Shown: positions 1-64,000 of the stretch, piece after piece | Layout of the letters: each line of letters starts with the position of its first letter | How positions within the stretch are numbered: the first letter of the stretch is position 1 | Source: Micromonospora sp. WMMD812 | Lineage (GTDB): Bacteria; Actinomycetota; Actinomycetes; Mycobacteriales; Micromonosporaceae | DNA length: 64,000 nt | Assembly: GCF_027497215.1 (NCBI RefSeq) | Contig: NZ_CP114904.1 | Span: forward strand, 1,798,001 to 1,862,000 | Reading direction: 5' to 3' | Translations under genes and position numbers: made by a program | Notes under the pieces: model-generated | Databases searched by the model: none | What the model saw: the letters and a program-made list of their open reading frames with translations, nothing else | Told to the model about the DNA's origin: nothing

Positions 1-321
1 GCCGGCCTCGCGCAGCGCGCTCGTCAGTCGCTCGACGGACTCGGTCCACCAGGCCAGGAGAGCCTCGCGTTCCCGAGGCGCACCCGTGCCGTCCTCCCAA
101 GCGGACTTCTCCGGGGGAGCGTCGGCCGGCCCTGCGGCGACGATGGCGGCCGACTTGCGGCGGCCCATGCCCAGGTGCTGTACGAGATCGAACAGCGTCC
201 ACCCCGGACAGCTCGGCACCGGCACGTCGAGGCTGGGCGCCGCGGCGACCGCGGCGTGGAAGGCGGTCGACCGTTCGTCGATCAGCCGCAGATGGTCAGA
301 GAACGTGAGAATCTTGTGCAC
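1..321 (-). CDS. Maleylpyruvate isomerase-family (MDMPI/DinB-like) protein, 3' end cut by window
   Basis: The 107 visible codons form the N-terminal four-helix-bundle region of the mycothiol-dependent maleylpyruvate isomerase (MDMPI_N/DinB-like) family. The hallmark is the stretch VPSCPGWTLFDLVQHLG at about residues 35-51, where the histidine belongs to the family metal site. Members are cytosolic thiol-dependent isomerases or transferases, and most have no assigned substrate. The chosen start is the GTG at 319-321 with a weak GGAAC upstream; no in-frame ATG fits better. The gene runs off the left edge, so its C-terminal domain cannot be judged. Confidence 0.75.
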   Translation of the reverse strand, partial: MHKILTFSDHLRLIDERSTAFHAAVAAAPSLDVPVPSCPGWTLFDLVQHLGMGRRKSAAIVAAGPADAPPEKSAWEDGTGAPREREALLAWWTESVERLTSALREAG

Positions 322-471
322 CCCGGGTTCCTATCACTGTGCTCCGACATCCGGACAGCGATTTTCGCCGCCGACGCGGCGGGCCGCGGCGCCGGCGTGC
401 GAGGGTTCCACCTGCCGTGACCTGCACCGTCACGACGGAAAGGGGCTCAGTCTTTTCTGGAATGCCCCTCG

Positions 472-1059
472 TCAGTCGCCCGGGGTGTGCTCGGCGTCGG
501 GGAGGGTGGGGGCGTCGGTCGGGTAGAGGCCGGCGACGAAGCCGTACACCTGGTCGCCGGCGCGCGGGATCTGGGCGAACGTGCGGGCGAGGGCCTGGAC
601 CTCGGCCCAGAAGTTGCGTACCTCTTCCCTCGGGATGCGGGCGTGCACGAGGGTGCACCGCAGGTCGTCGGCCGCGTGGGCCGCGGCGGACTCGGCGGCC
701 GCCTGCGCGAGGCCGTTGATGGCGGCGACGACCTGCTTGTCCTCGGGGCGGTGGAGCGCGCCGACGTAGTAGGTGCGGGCGACGCGGCCGTAGTACCGCT
801 CCTCGATCGCCCGCACGCGCCGGGTGCGCACGACCTTGAGCAGGCCGGCGTCGACGAGAAGCTTCACGTGGTAGGCGACGCTGCTCTTGGGCCGGTCGAC
901 CGCCCGGGCCAGCTCGGTGACGGTGGCGGCGCGTTCGAGGAGCAGTTCGAGGAGGGTGTCGCGCAGCGGGTCCGCGAGGGCGCGCAACTGCTCGGGTGCG
1001 GTGACCACGAGCATCTCGTCGAGGTCGTAGTCCGGGATCTGCTGCTGATTGACCGACAT
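472..1059 (-). CDS. ArsR-family winged-helix transcriptional regulator
   Basis: A 195-residue protein with an N-terminal ArsR-type winged helix-turn-helix at about residues 20-80: LRALADPLRDTLLELL is helix 1-2, and the recognition segment reads ELARAVDRPKSSVAYHVKLL. The rest (about 95-190) is a helical ligand or dimer region without metal-binding cysteines, so it is not a metal sensor of the classical ArsR type. It is transcribed away from the hydrolase at 1124; the 64-bp divergent gap holds an imperfect palindrome that is a likely operator. Inference: it represses itself and the neighbouring hydrolase. Confidence 0.85.
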   Translation of the reverse strand: MSVNQQQIPDYDLDEMLVVTAPEQLRALADPLRDTLLELLLERAATVTELARAVDRPKSSVAYHVKLLVDAGLLKVVRTRRVRAIEERYYGRVARTYYVGALHRPEDKQVVAAINGLAQAAAESAAAHAADDLRCTLVHARIPREEVRNFWAEVQALARTFAQIPRAGDQVYGFVAGLYPTDAPTLPDAEHTPGD

Positions 1060-1074
1060 TTCTCGACCGTTCTA

Positions 1075-1090
1075 GAATCATGGATCATTC
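1075..1090. promoter_or_regulatory. Candidate operator between the ArsR gene and the hydrolase gene
   Basis: GAATCATGGATCATTC reads as an imperfect inverted repeat (12 of 16 positions symmetric). It overlaps an 8-bp perfect palindrome TTCTAGAA at 1070-1077 and is followed by a second ATCATT. The site lies in the only intergenic space shared by the divergent ArsR and hydrolase genes. Binding is inferred. Confidence 0.45.
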
Positions 1091-1123
1091 GATCATTGCC
1101 GTCCGATCAACGGAGTGTATGAG

Positions 1124-1714
1124 ATGGCCGACGTCGTCCTCTTCCACCACCTGCTGGGGCTCACCGACGGGGTGCGTGCCTTCGCCGATCAGTTACGCGC
1201 CGGTGGGCACACCGTGCACACACCGGACCTCTTCGACGGCGAGCGGCCCGCGACCCTCGAAGAGGGCCTCGCGCTGACCCGGCGCCTCGGCGGCGCGGTG
1301 CTCGACGACCGCGCCGACCGCGCCCTGGCCGACCTGCCCAAGGCCCTGGTGTACGCCGGCTTCTCCTACGGCGTCGGCACGGCGCAACGGCTCGCCCAGA
1401 CCCGACCCGACGCGCGCGGCGCGCTGCTCTACGAGGCCTGCCTGCCCGTCACCGGCGAGTGGGCCGTCGGGCCGTGGCCCGCCGGGGTGCCGGTGCAGAT
1501 CCACGGCATGGACAAGGACCCGTTCTTCGCGTTGGAGGGAGACCTTGAGGCCGCCCGCGAGCTGGTCGACATCGTCGGGTCCGACCGGGCCGAGCTGTTC
1601 GTCTACCCGGGCGACCAGCACCTGTTCACCGACAGCGCGCTGCCGTCGTACGACGCGCACGCGGCCGCGCTGGTCGTGCGGCGCTCGCGGGTCTTCCTCG
1701 ACCGGGTGGGCTGA
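1124..1714 (+). CDS. Dienelactone hydrolase-family protein
   Basis: 196 residues with a compact alpha/beta-hydrolase fold of the dienelactone hydrolase family: an early FHHLLGLTDG loop, nucleophile elbow AGFSYGVG with Ser at about residue 81, and a late YPGDQHLFTD histidine. Classical dienelactone hydrolases use Cys in the elbow; here it is Ser, so a general esterase-like activity is more likely than chlorocatechol degradation. ATG 1124 was chosen because GGAG lies eight bases before it; the in-frame GTG at 1115 is too close to that sequence. It is divergent from, and probably controlled by, the ArsR regulator. Confidence 0.8.
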   Translation: MADVVLFHHLLGLTDGVRAFADQLRAGGHTVHTPDLFDGERPATLEEGLALTRRLGGAVLDDRADRALADLPKALVYAGFSYGVGTAQRLAQTRPDARGALLYEACLPVTGEWAVGPWPAGVPVQIHGMDKDPFFALEGDLEAARELVDIVGSDRAELFVYPGDQHLFTDSALPSYDAHAAALVVRRSRVFLDRVG

Positions 1715-1896
1715 GCGCCCGCCCCGCCCGCCCTCGTCGTCCGTCATCGTGTGGCCCGGCCCGGCGCGCACCTCGTGCGAGTAGGGTCCAGGTGGCATCT
1801 CTCAGGCAGCGAGCCGCAGGGCACAGACGGGGCTCGGCTGGCCCCGAGGTCAGCCGGGCCGGCCGACCGCGGGCGACGGAAAGGCAGATCCAGACG

Positions 1897-2733
1897 ATGG
1901 CGATTCCCCACCTGACGGCGGCCGACGGCACGACGTTGCCGGCGATCGGGCTCGGCACGTACCGGCTGACCGGCTCGGCCGGCGTCGAGGCGATCGGGGC
2001 GGCGATCCGGGCGGGCTACCGGTTGATCGACTCAGCGGTGAACTACGAGAACGAGGGCGCGGTGGGCCGGGCCGCCCGCGCCGCCGGGGACGTACGGGAC
2101 GAGCTGGTCGTCACCTCGAAGCTGCCGGGGCGGCACCACCGCTACGACGAGGCGCTGACCACGATCGAGGAGAGCGTCTTCCGCACCGGTCTCGACCAGG
2201 TCGACCTGTACCTGATCCACTGGCCCAACCCCAAGGTCGACCTGTACGTGGAGGCGTGGCGGGCGCTGATCGAGGCCCGCGAGCGCGGCCTGGTCAGGCA
2301 CATCGGCCTGTCCAACTTCCTGCCCGAGCACATCGACCGGCTGGTGGCCGAGACCGGGGTCGCCCCGGCCGTCAACCAGATCGAGATCCACCCGTACTTC
2401 CCGCAGCAGGAGGCCGTCGACTACCACCGCGAGCACGGAATCCTCGTGCAGGCGTGGAGCCCGCTGGGCCGGGGCAACGACCTGCAGCAGCACCCCACGG
2501 TCGTGGAGATCGCGACCGCCCACGCGGTCACCCCGGCGCAGGCCCTCCTCGCCTGGCACGTGGCCCGCCAGGTGATCCCCCTGCCCAAGGCCGCGTCACC
2601 GCAGCGGCAACAGGAGAACCTCGACGTCTTCGGCATCACGCTCACCGACGGGGAGGTCGAGGCCATCACCGCGCTGGGTCGCCCCGACGGGCGCCTCGCC
2701 GACCAGGACCCGGCGGTGTACGAGGAGTTCTGA
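1897..2733 (+). CDS. Aldo/keto reductase (2,5-diketogluconate reductase type)
   Basis: A 278-residue NADPH-dependent aldo/keto reductase with a TIM-barrel fold, cytosolic, expected to reduce aldehydes or ketones to alcohols. The catalytic tetrad is visible: Asp and Tyr in LIDSAVNYENEGAVG, Lys in VTSKLPGRHH and His in YLIHWPNPK. The cofactor-binding end reads IPLPKAASPQRQQEN. Size and order match the AKR3/AKR5 families. ATG 1897 follows a GGAAAGG at 1878-1884 and starts the conserved N-terminal strand, so the open extension upstream to 1792 is not coding. A strong hairpin follows the stop codon. Confidence 0.9.
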   Translation: MAIPHLTAADGTTLPAIGLGTYRLTGSAGVEAIGAAIRAGYRLIDSAVNYENEGAVGRAARAAGDVRDELVVTSKLPGRHHRYDEALTTIEESVFRTGLDQVDLYLIHWPNPKVDLYVEAWRALIEARERGLVRHIGLSNFLPEHIDRLVAETGVAPAVNQIEIHPYFPQQEAVDYHREHGILVQAWSPLGRGNDLQQHPTVVEIATAHAVTPAQALLAWHVARQVIPLPKAASPQRQQENLDVFGITLTDGEVEAITALGRPDGRLADQDPAVYEEF

Positions 2734-2737
2734 GCGA

Positions 2738-2796
2738 CCCGACCCCGCGGCGGCGTCCACGCCGTCACCCCACCGGCACGCCGCCGCGGGGTCGGG
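2738..2796. terminator. Bidirectional intrinsic terminator
   Basis: Perfect 19-bp inverted repeat (CCCGACCCCGCGGCGGCGT at 2738-2756 against 2778-2796) with a 21-base loop. It sits between the convergent aldo/keto reductase and alpha/beta hydrolase genes. There is no U-tract, as usual in actinobacteria. Confidence 0.8.
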
Positions 2797-2811
2797 ACAG
2801 CACAGAGTCCG

Positions 2812-3621
2812 TCAGCCTCGTCCGCTGTCGGCCAGGATGCGGGCGACGTCGGCGGGACGGGCCAGGTGCGGAAAGTGCCCGCTGCCGGGCAGCACGCTGA
2901 TCCGCACGTCCGGCAGCACCGACTCCAGCCAGCGCCGGTACGCCGGATTCGGCTCCGACCCGGTGACGTAGTCGTATCCGATGCCACGATCGCGGATGGC
3001 CGTGAGGTCGCGCGTCCGGTGCTCGCGCAGGTCGTCAGCCGGAATCTCCAGGACCTCGTTCCAGTAGCCGAGGAGCAAGTCCTGCCGGGGCGTGGTCTGG
3101 GTCCGGACCATGTCCTGCGCGGCCGGCGGCAGCTGGTCGATGCCCATCCGGGCGGTCTGCCCGTCCCACACCTGCCGCCAGTCGGCGCCGCGCAGCACCG
3201 GCTCGGCGCGGCGCAGCACGTCCCCGAAGGCGCCGACCAGCAGCGGCTGGTCCACGTTGACCACCGCGCGGGCCGGATACCGGGCGGCGTAGATGGTGGC
3301 GAGGACGCCACCCAGGGAATGCCCGACCACCACCGGCGCGTCGAGGCCGGCGGCGGTCACCGCCTCGTGGATCACGTCGGCGACGTCTCCCGTGTCGTAG
3401 GAGTCGCGTCCCGGCGAGCCGCCGTGCCCGGGCAGGTCCAGCCGGAGCACCCGCCGGTCCGGGTCGAGCACCGCCAGCTCACGCAGGACCGGGTCCCACT
3501 GCCGCCGGTCGTACGTGAGCCCGTGCAGCAGGACCAGCGGCGCCCGGTCGTCGTCCCGGCCGTAGCTGTCGGCGGCCAGCCCGCCGAGATGCTGCTGCGG
3601 CGTGTCGCACCCGTCGTTCAT
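2812..3621 (-). CDS. Alpha/beta-fold hydrolase
   Basis: A 269-residue alpha/beta hydrolase: oxyanion motif LVLLHGLTYDRRQWDPVL, GHGGSPGR loop, nucleophile elbow VVGHSLGG (catalytic Ser) and C-terminal SGHFPHL with the catalytic His. No cofactor-binding or export signal is visible, so it is a cytosolic esterase, lipase or C-C hydrolase of unknown substrate. ATG 3621 is preceded by GAGGAGACGG. It lies 70 bp downstream of the large ATPase gene on the same strand and may be cotranscribed with it. Confidence 0.82.
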   Translation of the reverse strand: MNDGCDTPQQHLGGLAADSYGRDDDRAPLVLLHGLTYDRRQWDPVLRELAVLDPDRRVLRLDLPGHGGSPGRDSYDTGDVADVIHEAVTAAGLDAPVVVGHSLGGVLATIYAARYPARAVVNVDQPLLVGAFGDVLRRAEPVLRGADWRQVWDGQTARMGIDQLPPAAQDMVRTQTTPRQDLLLGYWNEVLEIPADDLREHRTRDLTAIRDRGIGYDYVTGSEPNPAYRRWLESVLPDVRISVLPGSGHFPHLARPADVARILADSGRG

Positions 3622-3691
3622 GTCCGTCTCCTCAGCAAGGTGTCGACCGGTAGGCGTAACTCGGATACGTACGATCCGTACATGGCGTGGC

Positions 3692-6151
3692 TCACACCCG
3701 CCACCGGGCCGGGCCGCCCGCCGCCGGCTGATAGCGGAACAACCGGCCGGTGTGCAGCGACGCCCGCAGGTGGGCGCCGGCCAGCGGCGCGGCCACCTCC
3801 ACCCGCTCGACCACGGCCCACAACGCCCGGGTCGCGTTGACCCGGGCCCGCTCGGCCTCACCGGCCTGCGTACGCGGCCGCCCACCCAGCCCCGTCGCCC
3901 GCCGCAGCTCGGCCAGCAGGGCGGTCCGTTCCGCCTGCGCGGCGGCCGCCCGGTCGACGTCGCCGGCCCGGTCGGCCGCGTCCAGCTGCTCGTCCAGCAC
4001 CACCAACCGGCTGCGGTACGCGGCGCGGGCGGTGGCGTCCAGGACCGGGTCGCCGTCCGGCACGCGCAGCCCGGCGCCGCCCGCGACCAGGTCCACCGCC
4101 GGAATCTCCTGCCCGGGCGCGGCCAGCAGGGCACGCAGGTACCGCAGCCCTCGCGCGTCGCGTAATCGGGCCGTCTCGGAGCCGGCGTCCAGCCGCCAAC
4201 CGTCACCGTCCCGGCTCAGCCGCCACTCGTCGGCCGGTGGGGCGAGGACGCCGAGCAGGTGACGCAGACCGAGCTGCCCCGCCACGCCCCGGGCCCGTGC
4301 GAGGTCGTCCCGAGCCCGCTCGCGGTCGCCCGGGTGGTCACGGGCGGTCAGGGCGTCGGCCCGAGCCGCGAGGGTGTACGCCAGCCACGGCAACGTCCCG
4401 GCCCGCTCCTCCAGCCGGACCGCGTCGTCCAGGTGCGACACCGCCTGCTCGCCCCGGTCCAGCCGGACCGCGAGTCGGCCCAGGTAGTCGTCGACCGGGC
4501 CGGTGATCGTGTTGGCGCCGCCCCAGACCACCAGCCGCCCCCGGTACGGCAGCAGCACGTCGTACAGCGCCTGCGCGACGGCCGGTGTCCCGGTGCGGGA
4601 CGCCACGACTGCCAGGTCGGCCAACGCGCCCACCCAGCGCGGCCCCGATCCACTGAGCACGGCCGGCAGCAGGCGGTCCAGTTCGAGTGTCGCCTCGACC
4701 TCGCGGCCGGACTCGACCATGGTCCGGGCGGCGGTGGCCTCGAAGAAGTGGCCGGGCAACCGCCGGGCCAGGCCCCGCAGCGTGTCCACCTGCGGCCCGA
4801 GTTCACCGCGCATCATCGCGAGCCGGCCGTGCAGGGAGGCGACCAGCCGGTCCGTGTCGGGCAGCCCGACCCGCTGGCCGCGTACGGCCACCTCGGCCGT
4901 GAGCGCCTCGGCCTCGTCGAACCGCCCCCGGATGGTCGCCAGCATCGCCTGCCGGGCCGGCACCACCACGGCCGCCTCGGCGTCTCCGGCAAACTCGGCG
5001 GCACGGGCGTACGCGGTGAGGGCGGCCTCGGCGCGGGAGAGGTCGCCGAGTTCCGCCTGGGCGACGAAGGTCCAGAACAGTCCGCGCAGCTCGGTCGCGG
5101 TGTCACCGGCGCGGCGAGCCTGCGCCACGATCTGGGCGGCGGTGCTGAGCCGTTCCTCGGCCGCGGCGGGATCCCACAGCGCGTGCAACCGGGAGTCGAG
5201 CACCTCGGCGAGGGCGCCGGGGTCGCCGGATTCCCGGGCGAGCCGGACCGCCTCGTCGACCAGTTCCCGCCGGCGCCTTGCGGCGGACGGATCGCCGAGC
5301 AGTTCGCGGCCGAGCCGGCCCAGCACCCGGGCCCGTATGGCAGGTGCCAGCGGGCGGCCGGCGGCGTCCTCCAGCAGGCGGATCAGACCCACGTCGAGGT
5401 CGAGGAATTCGGCCCCGGACGGTGTGGTCAGCGCCAGGTGGACGACGGCGTCGACAGCGAACCCCTGGTCCTCGTGGGTGAGGCCGGCCGCCAGGTCGAG
5501 GGCGACGCCGGGCAGGCCGCCCGAGGCCAGCCACACCGCGTGCACCGCCTCGGCGGGCAGGTCAGGTGTCAGCCGCGCGAGGTCCGGTTCGGTCAGCCCG
5601 CGCAGCCGCAGGTCGGCGGGCGCGCCCAGGGGCTCGGCGACGGTGGTGAGAAGAGCGGTGGCGCCGGCACCGAGGCGGGACGCGAGCAGGCCCAGGAACG
5701 CCACGGCCGGCGGGCCGGCGCGGTCCAGGTCGTCGACCAGCAGCAGGCGTGGCCCGCCCTGCGCGATCGTCCGGGCGGCGCCGTCGAGGTCCCGGGGTCC
5801 GGCGTCGGGCGGCAGGTCGCCGGCGTCGAGGTCGCGCAGCAGTTGGCGCCAGATCGACAGGCCGGATTCCCGGCCGGTGCCGGCCGCCCGGAGCACCGGT
5901 ATCCCCCGGTCGGCGGCCAGCCGTGCGGCGGCGTCGACCAGCGCGGTCTTGCCGGCTCCCCGCGGTCCGGTGACGAGCAGGTGTCCCCCGGTCCCGGCCT
6001 CCACCCGGTCGAGCAGCTGCCGCACCGTGGCAAGCTCACGGTGGCGTCCGATCAGGGCCACGGGCTCAGCGTACCCAGGCCGGTGGTCACTGTCCGTGAC
6101 CGCGGCGGGCCGTCCGGTCCGGCGCTCCGCAAACCCCGCGCCCGCAGCCAC
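3692..6151 (-). CDS. Large AAA/STAND-type ATPase with TPR-like repeats
   Basis: Up to 819 residues. The N-terminus is a STAND/AAA ATPase: GRHREL, then Walker A GPRGAGKTALVDAAARLA and a Walker B-like RLLLVDDLDRAG, as in LuxR-LAL regulators and adenylate cyclase-linked ATPases. The middle is alpha-helical, TPR-like. The last 160 residues match a C-terminal domain common in actinobacterial ATPases of this kind (RDARGLRYLRALLA ... AYRSRLVVLDEQLDAADRAG ... ERARVNATRALW). No LuxR helix-turn-helix is present, so DNA binding is not supported. The start is uncertain: GTG 6151 or GTG 6061, which begins the conserved VALIGRHREL segment; both have weak ribosome sites. Confidence 0.75.
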   Translation of the reverse strand: MAAGAGFAERRTGRPAAVTDSDHRPGYAEPVALIGRHRELATVRQLLDRVEAGTGGHLLVTGPRGAGKTALVDAAARLAADRGIPVLRAAGTGRESGLSIWRQLLRDLDAGDLPPDAGPRDLDGAARTIAQGGPRLLLVDDLDRAGPPAVAFLGLLASRLGAGATALLTTVAEPLGAPADLRLRGLTEPDLARLTPDLPAEAVHAVWLASGGLPGVALDLAAGLTHEDQGFAVDAVVHLALTTPSGAEFLDLDVGLIRLLEDAAGRPLAPAIRARVLGRLGRELLGDPSAARRRRELVDEAVRLARESGDPGALAEVLDSRLHALWDPAAAEERLSTAAQIVAQARRAGDTATELRGLFWTFVAQAELGDLSRAEAALTAYARAAEFAGDAEAAVVVPARQAMLATIRGRFDEAEALTAEVAVRGQRVGLPDTDRLVASLHGRLAMMRGELGPQVDTLRGLARRLPGHFFEATAARTMVESGREVEATLELDRLLPAVLSGSGPRWVGALADLAVVASRTGTPAVAQALYDVLLPYRGRLVVWGGANTITGPVDDYLGRLAVRLDRGEQAVSHLDDAVRLEERAGTLPWLAYTLAARADALTARDHPGDRERARDDLARARGVAGQLGLRHLLGVLAPPADEWRLSRDGDGWRLDAGSETARLRDARGLRYLRALLAAPGQEIPAVDLVAGGAGLRVPDGDPVLDATARAAYRSRLVVLDEQLDAADRAGDVDRAAAAQAERTALLAELRRATGLGGRPRTQAGEAERARVNATRALWAVVERVEVAAPLAGAHLRASLHTGRLFRYQPAAGGPARWRV

Positions 6152-6357
6152 CGGCGCTACGGTGAAAATGGTCGAACACGGATTTTCTTCGCTTCACGGT
6201 GATAATTTCGACCAGCAGAAAGACCGTGGCTGTGGTGTGCGCGGCCAGCCCCGGCCGCCGCTGACCAGCCCGGCCGACAGTCAGCCGGCGTGCCGCGACA
6301 CGATTTCGTCCCGCCGTCGTCGTCTCATGACGGCAGTCTCGAAGGGGGGCCCGGCGG

Positions 6358-7233
6358 ATGTTCGAGGGATTCGAGGAGTTCGACATCGCGGCCTCCGGTG
6401 CGACGATCCACGGACGCCGCGGCGGCAGTGGACCCCCGGTGCTCCTCCTGCACGGCATCCCGGAAACGCACCTCATGTGGCATCGGGTGGCACCCCAGCT
6501 CGCCGAGCGCTACACCGTGATCGCCACCGACCTACGCGGTTACGGGGACAGCGGCAAGCCGCCGAGCGACGCCAGCCACGAGCCGTACAGCATGCGAGCG
6601 ACCGCGCGCGACCAGTTCGAGGTGATGCGCAGTCTCGGCCACGACCGGTTCCGCGTCGTCGGCCACGACCGCGGCGCGCGCTGCGCCTACCGGCTCACCC
6701 TCGACGAACCGGACGCCGTTGCCCGGCTCGCCGTCATGGACGTCATCCCCGTCGCCGACGCGTGGGGCCGCGCCGACCGCAGGTTCAGCCTCGCCTACTG
6801 GGTCTGGTCGTTCCTGGCCGCCCCGGAACCCGTGCCGGAACAGTTCATCCGCGCCGCCCCGGAGGTGCTGGTCGACTTCATGCTCGACCAGTGGCCGGAG
6901 GTGAAGGACGCGTTCCCCGCCGAGGTACGCGCCGAGTACGTCGAGAAGTTCCGCGACCCGGCCACCGCCCACGCGATCTGCGAGGAGTTCCGCGCGGCCG
7001 CGACCGTGGACGTCGAACACGACGAGGCAGACCGCGGCCGGAGGAAGATCGCATGTCCCCTGCTCTTCCTGTGGAGCCAACGCGGCTCGGTCGCGAAGCT
7101 CTACGACGACCCGCTGGCGATCTGGCGGGAATGGGCCGACGACGTCCGCGGCGGCCCGGTGCCGGTCGGACACTTCATCCCCGAGGAGGCGCCGGAAGAG
7201 ACCACACGCCAGTTACTGGACTTCCTGCGGTAG
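6358..7233 (+). CDS. Haloacetate dehalogenase-like alpha/beta hydrolase
   Basis: A 291-residue enzyme of the fluoroacetate dehalogenase/epoxide hydrolase branch. Nucleophile elbow VGHDRGARCAYR has Asp104, with Arg105 and Arg108 in the substrate carboxylate positions; Asp128 and His in VGHFIPEEA complete the triad. The cap carries Trp150 in AYWVWSFL. From memory, characterised fluoroacetate dehalogenases have His just before this Trp and a cap Tyr further on that hold the halide; here these are Val149 and Phe (EEFRAA). It may therefore be a different hydrolase. ATG 6358 follows AAGGGGGG. A broken paralogue lies at 17847-18724. Confidence 0.8.
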   Translation: MFEGFEEFDIAASGATIHGRRGGSGPPVLLLHGIPETHLMWHRVAPQLAERYTVIATDLRGYGDSGKPPSDASHEPYSMRATARDQFEVMRSLGHDRFRVVGHDRGARCAYRLTLDEPDAVARLAVMDVIPVADAWGRADRRFSLAYWVWSFLAAPEPVPEQFIRAAPEVLVDFMLDQWPEVKDAFPAEVRAEYVEKFRDPATAHAICEEFRAAATVDVEHDEADRGRRKIACPLLFLWSQRGSVAKLYDDPLAIWREWADDVRGGPVPVGHFIPEEAPEETTRQLLDFLR

Positions 7234-7260
7234 CAGCCGGACCGGGACGGCGGACGCGTG

Positions 7261-7962
7261 ATGGGCGGATGGTGGCGTCCGAGCCGGCCCTTCGGCACGC
7301 ACACCGCCGGCCAGGCCGGCGCCGGGTTCGGCACCTCGCGCGACCCGTCGCGCCTTGTCACGTTCAGCGACGCGGTCTTCGCCATCGCGGTCACCCTGCT
7401 CGTCCTGGAGATCCATCCCCCGGACGATTTCCACGCCCTCCTTCGCTCCCTGGGGGCGCTCTGGCCGTCCTACCTCGCGTACGTCATCACCTTCCTGCTG
7501 ATCGGCCAGGTCTGGGTCAACCACCACGTGATGTTCGACCACATCCGGGTCGCCGACCGGATGGTGCTGTTCCTCAACACGCTGCTGCTGATGGACATCG
7601 CGTTCCTGCCGTTCGCCGCGTCGGTGCTGTCCGACGCCTTCCACGCCGGGGCCGGACAACGCACCGCGGTCGTGTTCTACGGCCTGACCCTGGAGCTGGC
7701 CGCCCTGCTGTTCAACCTCATCTGGCACCACGTCCGCCGAGGGCGGCACCTGCTCGGCGACACCATCGACGACGCCGGCGCGCGATCGGTCGGTCACCGC
7801 TTCCGGCTGGCGTTGCTCTGGATCGGCGCCGGAGCCGGCATCGGCGCGGTCGCGCCGGTCGCGGGGGTGGCCGTGATCGCGGCGTTCATCCCGTTCTACT
7901 GGCTGCCGGTCCGGGGTGAGATCACCCGATCCGATCGGAACGATGGCGCACCGTCACGATGA
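7261..7962 (+). CDS. TMEM175-family (DUF1211) integral membrane potassium channel-like protein
   Basis: About 233 residues with roughly six membrane helices. Helix 1 carries the family signature RLVTFSDAVFAIAVTLLVLE, in which the FSD motif is part of the ion pore in TMEM175 channels. Further helices are at about 65-90, 97-120, 135-155, 175-195 and 200-220. Bacterial members are potassium-leak channels with a single six-helix repeat, which fits this length. The start used is ATG 7261; an overlapping GTG at 7258 is equally possible. It follows the dehalogenase-like gene by 27 bp on the same strand and may be cotranscribed, without an obvious functional link. Confidence 0.85.
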   Translation: MGGWWRPSRPFGTHTAGQAGAGFGTSRDPSRLVTFSDAVFAIAVTLLVLEIHPPDDFHALLRSLGALWPSYLAYVITFLLIGQVWVNHHVMFDHIRVADRMVLFLNTLLLMDIAFLPFAASVLSDAFHAGAGQRTAVVFYGLTLELAALLFNLIWHHVRRGRHLLGDTIDDAGARSVGHRFRLALLWIGAGAGIGAVAPVAGVAVIAAFIPFYWLPVRGEITRSDRNDGAPSR

Positions 7963-8373
7963 CCCCCGGCTACACAGCCGCTTCATGGGCATAGAACACC
8001 TAACTCTCGGCGAGCAGGTTGCGTCGGGCTCGATGCGAGGTCAGACGGCCTGTTGAGGCGCCTCTGGGCTGGGTTCGGCAGGCACGGTTGCTGTACTTCG
8101 CTGCGTACTGCTGGCATTAGACCAGCCGCTTGAGGCGGACCTTCGGGGGGTCGTTTGCGCAGGTGGCCCTGCTTGTGCTGGCAGACCTGCTCGTCCCAGG
8201 CCTCTTGGTCGTAGTCCGTTGCACGCGAAGCGGGTGAACATCGGGGCGCCCATCCCGAGTTCCCTGCCGCCCTTCGGGTCCAGACCCCAGATCTACATAG
8301 GCCGGAGGCAAAACCCCAGCAGCGAGGGACCGGACTGCGGACCAGATGACCGAGCCCTTCCCCGCCCCGGAAC
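7963..8373. other. Intergenic stretch without recognisable gene
   Basis: Some 410 bp between convergent genes. Short open frames exist but none has a convincing start, codon bias or recognisable motif. GC content is lower than in the flanks, suggesting decayed DNA. Confidence 0.4.
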
Positions 8374-8970
8374 CTAGTTCGGAGTCGACAGCCGCAGAGC
8401 CGCCTGGATGACCGTGGCGGCCGCGGCGCGCGCGTCGGCGGCGACCTGGGGGTCGTTGCAGGACGCGGCATACGCCGCCGCACCCTCGAAGATCACGGCG
8501 AGCTGCCGGGCCAGACCGTCCGGATCGGCGGCGCCGGCTTCGGCGGCGATGACGGCAAGGCGATCCCGGAAGGCACGCTTGTGCCGCTCGACCAGCCGGG
8601 CGACGTCGGGGAGTTCGCCCGCGGCCTCGACGACCGCGTTGTGGAACGGGCAACCGCGCTGGACAGCAGACGGGTCCGTTTCCAGCGGGTCGAAGATGGC
8701 GAGGAGCCGGCTAACGGGCGGCAAGTCGTCGCGGTCAAGCTGCCGCTCGGACGGGATCGGCGTGTCCTGGTAGCGGCCCAGGTAGGCCTCGACGAGGGCG
8801 TCCTTGGTCGGGAAGTGCTGGTAGAACGTGCGGGTCGAGACGTGAGCGGCGTCGGTGAGCGCCGCGATTCCGGTCGCGTGAATGCCCTGACGGTAGAACA
8901 GCCGACCGGCCGCCTGCATGATCCGCTCGCGCGCCCCGCGGCCCCCGCGTGACGTTGTCTGTGCGTCCAC
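8374..8970 (-). CDS. TetR/AcrR-family repressor
   Basis: 198 residues with a canonical TetR DNA-binding domain at about 14-60 (RERIMQAAGRLFYRQGIHATGIAALTDAAHVSTRTFYQHFPTKD region; the FYQHFPTKD recognition helix is visible) and a C-terminal ligand domain containing ERHKRAFRDRL and a late GAAAYAAS helix. It resembles the AcrR/TetR_C_LfrR-like group. The gene is divergent from the MBL-fold hydrolase at 9065, and the shared intergenic region carries two near-identical palindromes, so autoregulation and control of the hydrolase are likely. Confidence 0.9.
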   Translation of the reverse strand: MDAQTTSRGGRGARERIMQAAGRLFYRQGIHATGIAALTDAAHVSTRTFYQHFPTKDALVEAYLGRYQDTPIPSERQLDRDDLPPVSRLLAIFDPLETDPSAVQRGCPFHNAVVEAAGELPDVARLVERHKRAFRDRLAVIAAEAGAADPDGLARQLAVIFEGAAAYAASCNDPQVAADARAAAATVIQAALRLSTPN

Positions 8971-8973
8971 AGC

Positions 8974-9042
8974 TCAAAGTATAGCGATCGTTTTACATAC
9001 CGGGCGATGGTTGCTAGCGTCAAAGTACAGCGATCGCTCTAC
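8974..9042. promoter_or_regulatory. Two tandem TetR operator sites
   Basis: Two 23-bp copies, 8974-8996 and 9020-9042, differ at three bases and share CAAAGTA-AGCGATCG--T-TAC. The core GTACAGCGATCGCTCTAC at 9025-9042 is a palindrome at 16 of 18 positions; the left copy is less perfect. They start 46 bp apart. One lies just before the TetR gene, the other 22 bp before the MBL-fold gene. Confidence 0.8.
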
Positions 9043-9064
9043 CAAGACCTACCAGGAGAAACCC

Positions 9065-9976
9065 ATGTCCGACGGCACCCTCGGGTACGACGTCTTCGTG
9101 TCCGACCCGTTCCCGCAGACCATCCCCGGGCTGCTACCCAACGGCGAGCCGCGCCTGTTTGCGCCGCTGTCCACCACGCTGATCCACGGCCGCGACGACG
9201 CCGTGCTCGTCGACCCGCCGCTGCTCACCGACCAGGCGAAGGCGGTCGGCGACTGGGTCGAGGCTCACGGCAAGCGACTCACCCACATCTTCATCACCCA
9301 CGGCCACGGCGATCACTGGTTCACCGCCGACCTCCTGGCCAAGCGGTTCGGCGCCCAGGTCGTGGCCTCCGCCGACACGATCACTCAGATGCACGGCAGT
9401 GCGGCCGGCCGCGGGGCAGTGTGGGACAAGGCCTGGCCCGGGCAGATCCCGCCGTCCCCGGTCACGGCGGTCACCGTGCCCGGTAATAGGTTCACCCTCG
9501 AGGGGCGCGACCTCGTCATCGTCGAGGTCGGCCACAGCGACGGCGACGACACCACCGTCCTGCACGTGCCCGACCTCGACCTGGTAGTGGCCGGTGACGT
9601 CATCTACAACGGCGTCCACCAGTACCTCGGCCAATCGATGGGCGGCGGCCGCGACGCCTGGCGCCAGGCCATCGAGACCGTCAAGGCCCTGAACCCGCGC
9701 TGGATCGTCACGGGACACAAGGACAAGACCCTCGACGACGACGCCGCCCGCCTCCTCACCGAGACCCGCGAATACCTCGACGCCGCCGACGAACTCCTGC
9801 AGAAGCACGACACCGCTCTCAGCTTCTTCAACGCGATGCTCGAACGCTTCCCGAACCGCCATCTGGGAGCCCTCACCCTGTGGTCCAGCTCCCAAGCGCT
9901 CTACAACTCCCGCAAACACCCCGAAGACGCCCGCCGACACATGCTCGAAGGCTGGGTGTCGGTCTACCAGCCGTGA
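9065..9976 (+). CDS. Metallo-beta-lactamase-fold hydrolase
   Basis: 303 residues. The MBL zinc motif is complete: HxHxDH in ITHGHGDHWFTADLL, a third His in VEVGHSDGDD, Asp in VVAGDVIYNGVH and the terminal His in IVTGHKDK. The architecture resembles QuiP/lactonase-like and arylsulfatase-type MBL hydrolases with a helical C-terminus; the substrate is unknown and no signal peptide is visible. ATG 9065 follows AGGAGA. The in-frame open extension back to 8918 crosses the operators and is not coding. Likely repressed by the divergent TetR protein, which suggests a role in detoxifying or degrading a small inducer. Confidence 0.87.
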   Translation: MSDGTLGYDVFVSDPFPQTIPGLLPNGEPRLFAPLSTTLIHGRDDAVLVDPPLLTDQAKAVGDWVEAHGKRLTHIFITHGHGDHWFTADLLAKRFGAQVVASADTITQMHGSAAGRGAVWDKAWPGQIPPSPVTAVTVPGNRFTLEGRDLVIVEVGHSDGDDTTVLHVPDLDLVVAGDVIYNGVHQYLGQSMGGGRDAWRQAIETVKALNPRWIVTGHKDKTLDDDAARLLTETREYLDAADELLQKHDTALSFFNAMLERFPNRHLGALTLWSSSQALYNSRKHPEDARRHMLEGWVSVYQP

Positions 9977-10634
9977 GCGCCCTATCAACCACAGCACCAA
10001 CCCCGGGTTGATTTCTGCTTGTCGACAACGGAGAGCCGGTGGTGTGAGTCGTGCCCGTCCGGCGTCGCTCCAACGTCCACGACCCTGGCCTCTAAGACTG
10101 ATCGACCATGACACGGCAACCCCGCGCCGTTGTATCAGCTAGAGGATATTGACTCACGCCATCCGGCCACCGATACCGCGCCATCCCGTATGCTGTCGCC
10201 CCGCCCTCCTGGGGAGCGGGCCGCCGCCCGGCCCGCCACGTCATCCATGAAGGAGCGGAGCCGGTCAAGGCTGGGGTTTTAACCTGCTGACGTTGATTTG
10301 CCTGTCATTCCGGCATGGGTTTCGGGCAGGCGTGTGTGCGGTGCCGGGGTCAACGGCTGGGCCGTAGGCCCACCCCGCGGGGGCGTGGCCTTGACGCCGG
10401 CGCCGTGCGCGCCATGCTCGTGATGCCGGAATGCGGCGTCGTGGTGTGGTCGCGTCACCAGGTTCCAACCAGATGTCGGAGGGGGCAGGCCGGGTTCGGC
10501 TGCCGGTCATCCATTCGCCCCGCGGGTGGGGGCATGGTGATGTGCGACCGTGACCGGACGGGGTCAATCAAGCGGGCGGCCTCGCCGTCGGCCGACGGGG
10601 GCCAGACGTGGCACGACCACGCGTCCGAACCTGT
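9977..10634. other. Non-coding stretch before the mobile-element remains
   Basis: About 660 bp with no supported gene on either strand. It leads into the 3' end of an IS110 transposase fragment, so part may be the non-coding end of that element. Short open frames have no recognisable motif. Confidence 0.4.
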
Positions 10635-10829
10635 TCACGCCGCCGCCCGGGCCGGTGCGAGTGCACGGATGTGCCCGTCGCGCAGGCCGTAGTAGACGAG
10701 GGTGAGCAGCTTGCGGGCCACCGCGACGGTGGCGATGTTGCGTCCGCGTCGTTCGCCGATGCGAGCGCGGGTAGAGGTCAACCAGCCGGCGCTGTGCGGG
10801 ATGCCGTGAGCGGCCTCGATCGCAGCCCG
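10635..10829 (-). mobile_element. IS110-family transposase, C-terminal fragment
   Basis: On the minus strand about 64 codons read AIEAAHGIPHSAGWLTS, then GERRGRNIATVAVARKLL, then LVYYGLRDGHIRALAPARAAA and a stop at 10635. This is the tail typical of IS110/IS116/IS902 transposases. Everything upstream of the tail, including the catalytic DEDD domain, is missing. It abuts the rep remnant directly at about 10830, which marks the deletion or insertion junction. Confidence 0.7.
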
Positions 10830-11535
10830 CCGGGATCACCGTCGACGACCTGGAGGAAGCGGTTCACGCCGCCGCTCGGCAGATCACCGTCACCACACCC
10901 GCGCATCCCGACCGACCGCAAGGTTGGCTGGTCGCCTGGGGCGAGCAGGTCGACGTCCGACGGATCAACACCGCTGGCGGTGAGCTGACCGACGGCAAGG
11001 TCGCGGCCCTACCTTGCCAAGTACGCCACCAAGGCCACCGAAGCCACCGGCACTGCTCCACTCGACTCACCGCCGCCACCATCGACGACTACGCCGACCC
11101 CGAAGGCGACCACCTCGCCCGCCTCATCGACGCCTGCTGGCGACGTGGCCGACCCACCCCACCGCCACCAGCAGTGGCGCCACAACCCCCGACGACCGTC
11201 AAGACAGCCTCGACGCGACATCCGACGCCTACGCTGGACTGCGCCGGTGGGCGCACATGCTCGGCTTCGGCGGCCACTTCCTCACCAAGGCCTGCCGCTA
11301 CTCCGTCACCTTCGGCCTGCTCCACGACACCCACGCCATCTACCGCCGCGAAGAGGACGACGAACCGACAGACACGATCACCGTCGGCACCCTCACCTAT
11401 ATCGGGTCCGGCTGGCTCACCGAAGGTGATGCTTTGCTCGCCAACACCGCCGCTCGGCAGCGATGCGAGAGCAGACGCATCGGCCGGGAAGAACGCCCAC
11501 GAAGCTTGGCTCGTCGGGGCCGCCGCACGACCCAC
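10830..11535 (+). pseudogene. rep: Replication initiator (RepSA-like) of an integrative element, frameshifted
   Basis: Pieces of an actinomycete integrative-element replication initiator appear in three frames in the right order: QGWLVAWGEQVDVRRI, YLAKYATKATEATG, TIDDYADPEGDHLARLIDA, LRRWAHMLGFGGHFLTKACR, YSVTFGLLHD, VGTLTYIGSGWLTEGDALL and NAHEAWLVGAA. At least three frameshifts separate them, and the 5' part is lost at the IS110 junction. In intact elements this protein drives autonomous replication of the excised circle. The order rep, xis, int, att matches the AICE family (pSAM2 and relatives). Confidence 0.8.
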
Positions 11536-11538
11536 GAC

Positions 11539-11724
11539 CCCCGCCCCCGCTGGTACTCCCCCGCCGAGGTCGCCGCCCTGCTCGGCTTCGGCATCTCCAA
11601 GGTCAAGATGAAGATCGCCACCGGCGAGCTGCGCTCCATCAAGGACGGCAAGTACCGCCGCATCCGCCCCGAATGGATCGACGACTACGTCCGCGACCAG
11701 GTCCAACGCCATGAGGCCGCCTGA
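11539..11724 (+). pseudogene. xis: Excisionase-like helix-turn-helix (xis) remnant
   Basis: About 60 codons encode a MerR/excisionase-type winged helix: RWYSPAEVAALLGFGISKVK, then ATGELRSIKDGKYRRIRPE and WIDDYVRDQV before the stop at 11724. This is the usual AICE excisionase, placed between rep and int as expected. No start codon with a ribosome site lies close to the domain, and the frame runs straight in from the broken rep gene, so expression as a normal Xis is doubtful. The domain itself is undamaged. Confidence 0.65.
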
Positions 11725-11745
11725 TGCCTGGACGCACTACGTGCC

Positions 11746-12164
11746 AACGGCGAAGGCTCCATCTTTCCCTACCGCAACGGCTTCGCGGCCTACGTCTGGG
11801 TCACCAAGCCCGACGGGCGGCGCACCCGGAAGTACGTCTACGGCAAGACCCGCGAGGCCGTCCACGACAAGTGGATCAAACTGCACCAGCAGGCCAAGCA
11901 AGGGCCGGTGGCGACCATCGAGCCGCGCAACTTCCAGCGCTCCTGGCAACCAGCTGCGAAAAGACGGAGGTCACGCCGATCACCGTCCACGACGCCCGAC
12001 GTACCTGCGCCACGCTGCTTGCCGCCCTGGACGTCCACCCGAGAGTCGCCATGCAGGTGCTCCGGCACGCAAGGTTCTCGGTAACGATGGAGATCTACAC
12101 GCAGGTCTCATCCAAGGCGACGCGGGAAGCCCTCAAACGACTCGGCGATTCCCTCGGCCATTGA
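11746..12164 (+). pseudogene. int: Tyrosine-type integrase with internal deletion and frameshift
   Basis: The N-terminal arm-binding part is readable (GSIFPYRNGFAAYVWVTKPD, RRTRKYVYGKTREAVHDKW), then jumps to NFQRS and, after a frameshift near 11943, to the C-terminal catalytic part TPITVHDARRTCATLLAALD, HPRVAMQVLRHARFSVTMEI and YTQVSSKATREAL. The core-binding domain and the first catalytic Arg, roughly 200 residues in relatives, are missing. HxxR, the second His and the nucleophile Tyr remain. It lies next to the att fragment at 12241, as in AICEs. It cannot be an active recombinase. Confidence 0.85.
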
Positions 12165-12240
12165 GCACCGCTGCTGTACTAGATTGCTGAACGACAGCAG
12201 AAAGCCACCTCCCGAACCCGGAAAGTGGCCTTTGACCTGC

Positions 12241-12280
12241 GTGGGCGATACTGAGATCGAACCAGTGACCTCTTCGGTGT
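12241..12280 (-). repeat. att-like direct repeat 1: 3' part of tRNA-Val(CAC)
   Basis: Read on the minus strand, this is the variable loop, T-arm (ACTGGTTCGATCTCAGT) and acceptor 3' strand ATCGCCCAC of a tRNA-Val, with part of the anticodon arm. It matches 26320-26359 in the same orientation with two mismatches in 40. The 5' half of a tRNA is absent. It is preceded by a hairpin (12201-12233) and TTTGACCTGCG. Interpreted as an attachment-site remnant of the element whose integrase ends at 12164. Confidence 0.75.
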
Positions 12281-12501
12281 AAAACAGGACGCTGCACCGA
12301 CTCTGACCTGCGAAAAGAAGCAGCCGCAGCTCAGGGTGGGTGCAGTTAAGTTCCGTCCGGTGCGGTTGGGTGCCGTTCGGAGCCGTTCAGCGCACGCTGC
12401 TGCTCCCAATCTGCTCCCCCGATCCGGAACTGGCGGCGGGCTGCTGAGGTTGCCGGCAGGCCGGCGGCCCGAGCGCCAGCCTGCAATTGCGGACCGCGTG
12501 C

Positions 12502-13305
12502 CTATGGACTCCAGCGCTCGGCGGGTAGGCAGTCCGTGCCTCTCTTGCCGTAGACGGGGGTGCCGGATGAGTCGGCGTAGCAGGTGTCGAATTCGTCGGA
12601 CGGACGAAACAGCAGGCGGCGGTCGATCTCAGTGCCGGTGGCGTCATAGCTGACCAGCTCAGCGTCCTCGTTGACGCTGGCGCCGCCGGTGAGCAGGCCG
12701 AACACGCCATCTTTCACCCGCGCCGCAGTCGTCTGCCCGTCGCCGTGTTCGAGCAGCAGCCGGTGCACCCGAGCGCTGACCCGGCCGGTCACGGCGACGT
12801 CACCGCCGTCGATTTCGGTCGACGTCAGGAGGAGTCGCTGGACCGGGCCGGGCAACCAGTCCCGTTGTGGCCAGTCGCGCTCCCCACTGACACTCCCACT
12901 GATCTCCTCACCCGGCGACATGGAGACATCGCAGGTGAGGTAACCCGTGTCCGTCATGAACAGCGCCACGGCACGGTGGTGCTGTTCGGCGGCCACGGCG
13001 AGCTGGTCCAACGACACCGGAAGCCGGTCAGTTTGTGCGTTCCACGACAGGCACTGCTCCATCGCCTGGCGAAGCGTCGGCGACAACTCGCCCGGACCCA
13101 TCGCCAGGTGTTGCACATCGTCGCCGTTCGGTGCCACCGCCACGCCGGCCACCACCGCTGCGGCCGCCGCCAGGGTGGCAATCCCGAGTCGGACGGCCGT
13201 TCGGGGTCGCGGCCGGTGGATCGACGTCATCAGATCCGCCCGCATGCGCGCCGCCTTGCCAGGCGGCAGATCCCGCTCGACAGGCGGGTCGAGAACGTTT
13301 TTCAT
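12502..13305 (-). CDS. Membrane-anchored protein, probable anti-sigma partner
   Basis: 267 residues: a cytosolic N-terminus of about 38 residues, one membrane helix at about 40-60 (LGIATLAAAAAVVAGVAVA) and a large extracytoplasmic domain of no recognised family. The start overlaps the stop of the ECF sigma gene by four bases (ATGA at 13302-13305), the usual arrangement for a sigma factor and its regulator. The N-terminal segment RDLPPGKAARMRADLMTSIH is like the short sigma-facing region of actinobacterial CU044_5270-type proteins. There is no zinc motif. The anti-sigma role is inferred from position and topology. Confidence 0.6.
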   Translation of the reverse strand: MKNVLDPPVERDLPPGKAARMRADLMTSIHRPRPRTAVRLGIATLAAAAAVVAGVAVAPNGDDVQHLAMGPGELSPTLRQAMEQCLSWNAQTDRLPVSLDQLAVAAEQHHRAVALFMTDTGYLTCDVSMSPGEEISGSVSGERDWPQRDWLPGPVQRLLLTSTEIDGGDVAVTGRVSARVHRLLLEHGDGQTTAARVKDGVFGLLTGGASVNEDAELVSYDATGTEIDRRLLFRPSDEFDTCYADSSGTPVYGKRGTDCLPAERWSP

Positions 13306-13883
13306 CGCACTTCCTCCTTGTTGTGGTCAGTGACCATCCGAGCCAGCCGGGCTCTCGCGCGACTCACGCGGGAACGGACGGCGCCTTCGCTGATTCCGAG
13401 GACTGTCGCCGCCTCGCCGTACGGCACACCGGACCACAGGCACAGAGCAACCGCTTCGCGCTCTGCCCGAGGTAGTCGACGGACCACCGCAAGGATCTTG
13501 GTCACCTGCCGCTCGTCATCGAGCCGCGCGGCCACGTCGCCGGCCGGGTCTTCGTCTGCCTCCCGCTGCGGCGGCAACCTCCGCAGGGCTGCCAACCACC
13601 GCCGGGCCGAACGCCACTCAGTACGAGCCGCGTTGGTGGCGACCACCAGCAGCCAAGGCAACGCCGATCTGTCAACCAGGCGCGCCTGTCCGCGCCTACG
13701 CCACGCGACCAGGAAGGTCGATTGCATAACGTCTTCCGCCACGGCCCACGAGCCGGTGAGCCGGAACGCGTGGTTGTACACCGCCCGGTGGTACCGGTCG
13801 AAGAGCCGGCCGAAGGCGATCTCGTCACCGGCCGCGACAGCCGAGCACAGATCTTGGTCAGACGGCTGTATCTCTGTCGTCAC
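13302..13883 (-). CDS. ECF-family RNA polymerase sigma factor
   Basis: 193 residues with region sigma-2 at about 20-90 (FDRYHRAVYNHAFRLTG, AEDVMQSTFLVAWRRR) and sigma-4 at about 125-180 (LPRAEREAVALCLWSGVPY, EAATVLGISEGAVRSRVSRA). It resembles the SigE-like actinobacterial groups whose partner is a single-pass membrane protein. Start GTG 13881-13883. It forms a translationally coupled pair with the membrane protein downstream. Located inside the decayed island, yet both frames are intact, suggesting the pair is still under selection. Confidence 0.88.
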   Translation of the reverse strand: MTTEIQPSDQDLCSAVAAGDEIAFGRLFDRYHRAVYNHAFRLTGSWAVAEDVMQSTFLVAWRRRGQARLVDRSALPWLLVVATNAARTEWRSARRWLAALRRLPPQREADEDPAGDVAARLDDERQVTKILAVVRRLPRAEREAVALCLWSGVPYGEAATVLGISEGAVRSRVSRARARLARMVTDHNKEEVR

Positions 13884-13967
13884 ACCCCACTATCGCCGGC
13901 GGGAGCGAACATGTTGCAGATGCCTTCGATCACCGGGGGAGGCGGCTACGACGTCAGACGCGATCGT

Positions 13968-14100
13968 CGTCGTGGTGGTCGGGCAGAAAGTCGCCCTCGG
14001 CTGCGGCCATACCGGCAAAAGACCGTCACTATCGACGTCACCGACACCGCCCTCGTCATCGCCTACGACGACGGCCCCCGCACCGTCCGAGCCCAAGTGA
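13968..14100 (+). mobile_element. IS481-type transposase C-terminal fragment, frameshifted
   Basis: Reads VVVGQKVALGCGHTGK, then after a one-base shift KTVTIDVTDTALVIAYDDGP and RTVRAQ. This resembles the beta-strand C-terminus of IS481-family integrases (GKTVTV--T-T-L-I---DG-RTVRRT). Upstream catalytic parts are absent. It joins directly to an IS630-like fragment. Confidence 0.5.
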
Positions 14101-14134
14101 ACTATTGGCCGCCGCAACCCACCACGAGTCATCG

Positions 14135-14317
14135 CAGCGATACGTCCGCCAGGCCATCCGCCGCGACACCTTCACCAGCGTTCCCGGCCTCATTGGTGCC
14201 TTCCGCACCTTCATCGACGCCTACAACCAGCGCTGCCAGCCCTTCACCTGGACCAAGACCGCGGATCAGATCCTCACCAGGCACATCGTCAGCGCCATCA
14301 GCCGTCGTCGGCGCTGC
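14135..14317 (+). mobile_element. IS630-type transposase C-terminal fragment
   Basis: About 60 codons read RRDTFTSVPGLIGAFRTFID, AYNQRCQPFTWTKTADQIL and a basic tail. This is the end of IS630-family transposases, where the E of the DDE triad lies just upstream and F-WTKTAD-I is conserved. The DDE core is missing. It ends about 70 bp before the LD-carboxypeptidase start. Confidence 0.65.
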
Positions 14318-14384
14318 GCGGGCGAGGTCTGGGTCGCTTGGGCCCTGTGTAGCGTGTCGCTGCGCGTGTTGGGACACTGCGCCG

Positions 14385-15407
14385 GTGACCGGTTCTGCAC
14401 TGCCTCAACTGCTTCGGCCTCGTGCCCTGAGGCCCGGAGATCTCGTCGTTGTCGCATCGCTGTCCGGGCCGCTCCATGCCGCTTACGAGCCCGACCTCGA
14501 GCAGGCGGTAGTCGTGCTCGAGCGGATGGGATTTCGCGTGCGTCGGGCACCGCTACTCGAAGCAGGGCGCCATCATTGGTGGAGCGCGGCTACGCCGGCG
14601 GAGATCGCCCGGGATTTCAATGCTCTTCTGCGTGATCCTGAGGTGCGCGCCATCATCGCGCATGACGGCGGCCAGACGGCGCTCGGCTACCTCGACCTGA
14701 TCGACGTTGAGGCGATCGCTGCCGACCCCAAGCCGATCCTCGGCTACAGCGACATCTCGCTGCTGCATCTGGTGATCTATGCACGGACGGGTCTCGTCGG
14801 GTTCCATGCCGACTTGGCCACGCCTGGACTCGGCGGGGCATGGCAGGTTGCGCCCGCAGCGCGCCGAGCGGAACTTGAAAAGCTCTACTCGACGTTGCTG
14901 ACCGGTACGGAGGCGATCGGTGCGCTGCCTGCCACCCCGTCGTGGGAGTGCTGGCGCGCCGGTCGCGCCGAAGGCCGGCTGATCGGCGGAGTGATCAATC
15001 GCATTGTTCTGGCGCAGGCGACGCCTTACGCGCTGCCGCTCGAGTGGTTCGACGGTGCGGTGCTGTTCTGGGAGGAGATGGGCGGCCAAGCGTCGTACGT
15101 GTGGAGCTATCTGCAGGTGCTGCGGCACTGCGGCATCCTCGATCGGATCTCCGGCATGGTTGTGGGCGTCCCATACGAGATCGAAGGGCTCGAAGCGCCC
15201 GACGCGTCCCCGACCCTGCGCGAGATAGTCCTCGACGTCCTCGGCGATCGTGACATCCCGGTCCTGGGCAACGTCGAGTTCGGACACGCCGGTCCGAACC
15301 TGCCGATGCCGGTCGGCATCCGCGTCGACCTCGATGCGCAGCAACGGACGTTGTCGCTGCTCGAACCGACGGTACGGCCTCACGCGACAACAGGACCGGT
15401 CGGCTGA
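14385..15407 (+). CDS. LD-carboxypeptidase (peptidase family S66, MccF-like)
   Basis: 340 residues of the S66 family, serine peptidases that cleave L-D bonds in murein peptides or, in the MccF branch, detoxify microcin C-type peptide-nucleotides. Motifs: VVVASLSGP near the N-terminus, AIIAHDGGQTALGYLDLIDV, nucleophile region ILGYSDISLLHL, SWECWRAGRAEGRLIGG with a catalytic Glu candidate, and the histidine motif VEFGHAGPNLPMPVG. It is cytosolic. GTG 14385 is chosen because it starts the conserved domain and lies after the transposase fragments. It is intact although surrounded by insertion-sequence debris. Confidence 0.85.
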   Translation: MTGSALPQLLRPRALRPGDLVVVASLSGPLHAAYEPDLEQAVVVLERMGFRVRRAPLLEAGRHHWWSAATPAEIARDFNALLRDPEVRAIIAHDGGQTALGYLDLIDVEAIAADPKPILGYSDISLLHLVIYARTGLVGFHADLATPGLGGAWQVAPAARRAELEKLYSTLLTGTEAIGALPATPSWECWRAGRAEGRLIGGVINRIVLAQATPYALPLEWFDGAVLFWEEMGGQASYVWSYLQVLRHCGILDRISGMVVGVPYEIEGLEAPDASPTLREIVLDVLGDRDIPVLGNVEFGHAGPNLPMPVGIRVDLDAQQRTLSLLEPTVRPHATTGPVG

Positions 15408-15593
15408 GCAACGCGGATCAGTGGGCTCACGGTATCGGCAGCACCCGGGGGCCGACTCAGGCTTTGGTGACATCGCCGCAGCCGAGCATGGACTCGCGTG
15501 CACACAGCCATCGCCAGGTGCACTTGGGCCTGACCCGCTTTGACGGACATCCGAGATCAGGAACCCGTGGGCTCCGGGAGGATGTCCAGCATC

Positions 15594-15905
15594 ATGGAGA
15601 GCGTGGGGAAGAAGCGATCGAGGCCTCGGCGGGCGTTCACGCCGGAGTTCAAGGCCGAGATCGTCGAGTTGTGTCAACGTGATGACCGCACCGTCGGGCA
15701 GGTGGCCAGGGATTTCGACTTGACCGAGACTGCGGTTCGGCAATGGGTCAAGCAGGCCGAGTTGGATGCCGGCACCCGTGATGACGGGCTGACCTCGGAT
15801 GAGCGGGCGGAGCTTGCCCGGTTGCGGCAGGAGAACCGCCGGCTTCAGCAGGACGTCGACATCCTGAAGCGGGCGACGGCTTTCTTCGCGAGGGAGACCC
15901 GGTGA
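15594..15905 (+). mobile_element. IS3-family transposase OrfA
   Basis: About 103 residues: helix-turn-helix of the IS3 OrfA type (RRAFTPEFKAEIVELCQRDD, TVGQVARDFDLTETAVRQWV) followed by a leucine zipper (RAELARLRQENRRLQQDVDI). It binds the element's inverted repeats and pairs with OrfB. ATG 15594 has GGGAGG at 15576-15581, spacing 12; the upstream ATG 15582 abuts that sequence and is unlikely. The frame is complete, but its partner is truncated, so the insertion sequence is dead. Confidence 0.88.
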
Positions 15906-16228
15906 ACGTGTATCCGTTCATCGAGGCGGAGCAGGCCGGCAGGCGCAGCGTCAAACGTGCGTGTGAGCTGTTGAAGGTATCCCGGTCCGCCTACTACGCC
16001 CGCAATGAGCGCAGCACCCGCGAGTTGGTCGACGAGCAGCTCACCGTCAAGATCCGCGAAGTGCACGCGGCGTCGAACGGCACCTATGGAGCACCGCGGA
16101 TCCACGCTGAGCTTGTCGACGCAGGCCTGCGACATGGCCATAAACGCATCGCCCGCCGGATGCGGGCCGCCGGGATCCGCGGCAAGAGCCCACGCCGATG
16201 GCAGGTCACGGCGACCGTTTCGGTGTGA
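15902..16228 (+). pseudogene. IS3-family transposase OrfB, truncated before the DDE domain
   Basis: Only the first 100 or so residues of OrfB survive: VYPFIEAEQAGRRSVKRACE, LLKVSRSAYYARNERSTREL, GTYGAPRIHAELVDAGLRHG and KRIARRMRAAGIRG (HTH_21 region). The rve integrase core with its DDE residues is missing; the sequence diverges after GKSPRRWQVTATVSV and stops at 16228. The GTG start overlaps the OrfA stop by four bases. OrfB is about 280 residues when whole. Confidence 0.85.
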
Positions 16229-16577
16229 ACTGGCGGCAGTGAGGCCCGGTTCGGCCGCGTTGGAGGTCAGACGGCTGGCTCGGGCCGGTCGAGGCGTTCC
16301 TGGTGCCAGGGTTGCTTCCCTTCTCTAGCGATCCCATGGCGTCGACGGGTATCTCGAACTCCCTGCCGCACGGGCGTTGTCCTCGCCCCTCCCTGCCCTA
16401 CTTGCCGGTTCCCGACTGGCCGGACCGGGCACGTTTACGCCTGAACGGAGCTGGTACTCGACAGGTGCTGCACCTGGTCTGAGGGCGGGCCGTTCGAGCG
16501 TTCGGATATCGGCCGTCGTCGCCCGCCACCGGCTCGACGAAAACGCACACATGCAGTTCATTGGGAAGGGAACCGCC
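16229..16577. other. Intergenic stretch after the truncated IS3
   Basis: About 350 bp with no supported gene. It runs from the truncation point of OrfB to the ribosome site of the hydrolase at 16578. No right-hand inverted repeat of the insertion sequence could be recognised. Confidence 0.4.
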
Positions 16578-17297
16578 ATGAATGGCCGACCGAACGTTGT
16601 TCTCGTCCACGGCGCGTGGGCCGACGGCTCCTCCTGGCGCGATGTTGTCGAGCGCCTACAGGCCGACGGCTACCACGTCACGGCCCCGCAGTTTCCCCTG
16701 ACCTCGACGGCCGATAACGTCGCCCGGCTACGCCAGGTGCTGAACATGCAGGACGGCCCGACGATCGTGGCCGGACACTCCTACGGCGGACACATCATGA
16801 GCGCCCTCGGCAACGACGCCCCCAACGTGATCGGCCTGGTATACGTCGCGGCCCATGCACTGGACCAAGGAGAATCACTCGACGCCCTGCTCTCGCAGGA
16901 ACCGCCACCGCCGGCGCTGGCGCACCTATACACCGACGAGCAGGGCTTCGTCTGGCAGTCACAGGACGATTACGTCCACCACTTCGCCGCCGCCATCGAT
17001 TCGGTCCGAGCCAAGAGCATGTACGCCGCGCAACAGCCGATTGCCGGCGCGGCCCTCGCGGAACCGATGGGCGTCCCTGCCTGGAGATCGCTACCGTCCT
17101 GGTACCTGATCGCCACCCGGGATGAGGCGCTCCCGCCGGACGCGCAGCGCACGTTCGCCGGCCGCATGGGCGCGACCACTACTGAAGTTCCCGCGAGCCA
17201 CGTCGCGATCCTCTCCCACCCCGACGAGGTGGCACAACTCATCCAGACGGCAGCCGAAACCAGAACGGCAATGCCTGCGGGCAAAGCAACCGGATGA
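16578..17297 (+). CDS. Alpha/beta hydrolase (methylesterase/salicylate-esterase-like)
   Basis: 239 residues with the compact plant-methylesterase-like fold: NVVLVHGAWADGSSWRDVVE, nucleophile elbow VAGHSYGGHIM (Ser at about 83), Asp in IATRDEALPPD, and His in VPASHVAILSHPDEVA. Such enzymes hydrolyse small esters in the cytosol; the substrate is unknown. ATG 16578 follows GGGAAGGG and begins the conserved first strand. It is followed 114 bp downstream by a VOC protein on the same strand, which may form an operon with it. Confidence 0.83.
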   Translation: MNGRPNVVLVHGAWADGSSWRDVVERLQADGYHVTAPQFPLTSTADNVARLRQVLNMQDGPTIVAGHSYGGHIMSALGNDAPNVIGLVYVAAHALDQGESLDALLSQEPPPPALAHLYTDEQGFVWQSQDDYVHHFAAAIDSVRAKSMYAAQQPIAGAALAEPMGVPAWRSLPSWYLIATRDEALPPDAQRTFAGRMGATTTEVPASHVAILSHPDEVAQLIQTAAETRTAMPAGKATG

Positions 17298-17411
17298 TCG
17301 TTCCCGCCCGCATGGCAGGAGCCCGCTGGACGGCCTTTCGGGTTTCGAACAACCTTCGCAGGGGATGCCGTCGCCGTCCGATCCCAACAGCTTCATGACG
17401 GGAGGGTAGTT

Positions 17412-17831
17412 ATGGCCTTGGCCAACCCGGCACCTGACTATTTTAAGCCCGAGGACGGCATGTTCCTCGCAACGTTGCTTATCGTCCGTGGCACGGCGCG
17501 GTCGCGGGAGTACTACGAGCGGGTGTTCGGGGCGACCTGCGTCCACGAGAGCAACCCGTTGCTCATGAAGTTCTTCAACAGCTACATCATCATCAACGTC
17601 GAGGGCGGGCCGACGGACGACAAGCCAACCGTGCAGGCCAAGGCACCGGCCGACTCCAATACCCTGAGCTGTGCGATGAATGTTCGGGTCAGGGACATAC
17701 GGAAGCTCTACTCGGAGTGGAAGGCCCGCGGTGCAGAATTCCTGACCGAGCCGAAGGACCACGGAACGGAGATCCGCTGTTACGTGCGCGACCCCGACGG
17801 CTATCTGATCGAAGTTGGACAAGGTCTTTGA
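17412..17831 (+). CDS. VOC-superfamily (glyoxalase/dioxygenase-like) protein
   Basis: 139 residues forming two beta-alpha-beta-beta-beta modules of the vicinal oxygen chelate fold: YYERVFGATCVHES in the first and YSEWKARGAEFLTEPKDHGT, then YVRDPDGYLIEVGQGL in the second. The terminal Glu in IEVGQ is the usual metal ligand. Possible roles are glyoxalase, dioxygenase or resistance protein; nothing decides among them. ATG 17412 has GGAGGG at 17400-17405. It converges on the hydrolase pseudogene whose end lies 16 bp away. Confidence 0.8.
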   Translation: MALANPAPDYFKPEDGMFLATLLIVRGTARSREYYERVFGATCVHESNPLLMKFFNSYIIINVEGGPTDDKPTVQAKAPADSNTLSCAMNVRVRDIRKLYSEWKARGAEFLTEPKDHGTEIRCYVRDPDGYLIEVGQGL

Positions 17832-17846
17832 CCATCGGCTGAGGAA

Positions 17847-18724
17847 CCACCGTAGGAAGTCCAGCAATTGCCGCGCGGTTTCCTCGGGAGCTTCCTCGGG
17901 AATGAAATGCCCGACCGGTACCGGGGCACCGCGAACGTCGTCGCACCATTCACGCCATATCGCGAGTGGATCACTGTAGAGTTGCGCGACCGAACCTTCC
18001 CGGCTCCACAGGAAAAGCGTTGGGCAGGCGATTTTTTATTGCTCCCGCGATCCGCCTCGTCGTGCTGGTAGTCCACTGTCGCGGCTGCCCGGAACTCTTC
18101 ACAGATCGCATGGGCGGTATCCGGGTTGCTGAACTGCGCGATCTACCTCTCGCGAACCTCGGCCGGAAACGCGTCCTTCACTTTCGGCCACGTATCGAGC
18201 ATGAAATTGACGAGCACGGCCGGAGCCGCGCCGATGAACTGCTCCGGTAGCGGGTGGGGCGAAGCCAGGAAAGACCAGACCCAGTAAGCGAGGCTGAACT
18301 TCCTCTCAGCGCGGCTCCATGCATCACCAATGGGAATGACGTCCATGACGGCCAACCGGACGACAGCGTCAGGCCCATCAAGCGCGAGCCGGTAGGCACA
18401 ACGCGCCCCGCGGTCATGACCCGACGGCCCCGAACCGGTCGAACCCCAGGCTCCGCATCAGCTCCAGCTGATCCCTCGCGATCGCCCACATGCTATATGG
18501 CTCATGGTCGGCACTACTCGGCCGCTTACCGCTGTCGCCCCAGCCACGCAGGTCAGTCGCGATCACGGTGTACTGCTCGGCGAGGTGAGGTGCCACCCGG
18601 TGCCACATGATGTGCGTTTCCGGATGCCGTGCAGCAGGAGCAAGGGCGGTCCGCTCCCCCCGCGACGTCCGTGTATCGTCGCACCCGACGTTGGAATATC
18701 GAATTCCTCGAATCCGTCGAACAC
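17847..18724 (-). pseudogene. Broken paralogue of the dehalogenase-like hydrolase at 6358
   Basis: Reading the minus strand in three frames recovers a near full-length copy of the 6358-7233 protein: FEEFDI, SGATIHGRRGGSGPP, LAEQYTVIATDLRGWGDSGK, AVMDVIPIGDAWSRAERKFS, LAYWVWSFLASPHPLPEQFI and PVPVGHFIPEEAPEETARQL. Damage includes a one-base loss after the LLHGI motif, a one-base gain just before GHDRG, a TAG replacing the Tyr codon after EVRER, a one-base gain in an A-run before CPTLFLWS, and loss of the stop codon (TAG to TGG). The original start was GTG 18724. It cannot make a working enzyme. Confidence 0.92.
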
Positions 18725-19435
18725 GAGCAACTCCTTTTGAGGCTTCAGAACCGTCTCGTCTCACATGGCGACCGGGAAGGCAACAACCGCAACGGATTCT
18801 CCTGGCAGCGACCCGAGACGGCACACAGAGTCGAACAGCCGGATACGCTCCAGTCGCCGCGGGAGAACTTTGCCTCCCACCCTCGTGACTCGACCGTATC
18901 AACACGGAGCGGGGCGGACCGGGCGGTTCGCCCACCGCTGCCCGCACGGGCGCAGGTCGGACATGCTGCGTGGCCGCTTACGAGCTTCGGGAGTCGCGCT
19001 GCAAGGGGCTGACGCGCCTGCGGGCACTCCTGCCGCGCTGGTCGCTTGCGGTGAACATTCGTGCGGGGTCGTAGGGGGCAACTCATGTCCGGACCCGGCA
19101 CTGCCAGCATGCCGCTGGCCTGGACGGCGGACGGCCGGCGGCTCGACGACCTGGCGACCCTGTCCGGAGACCGAGCGGCCAGTCAGCGGCGGCGTTTCCG
19201 AAAAGGAGGGCACAGGGGTGCGTCTTGTGTACGTTAGCAGGGTAATCAGGTGTTTCCTCATTTGGATACCGCAACGGCAACATCAGCCCGGTCTGCTTCC
19301 TTCGCCAGCGTGGCACGCAGGCTGCGGCGAAGAGGCATGACGCCGGCGAGACGTTAGCGAGCGAATCTTGCAGCATCGCCCGCTCGGCCCGCCTGAACGG
19401 CATCGCACGGTCAGTGCACGACGAAGGAGAGTCGC
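18725..19435. other. Non-coding stretch in the island
   Basis: About 700 bp between the pseudogene start and the next hydrolase. Open frames of up to 190 codons exist on both strands (for example 18765-19340 and 19083-19403), but none shows actinobacterial codon bias, a ribosome site or a family motif. Nothing supported is seen here. Confidence 0.4.
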
Positions 19436-20287
19436 GTGCCCGCCATCCGCCACCGCACGATCGAGGTCGAAGGGCTCAACGTTTTCGTCCGCGAGGCCGG
19501 CGATCCGGGCAAGCCCACGATCGTGCTGCTACCCGGCTACCCATCCAGCACACGGGCCTACGTCCGGCTGATCGACCGGCTCGCCAACGACTGGCACGCC
19601 GTGGCCGTCGACTACCCCGGCTTCGGCCGCTCCGACCCGCTGCCGGGCTCCCCAACCTTTGACAAGCTGGCCGAACTGACCGGCAAGACCATTGATGCCC
19701 TCGGCATCGGCGACTACGCCGTTTACATGTTTGACTTCGGCGCTCCGGTCGGGTTCCGCATCGCGCTGAGGCACGACCAGCGGGTCAAGGCGGTCATCAC
19801 CCAGAACGGCAACGCCTACACCGACGGCCTCGGCCCCGGGGTCAAGCCGCTGAGCCAGTGGTGGGCCGACAAAAAGGCCGGCCAAGCGAAGATCGACCAG
19901 TTCGTCAGCCTGGCGGGCACCCAGATGCAATGGCAAGCCGGCGCCCGCGACCCGGAGCAGGTCGACCCCGATCACGCCTTGGCCGACCAAATGGTGCTCG
20001 ACCTGCCCGGCCGCGCCGACTACATGCAAGCCCTCCTGTGGGACTACCAAAACAACCCACCCCACTACCCTGACTGGCAAGCATGGCTGCGCGCACGCCA
20101 GCCCGAACTGCTGGCCGTCTGGGGCAAGAACGACCCATTCTTCATCCCCGCAGGCGCCAAGGCATACCAGACCGACGTGCCGTCCGCCGAGGTGATCTTG
20201 CTCGACACCGGCCACTACGCGATCGAGGAGGAGGCCGATCAAATCGCCGCCTGCACCAGTACGGCAATGCGCAAGGCCTTCGCCTGA
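19436..20287 (+). CDS. Alpha/beta hydrolase with Asp nucleophile (haloalkane dehalogenase/epoxide hydrolase-like)
   Basis: 283 residues. Oxyanion motif VLLPGYPSSTRAY, loop DYPGFGRSDPLPGSPTF, nucleophile elbow YMFDFGAPVGFRIAL with Asp100 where ordinary esterases have Ser, and a late His in LLDTGHYAIEEEADQI. An Asp nucleophile is the mark of haloalkane dehalogenases and epoxide hydrolases; the substrate cannot be named. A large cap with WWADKKAGQ and QALLWDYQNNPPHYPDWQAW follows the elbow. GTG 19436 follows AAGGAGAG. It is the third hydrolase of this general type near the island, with 6358 and its broken copy. Confidence 0.82.
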   Translation: MPAIRHRTIEVEGLNVFVREAGDPGKPTIVLLPGYPSSTRAYVRLIDRLANDWHAVAVDYPGFGRSDPLPGSPTFDKLAELTGKTIDALGIGDYAVYMFDFGAPVGFRIALRHDQRVKAVITQNGNAYTDGLGPGVKPLSQWWADKKAGQAKIDQFVSLAGTQMQWQAGARDPEQVDPDHALADQMVLDLPGRADYMQALLWDYQNNPPHYPDWQAWLRARQPELLAVWGKNDPFFIPAGAKAYQTDVPSAEVILLDTGHYAIEEEADQIAACTSTAMRKAFA

Positions 20288-20314
20288 TCTCACCCACTCG
20301 CCCGCCAACAGCTG

Positions 20315-20445
20315 GGAATTCGTCACGGGACTTCCCGGACACCGCCAGGCGTTCAGCAGCCTGGCCGAAGCGCAGGCTGCGGTGCGTGCCTACCTGCTGC
20401 ACTACACCGACCGGCCCCAGCGGGCCCTTGATGCGAAACGCCGGT
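20315..20445 (+). mobile_element. IS481-like transposase C-terminal scrap
   Basis: About 40 codons read SWEFVTGLPGHRQAFSSLAE, AQAAVRAYLLHYTDRPQRAL and DAKR. This resembles the end of the integrase core of IS481/IS3-like transposases (EAQAA---Y---YN-DRPHQALD). No start, DDE residues or terminal repeats are present. Confidence 0.55.
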
Positions 20446-20446
20446 C

Positions 20447-21150
20447 ACCCTGGATCGAGGTGGCGAAGGCCTGCTTCAGGCGGTGGTAGGGCAGGCTGGC
20501 ACACAGCTCGAACGCCCGATCGGTGAACTCCCGCAGCAGTTCCCGGGTCCGTCCTTCCCTCAGAGTGGAGGCGCCGAACAGGGTGGTCCATGCCGGTGCG
20601 CCGGGCTCGGACTCGAGGGTGCGGTTGACGGTGAGTTCGTCGGGGCGTCCAGCGCCCAAGCCTGCCAGGCGGCGACAAGTCCTTGAGCGCGACGCCCGAC
20701 CAGCGCGCCTCGATGCGGTTGGCCAGCGACGCCGGGACCGTGTCGAACCCCAGTGACGTGACCAGACCGAACTGGCCGCCGCCCGCGCCGCGCAGGGCCT
20801 AAACAAGTCCGGTTGCCAGTCGTGGTGGAAGTCCACGACGGTTCCGTCAGCGAGTACGACCTGTGCGCCGACGAGGCGATCGCAGGTCAGGCCGTGCTTG
20901 CGACCGAGCAGGTCGATCCCGCCGCCAAGGGTGGGGCCGGCGATGCCGACGGTGAGACCGCACCTGGCGGGCAGCGTCGAGCTGCGGGCATGCAGCGCTG
21001 CGTATACGTGTCGTGGGCGGGCACCGGTGCCGACGTCCATTGCAAGGGCAGGCACGAGTCCGAAGCTATGCGCGGTGTGACCACGAGTCTTGAACGACGG
21101 CAGAAGCGGATTGGCCAGCGGCTGCGTATACGCAACAACACCTGACCGCG
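20447..21150 (-). pseudogene. FAD-binding oxidoreductase (BBE-like), frameshifted remnant
   Basis: Minus-strand pieces of an FAD-linked oxidase in two or more frames: AMDVGTGARPRHVYAALHA, LPARCGLTVGIAGPTLGGG, LLGRKHGLTCDRLVGAQVVL, ADGTVVDFHHDWQPDLF, then after a shift ALRGAGGGQFGLVTSLGFDT, and after another DELTVNRTLESEPGAPAW and SLPYHRLKQAF. These are the FAD-binding and substrate regions of berberine-bridge-type oxidases. The N-terminal third and the C-terminal BBE segment are missing and there are at least two frameshifts. It ends against the IS481 scrap. Confidence 0.82.
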
Positions 21151-21546
21151 GGCAGGGACGAGATCCCCTTCCGATCGCCGGCCGTCTTGAGCTGGTCGGT
21201 CCGCTGACCGGTCCGGAGAGCGAGGTCATCCCGCCGCACCCCACCATCGTGGGCCCGCGGTTACAGGCGGGGGACCGCGCCGCCCCCGCCGGCGGCCTCC
21301 GCCGGCAACCGACTGTTTGGGGGATCCAGCGAGGCATACATGTACGCGACACACAAACGGCGTAAACAACCCAGACATCCACGGAAGGGGCGCATGGCCC
21401 GAGCTGCACCCCGTTGGCAGGGCCAGGATGAGGCCGTCGTATCTCTACTCTTTCGGATAAAAAGCCTCGTTACTGGACAAGCGTCCCATAGCCTCAAAGA
21501 CGGAGGAATTCTCTCATTCATCTTTACGGCGACCGAAAGGTAGATC
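21151..21546. other. Intergenic stretch before the lactonase-like gene
   Basis: About 395 bp without a supported gene. The final 100 bp has an AT-richer patch (CTTTCGGATAAAAAG near 21450) that could hold the promoter of the exported beta-propeller gene at 21547; no firm -10/-35 pair can be assigned. Confidence 0.35.
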
Positions 21547-22728
21547 ATGAGGCGCAGAGTGTTCGCCACGGCCGCGATCCTCGCCGGCCTGACTGGTGCC
21601 GGGTCCATCCCGGCGTTCGCCCTCGCGGACGGCGGGGACCCGGGGCACCGGCACGACGACCGTGGGAGCCACGGAAAGCACCAGGAGGACGGGGATGACG
21701 ATGCGCTCTTCGTGCAGACCAACAAGGCGGAGGGCAACACAATCAAGGTCTACGACCGGGACGAGGATGGCCGCCTCGCCCCGGCCGGCGAGTATGAGAC
21801 GGGCGGCCTGGGCGGGTTCACCATCGGCGCGCCGGTCGACGCGTTGGCGTCGCAGGGATCGCTGACCTTCCACGACGGGCTGCTGTTCGCCCTAAACGCG
21901 GGCAGCAACACCGTGACCGTGTTCCGGGTCGACGGCACCAAACTCCACCGGTTGCAGGTGGTTTGGTCCGGGGGCCTCTTGCCGGTCAGCGTCGACGTAC
22001 GCGACGACCTCGTCTACGTGCTCAACGCCGGCGGTGAGGGCTCCGTACAGGGCTTCGAACTGCACAAGGGACAGTTGTCGCCGATCAAGGACGCCAACCG
22101 TTCGCTCGGGCTGCACAACGGCAACCCGCCCAACTTCATGACCGCCCCCGCCCAGGTCGAGATCGACCCCGAAGGCGAATTCGTGCTGGTGAGCACCAAG
22201 GCCGCCAACGTGATGTTCAGCTACGAGATCGGCCGCGACGGCCAACTGTCCCGGCATCCGGTGATCAGCGACGCGGGCAACACCCCGTTCGGGTTCACCT
22301 TCGACACCGAGGACACGCTGCTGGTCACCGAGTCCGGCAGCAACGAGGTCAGCCGTTTCGAACTGGAGAAAGATGGCGAACTCGACCAGATCGGGCCGTC
22401 GGTGCCCAACGGCCAGCAGGCGCCGTGCTGGATCCAACGCGTGGGTGACTACTTCTTCGTCGCCAACGCCGGAAGCTCCACCATCAGCTCGTACAAGGTC
22501 GACGAGGACGGCAAACTCGTCCTCGTCGAGGCCGTCGCGGCCGACACCGGCGGCGGCTCAATCGACATGACCACCAGCGACGGGTTCCTGTACGTCCAAA
22601 ACGCCGCCGCTGGCAACGTGCAGGGCTACGAGGTCGGCAAGGACGGCTCCCTCGAGCTGGTCACCGAGGTGAAGGGGCTTCCGAGGTTCGAGAATGGCAT
22701 CGGGATGGAAGGCATCGCCGCCTCCTGA
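21547..22728 (+). CDS. Secreted lactonase-type seven-bladed beta-propeller protein
   Basis: 393 residues. A Sec-type signal peptide (MRRRVFATAAILAGLTGAG, cleavage near AFA at about 24-26) and a low-complexity Asp/His-rich stretch precede repeated blades, for example NTVTVFRVDG, GSVQGFELHKGQL, VMFSYEIGRDGQLS, NEVSRFELEKDGEL, STISSYKVDEDGKL and NVQGYEVGKDGSLE. This is the 6-phosphogluconolactonase/3-carboxymuconate cyclase fold (lactonase family). The exported form suggests an extracellular binding or lactonase role rather than the pentose phosphate step. ATG 21547 follows GAAAGGTAG. A perfect hairpin terminator follows. A second, broken gene of the same family begins downstream on the other strand. 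Confidence 0.83.
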   Translation: MRRRVFATAAILAGLTGAGSIPAFALADGGDPGHRHDDRGSHGKHQEDGDDDALFVQTNKAEGNTIKVYDRDEDGRLAPAGEYETGGLGGFTIGAPVDALASQGSLTFHDGLLFALNAGSNTVTVFRVDGTKLHRLQVVWSGGLLPVSVDVRDDLVYVLNAGGEGSVQGFELHKGQLSPIKDANRSLGLHNGNPPNFMTAPAQVEIDPEGEFVLVSTKAANVMFSYEIGRDGQLSRHPVISDAGNTPFGFTFDTEDTLLVTESGSNEVSRFELEKDGELDQIGPSVPNGQQAPCWIQRVGDYFFVANAGSSTISSYKVDEDGKLVLVEAVAADTGGGSIDMTTSDGFLYVQNAAAGNVQGYEVGKDGSLELVTEVKGLPRFENGIGMEGIAAS

Positions 22729-22740
22729 CCTCACGTCAAC

Positions 22741-22776
22741 CGCTGGTCCCGGTCGCTGACGCGACCGGGACCAGCG
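22741..22776 (+). terminator. Intrinsic terminator of the lactonase-like gene
   Basis: Perfect 16-bp inverted repeat CGCTGGTCCCGGTCGC with TGAC loop, starting 13 bp after the stop codon at 22728. Confidence 0.85.
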
Positions 22777-22878
22777 CTTGTGCTCCAACCTGCTGACCCG
22801 CGGTGGCCCGCCGGGGCGGTCGATAACAGGCACCGGGCCTGGTCGAGAGGTCCGGCCAGGCTGAGTGCGCAGGTTCGG

Positions 22879-23052
22879 CTAGGAGACGACTATGCCTTCG
22901 CCGGCCGCGTTAGGGACGGTGATCGAGCCGGTGGCGGTCAGCGAGCCGTTGGGTTGACCTGGAATGCGTCGACAGTGCCGTTGACGCCGGTCTGGACGTA
23001 GAGGAAGTGTCCGTCGGGGGAGACTGCAGCGTCGACGGTGCCGGGGTTGGTG
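22879..23052 (-). pseudogene. C-terminal scrap of a second lactonase-family beta-propeller
   Basis: Minus strand reads PGTVDAAVSPDGHFLYVQTG and VNGTVDAFQV, then after a one-base shift NGSLTATGSITVPNAAGEGI before a TAG at 22879-22881. This is the last propeller blade and tail of a lactonase-like protein, comparable to the intact one at 21547. The rest of the gene is missing. Confidence 0.7.
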
Positions 23053-23172
23053 ATTCTCCTCGATGGAGCGGCTCGTTTGACTACCGGTTGGCTGCAAGCC
23101 GTGGGCGGGTTTACCAGCGGGGGCGGCGGTTAACGGCGTCGTAAGAACTGGCCCATACGAGATGCCCTCGGG

Positions 23173-23400
23173 TCACAGCCTCGGATCGGTTATCGCGGCC
23201 AGCAGACCTTCGAGGTCCTCCCTGCACGGGCCGCAGGCGCGCAGGTGGGCGGCGAGTCCGCGGTAGCGCTCGGCCGCCGCCTCGGCGTTCGTGGCAGCCA
23301 GTTCGGCGTACACGTGCAGCATCTCCATCGCCTGGCCGCAGCCCACGTCTTCGGGATCCGTCTGCAGGAAACGATCGAGTGCGGACAAGTTGTTCATCAC
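23173..23400 (-). CDS. Mini zinc-finger anti-sigma factor (ZAS-type)
   Basis: A 75-residue protein that consists of little more than a ZAS zinc-binding domain: an early Cys (DVGCGQAM), a His (MLHVYAE) and the HxxxCxxC motif in AHLRACGPCRED at about 52-59. No membrane segment follows, so it is a soluble anti-sigma factor like those that respond to redox state through zinc loss. The start overlaps the stop of the ECF sigma gene by four bases (23397-23400), implying translational coupling. A disulphide-stress or similar cytosolic signal is plausible but not shown. Confidence 0.75.
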   Translation of the reverse strand: MMNNLSALDRFLQTDPEDVGCGQAMEMLHVYAELAATNAEAAAERYRGLAAHLRACGPCREDLEGLLAAITDPRL

Positions 23401-24065
23401 TGCTCCGAGGTGTTGTCATGCGGATACCCATGAGCGGCGAGAGCGGTCCGCAGCTTACGCCGGGCGTCGAACATGATCTTGTAGATCGCATTCCGGCTCG
23501 ACCCGAGCCGCGCGACCAGGGCGTCCAACGGTACGCCGTTCAGCACGATCTCGACGAAGACTTGGCGCTGACGCTCGGTCAGCTCCGTCTCCACCGCCCG
23601 GCGCAGCGCCGTGACCAGCTCGCGCCACTCGAACTCCCGGGCCGGTTCGAGGCCGAACCGGTCCGGCAACCGCTCCCACTCCTCGGCCTCGAGCGGCACC
23701 TGCGGCCCGCGCCAGAAGTGGCGGCCGACCTTGCTCGACACCTCGAAGATCACGAACTTGTACGCCCAGGTACTGAAGCGGCTCTCCCCCCGGAACTGCC
23801 CGATCTTGCTGGTGATCGCCAGCAGCGCGTCGGCCGCCGCCTGGTACGCCAGGTCGTCGAGCTCCGGGCCGTCGATGCGCAGCAGCCCGCTCCGGCGCCG
23901 CACCTCGCCGCGCGCGACCCGCAGCAGGAGCGCGTGCAGCCGCGCGAGCGCCGCCGCCCGCTCCGCACCGCTGCCGCCGATCGTGCGCACCCACTCGGCC
24001 GACTCCGGGTCGAGTCGGCTCGAGGTGTCCGGGCAGCCGTCCAGCGTCGTCGGGTCTGTGGGCAT
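23397..24065 (-). CDS. ECF-family RNA polymerase sigma factor
   Basis: 222 residues. Sigma-2 at about 45-115 (DDLAYQAAADALLAITSKIG, QFRGESRFSTWAYKFVIFEV) and sigma-4 at about 160-215 (ELTERQRQVFVEIVLNGVPL, DALVARLGSSRNAIYKIMFD). The N-terminal 40 residues are variable. ATG 24065 is chosen as the first Met before the conserved part; longer open frame to 24326 lacks motif support. It is coupled to the mini zinc anti-sigma gene downstream. This is the second intact sigma/anti-sigma pair in the otherwise decayed island. Confidence 0.85.
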   Translation of the reverse strand: MPTDPTTLDGCPDTSSRLDPESAEWVRTIGGSGAERAAALARLHALLLRVARGEVRRRSGLLRIDGPELDDLAYQAAADALLAITSKIGQFRGESRFSTWAYKFVIFEVSSKVGRHFWRGPQVPLEAEEWERLPDRFGLEPAREFEWRELVTALRRAVETELTERQRQVFVEIVLNGVPLDALVARLGSSRNAIYKIMFDARRKLRTALAAHGYPHDNTSEQ

Positions 24066-24210
24066 CACATGCCGAACTCTAGCCACGGCCGCCCGAAGAC
24101 ATCCGGCGGAACCTGGGAGGTGTGCAGGGCCGGGAGACCGTTCCGCGGCCCACGCTGTGACGGCGGTCTCACGGCGGTAAGAACTCGCTCGGACATGTCG
24201 CCAAAGATGC

Positions 24211-24476
24211 ATGACAGATTCGTTCGCGGCCAGGACCGCGTTGGTGACCGGCGCCGGGCGGGGCATCGGCCGGGCGACCCGCCGTCGGACTCGGCCGGGC
24301 CGGCGCGACCGTCGCTCTCCAAGCACGTTGCGAGCACGAACTCACCGAGACTGCCGGCTCTCGTCCAGGAGTCGGGTTCCCGGGCGCTCGTCGTACCGGC
24401 GGACCTCGGCGCTGCTCGCCCGCCTGAGCGCCGACAACCGCACCGCACAGGTGTGGGACGTCTTCGATCCCGCCTG
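24211..24476 (+). pseudogene. Short-chain dehydrogenase remnant
   Basis: Starts like an SDR enzyme: ARTALVTGAGRGIGRAT (TGxxxGxG cofactor motif), then in a second frame AVGLGRAGATVALQARCEHE, then in a third LVQESGSRALVVPADLG, and ends with a stretch like an SDR C-terminus (LSADNRTAQVWDVF). The catalytic Ser-Tyr-Lys segment is deleted. At least two frameshifts plus an internal deletion. Confidence 0.75.
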
Positions 24477-24656
24477 ATCCCCTGATCCGGCCGGCGGGCG
24501 CCCGGCTCCCCACCGCACGGCGCCCCCACCGGCCGCCGGGACCGGCCCGCCGATCCGGCGAGACGGTGGCCCCCGCGGGGCGGTCCCCATCCGGGCCGAC
24601 CAACTTGCCGATCGAACCCAGAAACAACTTGCAAACCGAAACAAGGAGATTCAGAA

Positions 24657-25139
24657 ATGAGCCTGCTACAGCCCGGTGAGCAGTTTCCCGCGCTCACGCT
24701 GCACCTGCCCGACGGAGAGAACCTGCGAGTGCCCGAGACCCTCGCCGGTGGCTTCGGCGTCGTACTCTTCTACCGCGGCTCGTGGTGCCCATACTGCAAG
24801 GCCCAGCTGCGGGCCTTCCAGCGGTCACTGGGGAAGCTCGCCGAACTTGGCGTCAAGGTGGTCGCGGTCTCGGTCGACGACGAGGCCACCACGAAGCAGA
24901 CGATCGCGGAGCACGGTCTGGAGTTCCCGGTGGGCCACAGCGCGGACCCTGCCGCCTTCGCCCAGGCGACCGGCGCTTTCGTCAACGACGATCCGAGGTA
25001 CCTCCAGTCGACCGGCTTCGTGCTCGACCCGGAGGGCAAGGTCGTGGTCAGCGTCTACTCCAGCGGGGCGATCGGACGCCTCGTCCCCGAGGACGTCGCC
25101 GGCCTGGTCCGCTACCTGCGCGAGCACCAGGCCGCGTAG
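24657..25139 (+). CDS. Peroxiredoxin-like protein (AhpC/TSA family)
   Basis: 160 residues with the thioredoxin fold of the AhpC/TSA superfamily: PGEQFPALTLHLPDGENLRV, the redox motif YRGSWCPYCKAQLRAFQR with a CxxC pair at about 49-52, then VVAVSVDDEATTKQTIAEHG and DPEGKVVVSVYSSGAIGRLV. Expected to reduce peroxides or act as a thiol oxidoreductase in the cytosol. The CxxC, rather than a lone peroxidatic Cys, is typical of the thioredoxin-like AhpC subgroup. ATG 24657 has a good AAGGAGA site at 24642-24648. Intact gene within the island. Confidence 0.85.
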   Translation: MSLLQPGEQFPALTLHLPDGENLRVPETLAGGFGVVLFYRGSWCPYCKAQLRAFQRSLGKLAELGVKVVAVSVDDEATTKQTIAEHGLEFPVGHSADPAAFAQATGAFVNDDPRYLQSTGFVLDPEGKVVVSVYSSGAIGRLVPEDVAGLVRYLREHQAA

Positions 25140-25554
25140 CGTCGACCACAGAGGAAGTGACCCAGGCGATGACCAGCACCCTGCCCGCCCTTCACCGGCA
25201 CCTCCCCGGTGCCGGCCAGTCCCGACGTGACAGTGCCCCGCCGCCCACCCCGGGCGGCGCGAGGATCAGTTGGCCCGCCGAGGCCCGCCCCACCACCCGG
25301 TGAGGAGTCGCTCGCCCACAACGGCGAGGATCCACAACACCCACCGGAAACCCGGTGAACGTTAGTGGACACCGCACTAGCTGTATTGCCCAGGGGCCCC
25401 AGGCAGCCGCGCCTCCCACGAGCACAGCCCGCTCGCCCGGTCACGTCATATGACGGCGCCGCCCTTGGCTCAGTGGAGCTCTCGTCGGTCACCCGGGCGG
25501 CGGTGCATCCAGTCAGTGGCGCCGGTCACGGTCCAATCCCGGCAGTCCGGGTGC
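25140..25554. other. Intergenic stretch in the island
   Basis: About 415 bp with no supported coding sequence or RNA. Short frames on both strands lack starts and motifs. Confidence 0.4.
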
Positions 25555-25896
25555 TCAGGGGTTGCCTTCGCCCTCGTTGATCGCCTGGCGGTTGCTCATG
25601 AGCTCGGAACCCCGCCCGGCAGCCTGCGCTGCCGGCGGAGGCGCGGTCGCGGTATCCACGGTCTGCTCGCGCCACTGACCGCCCCCGCCTTTGAGCAGCC
25701 GTGCCACCATCGCCCGAGCCTGCGCCTCAGTGTCGAACTCCCAACGCCGGATACGACCCGTCTCCGAGTCACCGGCCCGCGCGACGACCCGCCAACGCGT
25801 CTCCCGGGTCAGCCACACATCCCGCCGCGCCAGTCGCCCCCACACCCCGTTCCACCAGCGCCGCCCCCTCACATCCACCACCACGGCATAGTACAT
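25555..25896 (-). CDS. Hypothetical protein, possibly integrative-element encoded
   Basis: 113 residues of no recognised family. The first 75 residues have a regular beta-rich pattern (MYYAVVVDVRGRRWWNGVWG, WLTRETRWRVVARAGDSETG, RRWEFDTEAQARAMVARLL) that looks like real protein, while the tail is Ala/Pro-rich. Small Trp/Arg-rich proteins of this general look occur near transfer genes of actinomycete integrative elements, but this is impression rather than a family match. ATG 25896 begins the ordered part. It lies between the island genes and the att copy at 26320. Confidence 0.5.
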   Translation of the reverse strand: MYYAVVVDVRGRRWWNGVWGRLARRDVWLTRETRWRVVARAGDSETGRIRRWEFDTEAQARAMVARLLKGGGGQWREQTVDTATAPPPAAQAAGRGSELMSNRQAINEGEGNP

Positions 25897-26266
25897 ACGT
25901 TCGACAGGACGGTGTTCGGATCCCGGCGTCGACAAAGCCACCAACATCAGCGGCGCGGCGGGGCGGGCGCACTACCAGCGGGGCGATGCAACGCCACTCG
26001 GGTCTTGAGCACGACCGGCGCCCCGACCCCGAACCGCCATAGCGCCGCAGTCCAAAGTGGTCGCCGCACGAGTACGCCCTGCCCTCAGCGCCAGCCCGGC
26101 CGGGTGGGGAATTGATGCCGCATGAGCCAGCGGCGCCAGCGATCCAAATGCGGGCCGTTACGGCGGCGCCCGCCCAGACGAGCGACACAAGGCCCACCGG
26201 AGCCCGGTAGGTCAATAACCGTCCGCTGCTCCCAAACCGCTCCCAAAGGAAGGGGCATAAGCAAAA

Positions 26267-26299
26267 AAGCTCGTTACCGGATACTCCGGCAACGAGCTT
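26267..26299 (+). terminator. Hairpin next to att copy 2
   Basis: AAGCTCGTT...AACGAGCTT stem extended by CCGG/CCGG, preceded by a run of six A. It is followed by CTGACCTGCGG and then the att repeat. The same order (hairpin, TTTGACCTGCG, att) is found at 12201-12241, where it follows an integrase gene. Confidence 0.65.
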
Positions 26300-26319
26300 C
26301 TGACCTGCGGATACAGATG

Positions 26320-26367
26320 GTGGGCGATACTGGGATCGAACCAGTGACCTCTTCAGTGTGAACGAAG
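26320..26367 (-). repeat. att-like direct repeat 2: 3' half of tRNA-Val(CAC)
   Basis: Minus strand reads as the 3' half of tRNA-Val: anticodon arm CTTCG-TTCACAC-TGAAG (anticodon CAC), variable loop AGGTC, T-arm ACTGGTTCGATCCCAGT and acceptor ATCGCCCAC. The D-arm and 5' acceptor strand are absent on the expected side, so this is not a working tRNA gene. It matches 12241-12280 at 38 of 40 positions in the same orientation, 14,079 bp away. Confidence 0.78.
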
Positions 26368-26549
26368 TGGTCTCGAAAGGCAGCACGAGAGCACCCTGGG
26401 GCCGCTGCGTCTCACTGGTCGTGTCGTTCACGCGTCGGCGTCCCCCGGCTCTCCCTCGACTGTGTCCGGCTCTCGGCGGGCCACCGATGGCGCGTCGCGT
26501 GCGTGAGCAATCTGTCCAGAGGTTCGTACGAGCCGTAAGATCAGCGGAC

Positions 26550-26942
26550 ATGACGGTTCTATCCCAGGTTCCGCCAGCGGCTTGGCGTTGCAGCGCACGC
26601 CTTCTTGCCGGTGCTCTTCCCTCGCTCGCGGCCGTCCCGTTGGCCGTAACGCTGATGTTCTTCGTTCGGATGTCAGTCGAAGGCGTCGATGCTGCCACAC
26701 TCAGCAGCGGCGCCTACGATCCGAGAATCGGCATTCTGGAATCCTCCGTCTGGCTATGGGGAACGATTTTTCTGGGGTTCTTCTGGGCGCCCGCTCTCGC
26801 GCTTCTCATGGTGCCGTTTTCGGTAGTGGTGCTCGTGCGGGGCCGAGACCACGTTTCACCTACCGCCCGGCGTCGCCTTCTGATCATTACGGTGGCAATT
26901 ACTACTGCCATTGACGATGTATGCCAATCCGATCAGCGGTGA
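26550..26942 (+). CDS. Small integral membrane protein, C-terminus possibly frameshifted
   Basis: 130 residues with three likely membrane helices (about 15-38, 62-95 with a central Pro, and 108-122). No family recognised. The frame ends AITTAIDDVCQSDQR; the next frame over the same bases reads MYANPISGDVIRWMLD and then stops at 26965. That alternative tail looks more like a conserved end, so a one-base indel near 26915 is suspected. ATG 26550 has no strong ribosome site. It lies just outside the right att repeat, so it belongs to the flank, not the island. Confidence 0.5.
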   Translation: MTVLSQVPPAAWRCSARLLAGALPSLAAVPLAVTLMFFVRMSVEGVDAATLSSGAYDPRIGILESSVWLWGTIFLGFFWAPALALLMVPFSVVVLVRGRDHVSPTARRRLLIITVAITTAIDDVCQSDQR

Positions 26943-27262
26943 CGTCATTCGCTGGATGCTTGATTGACATCAAGCGTTGCCCTCGATCCGCTCCCGCGTG
27001 GCCCTCGTGCTGTCCGCCGCCCCACCGTGCGGTATCGCCGAGGCAGGCAGGTGAGCGCCAAGTCCGGTCGGCGCGGCACGCAGACCGGTCACGCCCGGCT
27101 GGATCCTGCGCAGAGCCCATTCACCGGCCCCGGGGGGCATCCCAGTTGCGGGCGAGTCCGAGAATTCCGTAATCCGGCTTGTCGCCGCGGGTCTCCGAAC
27201 ATGTGGCGGCCGGGCGCACCCGGCTCGGGGGCCGAGCGGCCCGGCACAGGAGGAGTGAGGCC
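26943..27262. other. Intergenic stretch before the sigma-glycosidase fusion gene
   Basis: About 320 bp with no supported gene. It presumably contains the promoter of the gene at 27263; an AGGAGG ribosome site lies at 27248-27253. No promoter boxes can be named with confidence. Confidence 0.4.
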
Positions 27263-29152
27263 ATGTCGTCAACCGGTCGGGGCCTGGCCGACACCGGGCT
27301 GGTCGACGCGGCCCGGCAAGGCGACCGGCACGCGCTCGACGATGTCGTCGCCGCGTCCCTCCCGCTGGTCTACAACATCGTCGGGCGGGCGCTGCGCGGC
27401 CACGCGGACGTCGACGACGTGGTCCAGGAGACGCTGGTACGGGTGATCCGGCATCTGCCCGCCCTCAACGACCCGGGGGCGTTCCGGTCCTGGCTGGTGG
27501 CGATCACGATCCGCCAGGTCCGGGACTGGGAGCAATGCCGGCGCATCGCCCTGCACCGCGACGCCGGGCTCGAGGCGATCCACAACGTGCCCGACCCGAG
27601 CGCCGACTTCGCGGGGGTGACGATCCTCCGGCTCGGTCTCACCGACCAGCGACGCGAGGTCGCCGAGGCGACCCGCTGGCTGGACCCGGGCGATCAGGAA
27701 CTGCTGTCGTTGTGGTGGCTGGAGGAGACCGGCGACCTGGCACGGAACGAGATCGCCGACGCCCTCGGCCTCTCCCCCGGGCACGTCGCGGTGCGGGTGC
27801 ACCGGATGAAGGAACAGATCCAGGGCACCCGGGCGATCGTCCGCGCGCTGCGGGAACCCGGCTGCCCCGACCTGCGCGCCGCGGTCGCCGGCTGGGACGG
27901 CGTCCCGAGTCCGCTCTGGCGCAAGCGGCTGGCCCGGCACGTCCGGGACTGTGCCACCTGCGGGCGTCTGGGTGACACCCTGCTGCCCATCGACCGGCTG
28001 CTCGCCGGCCTGCCGCTGCTGCGGCTCCCGGCCAGCGTCGGCGGCCAGTTTCCGAGCGCGGCCGTGCCGTCGGCCGCCTCGCACGCCGTCGGGTACGACC
28101 CCCCGGTTCCGGCGGCCGGGCACACCGCCGGGACGACTTCACGCGGCGGTGTGCCCACCAGCCCCGACGACGGGCATGGCCTCGTCGGCGCGGTGGGGCA
28201 CGGGCTCCGCGGCCCGCTCGCCTTCCTCGGCGCCGGCGTCGCCGCCGTCGTCCTGGCGGTGACCGTGGTCGTGGTGACCCGGCCGGACGAGCCGCCGGCG
28301 CCGTCGGTGGCCGCCCCGCCGCCCGCCGTCGTCGCCTTCCCCAGCGGATCGCCGTCGCCGAGTCTCCCGCCGAGCCCGCGTTCGTCGGCCAAGGCGCCGG
28401 CCGCGCCGGCGGTCAGTTCGCCGAGGAAGGGCGTCGGGGTGTGGAACTTCGCCGGGGCCAGCCAGGCGTTGGCGAACTCGAAGGCCGGCTGGTACTACAC
28501 CTGGGGCACGCAGCACCCGGGGATCACCACCCCCCGCGGGGCGGCGTTCGTGCCGATGATCCGCAGCGCGGACAACGTCACCGTCACCGAGTTGGCCAGG
28601 GCGAAGGCGGCCGGGCCGTACCTGCTCACGTTCAACGAGCCGGACATCCGCGAGCAGGCGAACGTGACCGTCGAGCAGGCGTTGGACCTGTGGCCGAAGC
28701 TGATGGCGACCGGGAGCACGCTGGGCAGCCCGGCGGTCGCGTGGGGCGGCGCGGACTCCGGCGGTTGGCTGGACCGTTTCATGTCCGGCGCCGCCGCCCG
28801 CGGCCACCGGGTCGACTTCATCACCCTGCACTGGTTCGGCGCCGAGTTCGCCACCCCGCAGGCGGTGGACCAGCTCAAGCGGTATCTGCAGGCGGTGTAC
28901 CAGCGGTACCGGAAACCGATCTGGCTGACCGAGTTCGCGCTGATGCGCTTCGACGGCGGGGGTCAGCAGTTCCCCAGCCAGGAGCAGCAGGCCGCGTTCC
29001 TCACCGCGGCGACGACCATGCTCGGCGAACTGCCGTACGTGCACCGCTACGCCTGGTTCGGCCTGCCCGCCACCGACAAGGACCGCTCCGGGCTGTTCCG
29101 CGACGGCACCGAGACGACTGCGATCGGCCGCGCGTTCCAGGTCGCCCGCTGA
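27263..29152 (+). CDS. ECF sigma factor fused to zinc motif, membrane helix and GH128-like glycosidase
   Basis: 629 residues in one uninterrupted frame. Sigma-2 at about 25-95 (HADVDDVVQETLVRVIRHLP), sigma-4 at about 135-190 (RNEIADALGLSPGHVAVRVH), an anti-sigma-like HxxxCxxC (His226, Cys230, Cys233), one membrane helix at about 318-338, a Pro/Ser-rich linker to about 388, and an outer domain resembling glycoside hydrolase family 128 (Asl1-like beta-1,3-glucanase): Glu459 in LLTFNEPDI and Glu557 in PIWLTEFALM are the expected acid/base and nucleophile. Topology puts sigma inside and glycosidase outside. ATG 27263 follows AGGAGG. Inferred role: sensing or cutting a glucan and releasing sigma activity. 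Confidence 0.88.
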   Translation: MSSTGRGLADTGLVDAARQGDRHALDDVVAASLPLVYNIVGRALRGHADVDDVVQETLVRVIRHLPALNDPGAFRSWLVAITIRQVRDWEQCRRIALHRDAGLEAIHNVPDPSADFAGVTILRLGLTDQRREVAEATRWLDPGDQELLSLWWLEETGDLARNEIADALGLSPGHVAVRVHRMKEQIQGTRAIVRALREPGCPDLRAAVAGWDGVPSPLWRKRLARHVRDCATCGRLGDTLLPIDRLLAGLPLLRLPASVGGQFPSAAVPSAASHAVGYDPPVPAAGHTAGTTSRGGVPTSPDDGHGLVGAVGHGLRGPLAFLGAGVAAVVLAVTVVVVTRPDEPPAPSVAAPPPAVVAFPSGSPSPSLPPSPRSSAKAPAAPAVSSPRKGVGVWNFAGASQALANSKAGWYYTWGTQHPGITTPRGAAFVPMIRSADNVTVTELARAKAAGPYLLTFNEPDIREQANVTVEQALDLWPKLMATGSTLGSPAVAWGGADSGGWLDRFMSGAAARGHRVDFITLHWFGAEFATPQAVDQLKRYLQAVYQRYRKPIWLTEFALMRFDGGGQQFPSQEQQAAFLTAATTMLGELPYVHRYAWFGLPATDKDRSGLFRDGTETTAIGRAFQVAR

Positions 29153-29281
29153 GCAGACGGCCGGGGGCGCGGCGTCGACGGCCCCGACCCGTGACTCTGT
29201 CGAGAATGGACCGTGTGCGGGTACGCTGTGCCGGTCGCACGAAGCAGTGCCCTCGCCCGACCGAGCCGATGGGAGCTTGGC

Positions 29282-30079
29282 ATGGCCGGCCCGGATTCTG
29301 AACTCGCCGCGCAGCTTCAGCCCGAGGTGCCGCACGCGGCGCGGATCTGGAACTACTGGATGGGCGGCAGCGACAACTTCCCGTCCGACCGGATGGCCGG
29401 TGACGCCGTCGTCGAGGTCTACCCGGAGATCGCCGTGATGGCGCGGCAGTCCCGTCGGTTCCTCGTCCGGGCCGTGCGGTTCCTCGCCGCCGAGGCGGGC
29501 GTCCGGCAGTTCCTGGACATCGGGACGGGCCTGCCCACGATGCAGAACACCCACGAGGTCGCCCAGCGCGTCGCGCCCGAGTCGCGGATCGTCTACGTCG
29601 ACAACGACCCGATGGTGCTCGTGCACGCCCGTGCCCTGCTGTCCGGCGCGACGTCCGAGGGCGCGACCACGTACGTGCCCGCCGACTACCACGACCCGGA
29701 GGGAATCCTGGTTGAGGCGGCGGAGACGCTGGACTTCGCGAAGCCCGTCGCGGTGATGTTCATGGGTGTGATGGGCTACGAACCGGATCTGGACGTGGTG
29801 CGCTCCATCGTGCGGCGGACGATGGCCGCCACCGCGTCCGGTAGCCACCTGGTGTTCTGGGACGGCACGAACACCAGCCCGGCGGTGGTCTCCGGCGCGA
29901 AGCGGCTGGTGGAGAGCGGCGGCGTGCCGTACATCCTGCGCAGCCCCGCGCAGCTCGCCGGTTGCTTCGACGGGCTGACGATGGTCGAGCCCGGTCTGGT
30001 GCCGATCACGTCGTGGCGTCCGGACGACGGCGACACCGAGACGGTCGACGCGTACGGCGGTGTGGCCCGCAAGCCCTGA
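29282..30079 (+). CDS. SAM-dependent methyltransferase, DUF574 (Methyltransf_19) family
   Basis: 265 residues of the actinobacterial DUF574 methyltransferase family. The family start HAARIWNYWMGGSDNFPSDR is followed by the SAM-binding motif I FLDIGTGLPTMQNTHEVAQ, motif II VYVDNDPMVLVHARALL and a late PGLVPITSWRPD. Such proteins occur in dozens of copies per actinomycete genome and their substrates are unknown. ATG 29282 begins the family region; there is no strong ribosome site. It follows the sigma fusion by 129 bp on the same strand. Confidence 0.9.
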   Translation: MAGPDSELAAQLQPEVPHAARIWNYWMGGSDNFPSDRMAGDAVVEVYPEIAVMARQSRRFLVRAVRFLAAEAGVRQFLDIGTGLPTMQNTHEVAQRVAPESRIVYVDNDPMVLVHARALLSGATSEGATTYVPADYHDPEGILVEAAETLDFAKPVAVMFMGVMGYEPDLDVVRSIVRRTMAATASGSHLVFWDGTNTSPAVVSGAKRLVESGGVPYILRSPAQLAGCFDGLTMVEPGLVPITSWRPDDGDTETVDAYGGVARKP

Positions 30080-30219
30080 CCGGTTCGCCGGTCCCGGCGG
30101 CTGAGGGAATCGACGGACAGGCGGCGCGGATGTCGGGACAATGCTCGGTGACGAGGCGAGCCGCTGGGGGCGGGAGCGGATGACGGCGTATCCGCCGGCG
30201 GGCAAGGGGGTGGAGTGGG

Positions 30220-30501
30220 ATGTCGAGTGAGCCGGAGCCGGGCCTTGTGCCCGAGCATCTGCGGACCACCGCCTACCGAGGTGACCCGATCCGGATGACG
30301 GTGGACGGGGAGGAGTTCCGGGTGGGTGTGCGCGCCGAGTCGCCCGGCACGTACGACTTCGACTGGCTCACCGGGCCGCACGAGTACGGCTTCGCCCTCT
30401 CCCGATCCGGCGGCTACGAGCTGAGCCGGTCCGAGATGGAGGAGGCCATCCGCGGCTTCCTCGCCGAGATCGATCCCGCCACCGGGTACCTGGCGGAGTG
30501 A
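30220..30501 (+). CDS. Small conserved hypothetical protein
   Basis: 93 residues, acidic, no signal peptide or membrane helix. The sequence has an ordered middle with alternating strands (IRMTVDGEEFRVGVRAESPG, YDFDWLTGPHEYGFALS) and an amphipathic C-terminal helix (RSEMEEAIRGFLAEID), which is convincing as protein, but the family is not recognised. Start ATG 30220 is preceded by GGAG at 30212-30215. It converges on the oxidase gene, whose stop lies 50 bp away. Confidence 0.65.
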   Translation: MSSEPEPGLVPEHLRTTAYRGDPIRMTVDGEEFRVGVRAESPGTYDFDWLTGPHEYGFALSRSGGYELSRSEMEEAIRGFLAEIDPATGYLAE

Positions 30502-30550
30502 CGGCTGCGCCGGAGCGCCGGCGCTCGATCGCGCACGACTTTCCCGTCTT

Positions 30551-32209
30551 CTACCGCGCCGTCCCGGACCTTGCGACCGGACGGCCGTGGCGCAACGGAT
30601 CGATCACGACGCCGGGGTTGAGGATCCCCGCCGGGTCGAGTGCCGCCTTGCCGGCCTGGAGCGCGGAGGCGAACAGGTCGGGTCTCTGCTGGTCGTACCA
30701 CGGCCGGTGATCGCGGCCCACCGCGTGGTGGTGGGTGATGGTGCCTCCGGCGGCGATCAACGCCTCGGAGACCGCTGTCTTGATCTCGTCCCACTGTTCC
30801 ACCGTCCTGCCCCACGCGCCGGCGGCGTAGATCCCGAAGTACGGCGCGGGGCCGTCGGGGTAGACGTGGGTGAAGCGGCAGGTCACGACCCCTACGGCGC
30901 CGACCTGGTGCATCGCGTCCGCGGCGGCGGCGTTGACGGCCGCGCGCAGCGCGTCGAACCGGTCCCATGTGCAGGCCGTCTCGACGGTCTCCACGATCAT
31001 GCCCCGCGCCGCGAGCGCGTCCCGCTGGTACGGCATCCGCAGGAACGAGGAGCGCCAGGTGTCGGCGGCTCCGCTGCGGGCGGCCTCGTCGGCGGTGTCG
31101 GTGTAGCGCGGCGGCTCGGGCAGGTCTCCGCCGTGGTCGCGGCACAGCTCCAGCGCCCGTTCCATCCAGGCGGTGACGGGGTGATCGGCGGATTCGAAGC
31201 CGAGCACCAGGACGGCGGTGGAGGAGCCCGCGTTGATCAGTGCCTCCATCGGGTCCAGGAGGCGGCAGTTGGCCGGGTGCAGCCCGGACTGCGACAGCGC
31301 CCGCACCGCCCGTACGCCGGCGTCGTAGTCCGCGAAGGCCACCGAGGCGCCGGCGCGCCAGCGGGGCCGGGCCTGGAGCCGGACCCAGGCCTGGGTGATG
31401 ACGCCGAGCGACCCCTCGGAGCCGAGGAACAGCCGGTCGGGAGAGGGGCCGGCGCCCGAGCCCGGAAGCCGGCGGGTCTCGACGACGCCGGCGGGGGTGA
31501 TCACCCGCAGCGACTCGGTGAGGTCGTCGATGTGGGTTAGCTGCGTCGCGAAGTGGCCGCCGGCCCGGGTGGCCAGCCAGCCGCCGAGGCTGGAGAACTC
31601 GAAGGACTGGGGGAAGAACCGCAGGGTGTACCCGTGCGGCCTGAGCTGCTCCTCCAGATGCGGGCCGAGAACCCCGGCCTGGACGAGCGCGGCCCGGCTG
31701 GTGGCGTCGACCTCGAGGACCCGGTTCATGGAGGTGAGGTCCAGGCTGACCACTGCGGAGTACGCGCCGCCCACCCGGGGCTCGACCCCGCCCACCACCG
31801 ACGTGCCGCCCCCGAAGGGGACGACCGCGATGTTCGCGTCGGTGCACCAGTCCAGCACGCGGACGACGTCGGCCTCCGAGGTCGGGCGCACGACGAGGTC
31901 GGGAACGTCGGACAGCTTCCCCAGCAGCGCCCGCACCACGTCGCGGAACGCCTGACCGTGGCTGTGCGCCAACCGGTCGCGGACGTCGTGCGAGGCGATT
32001 GGCGCCAGCGCCTGCGGCGCCCGGACCCGGCTGGCGCCCACCCCGAACGACTCGATCGGCGGCGCGTCGTGCATGGTCAGGTCCACGCCCGGGAGCATCG
32101 CCGCGGCGCGCCGGCTGAGTTCCGCACCCTCCGGGCCGGCCACCGCGTCCTCGACGGTTCCCCAGCCCCACCACGAACGCGTCCTGCCCGGCACGGCCGC
32201 ACCACCCAT
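30551..32209 (-). CDS. FAD-binding oxidase, alkyldihydroxyacetonephosphate synthase-like
   Basis: 552 residues of the vanillyl-alcohol-oxidase superfamily. The start RSWWGWG and the order of parts resemble alkylglycerone-phosphate synthase. FAD-binding segment: VVRPTSEADVVRVLDWCTDA, VPFGGGTSVVGGVEP and SLGGWLATRAGGHFATQLTH, then GSEGSLGVITQAWVRL. The C-terminal cap has THVYPDGPAPYFGIY and GTITHHHAVGRDHRPWYDQQ, containing the His cluster of the active site. Actinobacteria lack obvious ether-lipid synthesis by this route, so the substrate is uncertain; it may be a D-2-hydroxyacid-type oxidase. Cytosolic. Confidence 0.85.
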   Translation of the reverse strand: MGGAAVPGRTRSWWGWGTVEDAVAGPEGAELSRRAAAMLPGVDLTMHDAPPIESFGVGASRVRAPQALAPIASHDVRDRLAHSHGQAFRDVVRALLGKLSDVPDLVVRPTSEADVVRVLDWCTDANIAVVPFGGGTSVVGGVEPRVGGAYSAVVSLDLTSMNRVLEVDATSRAALVQAGVLGPHLEEQLRPHGYTLRFFPQSFEFSSLGGWLATRAGGHFATQLTHIDDLTESLRVITPAGVVETRRLPGSGAGPSPDRLFLGSEGSLGVITQAWVRLQARPRWRAGASVAFADYDAGVRAVRALSQSGLHPANCRLLDPMEALINAGSSTAVLVLGFESADHPVTAWMERALELCRDHGGDLPEPPRYTDTADEAARSGAADTWRSSFLRMPYQRDALAARGMIVETVETACTWDRFDALRAAVNAAAADAMHQVGAVGVVTCRFTHVYPDGPAPYFGIYAAGAWGRTVEQWDEIKTAVSEALIAAGGTITHHHAVGRDHRPWYDQQRPDLFASALQAGKAALDPAGILNPGVVIDPLRHGRPVARSGTAR

Positions 32210-32289
32210 CTGAACGGCGGGTAAGTTACCTGCCGGTCATGTTGGCACAGCCCGACCCGGTCGGCGGGGACGCTCAACCCGTCATGGAC

Positions 32290-33102
32290 TCAGTGACCGG
32301 CAGCGGCGTTGCCGTCGCCGAGCTGTTTCACGATCTCCGCGAGCACCGCGTCGGTCTCGGCACTCGGCCTCAGCAGCATGAAGGCGTGCGTCATGCCCGG
32401 GTACTCGTGCAGCGTGACCCGGGTGCCCGCCGCGCCGTCGGCGAGGCGGGTGAGCCGCCGGGCGTCCGGGGTGAGGATGTCGTTGGCTCCGGCGAAGACC
32501 GTCACGCGGCCGAGGTTCGCCAACGGCCCGTTGACCGGGCTCAGCCACGGCGCGGACAGCTCGTCGCCGCCGGCCCACATCCGCGCCAACCTCGTCAGGT
32601 CCTCGGTCGACGACATCGGGTCGTACGGCTCGAGGGCGGGGATGTCGGGGTTGGTCATCGTGGCGTCGAGCCAGGGCGACATCAGGATCAGGTCCGCGGG
32701 CCGTGGGTGGCCCTCCGGCAGCGACTGGACGAGCGCCATCGCCATGGTTCCGCCCGCGGAGTCGCCCATCATGGCGAACCGCTTCGTGCCGCTGCGCCCG
32801 GCGACGTGGTCGTAGAGCCGCCGGAGGGTCGGGAACACGTCGCGGTGGGTGTGTCCGGGGGCGACCGGGAAGTCGGGCACGGTGAACGCCCGGCCGGTGA
32901 GCGCGGCCAGGCGGGCGATGAGGTCCTGGTGCGTGGGTTGCAGGCGGCTGACGTAGCCGCCGCCGTGCACGTAGAGGACGTGCCCGGTGACGTCCTCCGT
33001 GCGGGGTGTCACCTCGTAGACAGGCCACCCCTCGAACGGGCGCTCGGTGACGTTGATCTGTCGCAGCAGGGTGGAGGCGGACCTGTCGGCGTGACGGGAC
33101 AT
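32290..33102 (-). CDS. Alpha/beta hydrolase of the HSL/acetyl-esterase family
   Basis: 270 residues of the hormone-sensitive-lipase family: oxyanion motif LYVHGGGYVSRLQPTH (HGGG), nucleophile elbow MMGDSAGGTMAMAL (GDSAGG), Asp in FAGANDILTPDA and His in YPGMTHAFMLL. Expected to hydrolyse short-chain or steroid-like esters in the cytosol. ATG 33102 follows AAGGA with eight-base spacing; a TTG at 33105 abuts it. It is followed on the same strand by the oxidase gene 80 bp away, so the two may be cotranscribed. Confidence 0.9.
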   Translation of the reverse strand: MSRHADRSASTLLRQINVTERPFEGWPVYEVTPRTEDVTGHVLYVHGGGYVSRLQPTHQDLIARLAALTGRAFTVPDFPVAPGHTHRDVFPTLRRLYDHVAGRSGTKRFAMMGDSAGGTMAMALVQSLPEGHPRPADLILMSPWLDATMTNPDIPALEPYDPMSSTEDLTRLARMWAGGDELSAPWLSPVNGPLANLGRVTVFAGANDILTPDARRLTRLADGAAGTRVTLHEYPGMTHAFMLLRPSAETDAVLAEIVKQLGDGNAAAGH

Positions 33103-33165
33103 CAAGGGTTCCTTCGGTGCTCGTGTGGCGTGCGTCGGACGGGAGTCGTTGCCGGGTCACACCGG

Positions 33166-33196
33166 CCGCACGGGTAGGCGGCGCCTACCCGTGCGG
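33166..33196 (-). terminator. Terminator of the DoxX-like gene
   Basis: Perfect 15-bp inverted repeat CCGCACGGGTAGGCG with a one-base centre, 8 bp after the stop of the DoxX-like gene on the minus strand. Confidence 0.8.
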
Positions 33197-33203
33197 CTGG
33201 GGT

Positions 33204-33551
33204 TCATGCGGCGGAGGCCAGGCGCAGGGCGACGGCGGCGAGCGAGACGATCAGGAGCACGGTGGGCGGGAGGATCATGCGGTCGCGTACGCGAAGGTGC
33301 GCGCCGATCGCGCCGAGGAAGTAGAGGACGAGGCCGGTCCCGGCGGCGACTCCGAGGGGCCACCACAGCAGACCCGCGAGAAGTCCCAGGGCGCCGGCCA
33401 GTTCGAGGGCCGCGAGGACCGGGGCGATCTTCAGTGCTCCGACCCGGTCCAGCGTGGCGACCTGGGCCGGTGAACGGTGCAGTTTTCCGATGGCGGACAC
33501 CACGAGGAGGGCGGCGAAGGCGACGCTGACCACGAGGGTGGCGATGAACAC
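33204..33551 (-). CDS. DoxX-family small membrane protein
   Basis: 115 residues with four membrane helices: VFIATLVVSVAFAALLVVSA, then IAPVLAALELAGALGLLAGL, LGVAAGTGLVLYFLGAIGAH and ILPPTVLLIVSLAAVAL. The first loop has the DoxX-like GKLHRSP segment. DoxX-like proteins in actinobacteria take part in redox-linked membrane complexes or quinone handling, but many are uncharacterised. GTG 33549-33551 has TAGGAG just upstream. It is divergent from the TetR gene at 33723 with the operator between, and so is the likely target of that repressor. Confidence 0.85.
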   Translation of the reverse strand: MFIATLVVSVAFAALLVVSAIGKLHRSPAQVATLDRVGALKIAPVLAALELAGALGLLAGLLWWPLGVAAGTGLVLYFLGAIGAHLRVRDRMILPPTVLLIVSLAAVALRLASAA

Positions 33552-33660
33552 GGTGACTCCTACCGAGAGGTGCGGTGCGGACGGGTGATGGCGGCCTGCG
33601 CCATTCGTCCGGATCGCGGTTTGTGATGGTCTGTCCGGTCGCCGGCCGCGCCATAGTCGA

Positions 33661-33701
33661 GACCAGTCTCCGGTACACGGTATAACGGAGACAGGTCTCC
33701 G
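33661..33701. promoter_or_regulatory. TetR operator between DoxX-like and TetR genes
   Basis: CGGAGACAGGTCTCCG at 33686-33701 is a perfect 7+2+7 palindrome. A third half-site GTCTCCG lies at 33666-33672 inside GACCAGTCTCCG, which also forms an inverted repeat with 33686-33697. GTCTCCGGTA occurs twice in direct orientation. The site is 22 bp before the TetR start. Confidence 0.8.
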
Positions 33702-33722
33702 GTATTCCCGTACCATCACGGC

Positions 33723-34433
33723 ATGGAAAAGGGGACCAGCGCGCGTGGTGCGGCGCGGCCGCCGCGCGCGGAGCGTCGCGACAGCATTCGCAACCGCGAG
33801 CGGATCATCGACACGGCGCGGGCGCTGTTCACCAGCGAAGGGCTGGACGCCCCGATGGACAAGATCGCCACGACGGCCGGAGTCGCTCCCGGCACCCTCT
33901 ACCGGCACTTCCCCTCCCGGCTCCAGCTCTGGGAGGCGGTGCTCGAACCGCCCCTACGCGCGCAGCTGGAGCTGGTCGACCGGGCGGTGGCCAACCCCGA
34001 CCGGTGGGCGGGGGTCACCGAGTTCATCATGGAGACCTGCGCGCTGGAGGCGGAGCGCGGCGGCTACCTCAACCTGATGACCACGCGCTTCGACGGGGCG
34101 CCGCGGCTGGTGACGCTTCGCGGGCAGATCCAGCGACGCATCGAGGAGCTGTTCGACCGGGCTCGCGAGGAGGGCGCCGTCCGCCCGGACTTCACCGTCG
34201 AGGACCTGATCTTCATCACCCTGTCGAACAGCCGCGTGGCCGAGGTCACCCGCACCGTCGCGCCGGGCGCGTGGCGGCGCAACGCGGAGCTGTTCCTGGA
34301 CAGCATCCGGCCGGAGCGCGCGCATCCGTTGACCCAACCGCCCCTCAAGCCGAGCCAGGTCGCGAGCAGCATGATGCGACCCGCGCTCGGCCGGTCCCGG
34401 TCGAGCGCGGCTGCCAGGGACGCGAGCGGGTAG
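33723..34433 (+). CDS. TetR/AcrR-family repressor
   Basis: 236 residues. TetR helix-turn-helix at about 22-68 (RERIIDTARALFTSEGLDAP, MDKIATTAGVAPGTLYRHFP) followed by the SbtR-like C-terminal domain (ALEAERGGYLNLMTTRF, QRRIEELFDRAREEGAVRPD). A 25-residue basic tail extends it beyond the usual 200 or so residues. It probably represses itself and the divergent DoxX-like gene through the palindrome at 33661-33701. Start ATG 33723 is the only one before the domain; the N-terminal 20 residues are Arg/Ala-rich. Confidence 0.9.
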   Translation: MEKGTSARGAARPPRAERRDSIRNRERIIDTARALFTSEGLDAPMDKIATTAGVAPGTLYRHFPSRLQLWEAVLEPPLRAQLELVDRAVANPDRWAGVTEFIMETCALEAERGGYLNLMTTRFDGAPRLVTLRGQIQRRIEELFDRAREEGAVRPDFTVEDLIFITLSNSRVAEVTRTVAPGAWRRNAELFLDSIRPERAHPLTQPPLKPSQVASSMMRPALGRSRSSAAARDASG

Positions 34434-34617
34434 TCCGCACACCACCCCCTCGGCCACGGCGGAAGCGTGGCCGGCACCACGGGTCGCGGCCGATCTCCGG
34501 CGGGTCGGCGGCGAGCTGCGGGGCCCCACAACTCCACGTTCTTCCCGTACGGTGTTCCTGACCGTCGTGACAGGCGGATCACGGTACGCGTTGGCTGATC
34601 TGGTTGCCGGGGGACGC

Positions 34618-35280
34618 ATGCAGGAAGACAGACGCCACCTACGCCTGTCCCTGGCAGACCTCGACGTCCTCGGCTCCGACGCGGCCCTGCGGGCGCAGGC
34701 CGAGCAGGCCGCCCGCGCCGCGGAATCCCGGCCCACGCCCACCGTTTACACCGGCCTGGACCGGACCGGGGCCGTCGCCGTGCGCGTCGACGCCACCAGT
34801 GACGTCGAGGACGTGGCCGTCGAGCGCGACTGGCGCCGGCGCGTCGACGTCGACGGGGTGGCCGGCGCGATCTTCGAGGCGTACGCCGGGGCGCTGCGGG
34901 CCGCCGTCGAGGCCACGGCGCTCCGGGAGGTCGCGCGGGACCAGGAGGTCGCCGCTCCGTCCACACCGGAGCCGAGGGCGGCCGTCGAGGACGAGCTCGA
35001 CGACCACGTCTGGCTCCGTCGGACCTGGCGCACCCTGCACGACATCGACGCGGATCTCGACCGGTTGGCTCACGCCCGGGACGACCGGGCCGAGCACGCG
35101 ATCGCCGGCCCGCACGGCTTTCTGACGCTCCGCCTGCGGGGCGACAGCATCACCGCGATCACCGGCGACACCGACCGCATCGCCCGGCTGGACGCCGGTC
35201 AGCTGGAGTCCGAGGCCCTCTCCCTCTTCCGCTCCTACGCTCTGGCCCGCCGCGGCACCGATCCCGAGGAGCCCGCGTGA
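34618..35280 (+). CDS. Hypothetical protein of an ESX-like trio, YbaB-like C-terminus
   Basis: 220 residues, no signal peptide. An N-terminal Ala-rich helical part is followed by a middle segment (VAVRVDATSDVEDVAVERDW) and a C-terminal part (GFLTLRLRGDSITAITGDTD, AGQLESEALSLFRSYALAR) that resembles the YbaB-like fold found in mycobacterial ESX-associated proteins. The similarity is structural impression only. Its stop overlaps the start of the next gene by four bases, so the two are coupled. ATG 34618 follows a purine-rich GGGGGAC. Confidence 0.55.
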   Translation: MQEDRRHLRLSLADLDVLGSDAALRAQAEQAARAAESRPTPTVYTGLDRTGAVAVRVDATSDVEDVAVERDWRRRVDVDGVAGAIFEAYAGALRAAVEATALREVARDQEVAAPSTPEPRAAVEDELDDHVWLRRTWRTLHDIDADLDRLAHARDDRAEHAIAGPHGFLTLRLRGDSITAITGDTDRIARLDAGQLESEALSLFRSYALARRGTDPEEPA

Positions 35281-35594
35281 AGGATGTCGAGGTCATCACG
35301 GACGCCGTCCGCGACGAGGGCGGCAAGTGGCTCAAGCTGTCCGACCGGGTCGCGACGATCAAGACACAGGCCGAGCAGCTGCACCTCGACCCGTCGGCGT
35401 TCTTCATCGGTGACGCGAACGTGGCCATCCACTCGGTCGCGTACCGGGACTTCCACGCCTTCGTGGTCAACCTCCTCGGCGGCGCGGTGACGGAGTTCGA
35501 GCAGGTCGGTGGGGCGTTGAAGCGGATCGCGGACGCGTACGACCGCGCCGACGAGGTGATCGCCCTCGACCTCAACAAGATCTACACCGCCTGA
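35277..35594 (+). CDS. WXG100/EspC-like small helical protein
   Basis: 105 residues, predicted as two long helices (ITDAVRDEGGKWLKLSDRVA to AEQLHL, and HAFVVNLLGGAVTEFEQVGG to ADEVIALDLNKIYTA), the size and hairpin layout of WXG100/EspC-type type VII substrates; the loop reads AFFIGDANVAIHS rather than a strict WxG. It starts with GTG overlapping the previous stop (GTGA at 35277-35280). Together with the next gene it looks like a small/large WXG pair. No type VII machinery gene is in the window. Confidence 0.6.
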   Translation: MKDVEVITDAVRDEGGKWLKLSDRVATIKTQAEQLHLDPSAFFIGDANVAIHSVAYRDFHAFVVNLLGGAVTEFEQVGGALKRIADAYDRADEVIALDLNKIYTA

Positions 35595-35611
35595 CGACGG
35601 AGGCCATCGCA

Positions 35612-36361
35612 GTGCAGCCGGAACCCACCCACCTCGAGTACGGCGAGCCGTTCAACAAGGCGTTCGACCAGATCCGGTCCGGCATCGACCAGGGCGTCGC
35701 CGCGTTCAACGAGATCGTGGACCGGGTCAACGACTGGAAGTGGCTCCTCGGGCCGGTGGCCCTGTGGTGGATCAAGAACAACCTCGACGACGTCCGCGAC
35801 GGGCTGAACTCCGTTCTCGACCGGGTCGACTACGCCCTGGAGCACCAGCTGCCGGTCCTGTCGCTGATCAATATCAGCTTCCAGTGGGTCAACGACGTGA
35901 AGACCCCGGTCTCCGACCTGTCGTTCGTCACCACCGAGCCGGTCAACGAGAACCTCGCCAAGTGGACCGGCGACGCGGCGAGTTCCTACAACGCCAAGGC
36001 CGTCAAGCAGAAGGCGGCCGTCGACGAGACCGTCCTGCGGGCGGAGTTCATCAGCCAGTGGCTTTTCAAGATCGCCAAGGCGAACGTCGACTACGCCGTC
36101 GAGCTCGCCAAGATCGTCACCGGCCTGACCGGCAAGCTGGTGCAGGCGGCGACCGAGGCGACCACCGTGATCGACCTGCCCTGGGCCATCTCCACCCTGG
36201 CCAAGTCGGTCGGCGACCTCGTCACCGCCGGGCTCAACCTGCTGCTCACCATCGGCCAGCGGTTCGTCGACGCGCTGGGCAACGTCCGGGATCTCGCCAC
36301 CCAGGTCGGGGACTACTCCAAGCTGCCGGAGGGCCGGTGGCCGGAGGCCGTGCGCGGCTGA
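35612..36361 (+). CDS. Long WXG100-domain protein, type VII-like substrate
   Basis: 249 residues, mostly helical. The central part (NENLAKWTGDAASSYNAKAV) carries the W-x-G turn of WXG100 proteins between two long helices. An N-terminal region (NDWKWLLGPVALWWIKNNLD) and a C-terminal region (GLTGKLVQAATEATTVIDLP) flank it. Such proteins form dimers exported by type VII secretion, often with a toxin domain; no toxin domain is visible here. GTG 35612 follows GGAGG. Third gene of the trio, 17 bp after the EspC-like gene. Confidence 0.65.
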   Translation: MQPEPTHLEYGEPFNKAFDQIRSGIDQGVAAFNEIVDRVNDWKWLLGPVALWWIKNNLDDVRDGLNSVLDRVDYALEHQLPVLSLINISFQWVNDVKTPVSDLSFVTTEPVNENLAKWTGDAASSYNAKAVKQKAAVDETVLRAEFISQWLFKIAKANVDYAVELAKIVTGLTGKLVQAATEATTVIDLPWAISTLAKSVGDLVTAGLNLLLTIGQRFVDALGNVRDLATQVGDYSKLPEGRWPEAVRG

Positions 36362-36377
36362 ACCCGACCGAACCCGA

Positions 36378-37022
36378 TCAGGCCGTCGGCACGGCCGCCC
36401 GGGTCGCCTTGAGGATCGCCAGCGACTCCTCGGCCAGCGTCGACGTCGGCGCGTAGGTGTCGCCACCGACCGCCAGCCACACCTTGACGACCAGGTTCCC
36501 GGCGCGGGAGTGCACCATGTACTCCGCGTACTTGTAGCCGGGGTCGGACCGCTTGGTGAACGCCTCCGCCTCCTCCCCCACGCCGGTCACCGCTCCGGCC
36601 GGTGTCATGCCCGTCGCCTGCTGCGTCCCCCGGTAGAGCAGGCGCGCCTCGTCGGCGGTCGCGGGCGTCGACACCTCCACCCGCAGGTTCGCCGGGTGGC
36701 CCGACGGGGTGCGCAGCTCGAACAGGCACGCCGCCCCGGGCCGCCCGGGCGGCGGCTTCGGGTCGGTGCGGGTCACCGTCGGCGCCAGCTCCACTATGGG
36801 CTTCAGGTCGGTGCGCGCGCACAGGTCGAGACCGGCAGCGGTGTAGGCGGGACCGGCGGCCGGTGCGGTCGTCGCCGGGACACCCGCCGAGGTCTCCACC
36901 GCACCGGTGGGCGCGACAACGGGATCGCCGCCGCCGCTGTCGCAGCCACCCACCGCGAGGACGACCAGGAGCGCGGCACCGAGACCGGCAGCACGGAACG
37001 ACACAGCCACGACCACGAACAT
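36378..37022 (-). CDS. Lipoprotein, DUF3558-like
   Basis: 214 residues beginning with a lipoprotein signal: a short basic n-region, the hydrophobic GLGAALLVVLAVGG and lipobox Cys, followed by a Gly/Ala/Pro-rich linker. The mature part has LDLCARTDLKPIVELAPTVT and GAACLFELRTPS, two Cys that may form a disulphide, which is the layout of DUF3558-type actinobacterial lipoproteins. The role is unknown; it is anchored outside the membrane. The start is uncertain (ATG 37022 or GTG 37034). It converges on the WXG gene, whose stop lies 17 bp away. Confidence 0.7.
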   Translation of the reverse strand: MFVVVAVSFRAAGLGAALLVVLAVGGCDSGGGDPVVAPTGAVETSAGVPATTAPAAGPAYTAAGLDLCARTDLKPIVELAPTVTRTDPKPPPGRPGAACLFELRTPSGHPANLRVEVSTPATADEARLLYRGTQQATGMTPAGAVTGVGEEAEAFTKRSDPGYKYAEYMVHSRAGNLVVKVWLAVGGDTYAPTSTLAEESLAILKATRAAVPTA

Positions 37023-37076
37023 ACCCGCTGTCACCGGCCCGGACTGTCCGTGCGGGCGACGACTAGGGTTCCGGGT

Positions 37077-37334
37077 ATGGCCGCCGCAGAGACGCCGGAG
37101 CAGATCGCCCGCACCCGCACGGTCAGCGCCGAGGCCGTCCTCGGCAACCGCGCCGACCTGCGCGGCTACCCGTACCGGCTGTTGTCCGTCGTGTCGCAGC
37201 GCGGGATGGGTGGTGACCAGGTCACCACGGCGGTGGCGGCGGCGGAGGTGCTCGAGGCCTACGGATGGGAGCTGGTGACCGTCTCCGAGTTCGCCAGCAG
37301 CCGGATGGTCTACGCCATCCTGAGACGCCGCTGA
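37077..37334 (+). CDS. Small conserved hypothetical protein
   Basis: 85 residues with the pattern [60 protein letters not shown] and a short basic end, which reads like a single alpha/beta domain. No family recognised. ATG 37077 is five bases after GGGT, a weak site. It stands between the divergent lipoprotein gene and the SthA gene, with 88 bp before the latter. Confidence 0.6.
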
Positions 37335-37422
37335 CCGACCGGACTCCGGGCGCCGGGCCCGACGACGGGGGCGGCGATCGCCGCACTGGCGCGGGCGGCG
37401 ACATCTTGGGACGCTAACGGTC

Positions 37423-38826
37423 GTGTATGACTACGACCTGTTGGTGCTGGGCTCCGGACCCAGCGGTCAGAAGGCCGCCATCGCCGCCGCGAAGCTCGGC
37501 CGGCGGGTCGGCATCGTGGACCGACGCGACATGATCGGTGGGGTGTGCATCAACACCGGCACCGTTCCCTCCAAGACCCTTCGCGAGGCCGTGCTCTACC
37601 TGACCGGCCTGACCCAGCGGGACCTCTACGGCAGCAGCTACCGGGTCAAGGAGGAGATCACGGTCAGCGACCTGGCCGCCCGGACCCAGCACGTCATCAG
37701 CCGCCAGACGGACGTCATCCGTAACCAGCTGGCCCGCAACCGGGTCGCGATGATCACCGGCACCGGGCGGTTCGCCGACGCCCACTCGGTCTGGGTCGAC
37801 GGCGGCTCCGGCCGGGAGTCCAAGGTCACCTTCGACAAGATCATCATCGCCGCGGGCACCCGTCCGGCCCGCCCGAACAGCGTCGACTTCGACGACCGGA
37901 CCATCGTGGACTCCGACGGCGTCATCAACCTCCAGGCGGTGCCCCGCAGCATGGTCGTCGTCGGCGCCGGCGTGATCGGCATGGAGTACGCCTCGATGTT
38001 CGCCGCCCTCGGCACCAAGGTGACCGTGGTGGAGCGCCGCGAACGGATGCTCGACTTCTGCGACGAGGAGGTCGTCGAGTCGCTCAAGTACCACCTGCGC
38101 GACCTGTCGGTGACGTTCCGCTTCGGCGAGGAGGTCGCCGCGGTGGAGAAGCACCAGACCGCGGCGCTGTGCGTCCTCAAGAGTGGCAAGAAGATCGTGG
38201 CCGACACGGTCATGTACTCCGCCGGCCGTCAGGGCCAGACCGACGACCTGGTGCTGGAGGCGGCCGGGCTGGAGGCCGACCGGCGGGGTCGGATCGCGGT
38301 CGACGCGAACTACCGCACCGCGGTGGACAACATCTACGCGGTCGGCGACGTGATCGGCTTCCCGGCGTTGGCGTCCACCTCGATGGAGCAGGGCCGGCTG
38401 GCCGCGCAGCACGCCTGCGGCGAGCCGGTCCGCGCGATGCACGGGTTGCAGCCGATCGGCATCTACACGATCCCGGAGATCAGCTTCGTCGGGAAGACCG
38501 AGGAGGAGCTGACCGACAGCGCGACACCGTTCGAGGTCGGCATCGCCCGCTACCGCGAGCTGGCCCGCGGCCAGATCGTCGGTGACTCGTACGGGATGCT
38601 GAAGCTGCTCGTCTCACCGGACGACGGCCGGCTGCTCGGCGTGCACGTCTTCGGCACCGGCGCCACCGAGATCGTTCACATCGGGCAGGCGGTCATGGGC
38701 TGCGGCGGCACCGTCGACTACCTCGTCGACGCGGTGTTCAACTATCCGACGCTGGCGGAGGCGTACAAGGTGGCTGCCCTCGATGCGTCCAACAAGATCC
38801 GCAACATCACCCGCATCGACGGCTGA
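37423..38826 (+). CDS. sthA: Soluble NAD(P)+ transhydrogenase (Si-specific)
   Basis: 467 residues of the flavoprotein disulphide reductase family. FAD motif [20 protein letters not shown]; the redox region reads [20 protein letters not shown] with Thr replacing the second Cys of lipoamide dehydrogenases, the mark of SthA. NAD(P) motif [20 protein letters not shown] and the second FAD motif [20 protein letters not shown] follow. The C-terminal dimer domain contains [16 protein letters not shown]. It balances NADPH and NADH in the cytosol. Start GTG 37423; the ribosome site is poor, but no earlier start fits the family N-terminus. Confidence 0.93.
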
Positions 38827-38945
38827 GCAGCGGCCGGCGTCGCCGCCGGCTGGGCGATCCGGCGCTCCATCACTCGGGACGCGTGAGATGGGCGTAACAG
38901 GTGATCAGCCGGTGCACCGGCCCGACCCCGACGTACCGTGAGACC

Positions 38946-39995
38946 GTGCCGACGAAAGACGTGATCACCAGCGCAGACCTCGCCGAACTCCGCCGCACGG
39001 CGCTCGGGACGGCCAACCCCCTCGGCGTCGCCGCCGACCTGGCCGACGCGGTGGAGCAGGGCCGCCTGGCGGACCCGGACGACGCCGGCGACGCGCTCGC
39101 CCTCGCCGCCGAGATCGCCGAGGTCCGCGCGAGGCTGGACGCCGCGCTCCGCTACGCCGACCGGGCCGTCGCGGCGTACCCCACCAGCGACGACGCCCGC
39201 GCCGGCTTCGCCCGGGCGCTGCGGGCCCGGATCATGTTCCGCGTCGGCGGCCGGGAGGACGAGGCGACGGCCGAGCTCACCGCGCTGCGTCCGCTGCTGA
39301 CCGAGCAGCCCGAGGCTCCCGCGTACGTCAGCGCGGCGCTGGACGCCGGCGGCCTCTCGGCGCTGGCCGACGAGTGGCTCTCCGAGGCGGTCGACACCCT
39401 GCTCGGTCAGCGCGCCACCTCGGCGGCCACGCCGGAGCAGACCGTGCCCGCCGCCGAGCCGACGGTGGAGGTCGGCCCGCCGGAGGCGCCGGGTGTTCTC
39501 TTCTTCCTGCTCCAGCAGCGGCACCGGGTACGTCGGAACCTGAACCTGCCGCACGACCGGCAGGACGACCTGGCGGACCGGCTGGAGGCGCAGCTCGTCC
39601 GCCGGGCCGAGCAGCGGCAGGGCGGCGAGCCCGACCTGCTCTTCTGGCCCCGGGCCGAGTTCGATCGACTGCTGTCCGAGCAGGCCGCGCTGACCGACAC
39701 GTACGGACCGGACTGGGACGCACACCGGGCCCGGCTCGAGAAGCAGCTGGTGCAGCTCGCCAACGCCGGCCGGACCGGGCTGAGCGTGCTCTCCGGATCG
39801 GTGGACGGGCTGACCGGCTACGCCGGCCGGCGCAACGGCGACCCGACGGACCCGCAGACCCGCGCCGGCTACGCGGGCGAACTCTCCGCCCGGCCCGGCG
39901 CGAAGATCTCCTGGCCGCCGGAGCGCAACGACGCCTGCTGGTGCGGCTCGGGCCTCAAGTACAAGAAGTGCTGCCTGCCGCGCTCCCGCAGCTGA
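38946..39995 (+). CDS. SEC-C motif protein with helical N-terminal region
   Basis: 349 residues. The last 25 residues are a SEC-C zinc motif (NDACWCGSGLKYKKCCLPRS, CxC...CC), as in the tail of SecA and many stand-alone proteins. The N-terminal half is TPR-like (AEVRARLDAALRYADRAVAA), then a central segment (FFLLQQRHRVRRNLNLPHDR) of no known function. The SEC-C motif suggests binding to ribosomes or protein partners; no enzymatic motif is seen. Start GTG 38946. It converges on the SARP gene, 27 bp from its stop. Confidence 0.78.
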   Translation: MPTKDVITSADLAELRRTALGTANPLGVAADLADAVEQGRLADPDDAGDALALAAEIAEVRARLDAALRYADRAVAAYPTSDDARAGFARALRARIMFRVGGREDEATAELTALRPLLTEQPEAPAYVSAALDAGGLSALADEWLSEAVDTLLGQRATSAATPEQTVPAAEPTVEVGPPEAPGVLFFLLQQRHRVRRNLNLPHDRQDDLADRLEAQLVRRAEQRQGGEPDLLFWPRAEFDRLLSEQAALTDTYGPDWDAHRARLEKQLVQLANAGRTGLSVLSGSVDGLTGYAGRRNGDPTDPQTRAGYAGELSARPGAKISWPPERNDACWCGSGLKYKKCCLPRSRS

Positions 39996-40022
39996 CCGAC
40001 CCGGCCCGGCCCGGCCCGGAGG

Positions 40023-43000
40023 TCATGACCAGGTAGCCGAGGTGGGGCGCTGGGCCGGCCGATCGGATTCCAGCCCGGCGAGCCGGTCGTTGATCTCACG
40101 CACCATGACGGCCGCTCCGGCCCGGGCGGCGATCTCGAGGGCGCGCTGCCAGGCGACCCGAGCAGCCTCGACGTCGGCGACCTGCTCGCCCGCCCGTGCC
40201 AGGTCCATCAGAGCGGCGACGTGCGCCGTCGGATTGCCCGCCAGGTCATCCACCACCTGCGCGATCTCCGTTCGCGCACGTTCCGGGTCGCCGGCCATGA
40301 GGCTCAGCCGGCCCTGTGCGCAGCGGGCGTAAGCCAGATAGAGCGGAATGTTCGTCTCTTGCGCCCGCTCCAGCGCGACGCGGACGTAGGCGGTGGCCTC
40401 GGCGAGCCGCGCCGCTCCCGCGAGCGTCGCGGCCAGTTCGCTCAGCAGAACCACCTCCCCCAGCCGGTCGCGGTGCTGGCGGACCAGTCGCAGCCCCTCC
40501 AGGTACGCCGCCCAGGCCTCGTCCACCTCGCCGCGTTGGTCGTGCCATCTGGCCAACCCTCGTAGGCCGAACGCGAGTGGCCGGGTCTCGGCGGCGGTGC
40601 GGAGCAGTGCGACGCTGCGCGCCAGCGTCGGGCCGGCGGCCGGGTCTCCCTCCTGCATCTGGAGCATGCCGAGTCGCGTCAGTTTGGCCCCGGTCGACGC
40701 GTCGTCCCCGGCCTCCAGGTAGAGGTCTATCGACCTGACGAGGGCGGCGCGTGCTTCCGCCCTGTTCCCCAGCGCCTCGTGCACCTGGTGCTCCACCCCG
40801 GCGATCTCCGCGCAGAGCCAGGGCTGCCTCAGGCTCGCACCGGTCTCGCCGGCCGACGTGATCTGCCGAAGCGCGCCGTGCAGGTCGTTGCGGACCAGGT
40901 AGGCGAACGCCACACACGTCCGCATCCTGGCGATACCCTCGCGATGCCCGCGGCGCTCCGCCGCCGCGAGTCCCACCTCGGTCACCCGGGTCAGCTCGTC
41001 CAGGTGCCCGTCGACGTGGAGGTAGTAGTCGCAGTGCCAGGCCAGGGCCCAGGCGTAATCCTCCAGCCCGGCCGTCTCGGCAGCCTGGTCGACGAGGGCG
41101 GACAGCGAGAGTCGCTCGGCGCCGAACCAGGCCTGGGGATCCCGACGGTGCACCTCGGTGACGACCGGCCACCGGGGTAGGTCGGCGACGATCCGGGCCT
41201 GCTCCTCCTGGCTGAACGCCACCCGGGCCTGCTCGGTCAGAGTCAGCCAGGCCGCGAAGACCCGACGCAGCAGCCGTACACGTTCGTCCGCCGGCTCCTC
41301 CGCTGTCGCCCGCTCTCGGGCGAAGACCCGTACCAGATCGTGGATCCGGTACCGCGGTTGGCCGGCCTCGTCGGGACCCGTCACCTCGACGAGGTTGGCC
41401 TCGACCAGGCCGGCCAGACCGGCGTCGGCGGCCCTGTCGTCCTCGATCAGTACGCTGACCAGCCACGGCGGCGCGTCGGCGAGGTCCAGCGCCGCGAGCC
41501 GGCGTAACACCCGACGGGCCGGTTCGTCGAGTGCGACGTACGCGGAATGGAACGCGGCCCGGACGCTGCGGTCCGCGCGGGTGAGATGGTCGAGGCGGTG
41601 CGACAGCTCGCCGAGCTGGTTCGCCATCTGTCGCAGGCTCAGCAGGTCCGGTACGGCGAGCCGCGCCCCGACTATCCGCACGGCCAGTGGCAGCAGTCCG
41701 CAGTGGTTGACGATGGCCGACGCCGAGTCCGCTTCGGCGGCCAGCCGCTCGGTGCCGATCATGCGGGCGAGCAGCCGCAGCGCTTCGGGTTCCGGCAGGG
41801 GGCGCAGCCGCAGTTGGAGGGCGCCGTCGAGGTCGACGAGGGCGCGTCGGCTCGTGACGAGGACGAGTGCGTCGATCCCGGGCAGCAGGGGACGCACCTG
41901 AGCCGCGGTCGCCGCGTCGTCCAGCAGCAACAGGCAGGGCCGGTCGGCCACCGTCGCCCGAAACAGCGCGGCCCGTTCCGCCAGGTCTGTCGGTGTCTCC
42001 ACGCCCGGCACTCCGAGGGACCGCAGCAGACGTCCGAGCACCTCGACGGGCGCGAGCGGCCGCTCGTGTCCACTCAGGTCGACGTAGAGCTGAGCGCCCG
42101 GGTACTGCCCGCCGAGTTGGTGCGCGATCCGGATGGCCAGCGAGGTCTTCCCCACTCCGGGCAGGCCGCTGATCGCCACCACGGCGACCTTCGGCCGTTC
42201 CGGCAACCACCGGAGAACGGCCGCCACCTCCGACTGCCGGCCGACGAAGTCGGCGAGCTGGGCCGGCAGCATCTGGGGCGGGGAGCGCCGAGCTTCGTCC
42301 GCGGGCGGCGGAGGTGCGGGCGTCCCGGCGGCAACACTCGGGACGGGGTCGCCGTCCGCCGTCCCGTTCGGGAGGGGCGGCCCCGCCTTCGGCGTAGGCG
42401 GCCGGTCCGCCGGCCCGGGCCCGGCGTCGATCGCCGGTCCGACGCCGTCGCGGGCAGCCGGGCCGGCACGCAGGCTCGGATCGTTGCGGAGGATCAGGTC
42501 GCGAAGTCGGACGAGCTCCGGGGTGGGGTCGACCCCGAGCTCCTCCGCCAGTTGGCGGCGGAGCTGATCGAAACGGTCCAGGGCCTCGCGCTGCCGGTCC
42601 GCCAGGTAGAGGGCACGCATGAGCCGACCGACCAACGGCTCACGCCACGGGTACGCCTCGACGAGTTCGAGCAGGCCGCCGATCACCTGGTCGTACCGGC
42701 CGAGGCTCAGTTCGAGGTCGAGGCACCGCTCGATCACGGCCATCCGTCGCTCGTCGAGGCGCTGGGCAGCGGCCGCCAACGCCGGGGTACGCAGGCCGTC
42801 CAGTGCCGGACCTCGCCAGAGTGCCAGTGCCTTCCTCAGCATGGTCACCGCCGCCTGTGTCGTCCCGCTGTCCACGTGCCCGCCGGCCTGCCGCACCCAC
42901 GCCTCGAAGACATCCAGATCGAGCTGGCCGTCGGCGACCCTCAGCAGGTACCCGGAGCCCCGGGTGTCGATCACCTCGTCCGGCAGCCCGGCCTGGCGCA

Positions 43001-43226
43001 TCGCCCGCCGCACGGCGGCGACCCGGTTGCGCACCTGTACGTCGGCACTGGACGGCGGGTCGTCGCCCCAGGCGGCGTCCACGAGCCGGGAGACCGGCAC
43101 CAGCCGGTTGGCCTCCAGCAGCAGCAGGGCCAGCATGGCCTGGCTGCGCGGTCCGCCGACGCGCACGGCCCGGTCGGCCACCCGAACCTCCACCGGACCG
43201 AGCAGCCGGAACATCACCTCTGGCAC
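40023..43226 (-). CDS. SARP-family regulator, AfsR-like (SARP + NB-ARC + TPR)
   Basis: 1067 residues. OmpR-type winged helix at 5-95 (LLGPVEVRVADRAVRVGGPR, SGYLLRVADGQLDLDVFEAW), bacterial activator domain (BTAD) at about 100-245, a Pro-rich linker to 320, then an NB-ARC ATPase: Walker A ISGLPGVGKTSLAIRIAHQL at 353-372 and Walker B CLLLLDDAATA. TPR repeats fill the C-terminus. AfsR-like SARPs activate secondary-metabolite clusters by binding direct heptamer repeats. It lies 132 bp downstream of the M50 gene on the same strand and is probably its local regulator. Start GTG 43226 (MPEV) or the ATG four codons later. Confidence 0.92.
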   Translation of the reverse strand: MPEVMFRLLGPVEVRVADRAVRVGGPRSQAMLALLLLEANRLVPVSRLVDAAWGDDPPSSADVQVRNRVAAVRRAMRQAGLPDEVIDTRGSGYLLRVADGQLDLDVFEAWVRQAGGHVDSGTTQAAVTMLRKALALWRGPALDGLRTPALAAAAQRLDERRMAVIERCLDLELSLGRYDQVIGGLLELVEAYPWREPLVGRLMRALYLADRQREALDRFDQLRRQLAEELGVDPTPELVRLRDLILRNDPSLRAGPAARDGVGPAIDAGPGPADRPPTPKAGPPLPNGTADGDPVPSVAAGTPAPPPPADEARRSPPQMLPAQLADFVGRQSEVAAVLRWLPERPKVAVVAISGLPGVGKTSLAIRIAHQLGGQYPGAQLYVDLSGHERPLAPVEVLGRLLRSLGVPGVETPTDLAERAALFRATVADRPCLLLLDDAATAAQVRPLLPGIDALVLVTSRRALVDLDGALQLRLRPLPEPEALRLLARMIGTERLAAEADSASAIVNHCGLLPLAVRIVGARLAVPDLLSLRQMANQLGELSHRLDHLTRADRSVRAAFHSAYVALDEPARRVLRRLAALDLADAPPWLVSVLIEDDRAADAGLAGLVEANLVEVTGPDEAGQPRYRIHDLVRVFARERATAEEPADERVRLLRRVFAAWLTLTEQARVAFSQEEQARIVADLPRWPVVTEVHRRDPQAWFGAERLSLSALVDQAAETAGLEDYAWALAWHCDYYLHVDGHLDELTRVTEVGLAAAERRGHREGIARMRTCVAFAYLVRNDLHGALRQITSAGETGASLRQPWLCAEIAGVEHQVHEALGNRAEARAALVRSIDLYLEAGDDASTGAKLTRLGMLQMQEGDPAAGPTLARSVALLRTAAETRPLAFGLRGLARWHDQRGEVDEAWAAYLEGLRLVRQHRDRLGEVVLLSELAATLAGAARLAEATAYVRVALERAQETNIPLYLAYARCAQGRLSLMAGDPERARTEIAQVVDDLAGNPTAHVAALMDLARAGEQVADVEAARVAWQRALEIAARAGAAVMVREINDRLAGLESDRPAQRPTSATWS

Positions 43227-43358
43227 GTGTCCCCCGGGCGCCGATCAGGGCGACCGCGATCTGGGATCTGCGGCCGCCACATTGGGACCGACAGTAGTCC
43301 AGGTCGTCGATTCGACAACCGTCCCAAAGGTCGGTCCGGGAGGGGGAGACCGGAGACT

Positions 43359-44666
43359 TCAGCCCACGGGTGTGGAAGAGGCTGCCATGGCATCCGGGGA
43401 TGCGTTCGCCCGCCGCCGAAGATGGCGGCGGCAGAAGGTCACCAGGAAGATCACCTGCAACGTGCCTTCGACGGCCAGAACGAGTACGCCGTCCACGGCG
43501 GCCAGCGCGCTGCCACCGGTCAGCCCGGCGGCCACCACGGAGCCGGCCTGGACCAGCACGTGCAGCAGGATCGGAATCCCGAATCCCACAAAGCTCGCGA
43601 GCGCGATCGTGCTGCCGAGCACAACCGCCACGGAGTAGATCCGTACCGCCCGGCGCTCCTGCGGGAGCAGCTGCGCGCTCGGGTCGGTCAGGACCGCCAC
43701 GGTTCGGCCGGGCAGCACCGCGCGGGCGGACCGGCGCACCACGTACCGGGCGTAAGCGAGGCCGTCGTGGAACAGGTTGCGGCACCGCAGCAGGTCGAGC
43801 AGGACGAAGTAGAGGTCGGTGCGCATGTAGACGTGCAGTTGCAGCGCCATCGACATGACGATCACGACCACCAGGGCGGCCAGTAGGCCGTGGACCACCG
43901 GCGGCGATCCGGCATACGCGATCAGCAGCAGCGCGGCGCAGACGACGGCGAGGTCCCAGAGCAGGCCGCTGAGGTAGACCCGGTACCGGTACCGACGCGG
44001 CGTGGACCAGATCGCGGTCACGTCCGTCTCCAGCACCAGGTGGTGCAGCCGGGTGGCGAAGCGGATCCGGGCCGGCGCGCCCAGCGACCGGGCCGCCACC
44101 AAATGGCTCAGCTCGTGGAACGTCGCCGCCACCGAGAAGAGCACGGTGTTGACGAGGACGGCGAGCCCGACGTAGTCGGTCCAGAAGAAGTCCCGGTACG
44201 TGGGCAGCAGCTCGGGACGGCGCACCACGGTGATCAGGGTCGCCGCGACCAGCATCAGATAGCCCAGCTTCGCCGTGCGCCCGTAGAGCCAGCTCACGTG
44301 CGGGGCCCGCAGACGAGGCAGGTGCGGGCGGAGCTGACGGTAGGGGTCGACGATCGGCCGACCGTCGACGGCTGCGACCAGGCCCGCCTCACGGAGGGCC
44401 ACCACCAGGTCGAGGAGGTCGACGTCGACGTCGTGCTCGTCGGCGAGCCGGCGCTCGGCCACGCCGATCGGCACCCCCGAGTCGAGCAACGCGATGGCCA
44501 CGGCGCCGATCGCCGGCAGCTCCACGAACTCCCCAGCCTCCGGTCGTCCCATGACGACCGTGTCGGGATCGTCGTCGGACGATCGGACCCGCAGCGGGTG
44601 GAACCGGACCAGGCTGTCGACCGCCACGGGAATTTCCGGCGCCGCCGCTGTCTCCGTCACGGCCAC
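43359..44666 (-). CDS. M50-family membrane metalloprotease with PqqD-like N-terminus
   Basis: 435 residues. The first 110 residues look like a PqqD/winged-helix peptide-binding domain (LPAIGAVAIALLDSGVPIGV, DVDVDLLDLVVALREAGLVA), then about six membrane helices from residue 134. HELSH at 184-188 (VAATFHELSHLVAARSLGAP) is the HExxH zinc motif of site-2-type proteases, close to YydH-like peptide zinc metalloproteases of RiPP loci. A late MALQLHVYMRTDLYFVLLDL carries the probable third ligand Asp. It starts six bases after the stop of the ThiF gene, so the two are coupled. Likely role: trimming or exporting a modified peptide. Confidence 0.85.
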   Translation of the reverse strand: MAVTETAAAPEIPVAVDSLVRFHPLRVRSSDDDPDTVVMGRPEAGEFVELPAIGAVAIALLDSGVPIGVAERRLADEHDVDVDLLDLVVALREAGLVAAVDGRPIVDPYRQLRPHLPRLRAPHVSWLYGRTAKLGYLMLVAATLITVVRRPELLPTYRDFFWTDYVGLAVLVNTVLFSVAATFHELSHLVAARSLGAPARIRFATRLHHLVLETDVTAIWSTPRRYRYRVYLSGLLWDLAVVCAALLLIAYAGSPPVVHGLLAALVVVIVMSMALQLHVYMRTDLYFVLLDLLRCRNLFHDGLAYARYVVRRSARAVLPGRTVAVLTDPSAQLLPQERRAVRIYSVAVVLGSTIALASFVGFGIPILLHVLVQAGSVVAAGLTGGSALAAVDGVLVLAVEGTLQVIFLVTFCRRHLRRRANASPDAMAASSTPVG

Positions 44667-44672
44667 CTCGCC

Positions 44673-45785
44673 TCAGGTCCGGCTCTCGGATCGCGACCCG
44701 CAGGAGGGGCAGTCGGAGTCGTGCGGAACGTCCACGAAGTACTGGTGGTCCCAGCGTGCCACGCTCTGGTGGTAGACCCGCCCGGCGACCTGCTGAGGTA
44801 GCCCGGCAAGGTGGTAGAGCACCTCCAGCGCGCACAGGTGGCCGGTGATGTTGGCGCTCGCCGCGATGACCGCATTCGGTCTCGGCACGCCGATCAGCGG
44901 CCTACCGTCGGTGTGGAACTCGTGCTTGCCCGGTCGGCGGCTCAGGCAGGTGTAGCAGCCGGTCCGGTACGGCAGGAACGAGCCGACGACGGTCATCGGA
45001 CCGGTGTAGAGAGCCATGAACCACGGAACCCGGGTGCGCAGCGCGGCCTCGTTGGTCCAGCTCTGGATGAGCTGCACGGGCTTGTCGGCGCAGAGTACGA
45101 AGGCGTCGCAGCCGTCCATCAGCGCGGCGACGTCGGCGGCGGAGCGCACCTCGCGCTCCTCTCCGGTGACGGCGACCTGTGAGTTCATCGCCCGTAGCCG
45201 CTCGACCGCGACATTCACCTTCGGCTGGCCGACGTCGCTCTCGGTGTAGAGCAGTTGGCGGGTCAGGTTCGGCTGGTCCACCACGTCGAAGTCGACGCAG
45301 TGCAGACCTCCGACGCCACTGGCGACGAGGCCGGCGGCGACCGCCGTACCCGTACCGCCGAGGCCGAGCAGGCCCACCCGGGCCTGCCCTATCCGGGCCT
45401 GGGCGGCATACGGCGACGCACGCGGGGTGGTGTCGATCCAGGAGAAGAAGTGACGCGCCCGGTCGTATCGTTCGGCGGCCTCGGGACTGAAGCCGGACGG
45501 TAACGGCGCGGCGGCGTCCTCGATGAACCCCTGTCCGATCAGCTGCTCCACCGCCGCACGGACGCTCTCCTCGGACAGACCCGGGTGGGTGACGGCGAGG
45601 TCCCTGGACACCTCCGCCAGGTCCCGGGTGCCGTCCAGCAACGTCAGGAGCCGGGCTACGGTGCCGTCCTCGTCGTCCTGGATCTCGGCGGCGACGCCGT
45701 ACTGCATCAGGCCGATCGTCAGTCGATTTCCGGGCAAGGTGTACGGCTCGTGGACAAGCTTGACGCGTGGTCGGAGCATGCGCAT
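44673..45785 (-). CDS. E1-like ThiF/HesA adenylyltransferase with RRE-like N-terminus (cyclodehydratase-type)
   Basis: 370 residues. The first 95 form a winged-helix/RRE-like domain (IQDDEDGTVARLLTLLDGTR, SEESVRAAVEQLIGQGF). The E1 domain follows: ATP loop VGLLGLGGTGTAVAAGLVAS at 138-157, VDFDVVDQPNLTRQLLY with catalytic NxxRQ, and zinc pairs CYTC (277-280) and CPSC near the end. It matches the Ocin-ThiF group of RiPP maturation proteins, which normally present leader peptides to a YcaO; no YcaO gene is in the window. ATG 45785 has GAGGT eight bases before it; ATG 45863 would add RRCSGCG and a HC pair but lacks a ribosome site. Confidence 0.85.
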   Translation of the reverse strand: MRMLRPRVKLVHEPYTLPGNRLTIGLMQYGVAAEIQDDEDGTVARLLTLLDGTRDLAEVSRDLAVTHPGLSEESVRAAVEQLIGQGFIEDAAAPLPSGFSPEAAERYDRARHFFSWIDTTPRASPYAAQARIGQARVGLLGLGGTGTAVAAGLVASGVGGLHCVDFDVVDQPNLTRQLLYTESDVGQPKVNVAVERLRAMNSQVAVTGEEREVRSAADVAALMDGCDAFVLCADKPVQLIQSWTNEAALRTRVPWFMALYTGPMTVVGSFLPYRTGCYTCLSRRPGKHEFHTDGRPLIGVPRPNAVIAASANITGHLCALEVLYHLAGLPQQVAGRVYHQSVARWDHQYFVDVPHDSDCPSCGSRSESRT

Positions 45786-45886
45786 CCGCGCGACCTCACA
45801 ATGCTCGCTGGATCGGGTGGGGCCGCAGCCGGAGCAGCGGCGGGCGCCCAGGATGACCGGCATGCCGGTGAACGCGGAGACGGGAA

Positions 45887-45933
45887 GGCACTCCGGTCGC
45901 CACCCCCGCTGAGGTGCCGGCGACCGGAGTGCC
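45887..45933 (-). terminator. Hairpin between precursor peptide and ThiF genes
   Basis: Perfect 15-bp inverted repeat GGCACTCCGGTCGCC (45887-45901 against 45919-45933) with a 17-base loop, 9 bases after the stop of the small peptide gene. This position fits a partial terminator that raises precursor transcript above the enzyme genes, a usual design in RiPP operons. Confidence 0.8.
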
Positions 45934-45942
45934 GGGGCGTGG

Positions 45943-46050
45943 TCAGGCGCCGTTGCCCTCGCGGATGACCGTCGTCTCCAGCCGCTCCAGCTTGCGCACC
46001 TTGAGCACGAGCTTCTTCGTCGGGGCCTGCTCGACCTTGGCCTTCTCCAC
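45943..46050 (-). CDS. Putative RiPP-type precursor peptide, 35 residues
   Basis: A GTG-started 35-codon frame with an excellent ribosome site (CGAGGAGGAAGA immediately upstream). The peptide is charged and lacks Cys: N-terminal VEKAKVEQAPTKKLVLK, then VRKLERLETTVIREGNGA and TGA. The leader-like first part is helical and Lys/Glu-rich; the tail with Thr-Thr, Glu, Asn and Gly would be the core. It is the first gene of a same-strand group with the ThiF and M50 genes and is followed by a strong hairpin. No known precursor family is recognised. The coding call rests on ribosome site, position and context. Confidence 0.7.
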   Translation of the reverse strand: MEKAKVEQAPTKKLVLKVRKLERLETTVIREGNGA

Positions 46051-46198
46051 TCTTCCTCCTCGAGCCGCATGGTTTCCGTCACCCGGAACGTGATCTCACC
46101 CTGTCGAGCGCCGTCACCACCCGATCACAGATCGATCATCAATCTCGGCCTGGGACGGTCGCTGGAGCGGCTGCTCGGGATGAGCGGTCCCTGGATGG

Positions 46199-46660
46199 CT
46201 ACCGGGTCGGTCCCGCATCGGTGACGTTCAGTGGTCTTTCGAAGAACGTCTCGAGGACGACGATGGTCTGTGTGCCGGTAACACCGTTGACGTCGAACAC
46301 GCGGCGCAGCACGGCCTGCAGCTGTTCCGGGGTCGAGGTGCGGATCTTCACGAGCAGCGACGCGGACCCGGCGATGATGTGGGCCTCCTGGATCTCGGGG
46401 ATGGCTGCGAGCGCGTCCCGCGTCGGTGGGTCGCCCATCCAGGCGTTGGACTGCAGCATGACGAACGAGAGCACGCCGCGCCCGACCGCGGTTGGTTCCA
46501 CGTCGATGGTCGTACGTCGGATGACCCCGCGTTCGCGCAGCTTGCGTACCCGCTCGTGGGCTGACCCCGCCGACAGCCCCACCGCCTTGCCGAGGGCCGC
46601 GTACGGCTGCGTGGCGTCGGCCTGCAACTCCGCCAGCAGCGCCCGGTCTACATCGTCCAC
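46199..46660 (-). CDS. Lrp/AsnC-family transcriptional regulator
   Basis: 153 residues. AsnC-type helix-turn-helix at about 5-55 (ELQADATQPYAALGKAVGLS, SAHERVRKLRERGVIRRTTI) and the RAM ligand-binding domain (AAIPEIQEAHIIAGSASLLV, TQTIVVLETFFERPLNV). It senses amino acids or similar small molecules. GTG 46660 is chosen because AAGGA lies nine bases upstream; a TTG at 46669 abuts that sequence. The gene is divergent from the SMP-30 gene at 46771 across a 110-bp AT-richer region, and probably controls it. Confidence 0.9.
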   Translation of the reverse strand: MDDVDRALLAELQADATQPYAALGKAVGLSAGSAHERVRKLRERGVIRRTTIDVEPTAVGRGVLSFVMLQSNAWMGDPPTRDALAAIPEIQEAHIIAGSASLLVKIRTSTPEQLQAVLRRVFDVNGVTGTQTIVVLETFFERPLNVTDAGPTR

Positions 46661-46770
46661 AGCGCTCAATCCTTAGATGTGAATCAGCTGACTTACGTGT
46701 TGACCATACCAGGTTCGGTGGTGTTAGCGTTCTGCCGAATGCACGTCAGCTCATGCTGAGGAGGCCCGTG

Positions 46771-47703
46771 GTGACGGCGACCGTCCCCGCCCAGTTCCAG
46801 GTGCTCGACGAACGCTTCCGGTACGTCAACGGCGACTTCGTCCTCGAACGCCTACACACCGGCGCACGCAAGTCCGAGGGCCCGGCGTACTTCCCGGCCG
46901 GGCGCTACCTGGTGTGGAGCGACATTCCCAACGACCGGCTGCTGCGCTGGGACGAGACCACCGGCGCCGTCGGTGTCTTCCGGCACCACTCCGGCTACGC
47001 CAACGGCAACACCGTCGATCGGCAGGGCCGGCTGATCACCTGCGAGCAGGGCAACCGACGGGTCACCCGCACCGAGCACGACGGCACGGTCACCGTGCTG
47101 GCCGACCGCTACCAGGGCAAGCGGCTCAACAGCCCCAACGACGTGGTCGTGCGGGCGGACGGCACGATCTGGTTCACCGACCCGATCTACGGCATCTTCA
47201 GCGACTACGAGGGAAACAAGGGCGACAGCGAGTTCGACGGCGCCTGCTACGTGTTCCGCCTCGACCCGGCCACCGGTGAGCTGCGGGTGGTCGCCGAGGA
47301 CTTCTGCCGGCCCAACGGCCTGGCCTTCTCCCCCGACGAGCAGCGACTCTTCATCGCGGACACCCGGCAGGAACCCAGCCACATCCGCGTCTTCGACGTC
47401 ACCGCCGACGGCGACCTGGCCGGTGGGAAGATCTTCGCCGAATGCGACAACGGACGCTTCGACGGCCTCCGGTTGGACGACGCCGGGCGGGTCTGGGCCG
47501 CCGCCTGGGACGGCGTGCACTGCTTCGACCCCGACGGCACCCTGATCGGCAAGCTCCTGCTGCCCGAGTCCGTCGCCAACCTCACCTTCGGCGGGCCCCA
47601 GCGCAACCACCTCTTCGTCACCGCGGGGACCAGCGTGTACACGCTGCGGGTCACCGTCAACGGCGCCCGCTATCCCGAGGGCAGTGGAGTCGACCGGCCG
47701 TGA
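46771..47703 (+). CDS. SMP-30/gluconolactonase-family beta-propeller hydrolase
   Basis: 310 residues of the SMP-30/LRE family: metal-ligand Glu in RKSEGPAYFPAGRYLVWSDI, GYANGNTVDRQGRLITCEQG, the conserved RLNSPNDVVVRADGTIWFTD with catalytic Asn, RPNGLAFSPDEQRLFIADT with Asn, and the late RFDGLRLDDAGRVWAAAWDG with Asp. These metal-dependent lactonases open sugar lactones. The start is GTG 46771 with GGAGG six bases ahead; GTG 46768 is an alternative. Its stop overlaps the NadE start by four bases, so both are coupled, and the divergent Lrp protein probably regulates them. Confidence 0.9.
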   Translation: MTATVPAQFQVLDERFRYVNGDFVLERLHTGARKSEGPAYFPAGRYLVWSDIPNDRLLRWDETTGAVGVFRHHSGYANGNTVDRQGRLITCEQGNRRVTRTEHDGTVTVLADRYQGKRLNSPNDVVVRADGTIWFTDPIYGIFSDYEGNKGDSEFDGACYVFRLDPATGELRVVAEDFCRPNGLAFSPDEQRLFIADTRQEPSHIRVFDVTADGDLAGGKIFAECDNGRFDGLRLDDAGRVWAAAWDGVHCFDPDGTLIGKLLLPESVANLTFGGPQRNHLFVTAGTSVYTLRVTVNGARYPEGSGVDRP

Positions 47704-48548
47704 CCGACGCCGCGACCGCCGGGCGAACCCGCCGGCACATCGCCCGCGACCTGGGGGTCGACACCGCCTTCGACGCCGCTCGGGAGATCGAGCGGCGGGT
47801 CGGATTCCTCGCCGACACGCTGGCCGGCACCGGGACCACCGCGCTGGTGCTGGCCATCAGCGGCGGGGTCGACTCGACCACCGCCGGCAGGCTGTGCCAC
47901 CTCGCGGTCCAGAGAGCGCGGGACACCGGACGCGAAGCCGTCTTCGTCGCCATGCGGCTGCCCTACGGCGTCCAGCACGACGAGCACGACGCCCAGACCG
48001 CGCTGGCGTTCATCCGCCCCGACCGGACCCTGACCGTCGACATCGCGCCGGCCAGCGACGCGAGTCTGCGTACGCTGCTGGCCGGCGGCCTGGCCGTGCC
48101 CGACGTCCACCAGCGGGACTTCGTCCTCGGCAACATCAAAGCCCGGCAGCGGATGATCGCCCAGTACGCCGTCGCCGGCGCGCTCGGCGGGCTGGTCGTC
48201 GGCACCGACCACGCCGCCGAGGCGGTCACCGGATTCTTCACCAAACACGGCGACGGCGCCGCCGACGTCGTACCGCTCGCGGGCCTGACCAAGCGGCGCG
48301 TACGCGCGATCGCCCGCGCGCTCGGCGCACCGGACGCGTTGGTCCGCAAGACGCCCACCGCCGACCTCGAGTCCCTCCGCCCCGGCAAACCCGACGAGCA
48401 GGTGTTCGGCTTCACCTACGACGACATCGACGACTTTCTCGAAGGCGGAGCCGTCGACGAGGTCGTCTCGCGGGCGATCCTCGACCGCTACCGGGCGACC
48501 GTTCACAAGCGGCACCTGCCGCTACCACCCGGCAACGGTTCGACCTGA
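47700..48548 (+). CDS. nadE: Ammonia-dependent NAD+ synthetase
   Basis: 282 residues, the single-domain NadE type without a glutaminase domain. PP-loop LVLAISGGVDSTTAGRLCHL binds ATP; QRDFVLGNIKARQRMIAQYA, VVGTDHAAEAVTGFFTKHGD and PLAGLTKRRVRAIARALGAP are the conserved NadE stretches. It amidates nicotinic acid adenine dinucleotide with ammonia, the last step of NAD synthesis, in the cytosol. Start GTG 47700 overlaps the SMP-30 stop (GTGA), indicating coupled translation. An actinomycete normally also has a glutamine-dependent NadE elsewhere, so this may be a second copy. Confidence 0.93.
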   Translation: MTDAATAGRTRRHIARDLGVDTAFDAAREIERRVGFLADTLAGTGTTALVLAISGGVDSTTAGRLCHLAVQRARDTGREAVFVAMRLPYGVQHDEHDAQTALAFIRPDRTLTVDIAPASDASLRTLLAGGLAVPDVHQRDFVLGNIKARQRMIAQYAVAGALGGLVVGTDHAAEAVTGFFTKHGDGAADVVPLAGLTKRRVRAIARALGAPDALVRKTPTADLESLRPGKPDEQVFGFTYDDIDDFLEGGAVDEVVSRAILDRYRATVHKRHLPLPPGNGST

Positions 48549-48643
48549 CCGACGGCTACCGTGTCGGTGCGGGTCGACGTCCCGGAGGGTGACGCGGGGG
48601 TCGGGCCGGCCAGGCAGCGTTCGTCGGTGGGAGGGCCCGGGTC

Positions 48644-49495
48644 ATGCGTCTGCACGTCGGATGCGCGATGTGGACCCACAAGGCGTGGCAGGGGCGCCTG
48701 CTCGCACATCCGCTGTCGGCACACGAGCGCCTGCGGCACTACGCCGGCTGGTGCAACGCCGTCGAGGGAAACACCACCTTCTACGCGACCCCGGCGCGAG
48801 AGACCGTGGCGTCGTGGGCGCAGCAGACCGATCCGGCCTTCCGCTTCGTGATCAAGTTACCCAAGGTGATCACCCACGAACGCCGGCTCGCCGACGTCGA
48901 CCAGCCGCTCCACGCGTTCCTCGACGCGATCGCGCCGCTGGGACCGCGCGCCCACGCGCTCTGGATCCAGCTGCCGGGATCCTTCGCCCCGACCGACGTC
49001 CCGGTGCTCGCCGGCTTCCTGCGCCGGCTCCCCACGTCCCACCGGTACGCCGTGGAGGTCCGCCACCCCGCGTTCTTCGACGACCCCCGCGCGACGCGAC
49101 TCCTCGAAGGCGCACTCACCGCCGCGACCGCCGAATGGATCCCGTTCGACACCACCGCCTTCTTCCGAAGCCCGCCGACCAGCGACGCCGAACGGGACGC
49201 CTGGGCCAAGAAGCCGCGGATGCCACTGCGGTCGCGCGCCCTGACCGACCGGCCGATCGTCCGCTACCTCGGCCGCGACGCCACCGCGCCGACCGTCGAG
49301 GGCTGGCAGCACTGGGTGGACGTCACGGCCGAATGGCTACGCGAGGGCCGCTCGCCGACCGTGTTCATCCACACCCCCGACAACGCCGACGCGCCGGTGC
49401 TCGCGCGCCGCTTCCACGACGACGTACGGGCGCGGGTGCCCGAGCTCGCGGCACTGCCCGAGCCGATACCCGTCGAACCCTTGACCCTCTTCTGA
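48644..49495 (+). CDS. DUF72-family TIM-barrel protein
   Basis: 283 residues of the DUF72 family: MRLHVGCAMWTHKAWQG at the start, AVEGNTTFYATPARETVASW, FRFVIKLPKVITHERRL, RYAVEVRHPAFFDD and the C-terminal FIHTPDNADAPVLARRF. The fold is a TIM barrel related to xylose isomerase-like enzymes; no reaction is established. Cytosolic. ATG 48644 follows a GGGAGGGCCC site. It stands alone between the NadE and carboxylesterase genes on the same strand, 95 bp after the former. Confidence 0.87.
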   Translation: MRLHVGCAMWTHKAWQGRLLAHPLSAHERLRHYAGWCNAVEGNTTFYATPARETVASWAQQTDPAFRFVIKLPKVITHERRLADVDQPLHAFLDAIAPLGPRAHALWIQLPGSFAPTDVPVLAGFLRRLPTSHRYAVEVRHPAFFDDPRATRLLEGALTAATAEWIPFDTTAFFRSPPTSDAERDAWAKKPRMPLRSRALTDRPIVRYLGRDATAPTVEGWQHWVDVTAEWLREGRSPTVFIHTPDNADAPVLARRFHDDVRARVPELAALPEPIPVEPLTLF

Positions 49496-49651
49496 CCGGA
49501 TCTCCCGGCCCACGCCGATGGCGTACGTCTCATCGGCACGACGCCGCCCGTCGGGCGTCCTCGGCCGGGGCTACGGTGGCGCCGCCGCCTCTGCGGCGGG
49601 CGGTCACCGCCGGAGCCGGTGACCGCGGGCCGACGGAAGGCAGGGTCACCA

Positions 49652-51067
49652 GTGACGTCCGAGCCGCTGACCGACGACGGGCCCATCGTCGCCCGGCGCG
49701 GCACCGTCTTTTCCGGCGATGTCGACGCGGCCGCCGGGGACGTGCTGGTCACCGCGCGCGGGGGAACGCTGCGCGGCCAGCGCGCGGACGGCCTGACGAT
49801 CCTGCGCGGCGTCCGGTACGCGACCGCCGAGCGGTTCGCTCCACCGGTGCCCGAGCGATCCTGGTCCGACGTACGGGAGGCGCGGGAGCACGGCGGCGTC
49901 AGCCCGCAGCCGCCGACGCGGTCCGTGGCGACCGGCGGCTGGTCCGAGGTGGGCGTGCAGTCCGAGGACTGCCTGAACCTGACCGTCGTGACTCCGGCCG
50001 CCGACGGGGCACGCCGGCCGGTGGTCGTCTGGCTGCACGGCGGCTCGTACCGTTCCGGGGCCGGTTCCTGGGACCGCTACCGGACCGATCGGCTCGCCCG
50101 CGAGGGCGACGTGGTCGTCGTCAGCGTGACCTACCGGCTCGGGGCCCTCGGCTACCTGCGGGCGCCCGGGCTCTCCCCCGGCAACCTGGGCCTGCTCGAC
50201 CAGATCGAGGCCCTGCGCTGGGTCCGCGACAACGCCGCGCACCTGGGCGGCGACCCGGAGAACGTGACGGTGATCGGCCAGTCGTCGGGTGCGCACTCGG
50301 TCGCCTGCCTGCTCGGCGTGGCGCAGGCGCGGCCGCTGTTCCGCCGGGCCGTGTTGCAGAGCCCGCCGCTGGGCCTGGGCCTGGGCGGCGCCGCCACCGC
50401 CGGGCGGGTCGCCGAACGTTTCCTCGCGCGGCTGGGGCGGGACCCGCACGACGCCTCGCTTGCCGAAGTGGTGACCGCGCAACGGTTGGCCGAGAAGGAC
50501 CTGGCCGCGCGGCTCAGGTTCGGGCTCGCCCCGGCGTACGGGCCGGTGGCGGGCACCGATCCGCTGCCCGACGTCCGGGGTTGGCGGGAGGCGTGCCGGG
50601 CCGGCGCGGAGAACCTCGAGGTGGTGCTGGGCACCACGCACCGGGAGATCGCGTACTTCCTCGCCGGCGGTCCGCTGTCCCGGCGCGTGCCGCTGGTCGG
50701 ACGTGCCGCCGAGGACGGGCTGATCGGGTTGGCGACCCGACGCGTCTTCGCCCGGCCCACGATGCGGTTCGCACGTCAGCTGGCGGCGGCCGGCGCGCGG
50801 GTCTTCGCGTACCGCATCGACGGCGCGGGCTCGACGTCGCCGTACCGGGCGTGCCACTGCAGCGACCTGCCGCTGCTGTTCGGCGACGAGGCCGCGTGGG
50901 GGCAGGCGCCGATGCTCGCCGGTCAGAGCTGGGCCGAGGTGACCGACCGGAGCGCCCCGCTGCGCGCGGCGTGGCTGTCGTTCGTGGCCCGCGGCGCGGA
51001 CGCGTTGGCCGAACACGGCTGGCCGGCGTACGCGGGCCGGGGCGGCCACATCCACCACTTCGCCTAG
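49652..51067 (+). CDS. Type-B carboxylesterase
   Basis: 471 residues of the carboxylesterase/para-nitrobenzyl esterase family: substrate-gorge start LRGVRYATAERFAPP, SEDCLNLTVVTP, oxyanion hole VVWLHGGSYRSGAGSWDRYR, nucleophile elbow VTVIGQSSGAHSVACLLG and the histidine motif RACHCSDLPLLFGD. The elbow reads GQSSGA instead of the usual GESAGG, a mild deviation; the Ser is kept. No signal peptide is present, so it is cytosolic. GTG 49652 follows GGAAGG; the in-frame GTG at 49619 gives a longer N-terminus without support. Confidence 0.88.
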   Translation: MTSEPLTDDGPIVARRGTVFSGDVDAAAGDVLVTARGGTLRGQRADGLTILRGVRYATAERFAPPVPERSWSDVREAREHGGVSPQPPTRSVATGGWSEVGVQSEDCLNLTVVTPAADGARRPVVVWLHGGSYRSGAGSWDRYRTDRLAREGDVVVVSVTYRLGALGYLRAPGLSPGNLGLLDQIEALRWVRDNAAHLGGDPENVTVIGQSSGAHSVACLLGVAQARPLFRRAVLQSPPLGLGLGGAATAGRVAERFLARLGRDPHDASLAEVVTAQRLAEKDLAARLRFGLAPAYGPVAGTDPLPDVRGWREACRAGAENLEVVLGTTHREIAYFLAGGPLSRRVPLVGRAAEDGLIGLATRRVFARPTMRFARQLAAAGARVFAYRIDGAGSTSPYRACHCSDLPLLFGDEAAWGQAPMLAGQSWAEVTDRSAPLRAAWLSFVARGADALAEHGWPAYAGRGGHIHHFA

Positions 51068-51249
51068 TCCAAAAACCGGTGGAACAGCGCCGCTGTGCGC
51101 CATTACCGTGCTGCCGAACCAGGTCGTCTAGGCAAGGACGTGCCGTTGTACACCCTGTGAGACCTCCCGAGCGCTGATCTGTCGCGCGTCGCGCATCTGC
51201 GCCGCGCTCCTTTTTGCTGCGGACTTCTCACTGGAACCGGTGTACTTCT

Positions 51250-51798
51250 GTGCTCAATAACTGGGTTGTCGTGCCCACCTGCCTGCCGCTCGTTCTCCGC
51301 CGTTGCCACACGTGCGCGTCCGGGCGCTTCCAGGCAAGCGGCAAATTTCGCGTCAACGCTAACCACAAGCTGATCGACGCCTGGCTCCTCGTGCTCTGTA
51401 CCGGTTGCGGGGAAACGGCGAAGCTCACGGTCCTGGAGCGGATGACTGTGCGCTCCGTACGACCTGAGCTGCTGGACCGGCTGCATGACAACGACCCTGG
51501 CCTGACAGCTGAGCTGCTCCAGGATCCGGTCGTGCGGCGTCGTAATCGCATCGCCCTGGACTGGGACAACGCCTGGCGCCTCGACACCGGCGGATCGGAT
51601 CACCTGGACCGCGAGGTGGTCGACGTCTCGGTCCGCTTCGCGGCGCGGATCCCGGTCCGGCCGCTGCGACTGATCGCTGAAGGTTGCGGTCTTTCCCGGG
51701 CCGAGGTCGAGCGACTGGTCACGGAGGGGAAGGTCGTTTCGGCTGTCCGGCTGAGCGGCAAGCTCTCCGGCGACTTCACCTTCACGCTCAAGCGCTGA
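51250..51798 (+). CDS. DUF1062-family protein
   Basis: 182 residues. An N-terminal zinc ribbon is visible (RRCHTCASGRF and LVLCTGCGETAKLTVLE, two CxxC pairs) and the middle reads RNRIALDWDNAWRLDTGGSD. The C-terminal 60 residues resemble an S4-like RNA-binding region (IRPLRLIAEGCGLSRAEVER, EGKVVSAVRLSGKLSGDF). The layout matches DUF1062, an uncharacterised family. The start is uncertain: GTG 51250 has a poor ribosome site, and no ATG lies before the zinc ribbon. It is followed by a terminator and converges on the Rpf-like gene. Confidence 0.75.
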   Translation: MLNNWVVVPTCLPLVLRRCHTCASGRFQASGKFRVNANHKLIDAWLLVLCTGCGETAKLTVLERMTVRSVRPELLDRLHDNDPGLTAELLQDPVVRRRNRIALDWDNAWRLDTGGSDHLDREVVDVSVRFAARIPVRPLRLIAEGCGLSRAEVERLVTEGKVVSAVRLSGKLSGDFTFTLKR

Positions 51799-51815
51799 GT
51801 CCCTTCTCGGGACCA

Positions 51816-51850
51816 GGGGCCGGTCCGGCACGATCCGCCGGACCGGCCCC
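51816..51850 (+). terminator. Terminator of the DUF1062 gene
   Basis: Perfect 14-bp inverted repeat GGGGCCGGTCCGGC with a seven-base loop, 17 bp after the stop codon. Confidence 0.75.
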
Positions 51851-51864
51851 GGACGCCCGGACAA

Positions 51865-51902
51865 GGCTCTGGCCCGGTGGACGGATCCACCGGGCCAGAG
51901 CC
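51865..51902 (-). terminator. Terminator of the Rpf/LysM gene
   Basis: Perfect 16-bp inverted repeat GGCTCTGGCCCGGTGG with a six-base loop, between the convergent DUF1062 and Rpf-like genes. A weaker 10-bp repeat (51910-51919 with 51950-51959) lies even closer to the Rpf-like stop. Confidence 0.75.
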
Positions 51903-51980
51903 ACCGTCACCGGTCCGCGAACCCGGATCCCGAACCAGGATGACGAGCCCGCGGACCGGAGCCTGCGTCGCGCGAGGTTG

Positions 51981-52835
<855 letters not shown>

Positions 52836-53005
52836 TTAGGCACCGTTGGCGGCGATCGCCCACTTCGTGTGAATCTCTTTACCGGTCCACGCGGGACGGT
52901 GCCGCCTCGGGTTGCGAACCCCGCCCGGCCGTGCAAGTGACCCGCCGGTGGTGCCATGGCGGCGCGCGGCCATGGCGCCGTCGGATCCGGCGACCTTGGC
53001 CGGTG

Positions 53006-53674
53006 TCACTCGTCCTCCGCACGGACCAGCTGCGCGAGGACGACGAGCCAGCCGGAGATGATCACCGCTCCGGCGGCGAAACGGAGGCTCGCGCTCTGCT
53101 CGCCCCACGGCGGGACGGTGAGCACGAACGCGGCGACGCCGCTGGCGGCGCTGTAGGCCGCCCACCCAGGTCTTTGCTGGCCGACGAAACGGCGGGCGAA
53201 CAGCAGGCCGGCCGCGATCAGCGAGAGGAACGCGGCGGCGCCGCAGACCGTGTGCAGGACGCTGCCCGTGCTGATCTGGTCGGGCAGCCCGTCGGGGGCG
53301 CCGGGCGGCCAACCGAACGCGGGGTCGGGTCGGAAGATGCCACCGCCGACCATCGCCACGGCGTACACCGCGACCAGCACCGGCCCGGCCGTGCCCGCCC
53401 GGCCGGGCCGCAGCGCCTGCCACAGACCCACCGCGAACGCGCCGGAAAGCAGACCGGTGACGACGAAGGCCCCTGTCTGCAGCCAGCCGAGGTCACCCAG
53501 GGTGAGGGCGCTGATCGCGTGCCGACGGAGGTCGAAGCCGGGCCGGGTGAGGGCCTGCGCGAACGACAGGACGGGGAAGACCAGACCGGCGAGGGTGCCG
53601 CAGGTCAGCAGGAGCCGGGTTCGGCGGTGACGGACCGGGGTGTTTCCATGACGGATGGCGACGGTTGATCTCAT
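53006..53674 (-). CDS. DUF998-family integral membrane protein
   Basis: 222 residues with six membrane helices: LLLTCGTLAGLVFPVLSFA, LGWLQTGAFVVTGLLSGAFA, GPVLVAVYAVAMVGGGIFRP, VLHTVCGAAAFLSLIAAGLL, YSAASGVAAFVLTVPPW and FAAGAVIISGWLVVLAQLV. The first loop with RPGFDLRRHAISALTLGDLG is the DUF998 signature. The function is unknown. ATG 53674 follows AAAGGA. It runs towards the riboswitch of the next gene downstream and is divergent from the hypothetical gene at 53854. Confidence 0.85.
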   Translation of the reverse strand: MRSTVAIRHGNTPVRHRRTRLLLTCGTLAGLVFPVLSFAQALTRPGFDLRRHAISALTLGDLGWLQTGAFVVTGLLSGAFAVGLWQALRPGRAGTAGPVLVAVYAVAMVGGGIFRPDPAFGWPPGAPDGLPDQISTGSVLHTVCGAAAFLSLIAAGLLFARRFVGQQRPGWAAYSAASGVAAFVLTVPPWGEQSASLRFAAGAVIISGWLVVLAQLVRAEDE

Positions 53675-53853
53675 GGGCGGCGTCCTTTCGTGACGGCTGT
53701 GACATGCCGACGAACGGAGTGCGGGCGGATCGACAGCGTCGGAGAGAATTTCGTGGACGGGAACCGGGCAGGTCAGGCCGCCGCGCTGTCCAGGTTTGCC
53801 GGGGGGAGTCAGCGGTGAAGGTAGGGCGGCACAGATATCTGAGGGGGACCGCC

Positions 53854-54183
53854 ATGTCCGAGACAAGCCACAACGACAGCGCCGACCGTCCCGACGGGGT
53901 GACCGACCCACTGCTGTGGCGGCTCGCCCTCGGGGTGGCCGACGCGCACGAGCCCGACGGCGAGGGCGGCTGTCGCAACCTGCTCTGCGACGGCGAGGCG
54001 TGGCCGTGCACGCCGTGGAACAACGCCCAGCGGGCGCTGCAGATCGCGCAGGCCGAGGAGTCGGCGGAGGCGACCGGCGAGACGGTGGCTTACCCCGGCT
54101 GGTCGGGCGTTCCGGTGCGGCCGGCGGCCCGTCGAGCGGGCGCGGCGGCGCGTGCGTCGGAGGCGACCGCCTCGGCCGCCTGA
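53854..54183 (+). CDS. Small conserved hypothetical protein
   Basis: 109 residues, acidic N-terminus, Ala-rich C-terminus. The centre (GGCRNLLCDGEAWPCTPWNN) with three Cys and a Trp is well ordered and looks conserved; the last 40 residues (GVPVRPAARRAGAAARASEA) are likely disordered. The family is not recognised. ATG 53854 follows GAGGGGG. It precedes the GNAT gene by 59 bp on the same strand. Confidence 0.6.
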   Translation: MSETSHNDSADRPDGVTDPLLWRLALGVADAHEPDGEGGCRNLLCDGEAWPCTPWNNAQRALQIAQAEESAEATGETVAYPGWSGVPVRPAARRAGAAARASEATASAA

Positions 54184-54242
54184 CGCGCTGCGGCCACGAA
54201 TATGCCGTGCACACCGGGGGTCGACCCTCTACGGTTCCGGCC

Positions 54243-54986
54243 GTGACCCTCGACATCGTGTGCCTGGCGGACCGCCCGGACGTCGCCCCGCTGCTCGACG
54301 AGGACTTCGAGGGCGCGTGGCCGCCGTTCATGCTCTGGGATCCGATGGGCGCCGTGTACTACACCGTGGCCCACGACCTGTACCCGGAGTTCGTGTTCGC
54401 CGCCATCGACACCGACGAGCCGGGCCGCGCCGTGGCGCGGGCGTACGCCGTGCCGTTCCGCTGGACGGAGGACGAACTGCCCGACGGCGGCTGGGACCGG
54501 GTGATCCAGCGGGCCGCCATCAACCGGCTCAGCGGCGCCGACACCAACATCGTGTCGGCGCTGGAGATCTGCATCCGCCCCGACCGGCGCGGCGGCGGGC
54601 TGTCCGCGCTGATGCTCGACGCGATGCGCCAGGGCGTGGCGAAGCGCGGCTACGACACGCTGGTCGCACCGGTCCGTCCGAGCGGCAAGCACACCCGACC
54701 GGACCTGCCGATGACCGAGTACGCCGCCCAGCTCCGCCCCGACGGCCTGCCGGTCGACCCGTGGTTGCGGGTCCACGTCCGCGCCGGCGGCACCATCGAA
54801 CGCGTCGCTCCCCGCTCAATGACGATCACCGGAACGCTCGCCGACTGGCGCCGCTGGACGGGCCTGCCGTTCGACACCAGCGGGCCGGTGCGCGTGCCGG
54901 GCGCCTTGGTGCCGGTACAGTGCGACGTGGCGCACGACTATGCCGTCTACGTCGAGCCGAACGTCTGGGTGCGGCACCGACTCTGA
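54243..54986 (+). CDS. GNAT-family N-acetyltransferase
   Basis: 247 residues. The acetyl-CoA-binding part is at about 98-130: SALEICIRPDRRGGGLSALM has the GNAT V/IxxxxRxxGxG/A pyrophosphate loop, followed by LDAMRQGVAKRGYDTLVAPV. The N-terminal part (RPDVAPLLDEDFEGAWPPF) and a long C-terminal tail (PRSMTITGTLADWRRWTGLP) extend beyond the minimal fold. The acceptor substrate is unknown. GTG 54243 begins the conserved N-terminus. Cytosolic enzyme. Confidence 0.8.
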   Translation: MTLDIVCLADRPDVAPLLDEDFEGAWPPFMLWDPMGAVYYTVAHDLYPEFVFAAIDTDEPGRAVARAYAVPFRWTEDELPDGGWDRVIQRAAINRLSGADTNIVSALEICIRPDRRGGGLSALMLDAMRQGVAKRGYDTLVAPVRPSGKHTRPDLPMTEYAAQLRPDGLPVDPWLRVHVRAGGTIERVAPRSMTITGTLADWRRWTGLPFDTSGPVRVPGALVPVQCDVAHDYAVYVEPNVWVRHRL

Positions 54987-55103
54987 CCGCGCCCGATCGC
55001 CACCGGGTTCGGTACGTTGTTCCTCACGGTCCGACAGCCGTCACGGTCCGACCGCTGTGACGGCAGGGACGCCGATCGGCGGCCAGTCATCGGGAGGCGC
55101 CAG

Positions 55104-55436
55104 ATGATCTTCATTACCGCCAAGTTCCGGGTGCTGCCCGACTACGCCGACCGCTGGCCCGAGATCGCCGGCGACTTCACCCGGGCCACCCGCGCCGAGT
55201 CGGGCTGCCTGTGGTTCGACTGGTCCCGCAGCGTCGACGACCCGACCGAGTACGTGTTGGTCGAGGCATTCCGGGACGGGGACGCCGGCGCGGCGCACGT
55301 GCAGTCCGAGCATTTCCGGACCGCCCAGCGGACCCTGCCGCCGCACCTCGCCGAGACTCCCCGGATCGTCAACATGACGATCCCGCAGGACGACTGGTCC
55401 GAACTCGGCGAGATGGCCGTCCCCGACCGCGGTTGA
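55104..55436 (+). CDS. Antibiotic biosynthesis monooxygenase (ABM)-family protein
   Basis: 110 residues with the ferredoxin-like ABM fold: MIFITAKFRVLPDYADRWPE, RAESGCLWFDWSRSVDDPTE, YVLVEAFRDGDAGAAHVQSE and HFRTAQRTLPPHLAETPRIV. This family covers quinol monooxygenases (YgiN-like) and cofactor-free oxygenases, active as dimers. No polyketide genes are adjacent, so a quinone- or stress-related role is more likely. ATG 55104 has GGGAGG nine bases before. Stands alone between GNAT and FUSC genes. Confidence 0.85.
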   Translation: MIFITAKFRVLPDYADRWPEIAGDFTRATRAESGCLWFDWSRSVDDPTEYVLVEAFRDGDAGAAHVQSEHFRTAQRTLPPHLAETPRIVNMTIPQDDWSELGEMAVPDRG

Positions 55437-55592
55437 GCGTCCTGGGCGTCGGCACGCGTCCCTCGGCCAGGGGGTCCGGGCCGCGCCGGGAGCCGCCCCG
55501 GATTGCCACCGAAGCCCGCCCGTGACCGCGTCTTCCGGGGAACAATGGGGGGTCGGGGATGAGGTGCGCGCGAGAACGCGGGGGATCCAGGC

Positions 55593-57767
55593 GTGCTCGG
55601 AACCAGCCTGGCTTGGCTACGCCGCCGCGACCCGGGGTACGTCGCGCTGCGGCGCGCCGCCCGCCTGACCATCGTCGCGTCCACCGTCTTCTACACCTGC
55701 CGGTACGCCCTCGGCAGCGTCAACCTGGCCACCTACGGGCTGTTCGGCACGGTCGCCGCCGGGGCGTTCGCCCAGTTGCCGGGCTCAGCGCGGGAACGGG
55801 CCCGGACGCTGCTCGCCGCGCTGCCGGTGGCCTGGGCCCTGGTCGCCGCCGGCACCGTGCTCGCCGCGAACACCTGGGCCGCGGCCGGCGGGATGCTGGT
55901 CATCGGGTTCGCCGTGGCGTTCGCCGGTGTCGGTGGTCCCCGCCTGGTCGGGCTCGTCAGCGCGCTGCAGCTCTTCTACATCCTGGCGTCGTTCCCTCCG
56001 TCCCAGCCGAGCACCCTGCCCGAGCGGCTCGGCGGCGTGTCGCTCGGCATCGGCCTGATCGCCGCCGCGGAGATGCTGCTCTGGCCCGACCCGGCGCCGG
56101 TCAGCTACCAGCAACGCCTGGCCGACGCGGCCGGTCGGCTCTCGGCGTACCTGGAGGCGACCGCGGCGGCGTTGACCGATCCGACGGGTGACCGCCGGGA
56201 CCGCGACGTAATGCGCGGCCGGGCCGCGGAGGCGGTGGACCGACTGCGGCTCGCCCAGCTACCCCCGGTCCAGAGACCGACGGGAGCGGGCGCCCGCGAC
56301 CGCACGCTACGGGTCTGCGGTGCCGCCCTGACCGAGGTGCTCGCGGAGGCCGACCGGCTGGCGGCGGAGACGACACGGCAGCCGCTCCCGGACGGGAGGA
56401 CGGTCGCGGTGCTGGGGTGCTGCGCCGACACGACCCGCGCCGCGGGCGCCGGCCTGCTTCCCGGCGCGCCGCCCGCCGACGTCGCCGCCCTGGACGCGTC
56501 CATCCGGCGAGCCGAGGCGGCGTACCCCAACACAGCGACGGGCCCCGGCGCCGGCCTGGACGTGGAGCGGTTGCGCCGGGACGCGACCGCGCTGGCCGTC
56601 GCCGACCAGGTCCGCATCTTCGCCGTCGGCGCCCGACTGGCCGGCGGCACGCCGGTGCACGGCGAGGTGGAGCTGGGGGCGTACCGGGAAGTGTTCGACG
56701 ACGCGCGCCGACCGCCGTGGGTGCTCTACTGGCGGCAGTTCCGGTCACACCTGTCGCCCTGGTCGGCGCCGGCGCAGTCGGCGCTGCGGCTGGCGGTGGC
56801 GCTGGCCGCCGCGCGGGTGGTCGCCGGGAGCCTGGACCTCATGCACGGCTTCTGGGTCCTGCTCGCGACCCTCACCATCCTGCGGACCTCGGCCGTGGAC
56901 ACCCGCACGGCCCTGCGACCGGCGGTGCTCGGCACCACCGCGGGCGCCGTCGTCAGCGGCCTGCTGATGCTCGTGGCCAACCCGCCGATCATCTACGCGG
57001 TCGCCCTGCCGGTCACCATGGTGCTGGCCTTCACGATCGGACGCCTGTGGGGCGCGGCCTGGGCCCAGGCCATGTTCACCCTGCTGCTCACGTTCGTCTT
57101 CGCCCAGCTCGCGCCGCCCAGTTGGCGACTGGCCGAGGCCCGCCTGGAGAACGTCCTGCTCGGCGCCGCGATCGGCGTCCTCGCCGGGGTGGTCATGTGG
57201 CCGCGCGGCGCGACCCGCGACCTGAGCCGGAACACGGCCAGCTACCTCGCCGCCAGCGGCGACGCGGTGATCGAGACGGTCGAGGCGGTTCTCGGTGGCG
57301 ACCGGCCCGGCCGGGCCCTGGCCCGCGCACGTCGGGCGATGGGCCTGGCCGACGCCTCCTACAACCAGTACCACTCGGAGCGGCACGACCCGTGGGCCCG
57401 CCACGTGGACTGGGAGGCGGCCCTGGCCGCCGGCCACCAAGCGGTGTACGGCGCGGAGGCGCTGCTGGCCCGCAACCCGCCCGGCGCGCTGGCCACGTGG
57501 CCCGACGCGGGTGCGCTGCTGCGGGATTCCGCCGGGCGGGTCCGGTCGGCGTACGACGACGCGGCGGAGCGGGTGACGCGCGGCGGCACCCCGCACCCGA
57601 ACCTGCCCCGGAAGCGCGGCGTGGACGAGCTCGGCCGGACCCGGCCGCTGGTGGACGAACCGGGCGACGGGCGGCGGGTCCGGCACCTCGTGGAGGTCGA
57701 CCTGTGGCTCGATGGTCTGGCCGACAGACTCGCCCGGCTCCAGCCGCCGGCAGGCGCGAACGGGTGA
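55593..57767 (+). CDS. FUSC-family membrane transporter
   Basis: 724 residues. Two sets of membrane helices surround a cytoplasmic domain: about 20-170 (YALGSVNLATYGLFGTVAAG, AAGTVLAANTWAAAGGMLVI) and about 395-535 (LRLAVALAAARVVAGSLDLM, HGFWVLLATLTILRTSAVDT, MLVLAFTIGRLWGAAWAQAM). This two-part layout is the FUSC/aromatic-acid-exporter (YccS/AaeB-like) family, thought to export aromatic or toxic acids. Start GTG 55593 with a GGGGGA region upstream. It converges on the YrdC-like gene, whose stop lies 10 bp away. Confidence 0.85.
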   Translation: MLGTSLAWLRRRDPGYVALRRAARLTIVASTVFYTCRYALGSVNLATYGLFGTVAAGAFAQLPGSARERARTLLAALPVAWALVAAGTVLAANTWAAAGGMLVIGFAVAFAGVGGPRLVGLVSALQLFYILASFPPSQPSTLPERLGGVSLGIGLIAAAEMLLWPDPAPVSYQQRLADAAGRLSAYLEATAAALTDPTGDRRDRDVMRGRAAEAVDRLRLAQLPPVQRPTGAGARDRTLRVCGAALTEVLAEADRLAAETTRQPLPDGRTVAVLGCCADTTRAAGAGLLPGAPPADVAALDASIRRAEAAYPNTATGPGAGLDVERLRRDATALAVADQVRIFAVGARLAGGTPVHGEVELGAYREVFDDARRPPWVLYWRQFRSHLSPWSAPAQSALRLAVALAAARVVAGSLDLMHGFWVLLATLTILRTSAVDTRTALRPAVLGTTAGAVVSGLLMLVANPPIIYAVALPVTMVLAFTIGRLWGAAWAQAMFTLLLTFVFAQLAPPSWRLAEARLENVLLGAAIGVLAGVVMWPRGATRDLSRNTASYLAASGDAVIETVEAVLGGDRPGRALARARRAMGLADASYNQYHSERHDPWARHVDWEAALAAGHQAVYGAEALLARNPPGALATWPDAGALLRDSAGRVRSAYDDAAERVTRGGTPHPNLPRKRGVDELGRTRPLVDEPGDGRRVRHLVEVDLWLDGLADRLARLQPPAGANG

Positions 57768-57776
57768 GCCGGCGGC

Positions 57777-58397
57777 CTACTCGAAGCGGGACGGGTCGCC
57801 GGCCCCGCGACGCAGGACCTCCGGCTCGTCCTGCGACAGGTCGATCACCGTGGTCGGCTCCTTGCCGCAGTCGCCGGCATCGATCACCGCGTCGACGAGG
57901 TGGTCCAGCCGCTCCTTGATCTCCCACCCCTGGGTCATCGGCTCGTCCTCGCCGGGCAGGATCAGGGTGCTCGACACCAACGGCTCCCCCAGCTCGGCCA
58001 GCAGTGCCTGGGCGACCGCGTGGTCCGGTACGCGCACCCCGACCGTGCGCTTGCGGGGATGCAGCATCCGGCGCGGCACCTCCCGGGTGGCCGGGAGGAT
58101 GAAGGTGTAGCTGCCCGGCGTGGACGCCTTCACCAGGCGGAACACCGAGTTGCTGACCTTGACGAACTGGCCGAGCTGGGCGAAGTCCCGGCACACCAGC
58201 GTGAAGTGGTGCCGCTCGTCCAAGCGTCGGATCTCCCGGATCCGGTCCAGGCCCGCCTGGTTGCCCAACTGGCAGCCGAGCGCGTAGCACGAGTCGGTGG
58301 GGTAGGCGATCAGGCCACCGCCGCGGATCAGGTCGACGACCTGCCCGACGGCTCGCGGCTGCGGGTTGTCCGGGTGCACGTCGTAGTACCTCGCCAT
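57777..58397 (-). CDS. YciO/YrdC/Sua5-family threonylcarbamoyl-AMP synthase-like protein
   Basis: 206 residues of the YrdC fold: VVDLIRGGGLIAYPTDSCYA (substrate-binding strand), RIREIRRLDERHHFTLVCRD, KASTPGSYTFILPATREVPR and LHPRKRTVGVRVPDHAVAQA, STLILPGEDE. True Sua5/YrdC makes threonylcarbamoyl-AMP for tRNA t6A37; the RHHFTLVCRD stretch is closer to the YciO subgroup, whose in vivo role is less clear. A separate Sua5 gene usually exists near prmC and atp genes. ATG 58397 begins the family N-terminus. Cytosolic. Confidence 0.88.
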   Translation of the reverse strand: MARYYDVHPDNPQPRAVGQVVDLIRGGGLIAYPTDSCYALGCQLGNQAGLDRIREIRRLDERHHFTLVCRDFAQLGQFVKVSNSVFRLVKASTPGSYTFILPATREVPRRMLHPRKRTVGVRVPDHAVAQALLAELGEPLVSSTLILPGEDEPMTQGWEIKERLDHLVDAVIDAGDCGKEPTTVIDLSQDEPEVLRRGAGDPSRFE

Positions 58398-58424
58398 GCA
58401 CCGAGACTAGTGCCGCCCGGAAGA

Positions 58425-58501
58425 CCCGCCCGGCTGATCGGCGTATCAGCCGGGCGGGCCGCCACCCCGGCCGCGTGCCGGCCCGGGAGGCGGGCCGGCA
58501 C
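58425..58501 (-). terminator. Two hairpins downstream of the cupin isomerase gene
   Basis: CCCGCCCGGCTGAT with its complement (58425-58438 and 58445-58458, six-base loop) and GTGCCGGCCC with its complement (58475-58484 and 58492-58501, seven-base loop). They lie 14-90 bp after the minus-strand cupin stop and before the YciO-like start. Confidence 0.7.
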
Positions 58502-58514
58502 GGCGGCGGCGAGG

Positions 58515-59711
58515 TCAGGCGGGGTACCGCTGGAGGGTCGGGGCGTCGTTGATGTCCGGGCCGAAGAAGCTGAACACGACGAGGTCGGTGTCGCCGGTGT
58601 TCTCCACGGTGTGCGGCGCGGTCGCCACGTCGTGGCTCACGAGCAGCTCGTCCCGGTCGGCGTCGCCGCCACGCACGTCGTGGCCGCAGTACCGCCCGCT
58701 GCCCGACCACACCAGGATCGAGTAGACGCCGTTCTCGGTCACGGTGTGCGTGGCGCCCGGCGGGACGACGAGCTTCTTCCCGCTGTACTTCGGCGTGTTG
58801 TAGAAGATCCACGACTCGCGGCCGTCCGACCCGTCGACCGGCCGCGGGGCGAGGTGGTTGTTCTCGTAGAAGAACGGGTCGCCGTTCAGCTCCCACTCCA
58901 CGAAGTTGAGCGGGAAACGCTCGCCGTGCGCGTGCCGGTCCTCGGCGCGTACGTCGTGGAAGAGCAGCTCCTTGTCGATGATCCGGCCGGCGTTGAGGGC
59001 CTGGAACATGGCGAAGACGTCCGAGTCCTCCTGGAGCTCCACGGTCAGCGCCGTGCCCGGCCCGTGCAGCACCCCCGACGGCACCTGGAAGCCCTCGTCC
59101 GGCACCTGCAACTCGGCCCGCGAATGGCGCAGGATCAGGTCGTTGTTCCAGTCGACGAGGTACGGCAGCAGCACGTCGTACGCGCCCTCGCGCACGATCC
59201 ACGGATGCACGCCGAAGAACGTCTCCGGGTGCGGGCCCATGTCGACCCCGGCCGGGAAGTAGTACGCCTCGTCCTTCGAGCGGCGGCCGACCAGCTCCGC
59301 GAAGCGCTGCGGCGGGTGGATGTGGAACGGGATGCGCGCGCCGTAGTCGAGCAGCTTCGCCAACCGCCCGAGCCCCTGCGGGTGGGTCGACGCGTACGCC
59401 GCACCCATGATCGCCGCCGGATCGGTGGAGACCGCGTCCCGCAGCGTCATCCGGGGCCGCCCGCCGGTGTCGACGATGTGACTGAGCCCCTCGTCCGGCG
59501 GGCCGACCCGGTTGTCCGCCTTGGTGGTCGAGCCCAGCCACCGCTCGCAGATGTAGCCCCGCTCGCCCACGTCGTACGCGTCCTCGGGCAGGCCGAACCG
59601 CCGGCCGGGCGGCACCAGGTCCCGCGCGACGAACGCCGGCGCGAGGCGGAACACTCCGCCGCCGTCGTTGAGCAGATCCTCGACCAGCTGTCGGGATGAA
59701 CCGGCCGTCAT
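58515..59711 (-). CDS. Cupin-fold sugar-phosphate isomerase-like protein
   Basis: 398 residues of a double-cupin protein like type-I phosphomannose isomerases. The metal site is visible: HxH in IPFHIHPPQRFAELV, Glu in SKDEAYYFPAGVDMGPHPET and a His in QVPSGVLHGPGTALTVEL. A second cupin repeats with VPPGATHTVTENGVYSILVW. The N-terminal part (VEDLLNDGGGVFRLAPAFVA) is unusual for ManA. The substrate is not known. ATG 59711 starts a segment well before the cupin; the open frame to 59843 lacks support. Followed by two terminators. Confidence 0.75.
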   Translation of the reverse strand: MTAGSSRQLVEDLLNDGGGVFRLAPAFVARDLVPPGRRFGLPEDAYDVGERGYICERWLGSTTKADNRVGPPDEGLSHIVDTGGRPRMTLRDAVSTDPAAIMGAAYASTHPQGLGRLAKLLDYGARIPFHIHPPQRFAELVGRRSKDEAYYFPAGVDMGPHPETFFGVHPWIVREGAYDVLLPYLVDWNNDLILRHSRAELQVPDEGFQVPSGVLHGPGTALTVELQEDSDVFAMFQALNAGRIIDKELLFHDVRAEDRHAHGERFPLNFVEWELNGDPFFYENNHLAPRPVDGSDGRESWIFYNTPKYSGKKLVVPPGATHTVTENGVYSILVWSGSGRYCGHDVRGGDADRDELLVSHDVATAPHTVENTGDTDLVVFSFFGPDINDAPTLQRYPA

Positions 59712-59926
59712 CCCTGGACCCCGCAGATCGGGCCGCCCGGGACGAGCGTGCGCGGAAGCACCGGCGCGACGATCATGGACTGGGTGAGGACGACCGGGCC
59801 TGTCACCCGGTTCCGCGGCGTCCGAAACTTGATCACGCACCATGCTAGGCCGAGCCGGCGTACCCGTTCGCCGGAACCGGCGAGGACTGTGGCTTGCCCC
59901 ACGGCGGCGGCCGTGGAACAGACCTT

Positions 59927-60310
59927 CTAGTCCTCGTCGAAGCAGAGGCAGAAGGGGTGCCCGGCCGGGTCGAGGAGTACCCGGACGTTCTCCTGCGGCT
60001 GGTCAGCGGCGAGCGACGCGCCCAGGGCGACTGCGTCGGCGACCGCGGCGTCGAGGTCGCCGACCTGGAAGTCAAGATGCATCATCGGGCGCTGCCGGCC
60101 GTCGACGGGCGGCCAGACCGGGGCCTGGTAGTCGGTGGCCTGTTGGAACACGAGGTAGACGCCGCCCTGGGCAGGGGCGACGATCGCGGTGCCGGGCTCC
60201 TCGTGGCCGATGGGCCAGCCGAGCAGGTCCGAGTAGAACCGCGCCAGGGCGCCGGGGTCGGGCGCCTCGACCGCGGCGCCCCACCACATGCCGGCCGTTC
60301 GAGATCGCAT
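59927..60310 (-). CDS. VOC-superfamily (glyoxalase-like) protein
   Basis: 127 residues with paired VOC modules: TAGMWWGAAVEAPDPGALAR, FYSDLLGWPIGHEEPGTAIV and MMHLDFQVGDLDAAVADAVA, then LLDPAGHPFCLCFDED. This is the common actinobacterial glyoxalase-like (Glo_EDI_BRP) type, with His in MHLDF as a possible metal ligand. No substrate is known. ATG 60310 begins the domain; an in-frame ATG at 60328 is the alternative. It lies 27 bp downstream of the amidohydrolase gene on the same strand and may be cotranscribed with it. Confidence 0.85.
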   Translation of the reverse strand: MRSRTAGMWWGAAVEAPDPGALARFYSDLLGWPIGHEEPGTAIVAPAQGGVYLVFQQATDYQAPVWPPVDGRQRPMMHLDFQVGDLDAAVADAVALGASLAADQPQENVRVLLDPAGHPFCLCFDED

Positions 60311-60337
60311 GCTCGCATCCTGCCGCACGGGACGATG

Positions 60338-63300
60338 TCACGCCTCGGCGCAGCACGCGTGCCGGCTCTCCTCGACGTAGTGCGGGTCGTGCCACCAGTA
60401 GCCGGCGTTGTCCGGGTGCGCGGGCAGCGGCGGCAGCACGGCGGTGGTCGGGGCGGCCATGATCCGTGCGGCCGCGAACGGGGCGAGCAGGTCGTCGACG
60501 CTGTGCAGCACGCCGTTGGCCATCGTGTGGCGGACGTTGGCGGCCTGGTCGATGTCGGCGAGCGGGTCCCCGCCGAGCACGACCAGGTCGGCGTACCTGC
60601 CGGGAGCGATCTGCCCGATCGGCTCCTCGAGGAACTCGCCTGGCGCCCGGGTGGCGGTCGTCAGCGCCTCGTACGGGGTCAGTCCGTACGCGACCATCGC
60701 CCGTAGGTTGAGGTGCAGGCTGACCGCGTTGAACGCGATCGGCGAGTCGGTGCCGGTCAGCACCCGCCCGCCGCCGCGGATCATCGCCGCAGCCTGGGCG
60801 ACCTGCCGGGCCAGGTTCTCCCGGTTGGCCGTCTGGTCGGTGGTCTGCGCCGTGGTGACCGCGGCCTGCAGCGCCGCGTACTGCCAGGACGGGTAGAGGG
60901 TGCGCACCCGCCGGTCGGTGACCAGCGAGGTGTCCTCGCGCAGCAGCGTGTTGGCTCCGAACAGGGTCGGCGTTCGGGCGGCCCGGGAGGCGTTGAAGAT
61001 GTCGATGACGTCCTGGTAGCCGGCGCCGATCGCGGTGACGGTGCGGGAGTACCCGAACCGGTTCGTGGCGCCGGTGTGCTCCATGCCGTCGCTGCCGAAG
61101 GCGAACGCCGGGTAGTGGTAGTGCGAGGTGGCGTGGATCCCGTGCCGGTGCGACCACTCGACCACCGCGCGCTGCCACCCCACCGGCAGCCGCACGTACG
61201 CCTTCATGAGGTCGTAGTCCAGCGCACCGGCCCGCTCCAGCTCCAGCGCCAGCTGCCGCTCGTCGAAGGTCGGGCGCATGAAGTTGTAGAAGATCCGGGG
61301 CCCGTCGACGGCCTCGCCGGTCGCGAAGTACCGGGGCCCGATCCGGGCTCCGGACTGGACCGACTCCCGCTCCTCCACCATGTGGTACGCGGGGCTGCCC
61401 GGCGAGCGGGTGGTGGTCACGCCGAGGGAGAGCCACAGCCGGTTCTGCCGCGCGCCGTAGGCGTAGCCCTGCATCTCCCGGTGGTGGTGCATGTCGATCA
61501 GGCCGGGGATGACCACGCCGTCGCGGGCGTCGACGATGCGGCCGTCGCGGCCGGGCCGGGTCGGTTCCACCGCGACGATGCGGTGCCCCTCGACCACCAC
61601 GTCGACGTCGGCGCGCAGCCGCGGGCCGGCGCCGTCCCAGAGCCGGCCGGCGCGGATCACCGTACGCCCGCGGGGCCGGCTGTTGGTCCAGGTCAGACCC
61701 ACCGGGACGGTACGCGGCGTTCCGCCGTCGGCGGACACGAGCCGCAGCCGGCCGTTGTTGAGGTAGAGCAGCCGGGTGGAGTCGCCGCTCCAGGTCGGTG
61801 CGTCGGTGACCTCGTGGGTCACCTGGCGGGGTGGGCCGGCGAACGTGCCGTCGGGGTGGACGTCGACCACCCAGAGCACACTGGCCACCACGAACGCCAT
61901 CCGCTGGCCGTCGGGCGACCAGACCGGCCCGTCGTCGCCCCGGGTCTGGATCGACCGGTGCGGCATCGGGTCGAGGTAGCGGGCGGCGCCGGTGGCCCGC
62001 TCGACCACCAGGATCTTGCTCAGCCCTTCGCGGTAGCGCGCGGAGTAGGGCACCACGGCGGCGAGGGCGATGAACCTCCCGTCGGCCGACCAGGTGGGGC
62101 GGCCGGGCTCGAAGGTCGCGGCGAAGACCGGCTGCACGGTGCCCGACCCGACCTCGACGGTGTAGAGCGCGCCGTTCTGGTCGAGGAACGCGAGGTGCCC
62201 GCCGTCGGGCGACCAGGTCCCGGAGACGGCCGCGGCGTCCGGCAGGTTGGTGAGTTGCCGCTCCGCGCCGGTCCGCAGGTCGCGCACCCAGATGTCCAGC
62301 TTGCCGCCCCGGTCGGTGGAGTAAGACAGGTACCGGCCGTCGGGGGACCAGGCCGGGTCGCACGTCCACCACTGGTCGCGGGTGAGCGGGCGGGGCGGCT
62401 GCCCGATCGTCATGAGCTGGATGTCGTTGAGCGCCCGGAACGCCACCTGCCGGCCGTCCGGGGACAGCACCGGGCTGCCGATGCCGACCACCGGCCGGCG
62501 GGCGGTCGAGTCGAAGTCCCGCCGGCGCTTGCGGTAGCGGGGGGTGGCCACGGTGACCGGGGCGACGAAGCCGATGTCGTGGCGGCGGTCGGCGTCGAGC
62601 CGGCGACGGCGGATCCGGCCGTCCGCGGTGTAGACGAACTCGCGGTCGGAGCGCCAGGAGACCCGGAACGGGTACGCGTCCTCGCCGGTGACCAGGGCCG
62701 CGTCGGAGCGCCACAGCTCGCTGCGGCCGTCCAGCAGCCGGTGGTAGACCAGGTCGCCGCCGTCGGGCGTCCACGCGGGGCTGTGCAGGACGGCGCCGGC
62801 CGGGGCGGTCACCGCGGTGGTCCGGGCGCCGCTGGCCAGGTCGACCACGTCGATGCGGGTGTTGGCGACGACGAACGCGATCCGGGTGCCGTCCGGCGAC
62901 CAGGCCGGCTCGTACTCCTCGACGGCGGTGTCCGCCACCGCGGTGATCTCGCCGCTGGCCAGGTCGAGCAGGTGGATGCCGTAGCTGCCGGTCCGGTCCG
63001 ACGAGAAGGCGAGGCGCCGCCCGTCCGGCGAGAAGCGCGGCTCCCGGTGGTCGTACGGGCCGCGGGTGAGTTGCCGCAGCCCGGACCCGTCGGGGCGGAT
63101 CAGCCACAGGTTGAAGGCACCGTCGCGGTAGGACTGGAAGGTGATCGTCGAGTTGTCCGGCGCCCACTCCGGCTGGGCGATGTCGTACAGGTCGCTGGTG
63201 AGCCGGCGGGCCGGGCCGCCGGAGGCCGGCAGCACCCACAGCACGCTGACCAGGTCCATCGCGATCATCCGGCCGTCCGGGGAGAGCTGGGCGGCGACGT

Positions 63301-63451
63301 CGGTGCCCTGCCGCAGCGGGACCCGCCGCTCGTCGGGTCGGCGGTCGTCGCCCGACGCCCGGGCCGGGTCCGCCGCCGCGATCCCGCTCCCCGCCAGTGC
63401 CGCCGCGCCGGCCGCTCCCGCCAGCAGATCCCGTCTCCGGACGCCCGTCAT
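60338..63451 (-). CDS. Tat-exported beta-propeller/amidohydrolase two-domain enzyme
   Basis: 1037 residues. A twin-arginine signal (GVRRRDLLAGAAGAAALAGS) precedes about 600 residues of TolB/WD40-like PD40 blades (repeats of the type PAWSPDGTRIAF, FSPDGRRLAFSSD, PTWSADGRFIALA). The C-terminal 420 residues are an amidohydrolase: GVVIPGLIDMHHHREMQGYA (HxH), LMKAYVRLP (Lys), GIHATSHYHY (His), VLTGTDSPIA (Asp). Such fused enzymes hydrolyse cyclic amides or peptides outside the cell and are common in actinobacteria. ATG 63451 has GGGGAGG seven bases ahead. The substrate is unknown. Confidence 0.9.
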   Translation of the reverse strand: MTGVRRRDLLAGAAGAAALAGSGIAAADPARASGDDRRPDERRVPLRQGTDVAAQLSPDGRMIAMDLVSVLWVLPASGGPARRLTSDLYDIAQPEWAPDNSTITFQSYRDGAFNLWLIRPDGSGLRQLTRGPYDHREPRFSPDGRRLAFSSDRTGSYGIHLLDLASGEITAVADTAVEEYEPAWSPDGTRIAFVVANTRIDVVDLASGARTTAVTAPAGAVLHSPAWTPDGGDLVYHRLLDGRSELWRSDAALVTGEDAYPFRVSWRSDREFVYTADGRIRRRRLDADRRHDIGFVAPVTVATPRYRKRRRDFDSTARRPVVGIGSPVLSPDGRQVAFRALNDIQLMTIGQPPRPLTRDQWWTCDPAWSPDGRYLSYSTDRGGKLDIWVRDLRTGAERQLTNLPDAAAVSGTWSPDGGHLAFLDQNGALYTVEVGSGTVQPVFAATFEPGRPTWSADGRFIALAAVVPYSARYREGLSKILVVERATGAARYLDPMPHRSIQTRGDDGPVWSPDGQRMAFVVASVLWVVDVHPDGTFAGPPRQVTHEVTDAPTWSGDSTRLLYLNNGRLRLVSADGGTPRTVPVGLTWTNSRPRGRTVIRAGRLWDGAGPRLRADVDVVVEGHRIVAVEPTRPGRDGRIVDARDGVVIPGLIDMHHHREMQGYAYGARQNRLWLSLGVTTTRSPGSPAYHMVEERESVQSGARIGPRYFATGEAVDGPRIFYNFMRPTFDERQLALELERAGALDYDLMKAYVRLPVGWQRAVVEWSHRHGIHATSHYHYPAFAFGSDGMEHTGATNRFGYSRTVTAIGAGYQDVIDIFNASRAARTPTLFGANTLLREDTSLVTDRRVRTLYPSWQYAALQAAVTTAQTTDQTANRENLARQVAQAAAMIRGGGRVLTGTDSPIAFNAVSLHLNLRAMVAYGLTPYEALTTATRAPGEFLEEPIGQIAPGRYADLVVLGGDPLADIDQAANVRHTMANGVLHSVDDLLAPFAAARIMAAPTTAVLPPLPAHPDNAGYWWHDPHYVEESRHACCAEA

Positions 63452-63626
63452 GATGCCTCCCCGTCGAAGCCACTGATCGAACAGCATTGATACTCGTCAG
63501 TGGGGTCGGTCCGGCGCAGCTCCTGGTCGGCGGCGAGCGGTCAGCGGCCGTGCGGCAGCGGCGACCGGCCGGTTGCGTACGGAAAGCGGTCGATGAAGTT
63601 TTCCTTCACCGGCCACCGGGCCGCCC

Positions 63627-63952
63627 CGGGCCGGCGTCGGCCCCACCACGCTCTACCGGCACTTCCCCACGAAGGAAGACCTGATCGAGGCCGTCCTCGA
63701 CGACCTCGTCACGGCGCCGGCGATCGCGCCGACGAACACGCCCAACGCCTCATCACCGCCGTCGTCGGCCCCGCCACCGACCGGCTACGGGAGGCCGGCG
63801 GCCTCCGCGCCGACATCACCGCCGAGGACATCGCCGCGTTCGTCCGCATGCCCCTCACCGCGTACCGGGACGAGGCCCGCGCGAAGGCCATCGAGGTCAT
63901 GCTCGACGGCCTGACCAGCCAGCCAGGGACCGATCCCGCCGGCCGGTCGTGA
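63627..63952 (+). pseudogene. TetR-family regulator remnant
   Basis: Starts inside the helix-turn-helix (GVGPTTLYRHFPTKEDLIEA, VLDDLVTAP) and, after a frame change and deletion, continues in another frame with TDRLREAGGLRADITAEDIA and AFVRMPLTAYRDEARAKAIE, VMLDGL, stop at 63952. This is the recognition helix and the C-terminal end of a TetR/AcrR protein (SbtR-like) with the first half of the DNA-binding domain and the middle missing. It cannot be a working repressor. Confidence 0.78.
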
Positions 63953-64000
63953 GGCCGCCCGCCGCCGCGCACACCTCGCCGACGGGCCATCGACCGTCGC

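Follow-up and report, generated by a model that had tools for sequence, protein, structure and literature searches.

A conserved short-peptide gene beside ThiF-like and M50 protease genes: a probable TLAT-type RiPP cassette of actinomycetes

Organization of the locus

The window analysed here is a stretch of 64,000 nucleotides (1.798–1.862 Mb) from the 7.13-Mb genome of Micromonospora sp. WMMD812, which forms one contig. A GTG-started frame of 35 codons, a ThiF-like gene and an M50 protease gene make up a cassette lying entirely on the minus strand. The parts listed in the original prediction, which also named a ribosome site, a hairpin and an adjoining SARP gene, were all found:

46055..46059, minus: GGAGG core of the precursor ribosome-binding site (sequence); the full site is GAGGAGG, 4 nt upstream of the GTG
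45943..46050, minus: precursor peptide gene, 35 codons, GTG start (homologues at 62/69 distinct loci)
45970..45978, minus: codons of the conserved E25-T26-T27, leader/tail boundary (alignment; 135 distinct peptides)
45887..45933, minus: hairpin between precursor and ThiF genes, 15-bp perfect stem, 17-nt loop (sequence, folding)
44673..45785, minus: ThiF-like adenylyltransferase, 370 aa (Pfam ThiF, 8.1e-37; MccB the closest solved relative)
45516..45785, minus: predicted RRE (winged helix) of the ThiF protein, residues 1–90 (AF2 model, pLDDT 90.7)
44694..45497, minus: E1-type adenylation domain, residues 97–364, four invariant Cys (alignment and structure comparison)
43359..44666, minus: M50 membrane metalloprotease, 435 aa (HExxH invariant in 30/30 rows; SpoIVFB and RseP folds)
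44367..44615, minus: RRE of the M50 protein, residues 18–100
44103..44117, minus: HELSH zinc site of the M50 protease (sequence and alignment)
40023..43226, minus: SARP/NB-ARC/TPR regulator downstream of M50 (tied to the cassette in the window's clade only)

An AsnC/Lrp-type regulator gene (46199–46669, minus) is divergent from a gene at 46753–47703 (plus), whose product we take to resemble a gluconolactonase/SMP-30 protein; this pair appears to have no relation to the cassette. Profile searches of the genome gave three YcaO matches (2.18–2.19 Mb) and 17 radical-SAM matches, none of them inside the window, and no LanC match, which bears out the view that neither a YcaO nor a radical-SAM partner is encoded in the window. 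The three YcaO matches fall within 13 kb (2181125–2193856) and are probably a separate azole- or thiopeptide-type cluster.

The hairpin is a perfect inverted repeat (arms 45887–45901 and 45919–45933) that begins 9 nt past the precursor stop, and the entire 157-nt gap between precursor and ThiF genes has a predicted fold of -82.6 kcal/mol. Measured against 60 shuffles, this gap was unusually folded (z <= -2) at 34 of 40 loci, which fits an attenuator holding the precursor in excess. The hairpin is likely to be an attenuator or an mRNA stabiliser, and would probably keep the precursor more abundant than the enzyme.

Conservation and anatomy of the precursor

Relatives of the window's ThiF protein defined a set of 69 distinct loci, comprising the window, 12 named genome contigs, 39 loci from a family search and 17 from a class search; L044 and L127 were removed as duplicates, and one place from each of the two genome searches (G245 and G1078) lies outside the set. 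A homologous short frame is present at the cassette in 62 of these loci, upstream of ThiF in 42 and downstream of ThiF or M50 in 20. Sixty were recovered by one pattern (a duplicate being removed), which demanded a hydrophobic residue before E-T and missed L132 and L139; these two were recovered by a leader-only pattern. No precursor was recognisable by either pattern at seven loci (L008, L136 and L140–L144). Because the motif occurs only three times outside cassettes in 1.34 Mb of DNA from the loci, conservation of the frame exceeds chance and, on this comparative evidence, the small frame is judged a real gene; lack of conservation of the 35-aa frame, which would have told against the original prediction, is thus not the outcome. 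Two of the three off-cassette occurrences look like extra precursors, and copy number varies within cassettes (two at L068, three at L077, a second at each of L129 and L130). Among the 15 pairs formed by six close copies, pN was lower than pS in 8, higher in 4 and equal in 2, and one pair was identical.

A database search with the peptide, which favours sequences with words such as ETT, returned 190 proteins at E <= 10; ETT was present in all 120 listed, and those of them with a name in the source are nearly all called hypothetical or uncharacterised. Searching plasmids with the peptide gave no match, and no NCBIfam model matched the window precursor or seven others tried.

The window precursor ends LERLETTVIREGNGA, with Ala as its final residue, and has no Cys. 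Alignment of 32 precursors of 22–41 aa showed M1, L21, E25 and T26 to be invariant; peptides of this size would be too short for the beta-grasp fold of a Ubl ending in Gly-Gly. Among 135 distinct peptides, gathered by a pattern with fixed L (-4), E (0) and T or S (+1), all 135 had T at +1, 131 had T at +2 and 131 had R at -6. Variation lies in the tail (9–23 residues counted from E), often even among close relatives, and not in the leader strand, which is conserved; the window and L003 have identical tails. Absence of Cys had been noted for the window peptide and is not a family trait, as 51 of the 135 have Cys in the E-T-T-plus-tail part.

To characterize the C-terminus, 57 dissimilar tails (<50% positional identity counted from the C-terminus) were chosen from 129 distinct tails. 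The last residue was Gly in 33 (58%, versus 14% elsewhere) and small in 93% (versus 56% elsewhere), the residues found being G, S, C, R, T, A, D, N and M. None of 10,000 permutations was as extreme, in a test that ignores shared ancestry. The precursor thus has two constrained sites, E-T at the boundary and the free C-terminus.

The two enzymes

Two starts are possible for the ThiF gene. We prefer 45785 (MRMLRPRVK), since the majority of the aligned relatives start no more than a few residues away from it, and rejected a longer 469-aa frame whose extension is missing in relatives. The RRE proposed for this protein is present in the AF2 model. Its ATP-site residues R176, K189 and D234 are invariant in 32 of 32 divergent rows and align with R157, K170 and D214 of MccB (positions counted by hand on the alignment). 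MccB was the best match of the model to solved structures (E 1e-24), with TruD lower (E 1.4e-15); the structural alignments run from model residue 4 for MccB and residue 9 for PaaA, and the Z score of PaaA (29.3) ties with those of MoeB (29.6) and ThiF (29.5), which span the second domain only. The protein therefore differs from the Ocin-ThiF proteins with which it had been compared: its ATP site is intact and, judged from alignment and model, it resembles catalytic MccB over its full length, unlike docking proteins. A housekeeping ThiF/MoeB identity was rejected, the sole other match in the same genome (E <= 0.001) being a ThiF-rhodanese protein that is presumably MoeZ-like. Database entries for many homologues carry the name TOMM precursor leader peptide-binding protein, or else bacteriocin biosynthesis cyclodehydratase domain protein. 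These labels are probably misleading for the family and, since its genes go under TOMM leader-binding or hypothetical protein names, mining by name would probably misfile it.

The M50 protein has the HExxH site originally described and carries an RRE where a PqqD-like N-terminus had been noted. A second structural alignment of its model recovered the SpoIVFB and RseP folds, with HExxH inside the multi-TM fold; Foldseek of the model gave no match below E 0.001. According to PMC10885120, an epipeptide is probably cleaved and exported by the M50 protease EpeP, and pearlin scaffolds are also cut by M50 proteases.

Distribution and gene neighbourhood

Relatives were detected in at least 39 of 354 genomes of the family Micromonosporaceae (E <= 1e-40), at least 13 of 394 genomes of the class (E <= 1e-70) and, as full-length proteins, at least 2 of 396 genomes of the phylum, the window's genome being included each time; these are lower bounds because scoring was limited to about five candidates in each genome. 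In the phylum search 23 of 25 matches aligned only from profile position 89 or later, indicating that they have no RRE, and were excluded from the relatives.

A rough gene caller applied to 52 loci found ThiF in 50, M50 in 46 and no other gene in more than 20. The next commonest neighbours were a SARP-type regulator (20) and a DUF3105 membrane protein (12), and no exporter gene was seen recurring widely among neighbours of which few are annotated. The window SARP was the best own-genome match only in the six closest loci (the window, L003 and L045–L048); elsewhere other SARP paralogues scored higher (scores being summed for the two SARP genes of stretch L148), and the genome has 13 SARP matches including the window's own. 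We therefore treat the SARP gene as clade-specific, a true neighbour in those six loci, and rejected it as a general part of the cassette.

Relationship to known systems

The architecture suggests that the cassette belongs with the TLAT RiPPs (microcin C, pantocin A, GRC, enterofaecin and Ind). Shared features are an N-terminal RRE fused to an E1-type adenylation domain with intact Arg, Lys and Asp of the ATP site, an adjoining gene for a short precursor with a conserved leader and, in some, a leader strand of (V/I)RK type. The window's family differs in its leader and tail, in having no fixed C-terminal motif, in its RRE-M50 protease and in that all named members are actinomycetes. We consider it very probable that the cassette is a TLAT-RiPP system with M50 maturation; the view of the locus as a RiPP-type cassette, with the small frame as precursor and an RRE in both enzymes, is thus supported by sequence and models.

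Known TLATs adenylate a carboxylate that is then attacked by a nucleophile: the C-terminal one for MccB, EnfB and IndF and an internal Glu for PaaA (PMC12250964, PMC12150305), the review giving both for GrcB (PMC12250964). Ind of Streptococcus pneumoniae (IndA/IndF/IndP) shares the minimal set of precursor, ThiF and metalloprotease, and a core with Glu then Thr-Thr (EDTT versus ETT), but has a transporter, an M16 protease and an NWYFI end with a Trp-Ile indolylamide; no NWYFI or WWIVI-type C-terminus (Ind/enterofaecin) was found among the listed tails. Pantocin A (PaaP/PaaA) has a similar RRE-ThiF and a conserved central triplet with Glu first, six past the leader Arg, and variable flanks, but its core is Glu-Glu-Asn (EEN) rather than ETT, and no recurring oxygenase or transporter gene (PaaB/PaaC) was seen among the few annotated neighbours here. 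MccB is the closest solved enzyme and matches at full length, whereas MccA is typically a 7-mer with C-terminal Asn and the present precursors, mostly 22–41 aa, have a leader and mostly Gly ends. GRC has radical-SAM partners and a Glu-Cys thiolactone, unlike the window with no radical SAM and its Cys-free peptide. Epipeptides (YydF/EpeX) also have an M50 intramembrane protease that matures a small peptide, but the modifying enzyme here is ThiF and the window has no radical-SAM epimerase. TOMM/thiopeptide Ocin-ThiF proteins share the RRE, the ThiF-like fold and the name borne by many homologues, but serve YcaO enzymes, whereas here the ATP site is intact and no YcaO is nearby.

Adenylation of a RiPP precursor by a ThiF-like enzyme in the absence of YcaO or radical SAM is not a new principle, since MccB, PaaA, EnfB and IndF are already known to act in this way (PMC12250964, PMC12150305). 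The proposal of an undescribed RiPP class thus stands only in part: no named class was matched in our searches, and no description of an actinomycete ThiF and M50 precursor family was found in the literature searched, chiefly open-access. The family may already sit unnamed in the network of the IndF study, which filtered 27,400 RRE-ThiF fusions and mentions several unannotated clusters in its Figure S1 (PMC12150305). Five chemistries, each forming a different bond, are described for ThiF-type RiPPs (PMC12250964, PMC12150305); if the route proposed below is true, this family would add a further one. A strict leader with an almost free tail would also constitute a natural library served by a compact two-enzyme system.

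Proposed biosynthesis and alternatives

The sequences show how the genes are ordered and conserved, their domain architecture, active sites that are intact, and constraint on E-T and the C-terminal residue; from these we infer a route with its RRE binding, its reacting carboxylate and nucleophile, its cut site, and the export and function of the product. The ribosome would produce the 35-aa precursor, whose leader strand LVLKVRKLERL would be a binding site for each of the two RREs separately, the one on the ThiF-like enzyme and the one on the M50 enzyme. With ATP, the ThiF-like enzyme would adenylate one carboxylate of the peptide. The likeliest target is the C-terminal carboxylate, which belongs to Gly in most of the family and to Ala in the window copy, and the acyl-AMP would be captured inside the same peptide, one water being lost overall. 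As nucleophile we favour the hydroxyl of invariant T26 in E-T-T, which would give a macrolactone across the hypervariable tail. The RRE-M50 membrane protease would then remove the leader, probably near L24/E25, and may assist release of the product through the membrane. Adenylation followed by M50 proteolysis, as first proposed, is the most likely order. A cut before E25 is suggested because the Ind core starts EDTT and is cleaved just before it.

The overall explanation, a minimal TLAT-RiPP operon working by these steps, is given a probability of about 0.55. The C-terminal Gly bias points to activation of the C-terminal carboxylate, which is on balance slightly favoured, and E-T invariance could supply the acceptor Thr; the macrolactone is preferred on these grounds, but taken by itself is tentative and rather unlikely. 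Equally doubtful is the full conjecture that these are actinomycete ribosomal depsipeptides, in which an RRE-ThiF joins the carboxylate of the last residue (mostly Gly) as an ester to the Thr of E-T-T and an RRE-guided M50 protease frees macrolactones of variable ring sequence and size. Several findings go against the preferred route: the C-terminal residue is not fixed in the 57 tails and is Ala in the window peptide, whereas EnfA and Ind precursor ends are conserved motifs (PMC12250964); tail length varies; and, among the 69 loci, seven have no recognisable precursor and ten no M50 gene in the stretch examined.

Alternatively, the ThiF enzyme may adenylate the side chain of E25, as in pantocin, with cyclization on a neighbouring backbone amide or Thr hydroxyl and the tail serving as the follower that its hypervariability resembles. 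Both E25 and T26 are present in all 32 aligned precursors, and the modified Glu of PaaP (F4xxL7xxR10I11, E16-E17-N18) lies six residues past the leader Arg, as E25 does from R19. This register, shared by E25 and PaaP Glu16, favours internal-Glu activation and keeps the pantocin-like alternative close. PaaP E17A still yields one dehydration, and GrcB joins Glu35, termed both C-terminal and internal, to Cys39 (PMC12250964). Such a reaction would, however, leave the Gly/small-residue bias unexplained, and the Glu may be invariant for protease recognition, the E-D-T-T core start of IndA not being its bond site (PMC12150305); we regard this alternative as possible but not probable. The family bears both signatures and thus makes testable whether E1-like RiPP enzymes pick the C-terminus or an internal Glu.

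Capture of a C-terminal acyl-AMP by an outside amine, nucleotide or sulfide, yielding an amidated, nucleotidylated or thiocarboxylated peptide, has precedents in MccB, which leaves a nucleotide, in EnfB, which can amidate (PMC12250964, PMC12150305), and in ThiF, which acts on the C-terminal Gly of ThiS (PMC12250964). It is improbable here, given that the C-terminal Asn of MccA is missing (N is last in 2 of 57 dissimilar tails) and that no gene besides ThiF and M50 occurs in more than 20 of 52 loci, whose neighbours are partly annotated; a microcin C-type peptidyl-nucleotide was rejected for the family on the missing Asn end. Finally, the TOMM leader-binding labels and the YcaO genes at 2.18–2.19 Mb might suggest an Ocin-ThiF that only docks the peptide for a YcaO encoded elsewhere. 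The invariant ATP site in 32 divergent members, the better structural match to MccB than to TruD and the window without YcaO make this very improbable, and it was rejected.

Variant loci

At L140–L144 the stretch examined contains an RRE-ThiF relative but neither M50 nor a recognisable precursor; these loci are possibly another TLAT system. At L053–L064 (12 of 52 loci) the DUF3105 membrane protein is encoded downstream of M50 and goes with longer Cys-containing tails (PGCRNDVCG type). The cassette at L077 has two ThiF genes with its three precursors. A DUF6879-type protein, one member of which was domain-scanned, is encoded near the precursor in 9 of 17 class-level loci and in L069 and L072. 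These loci (L129–L131, L133–L135, L137–L139, L069 and L072) form a divergent subfamily with the precursor after ThiF or M50, and L129 and L130 each have two DUF6879-type genes alongside their second precursor.
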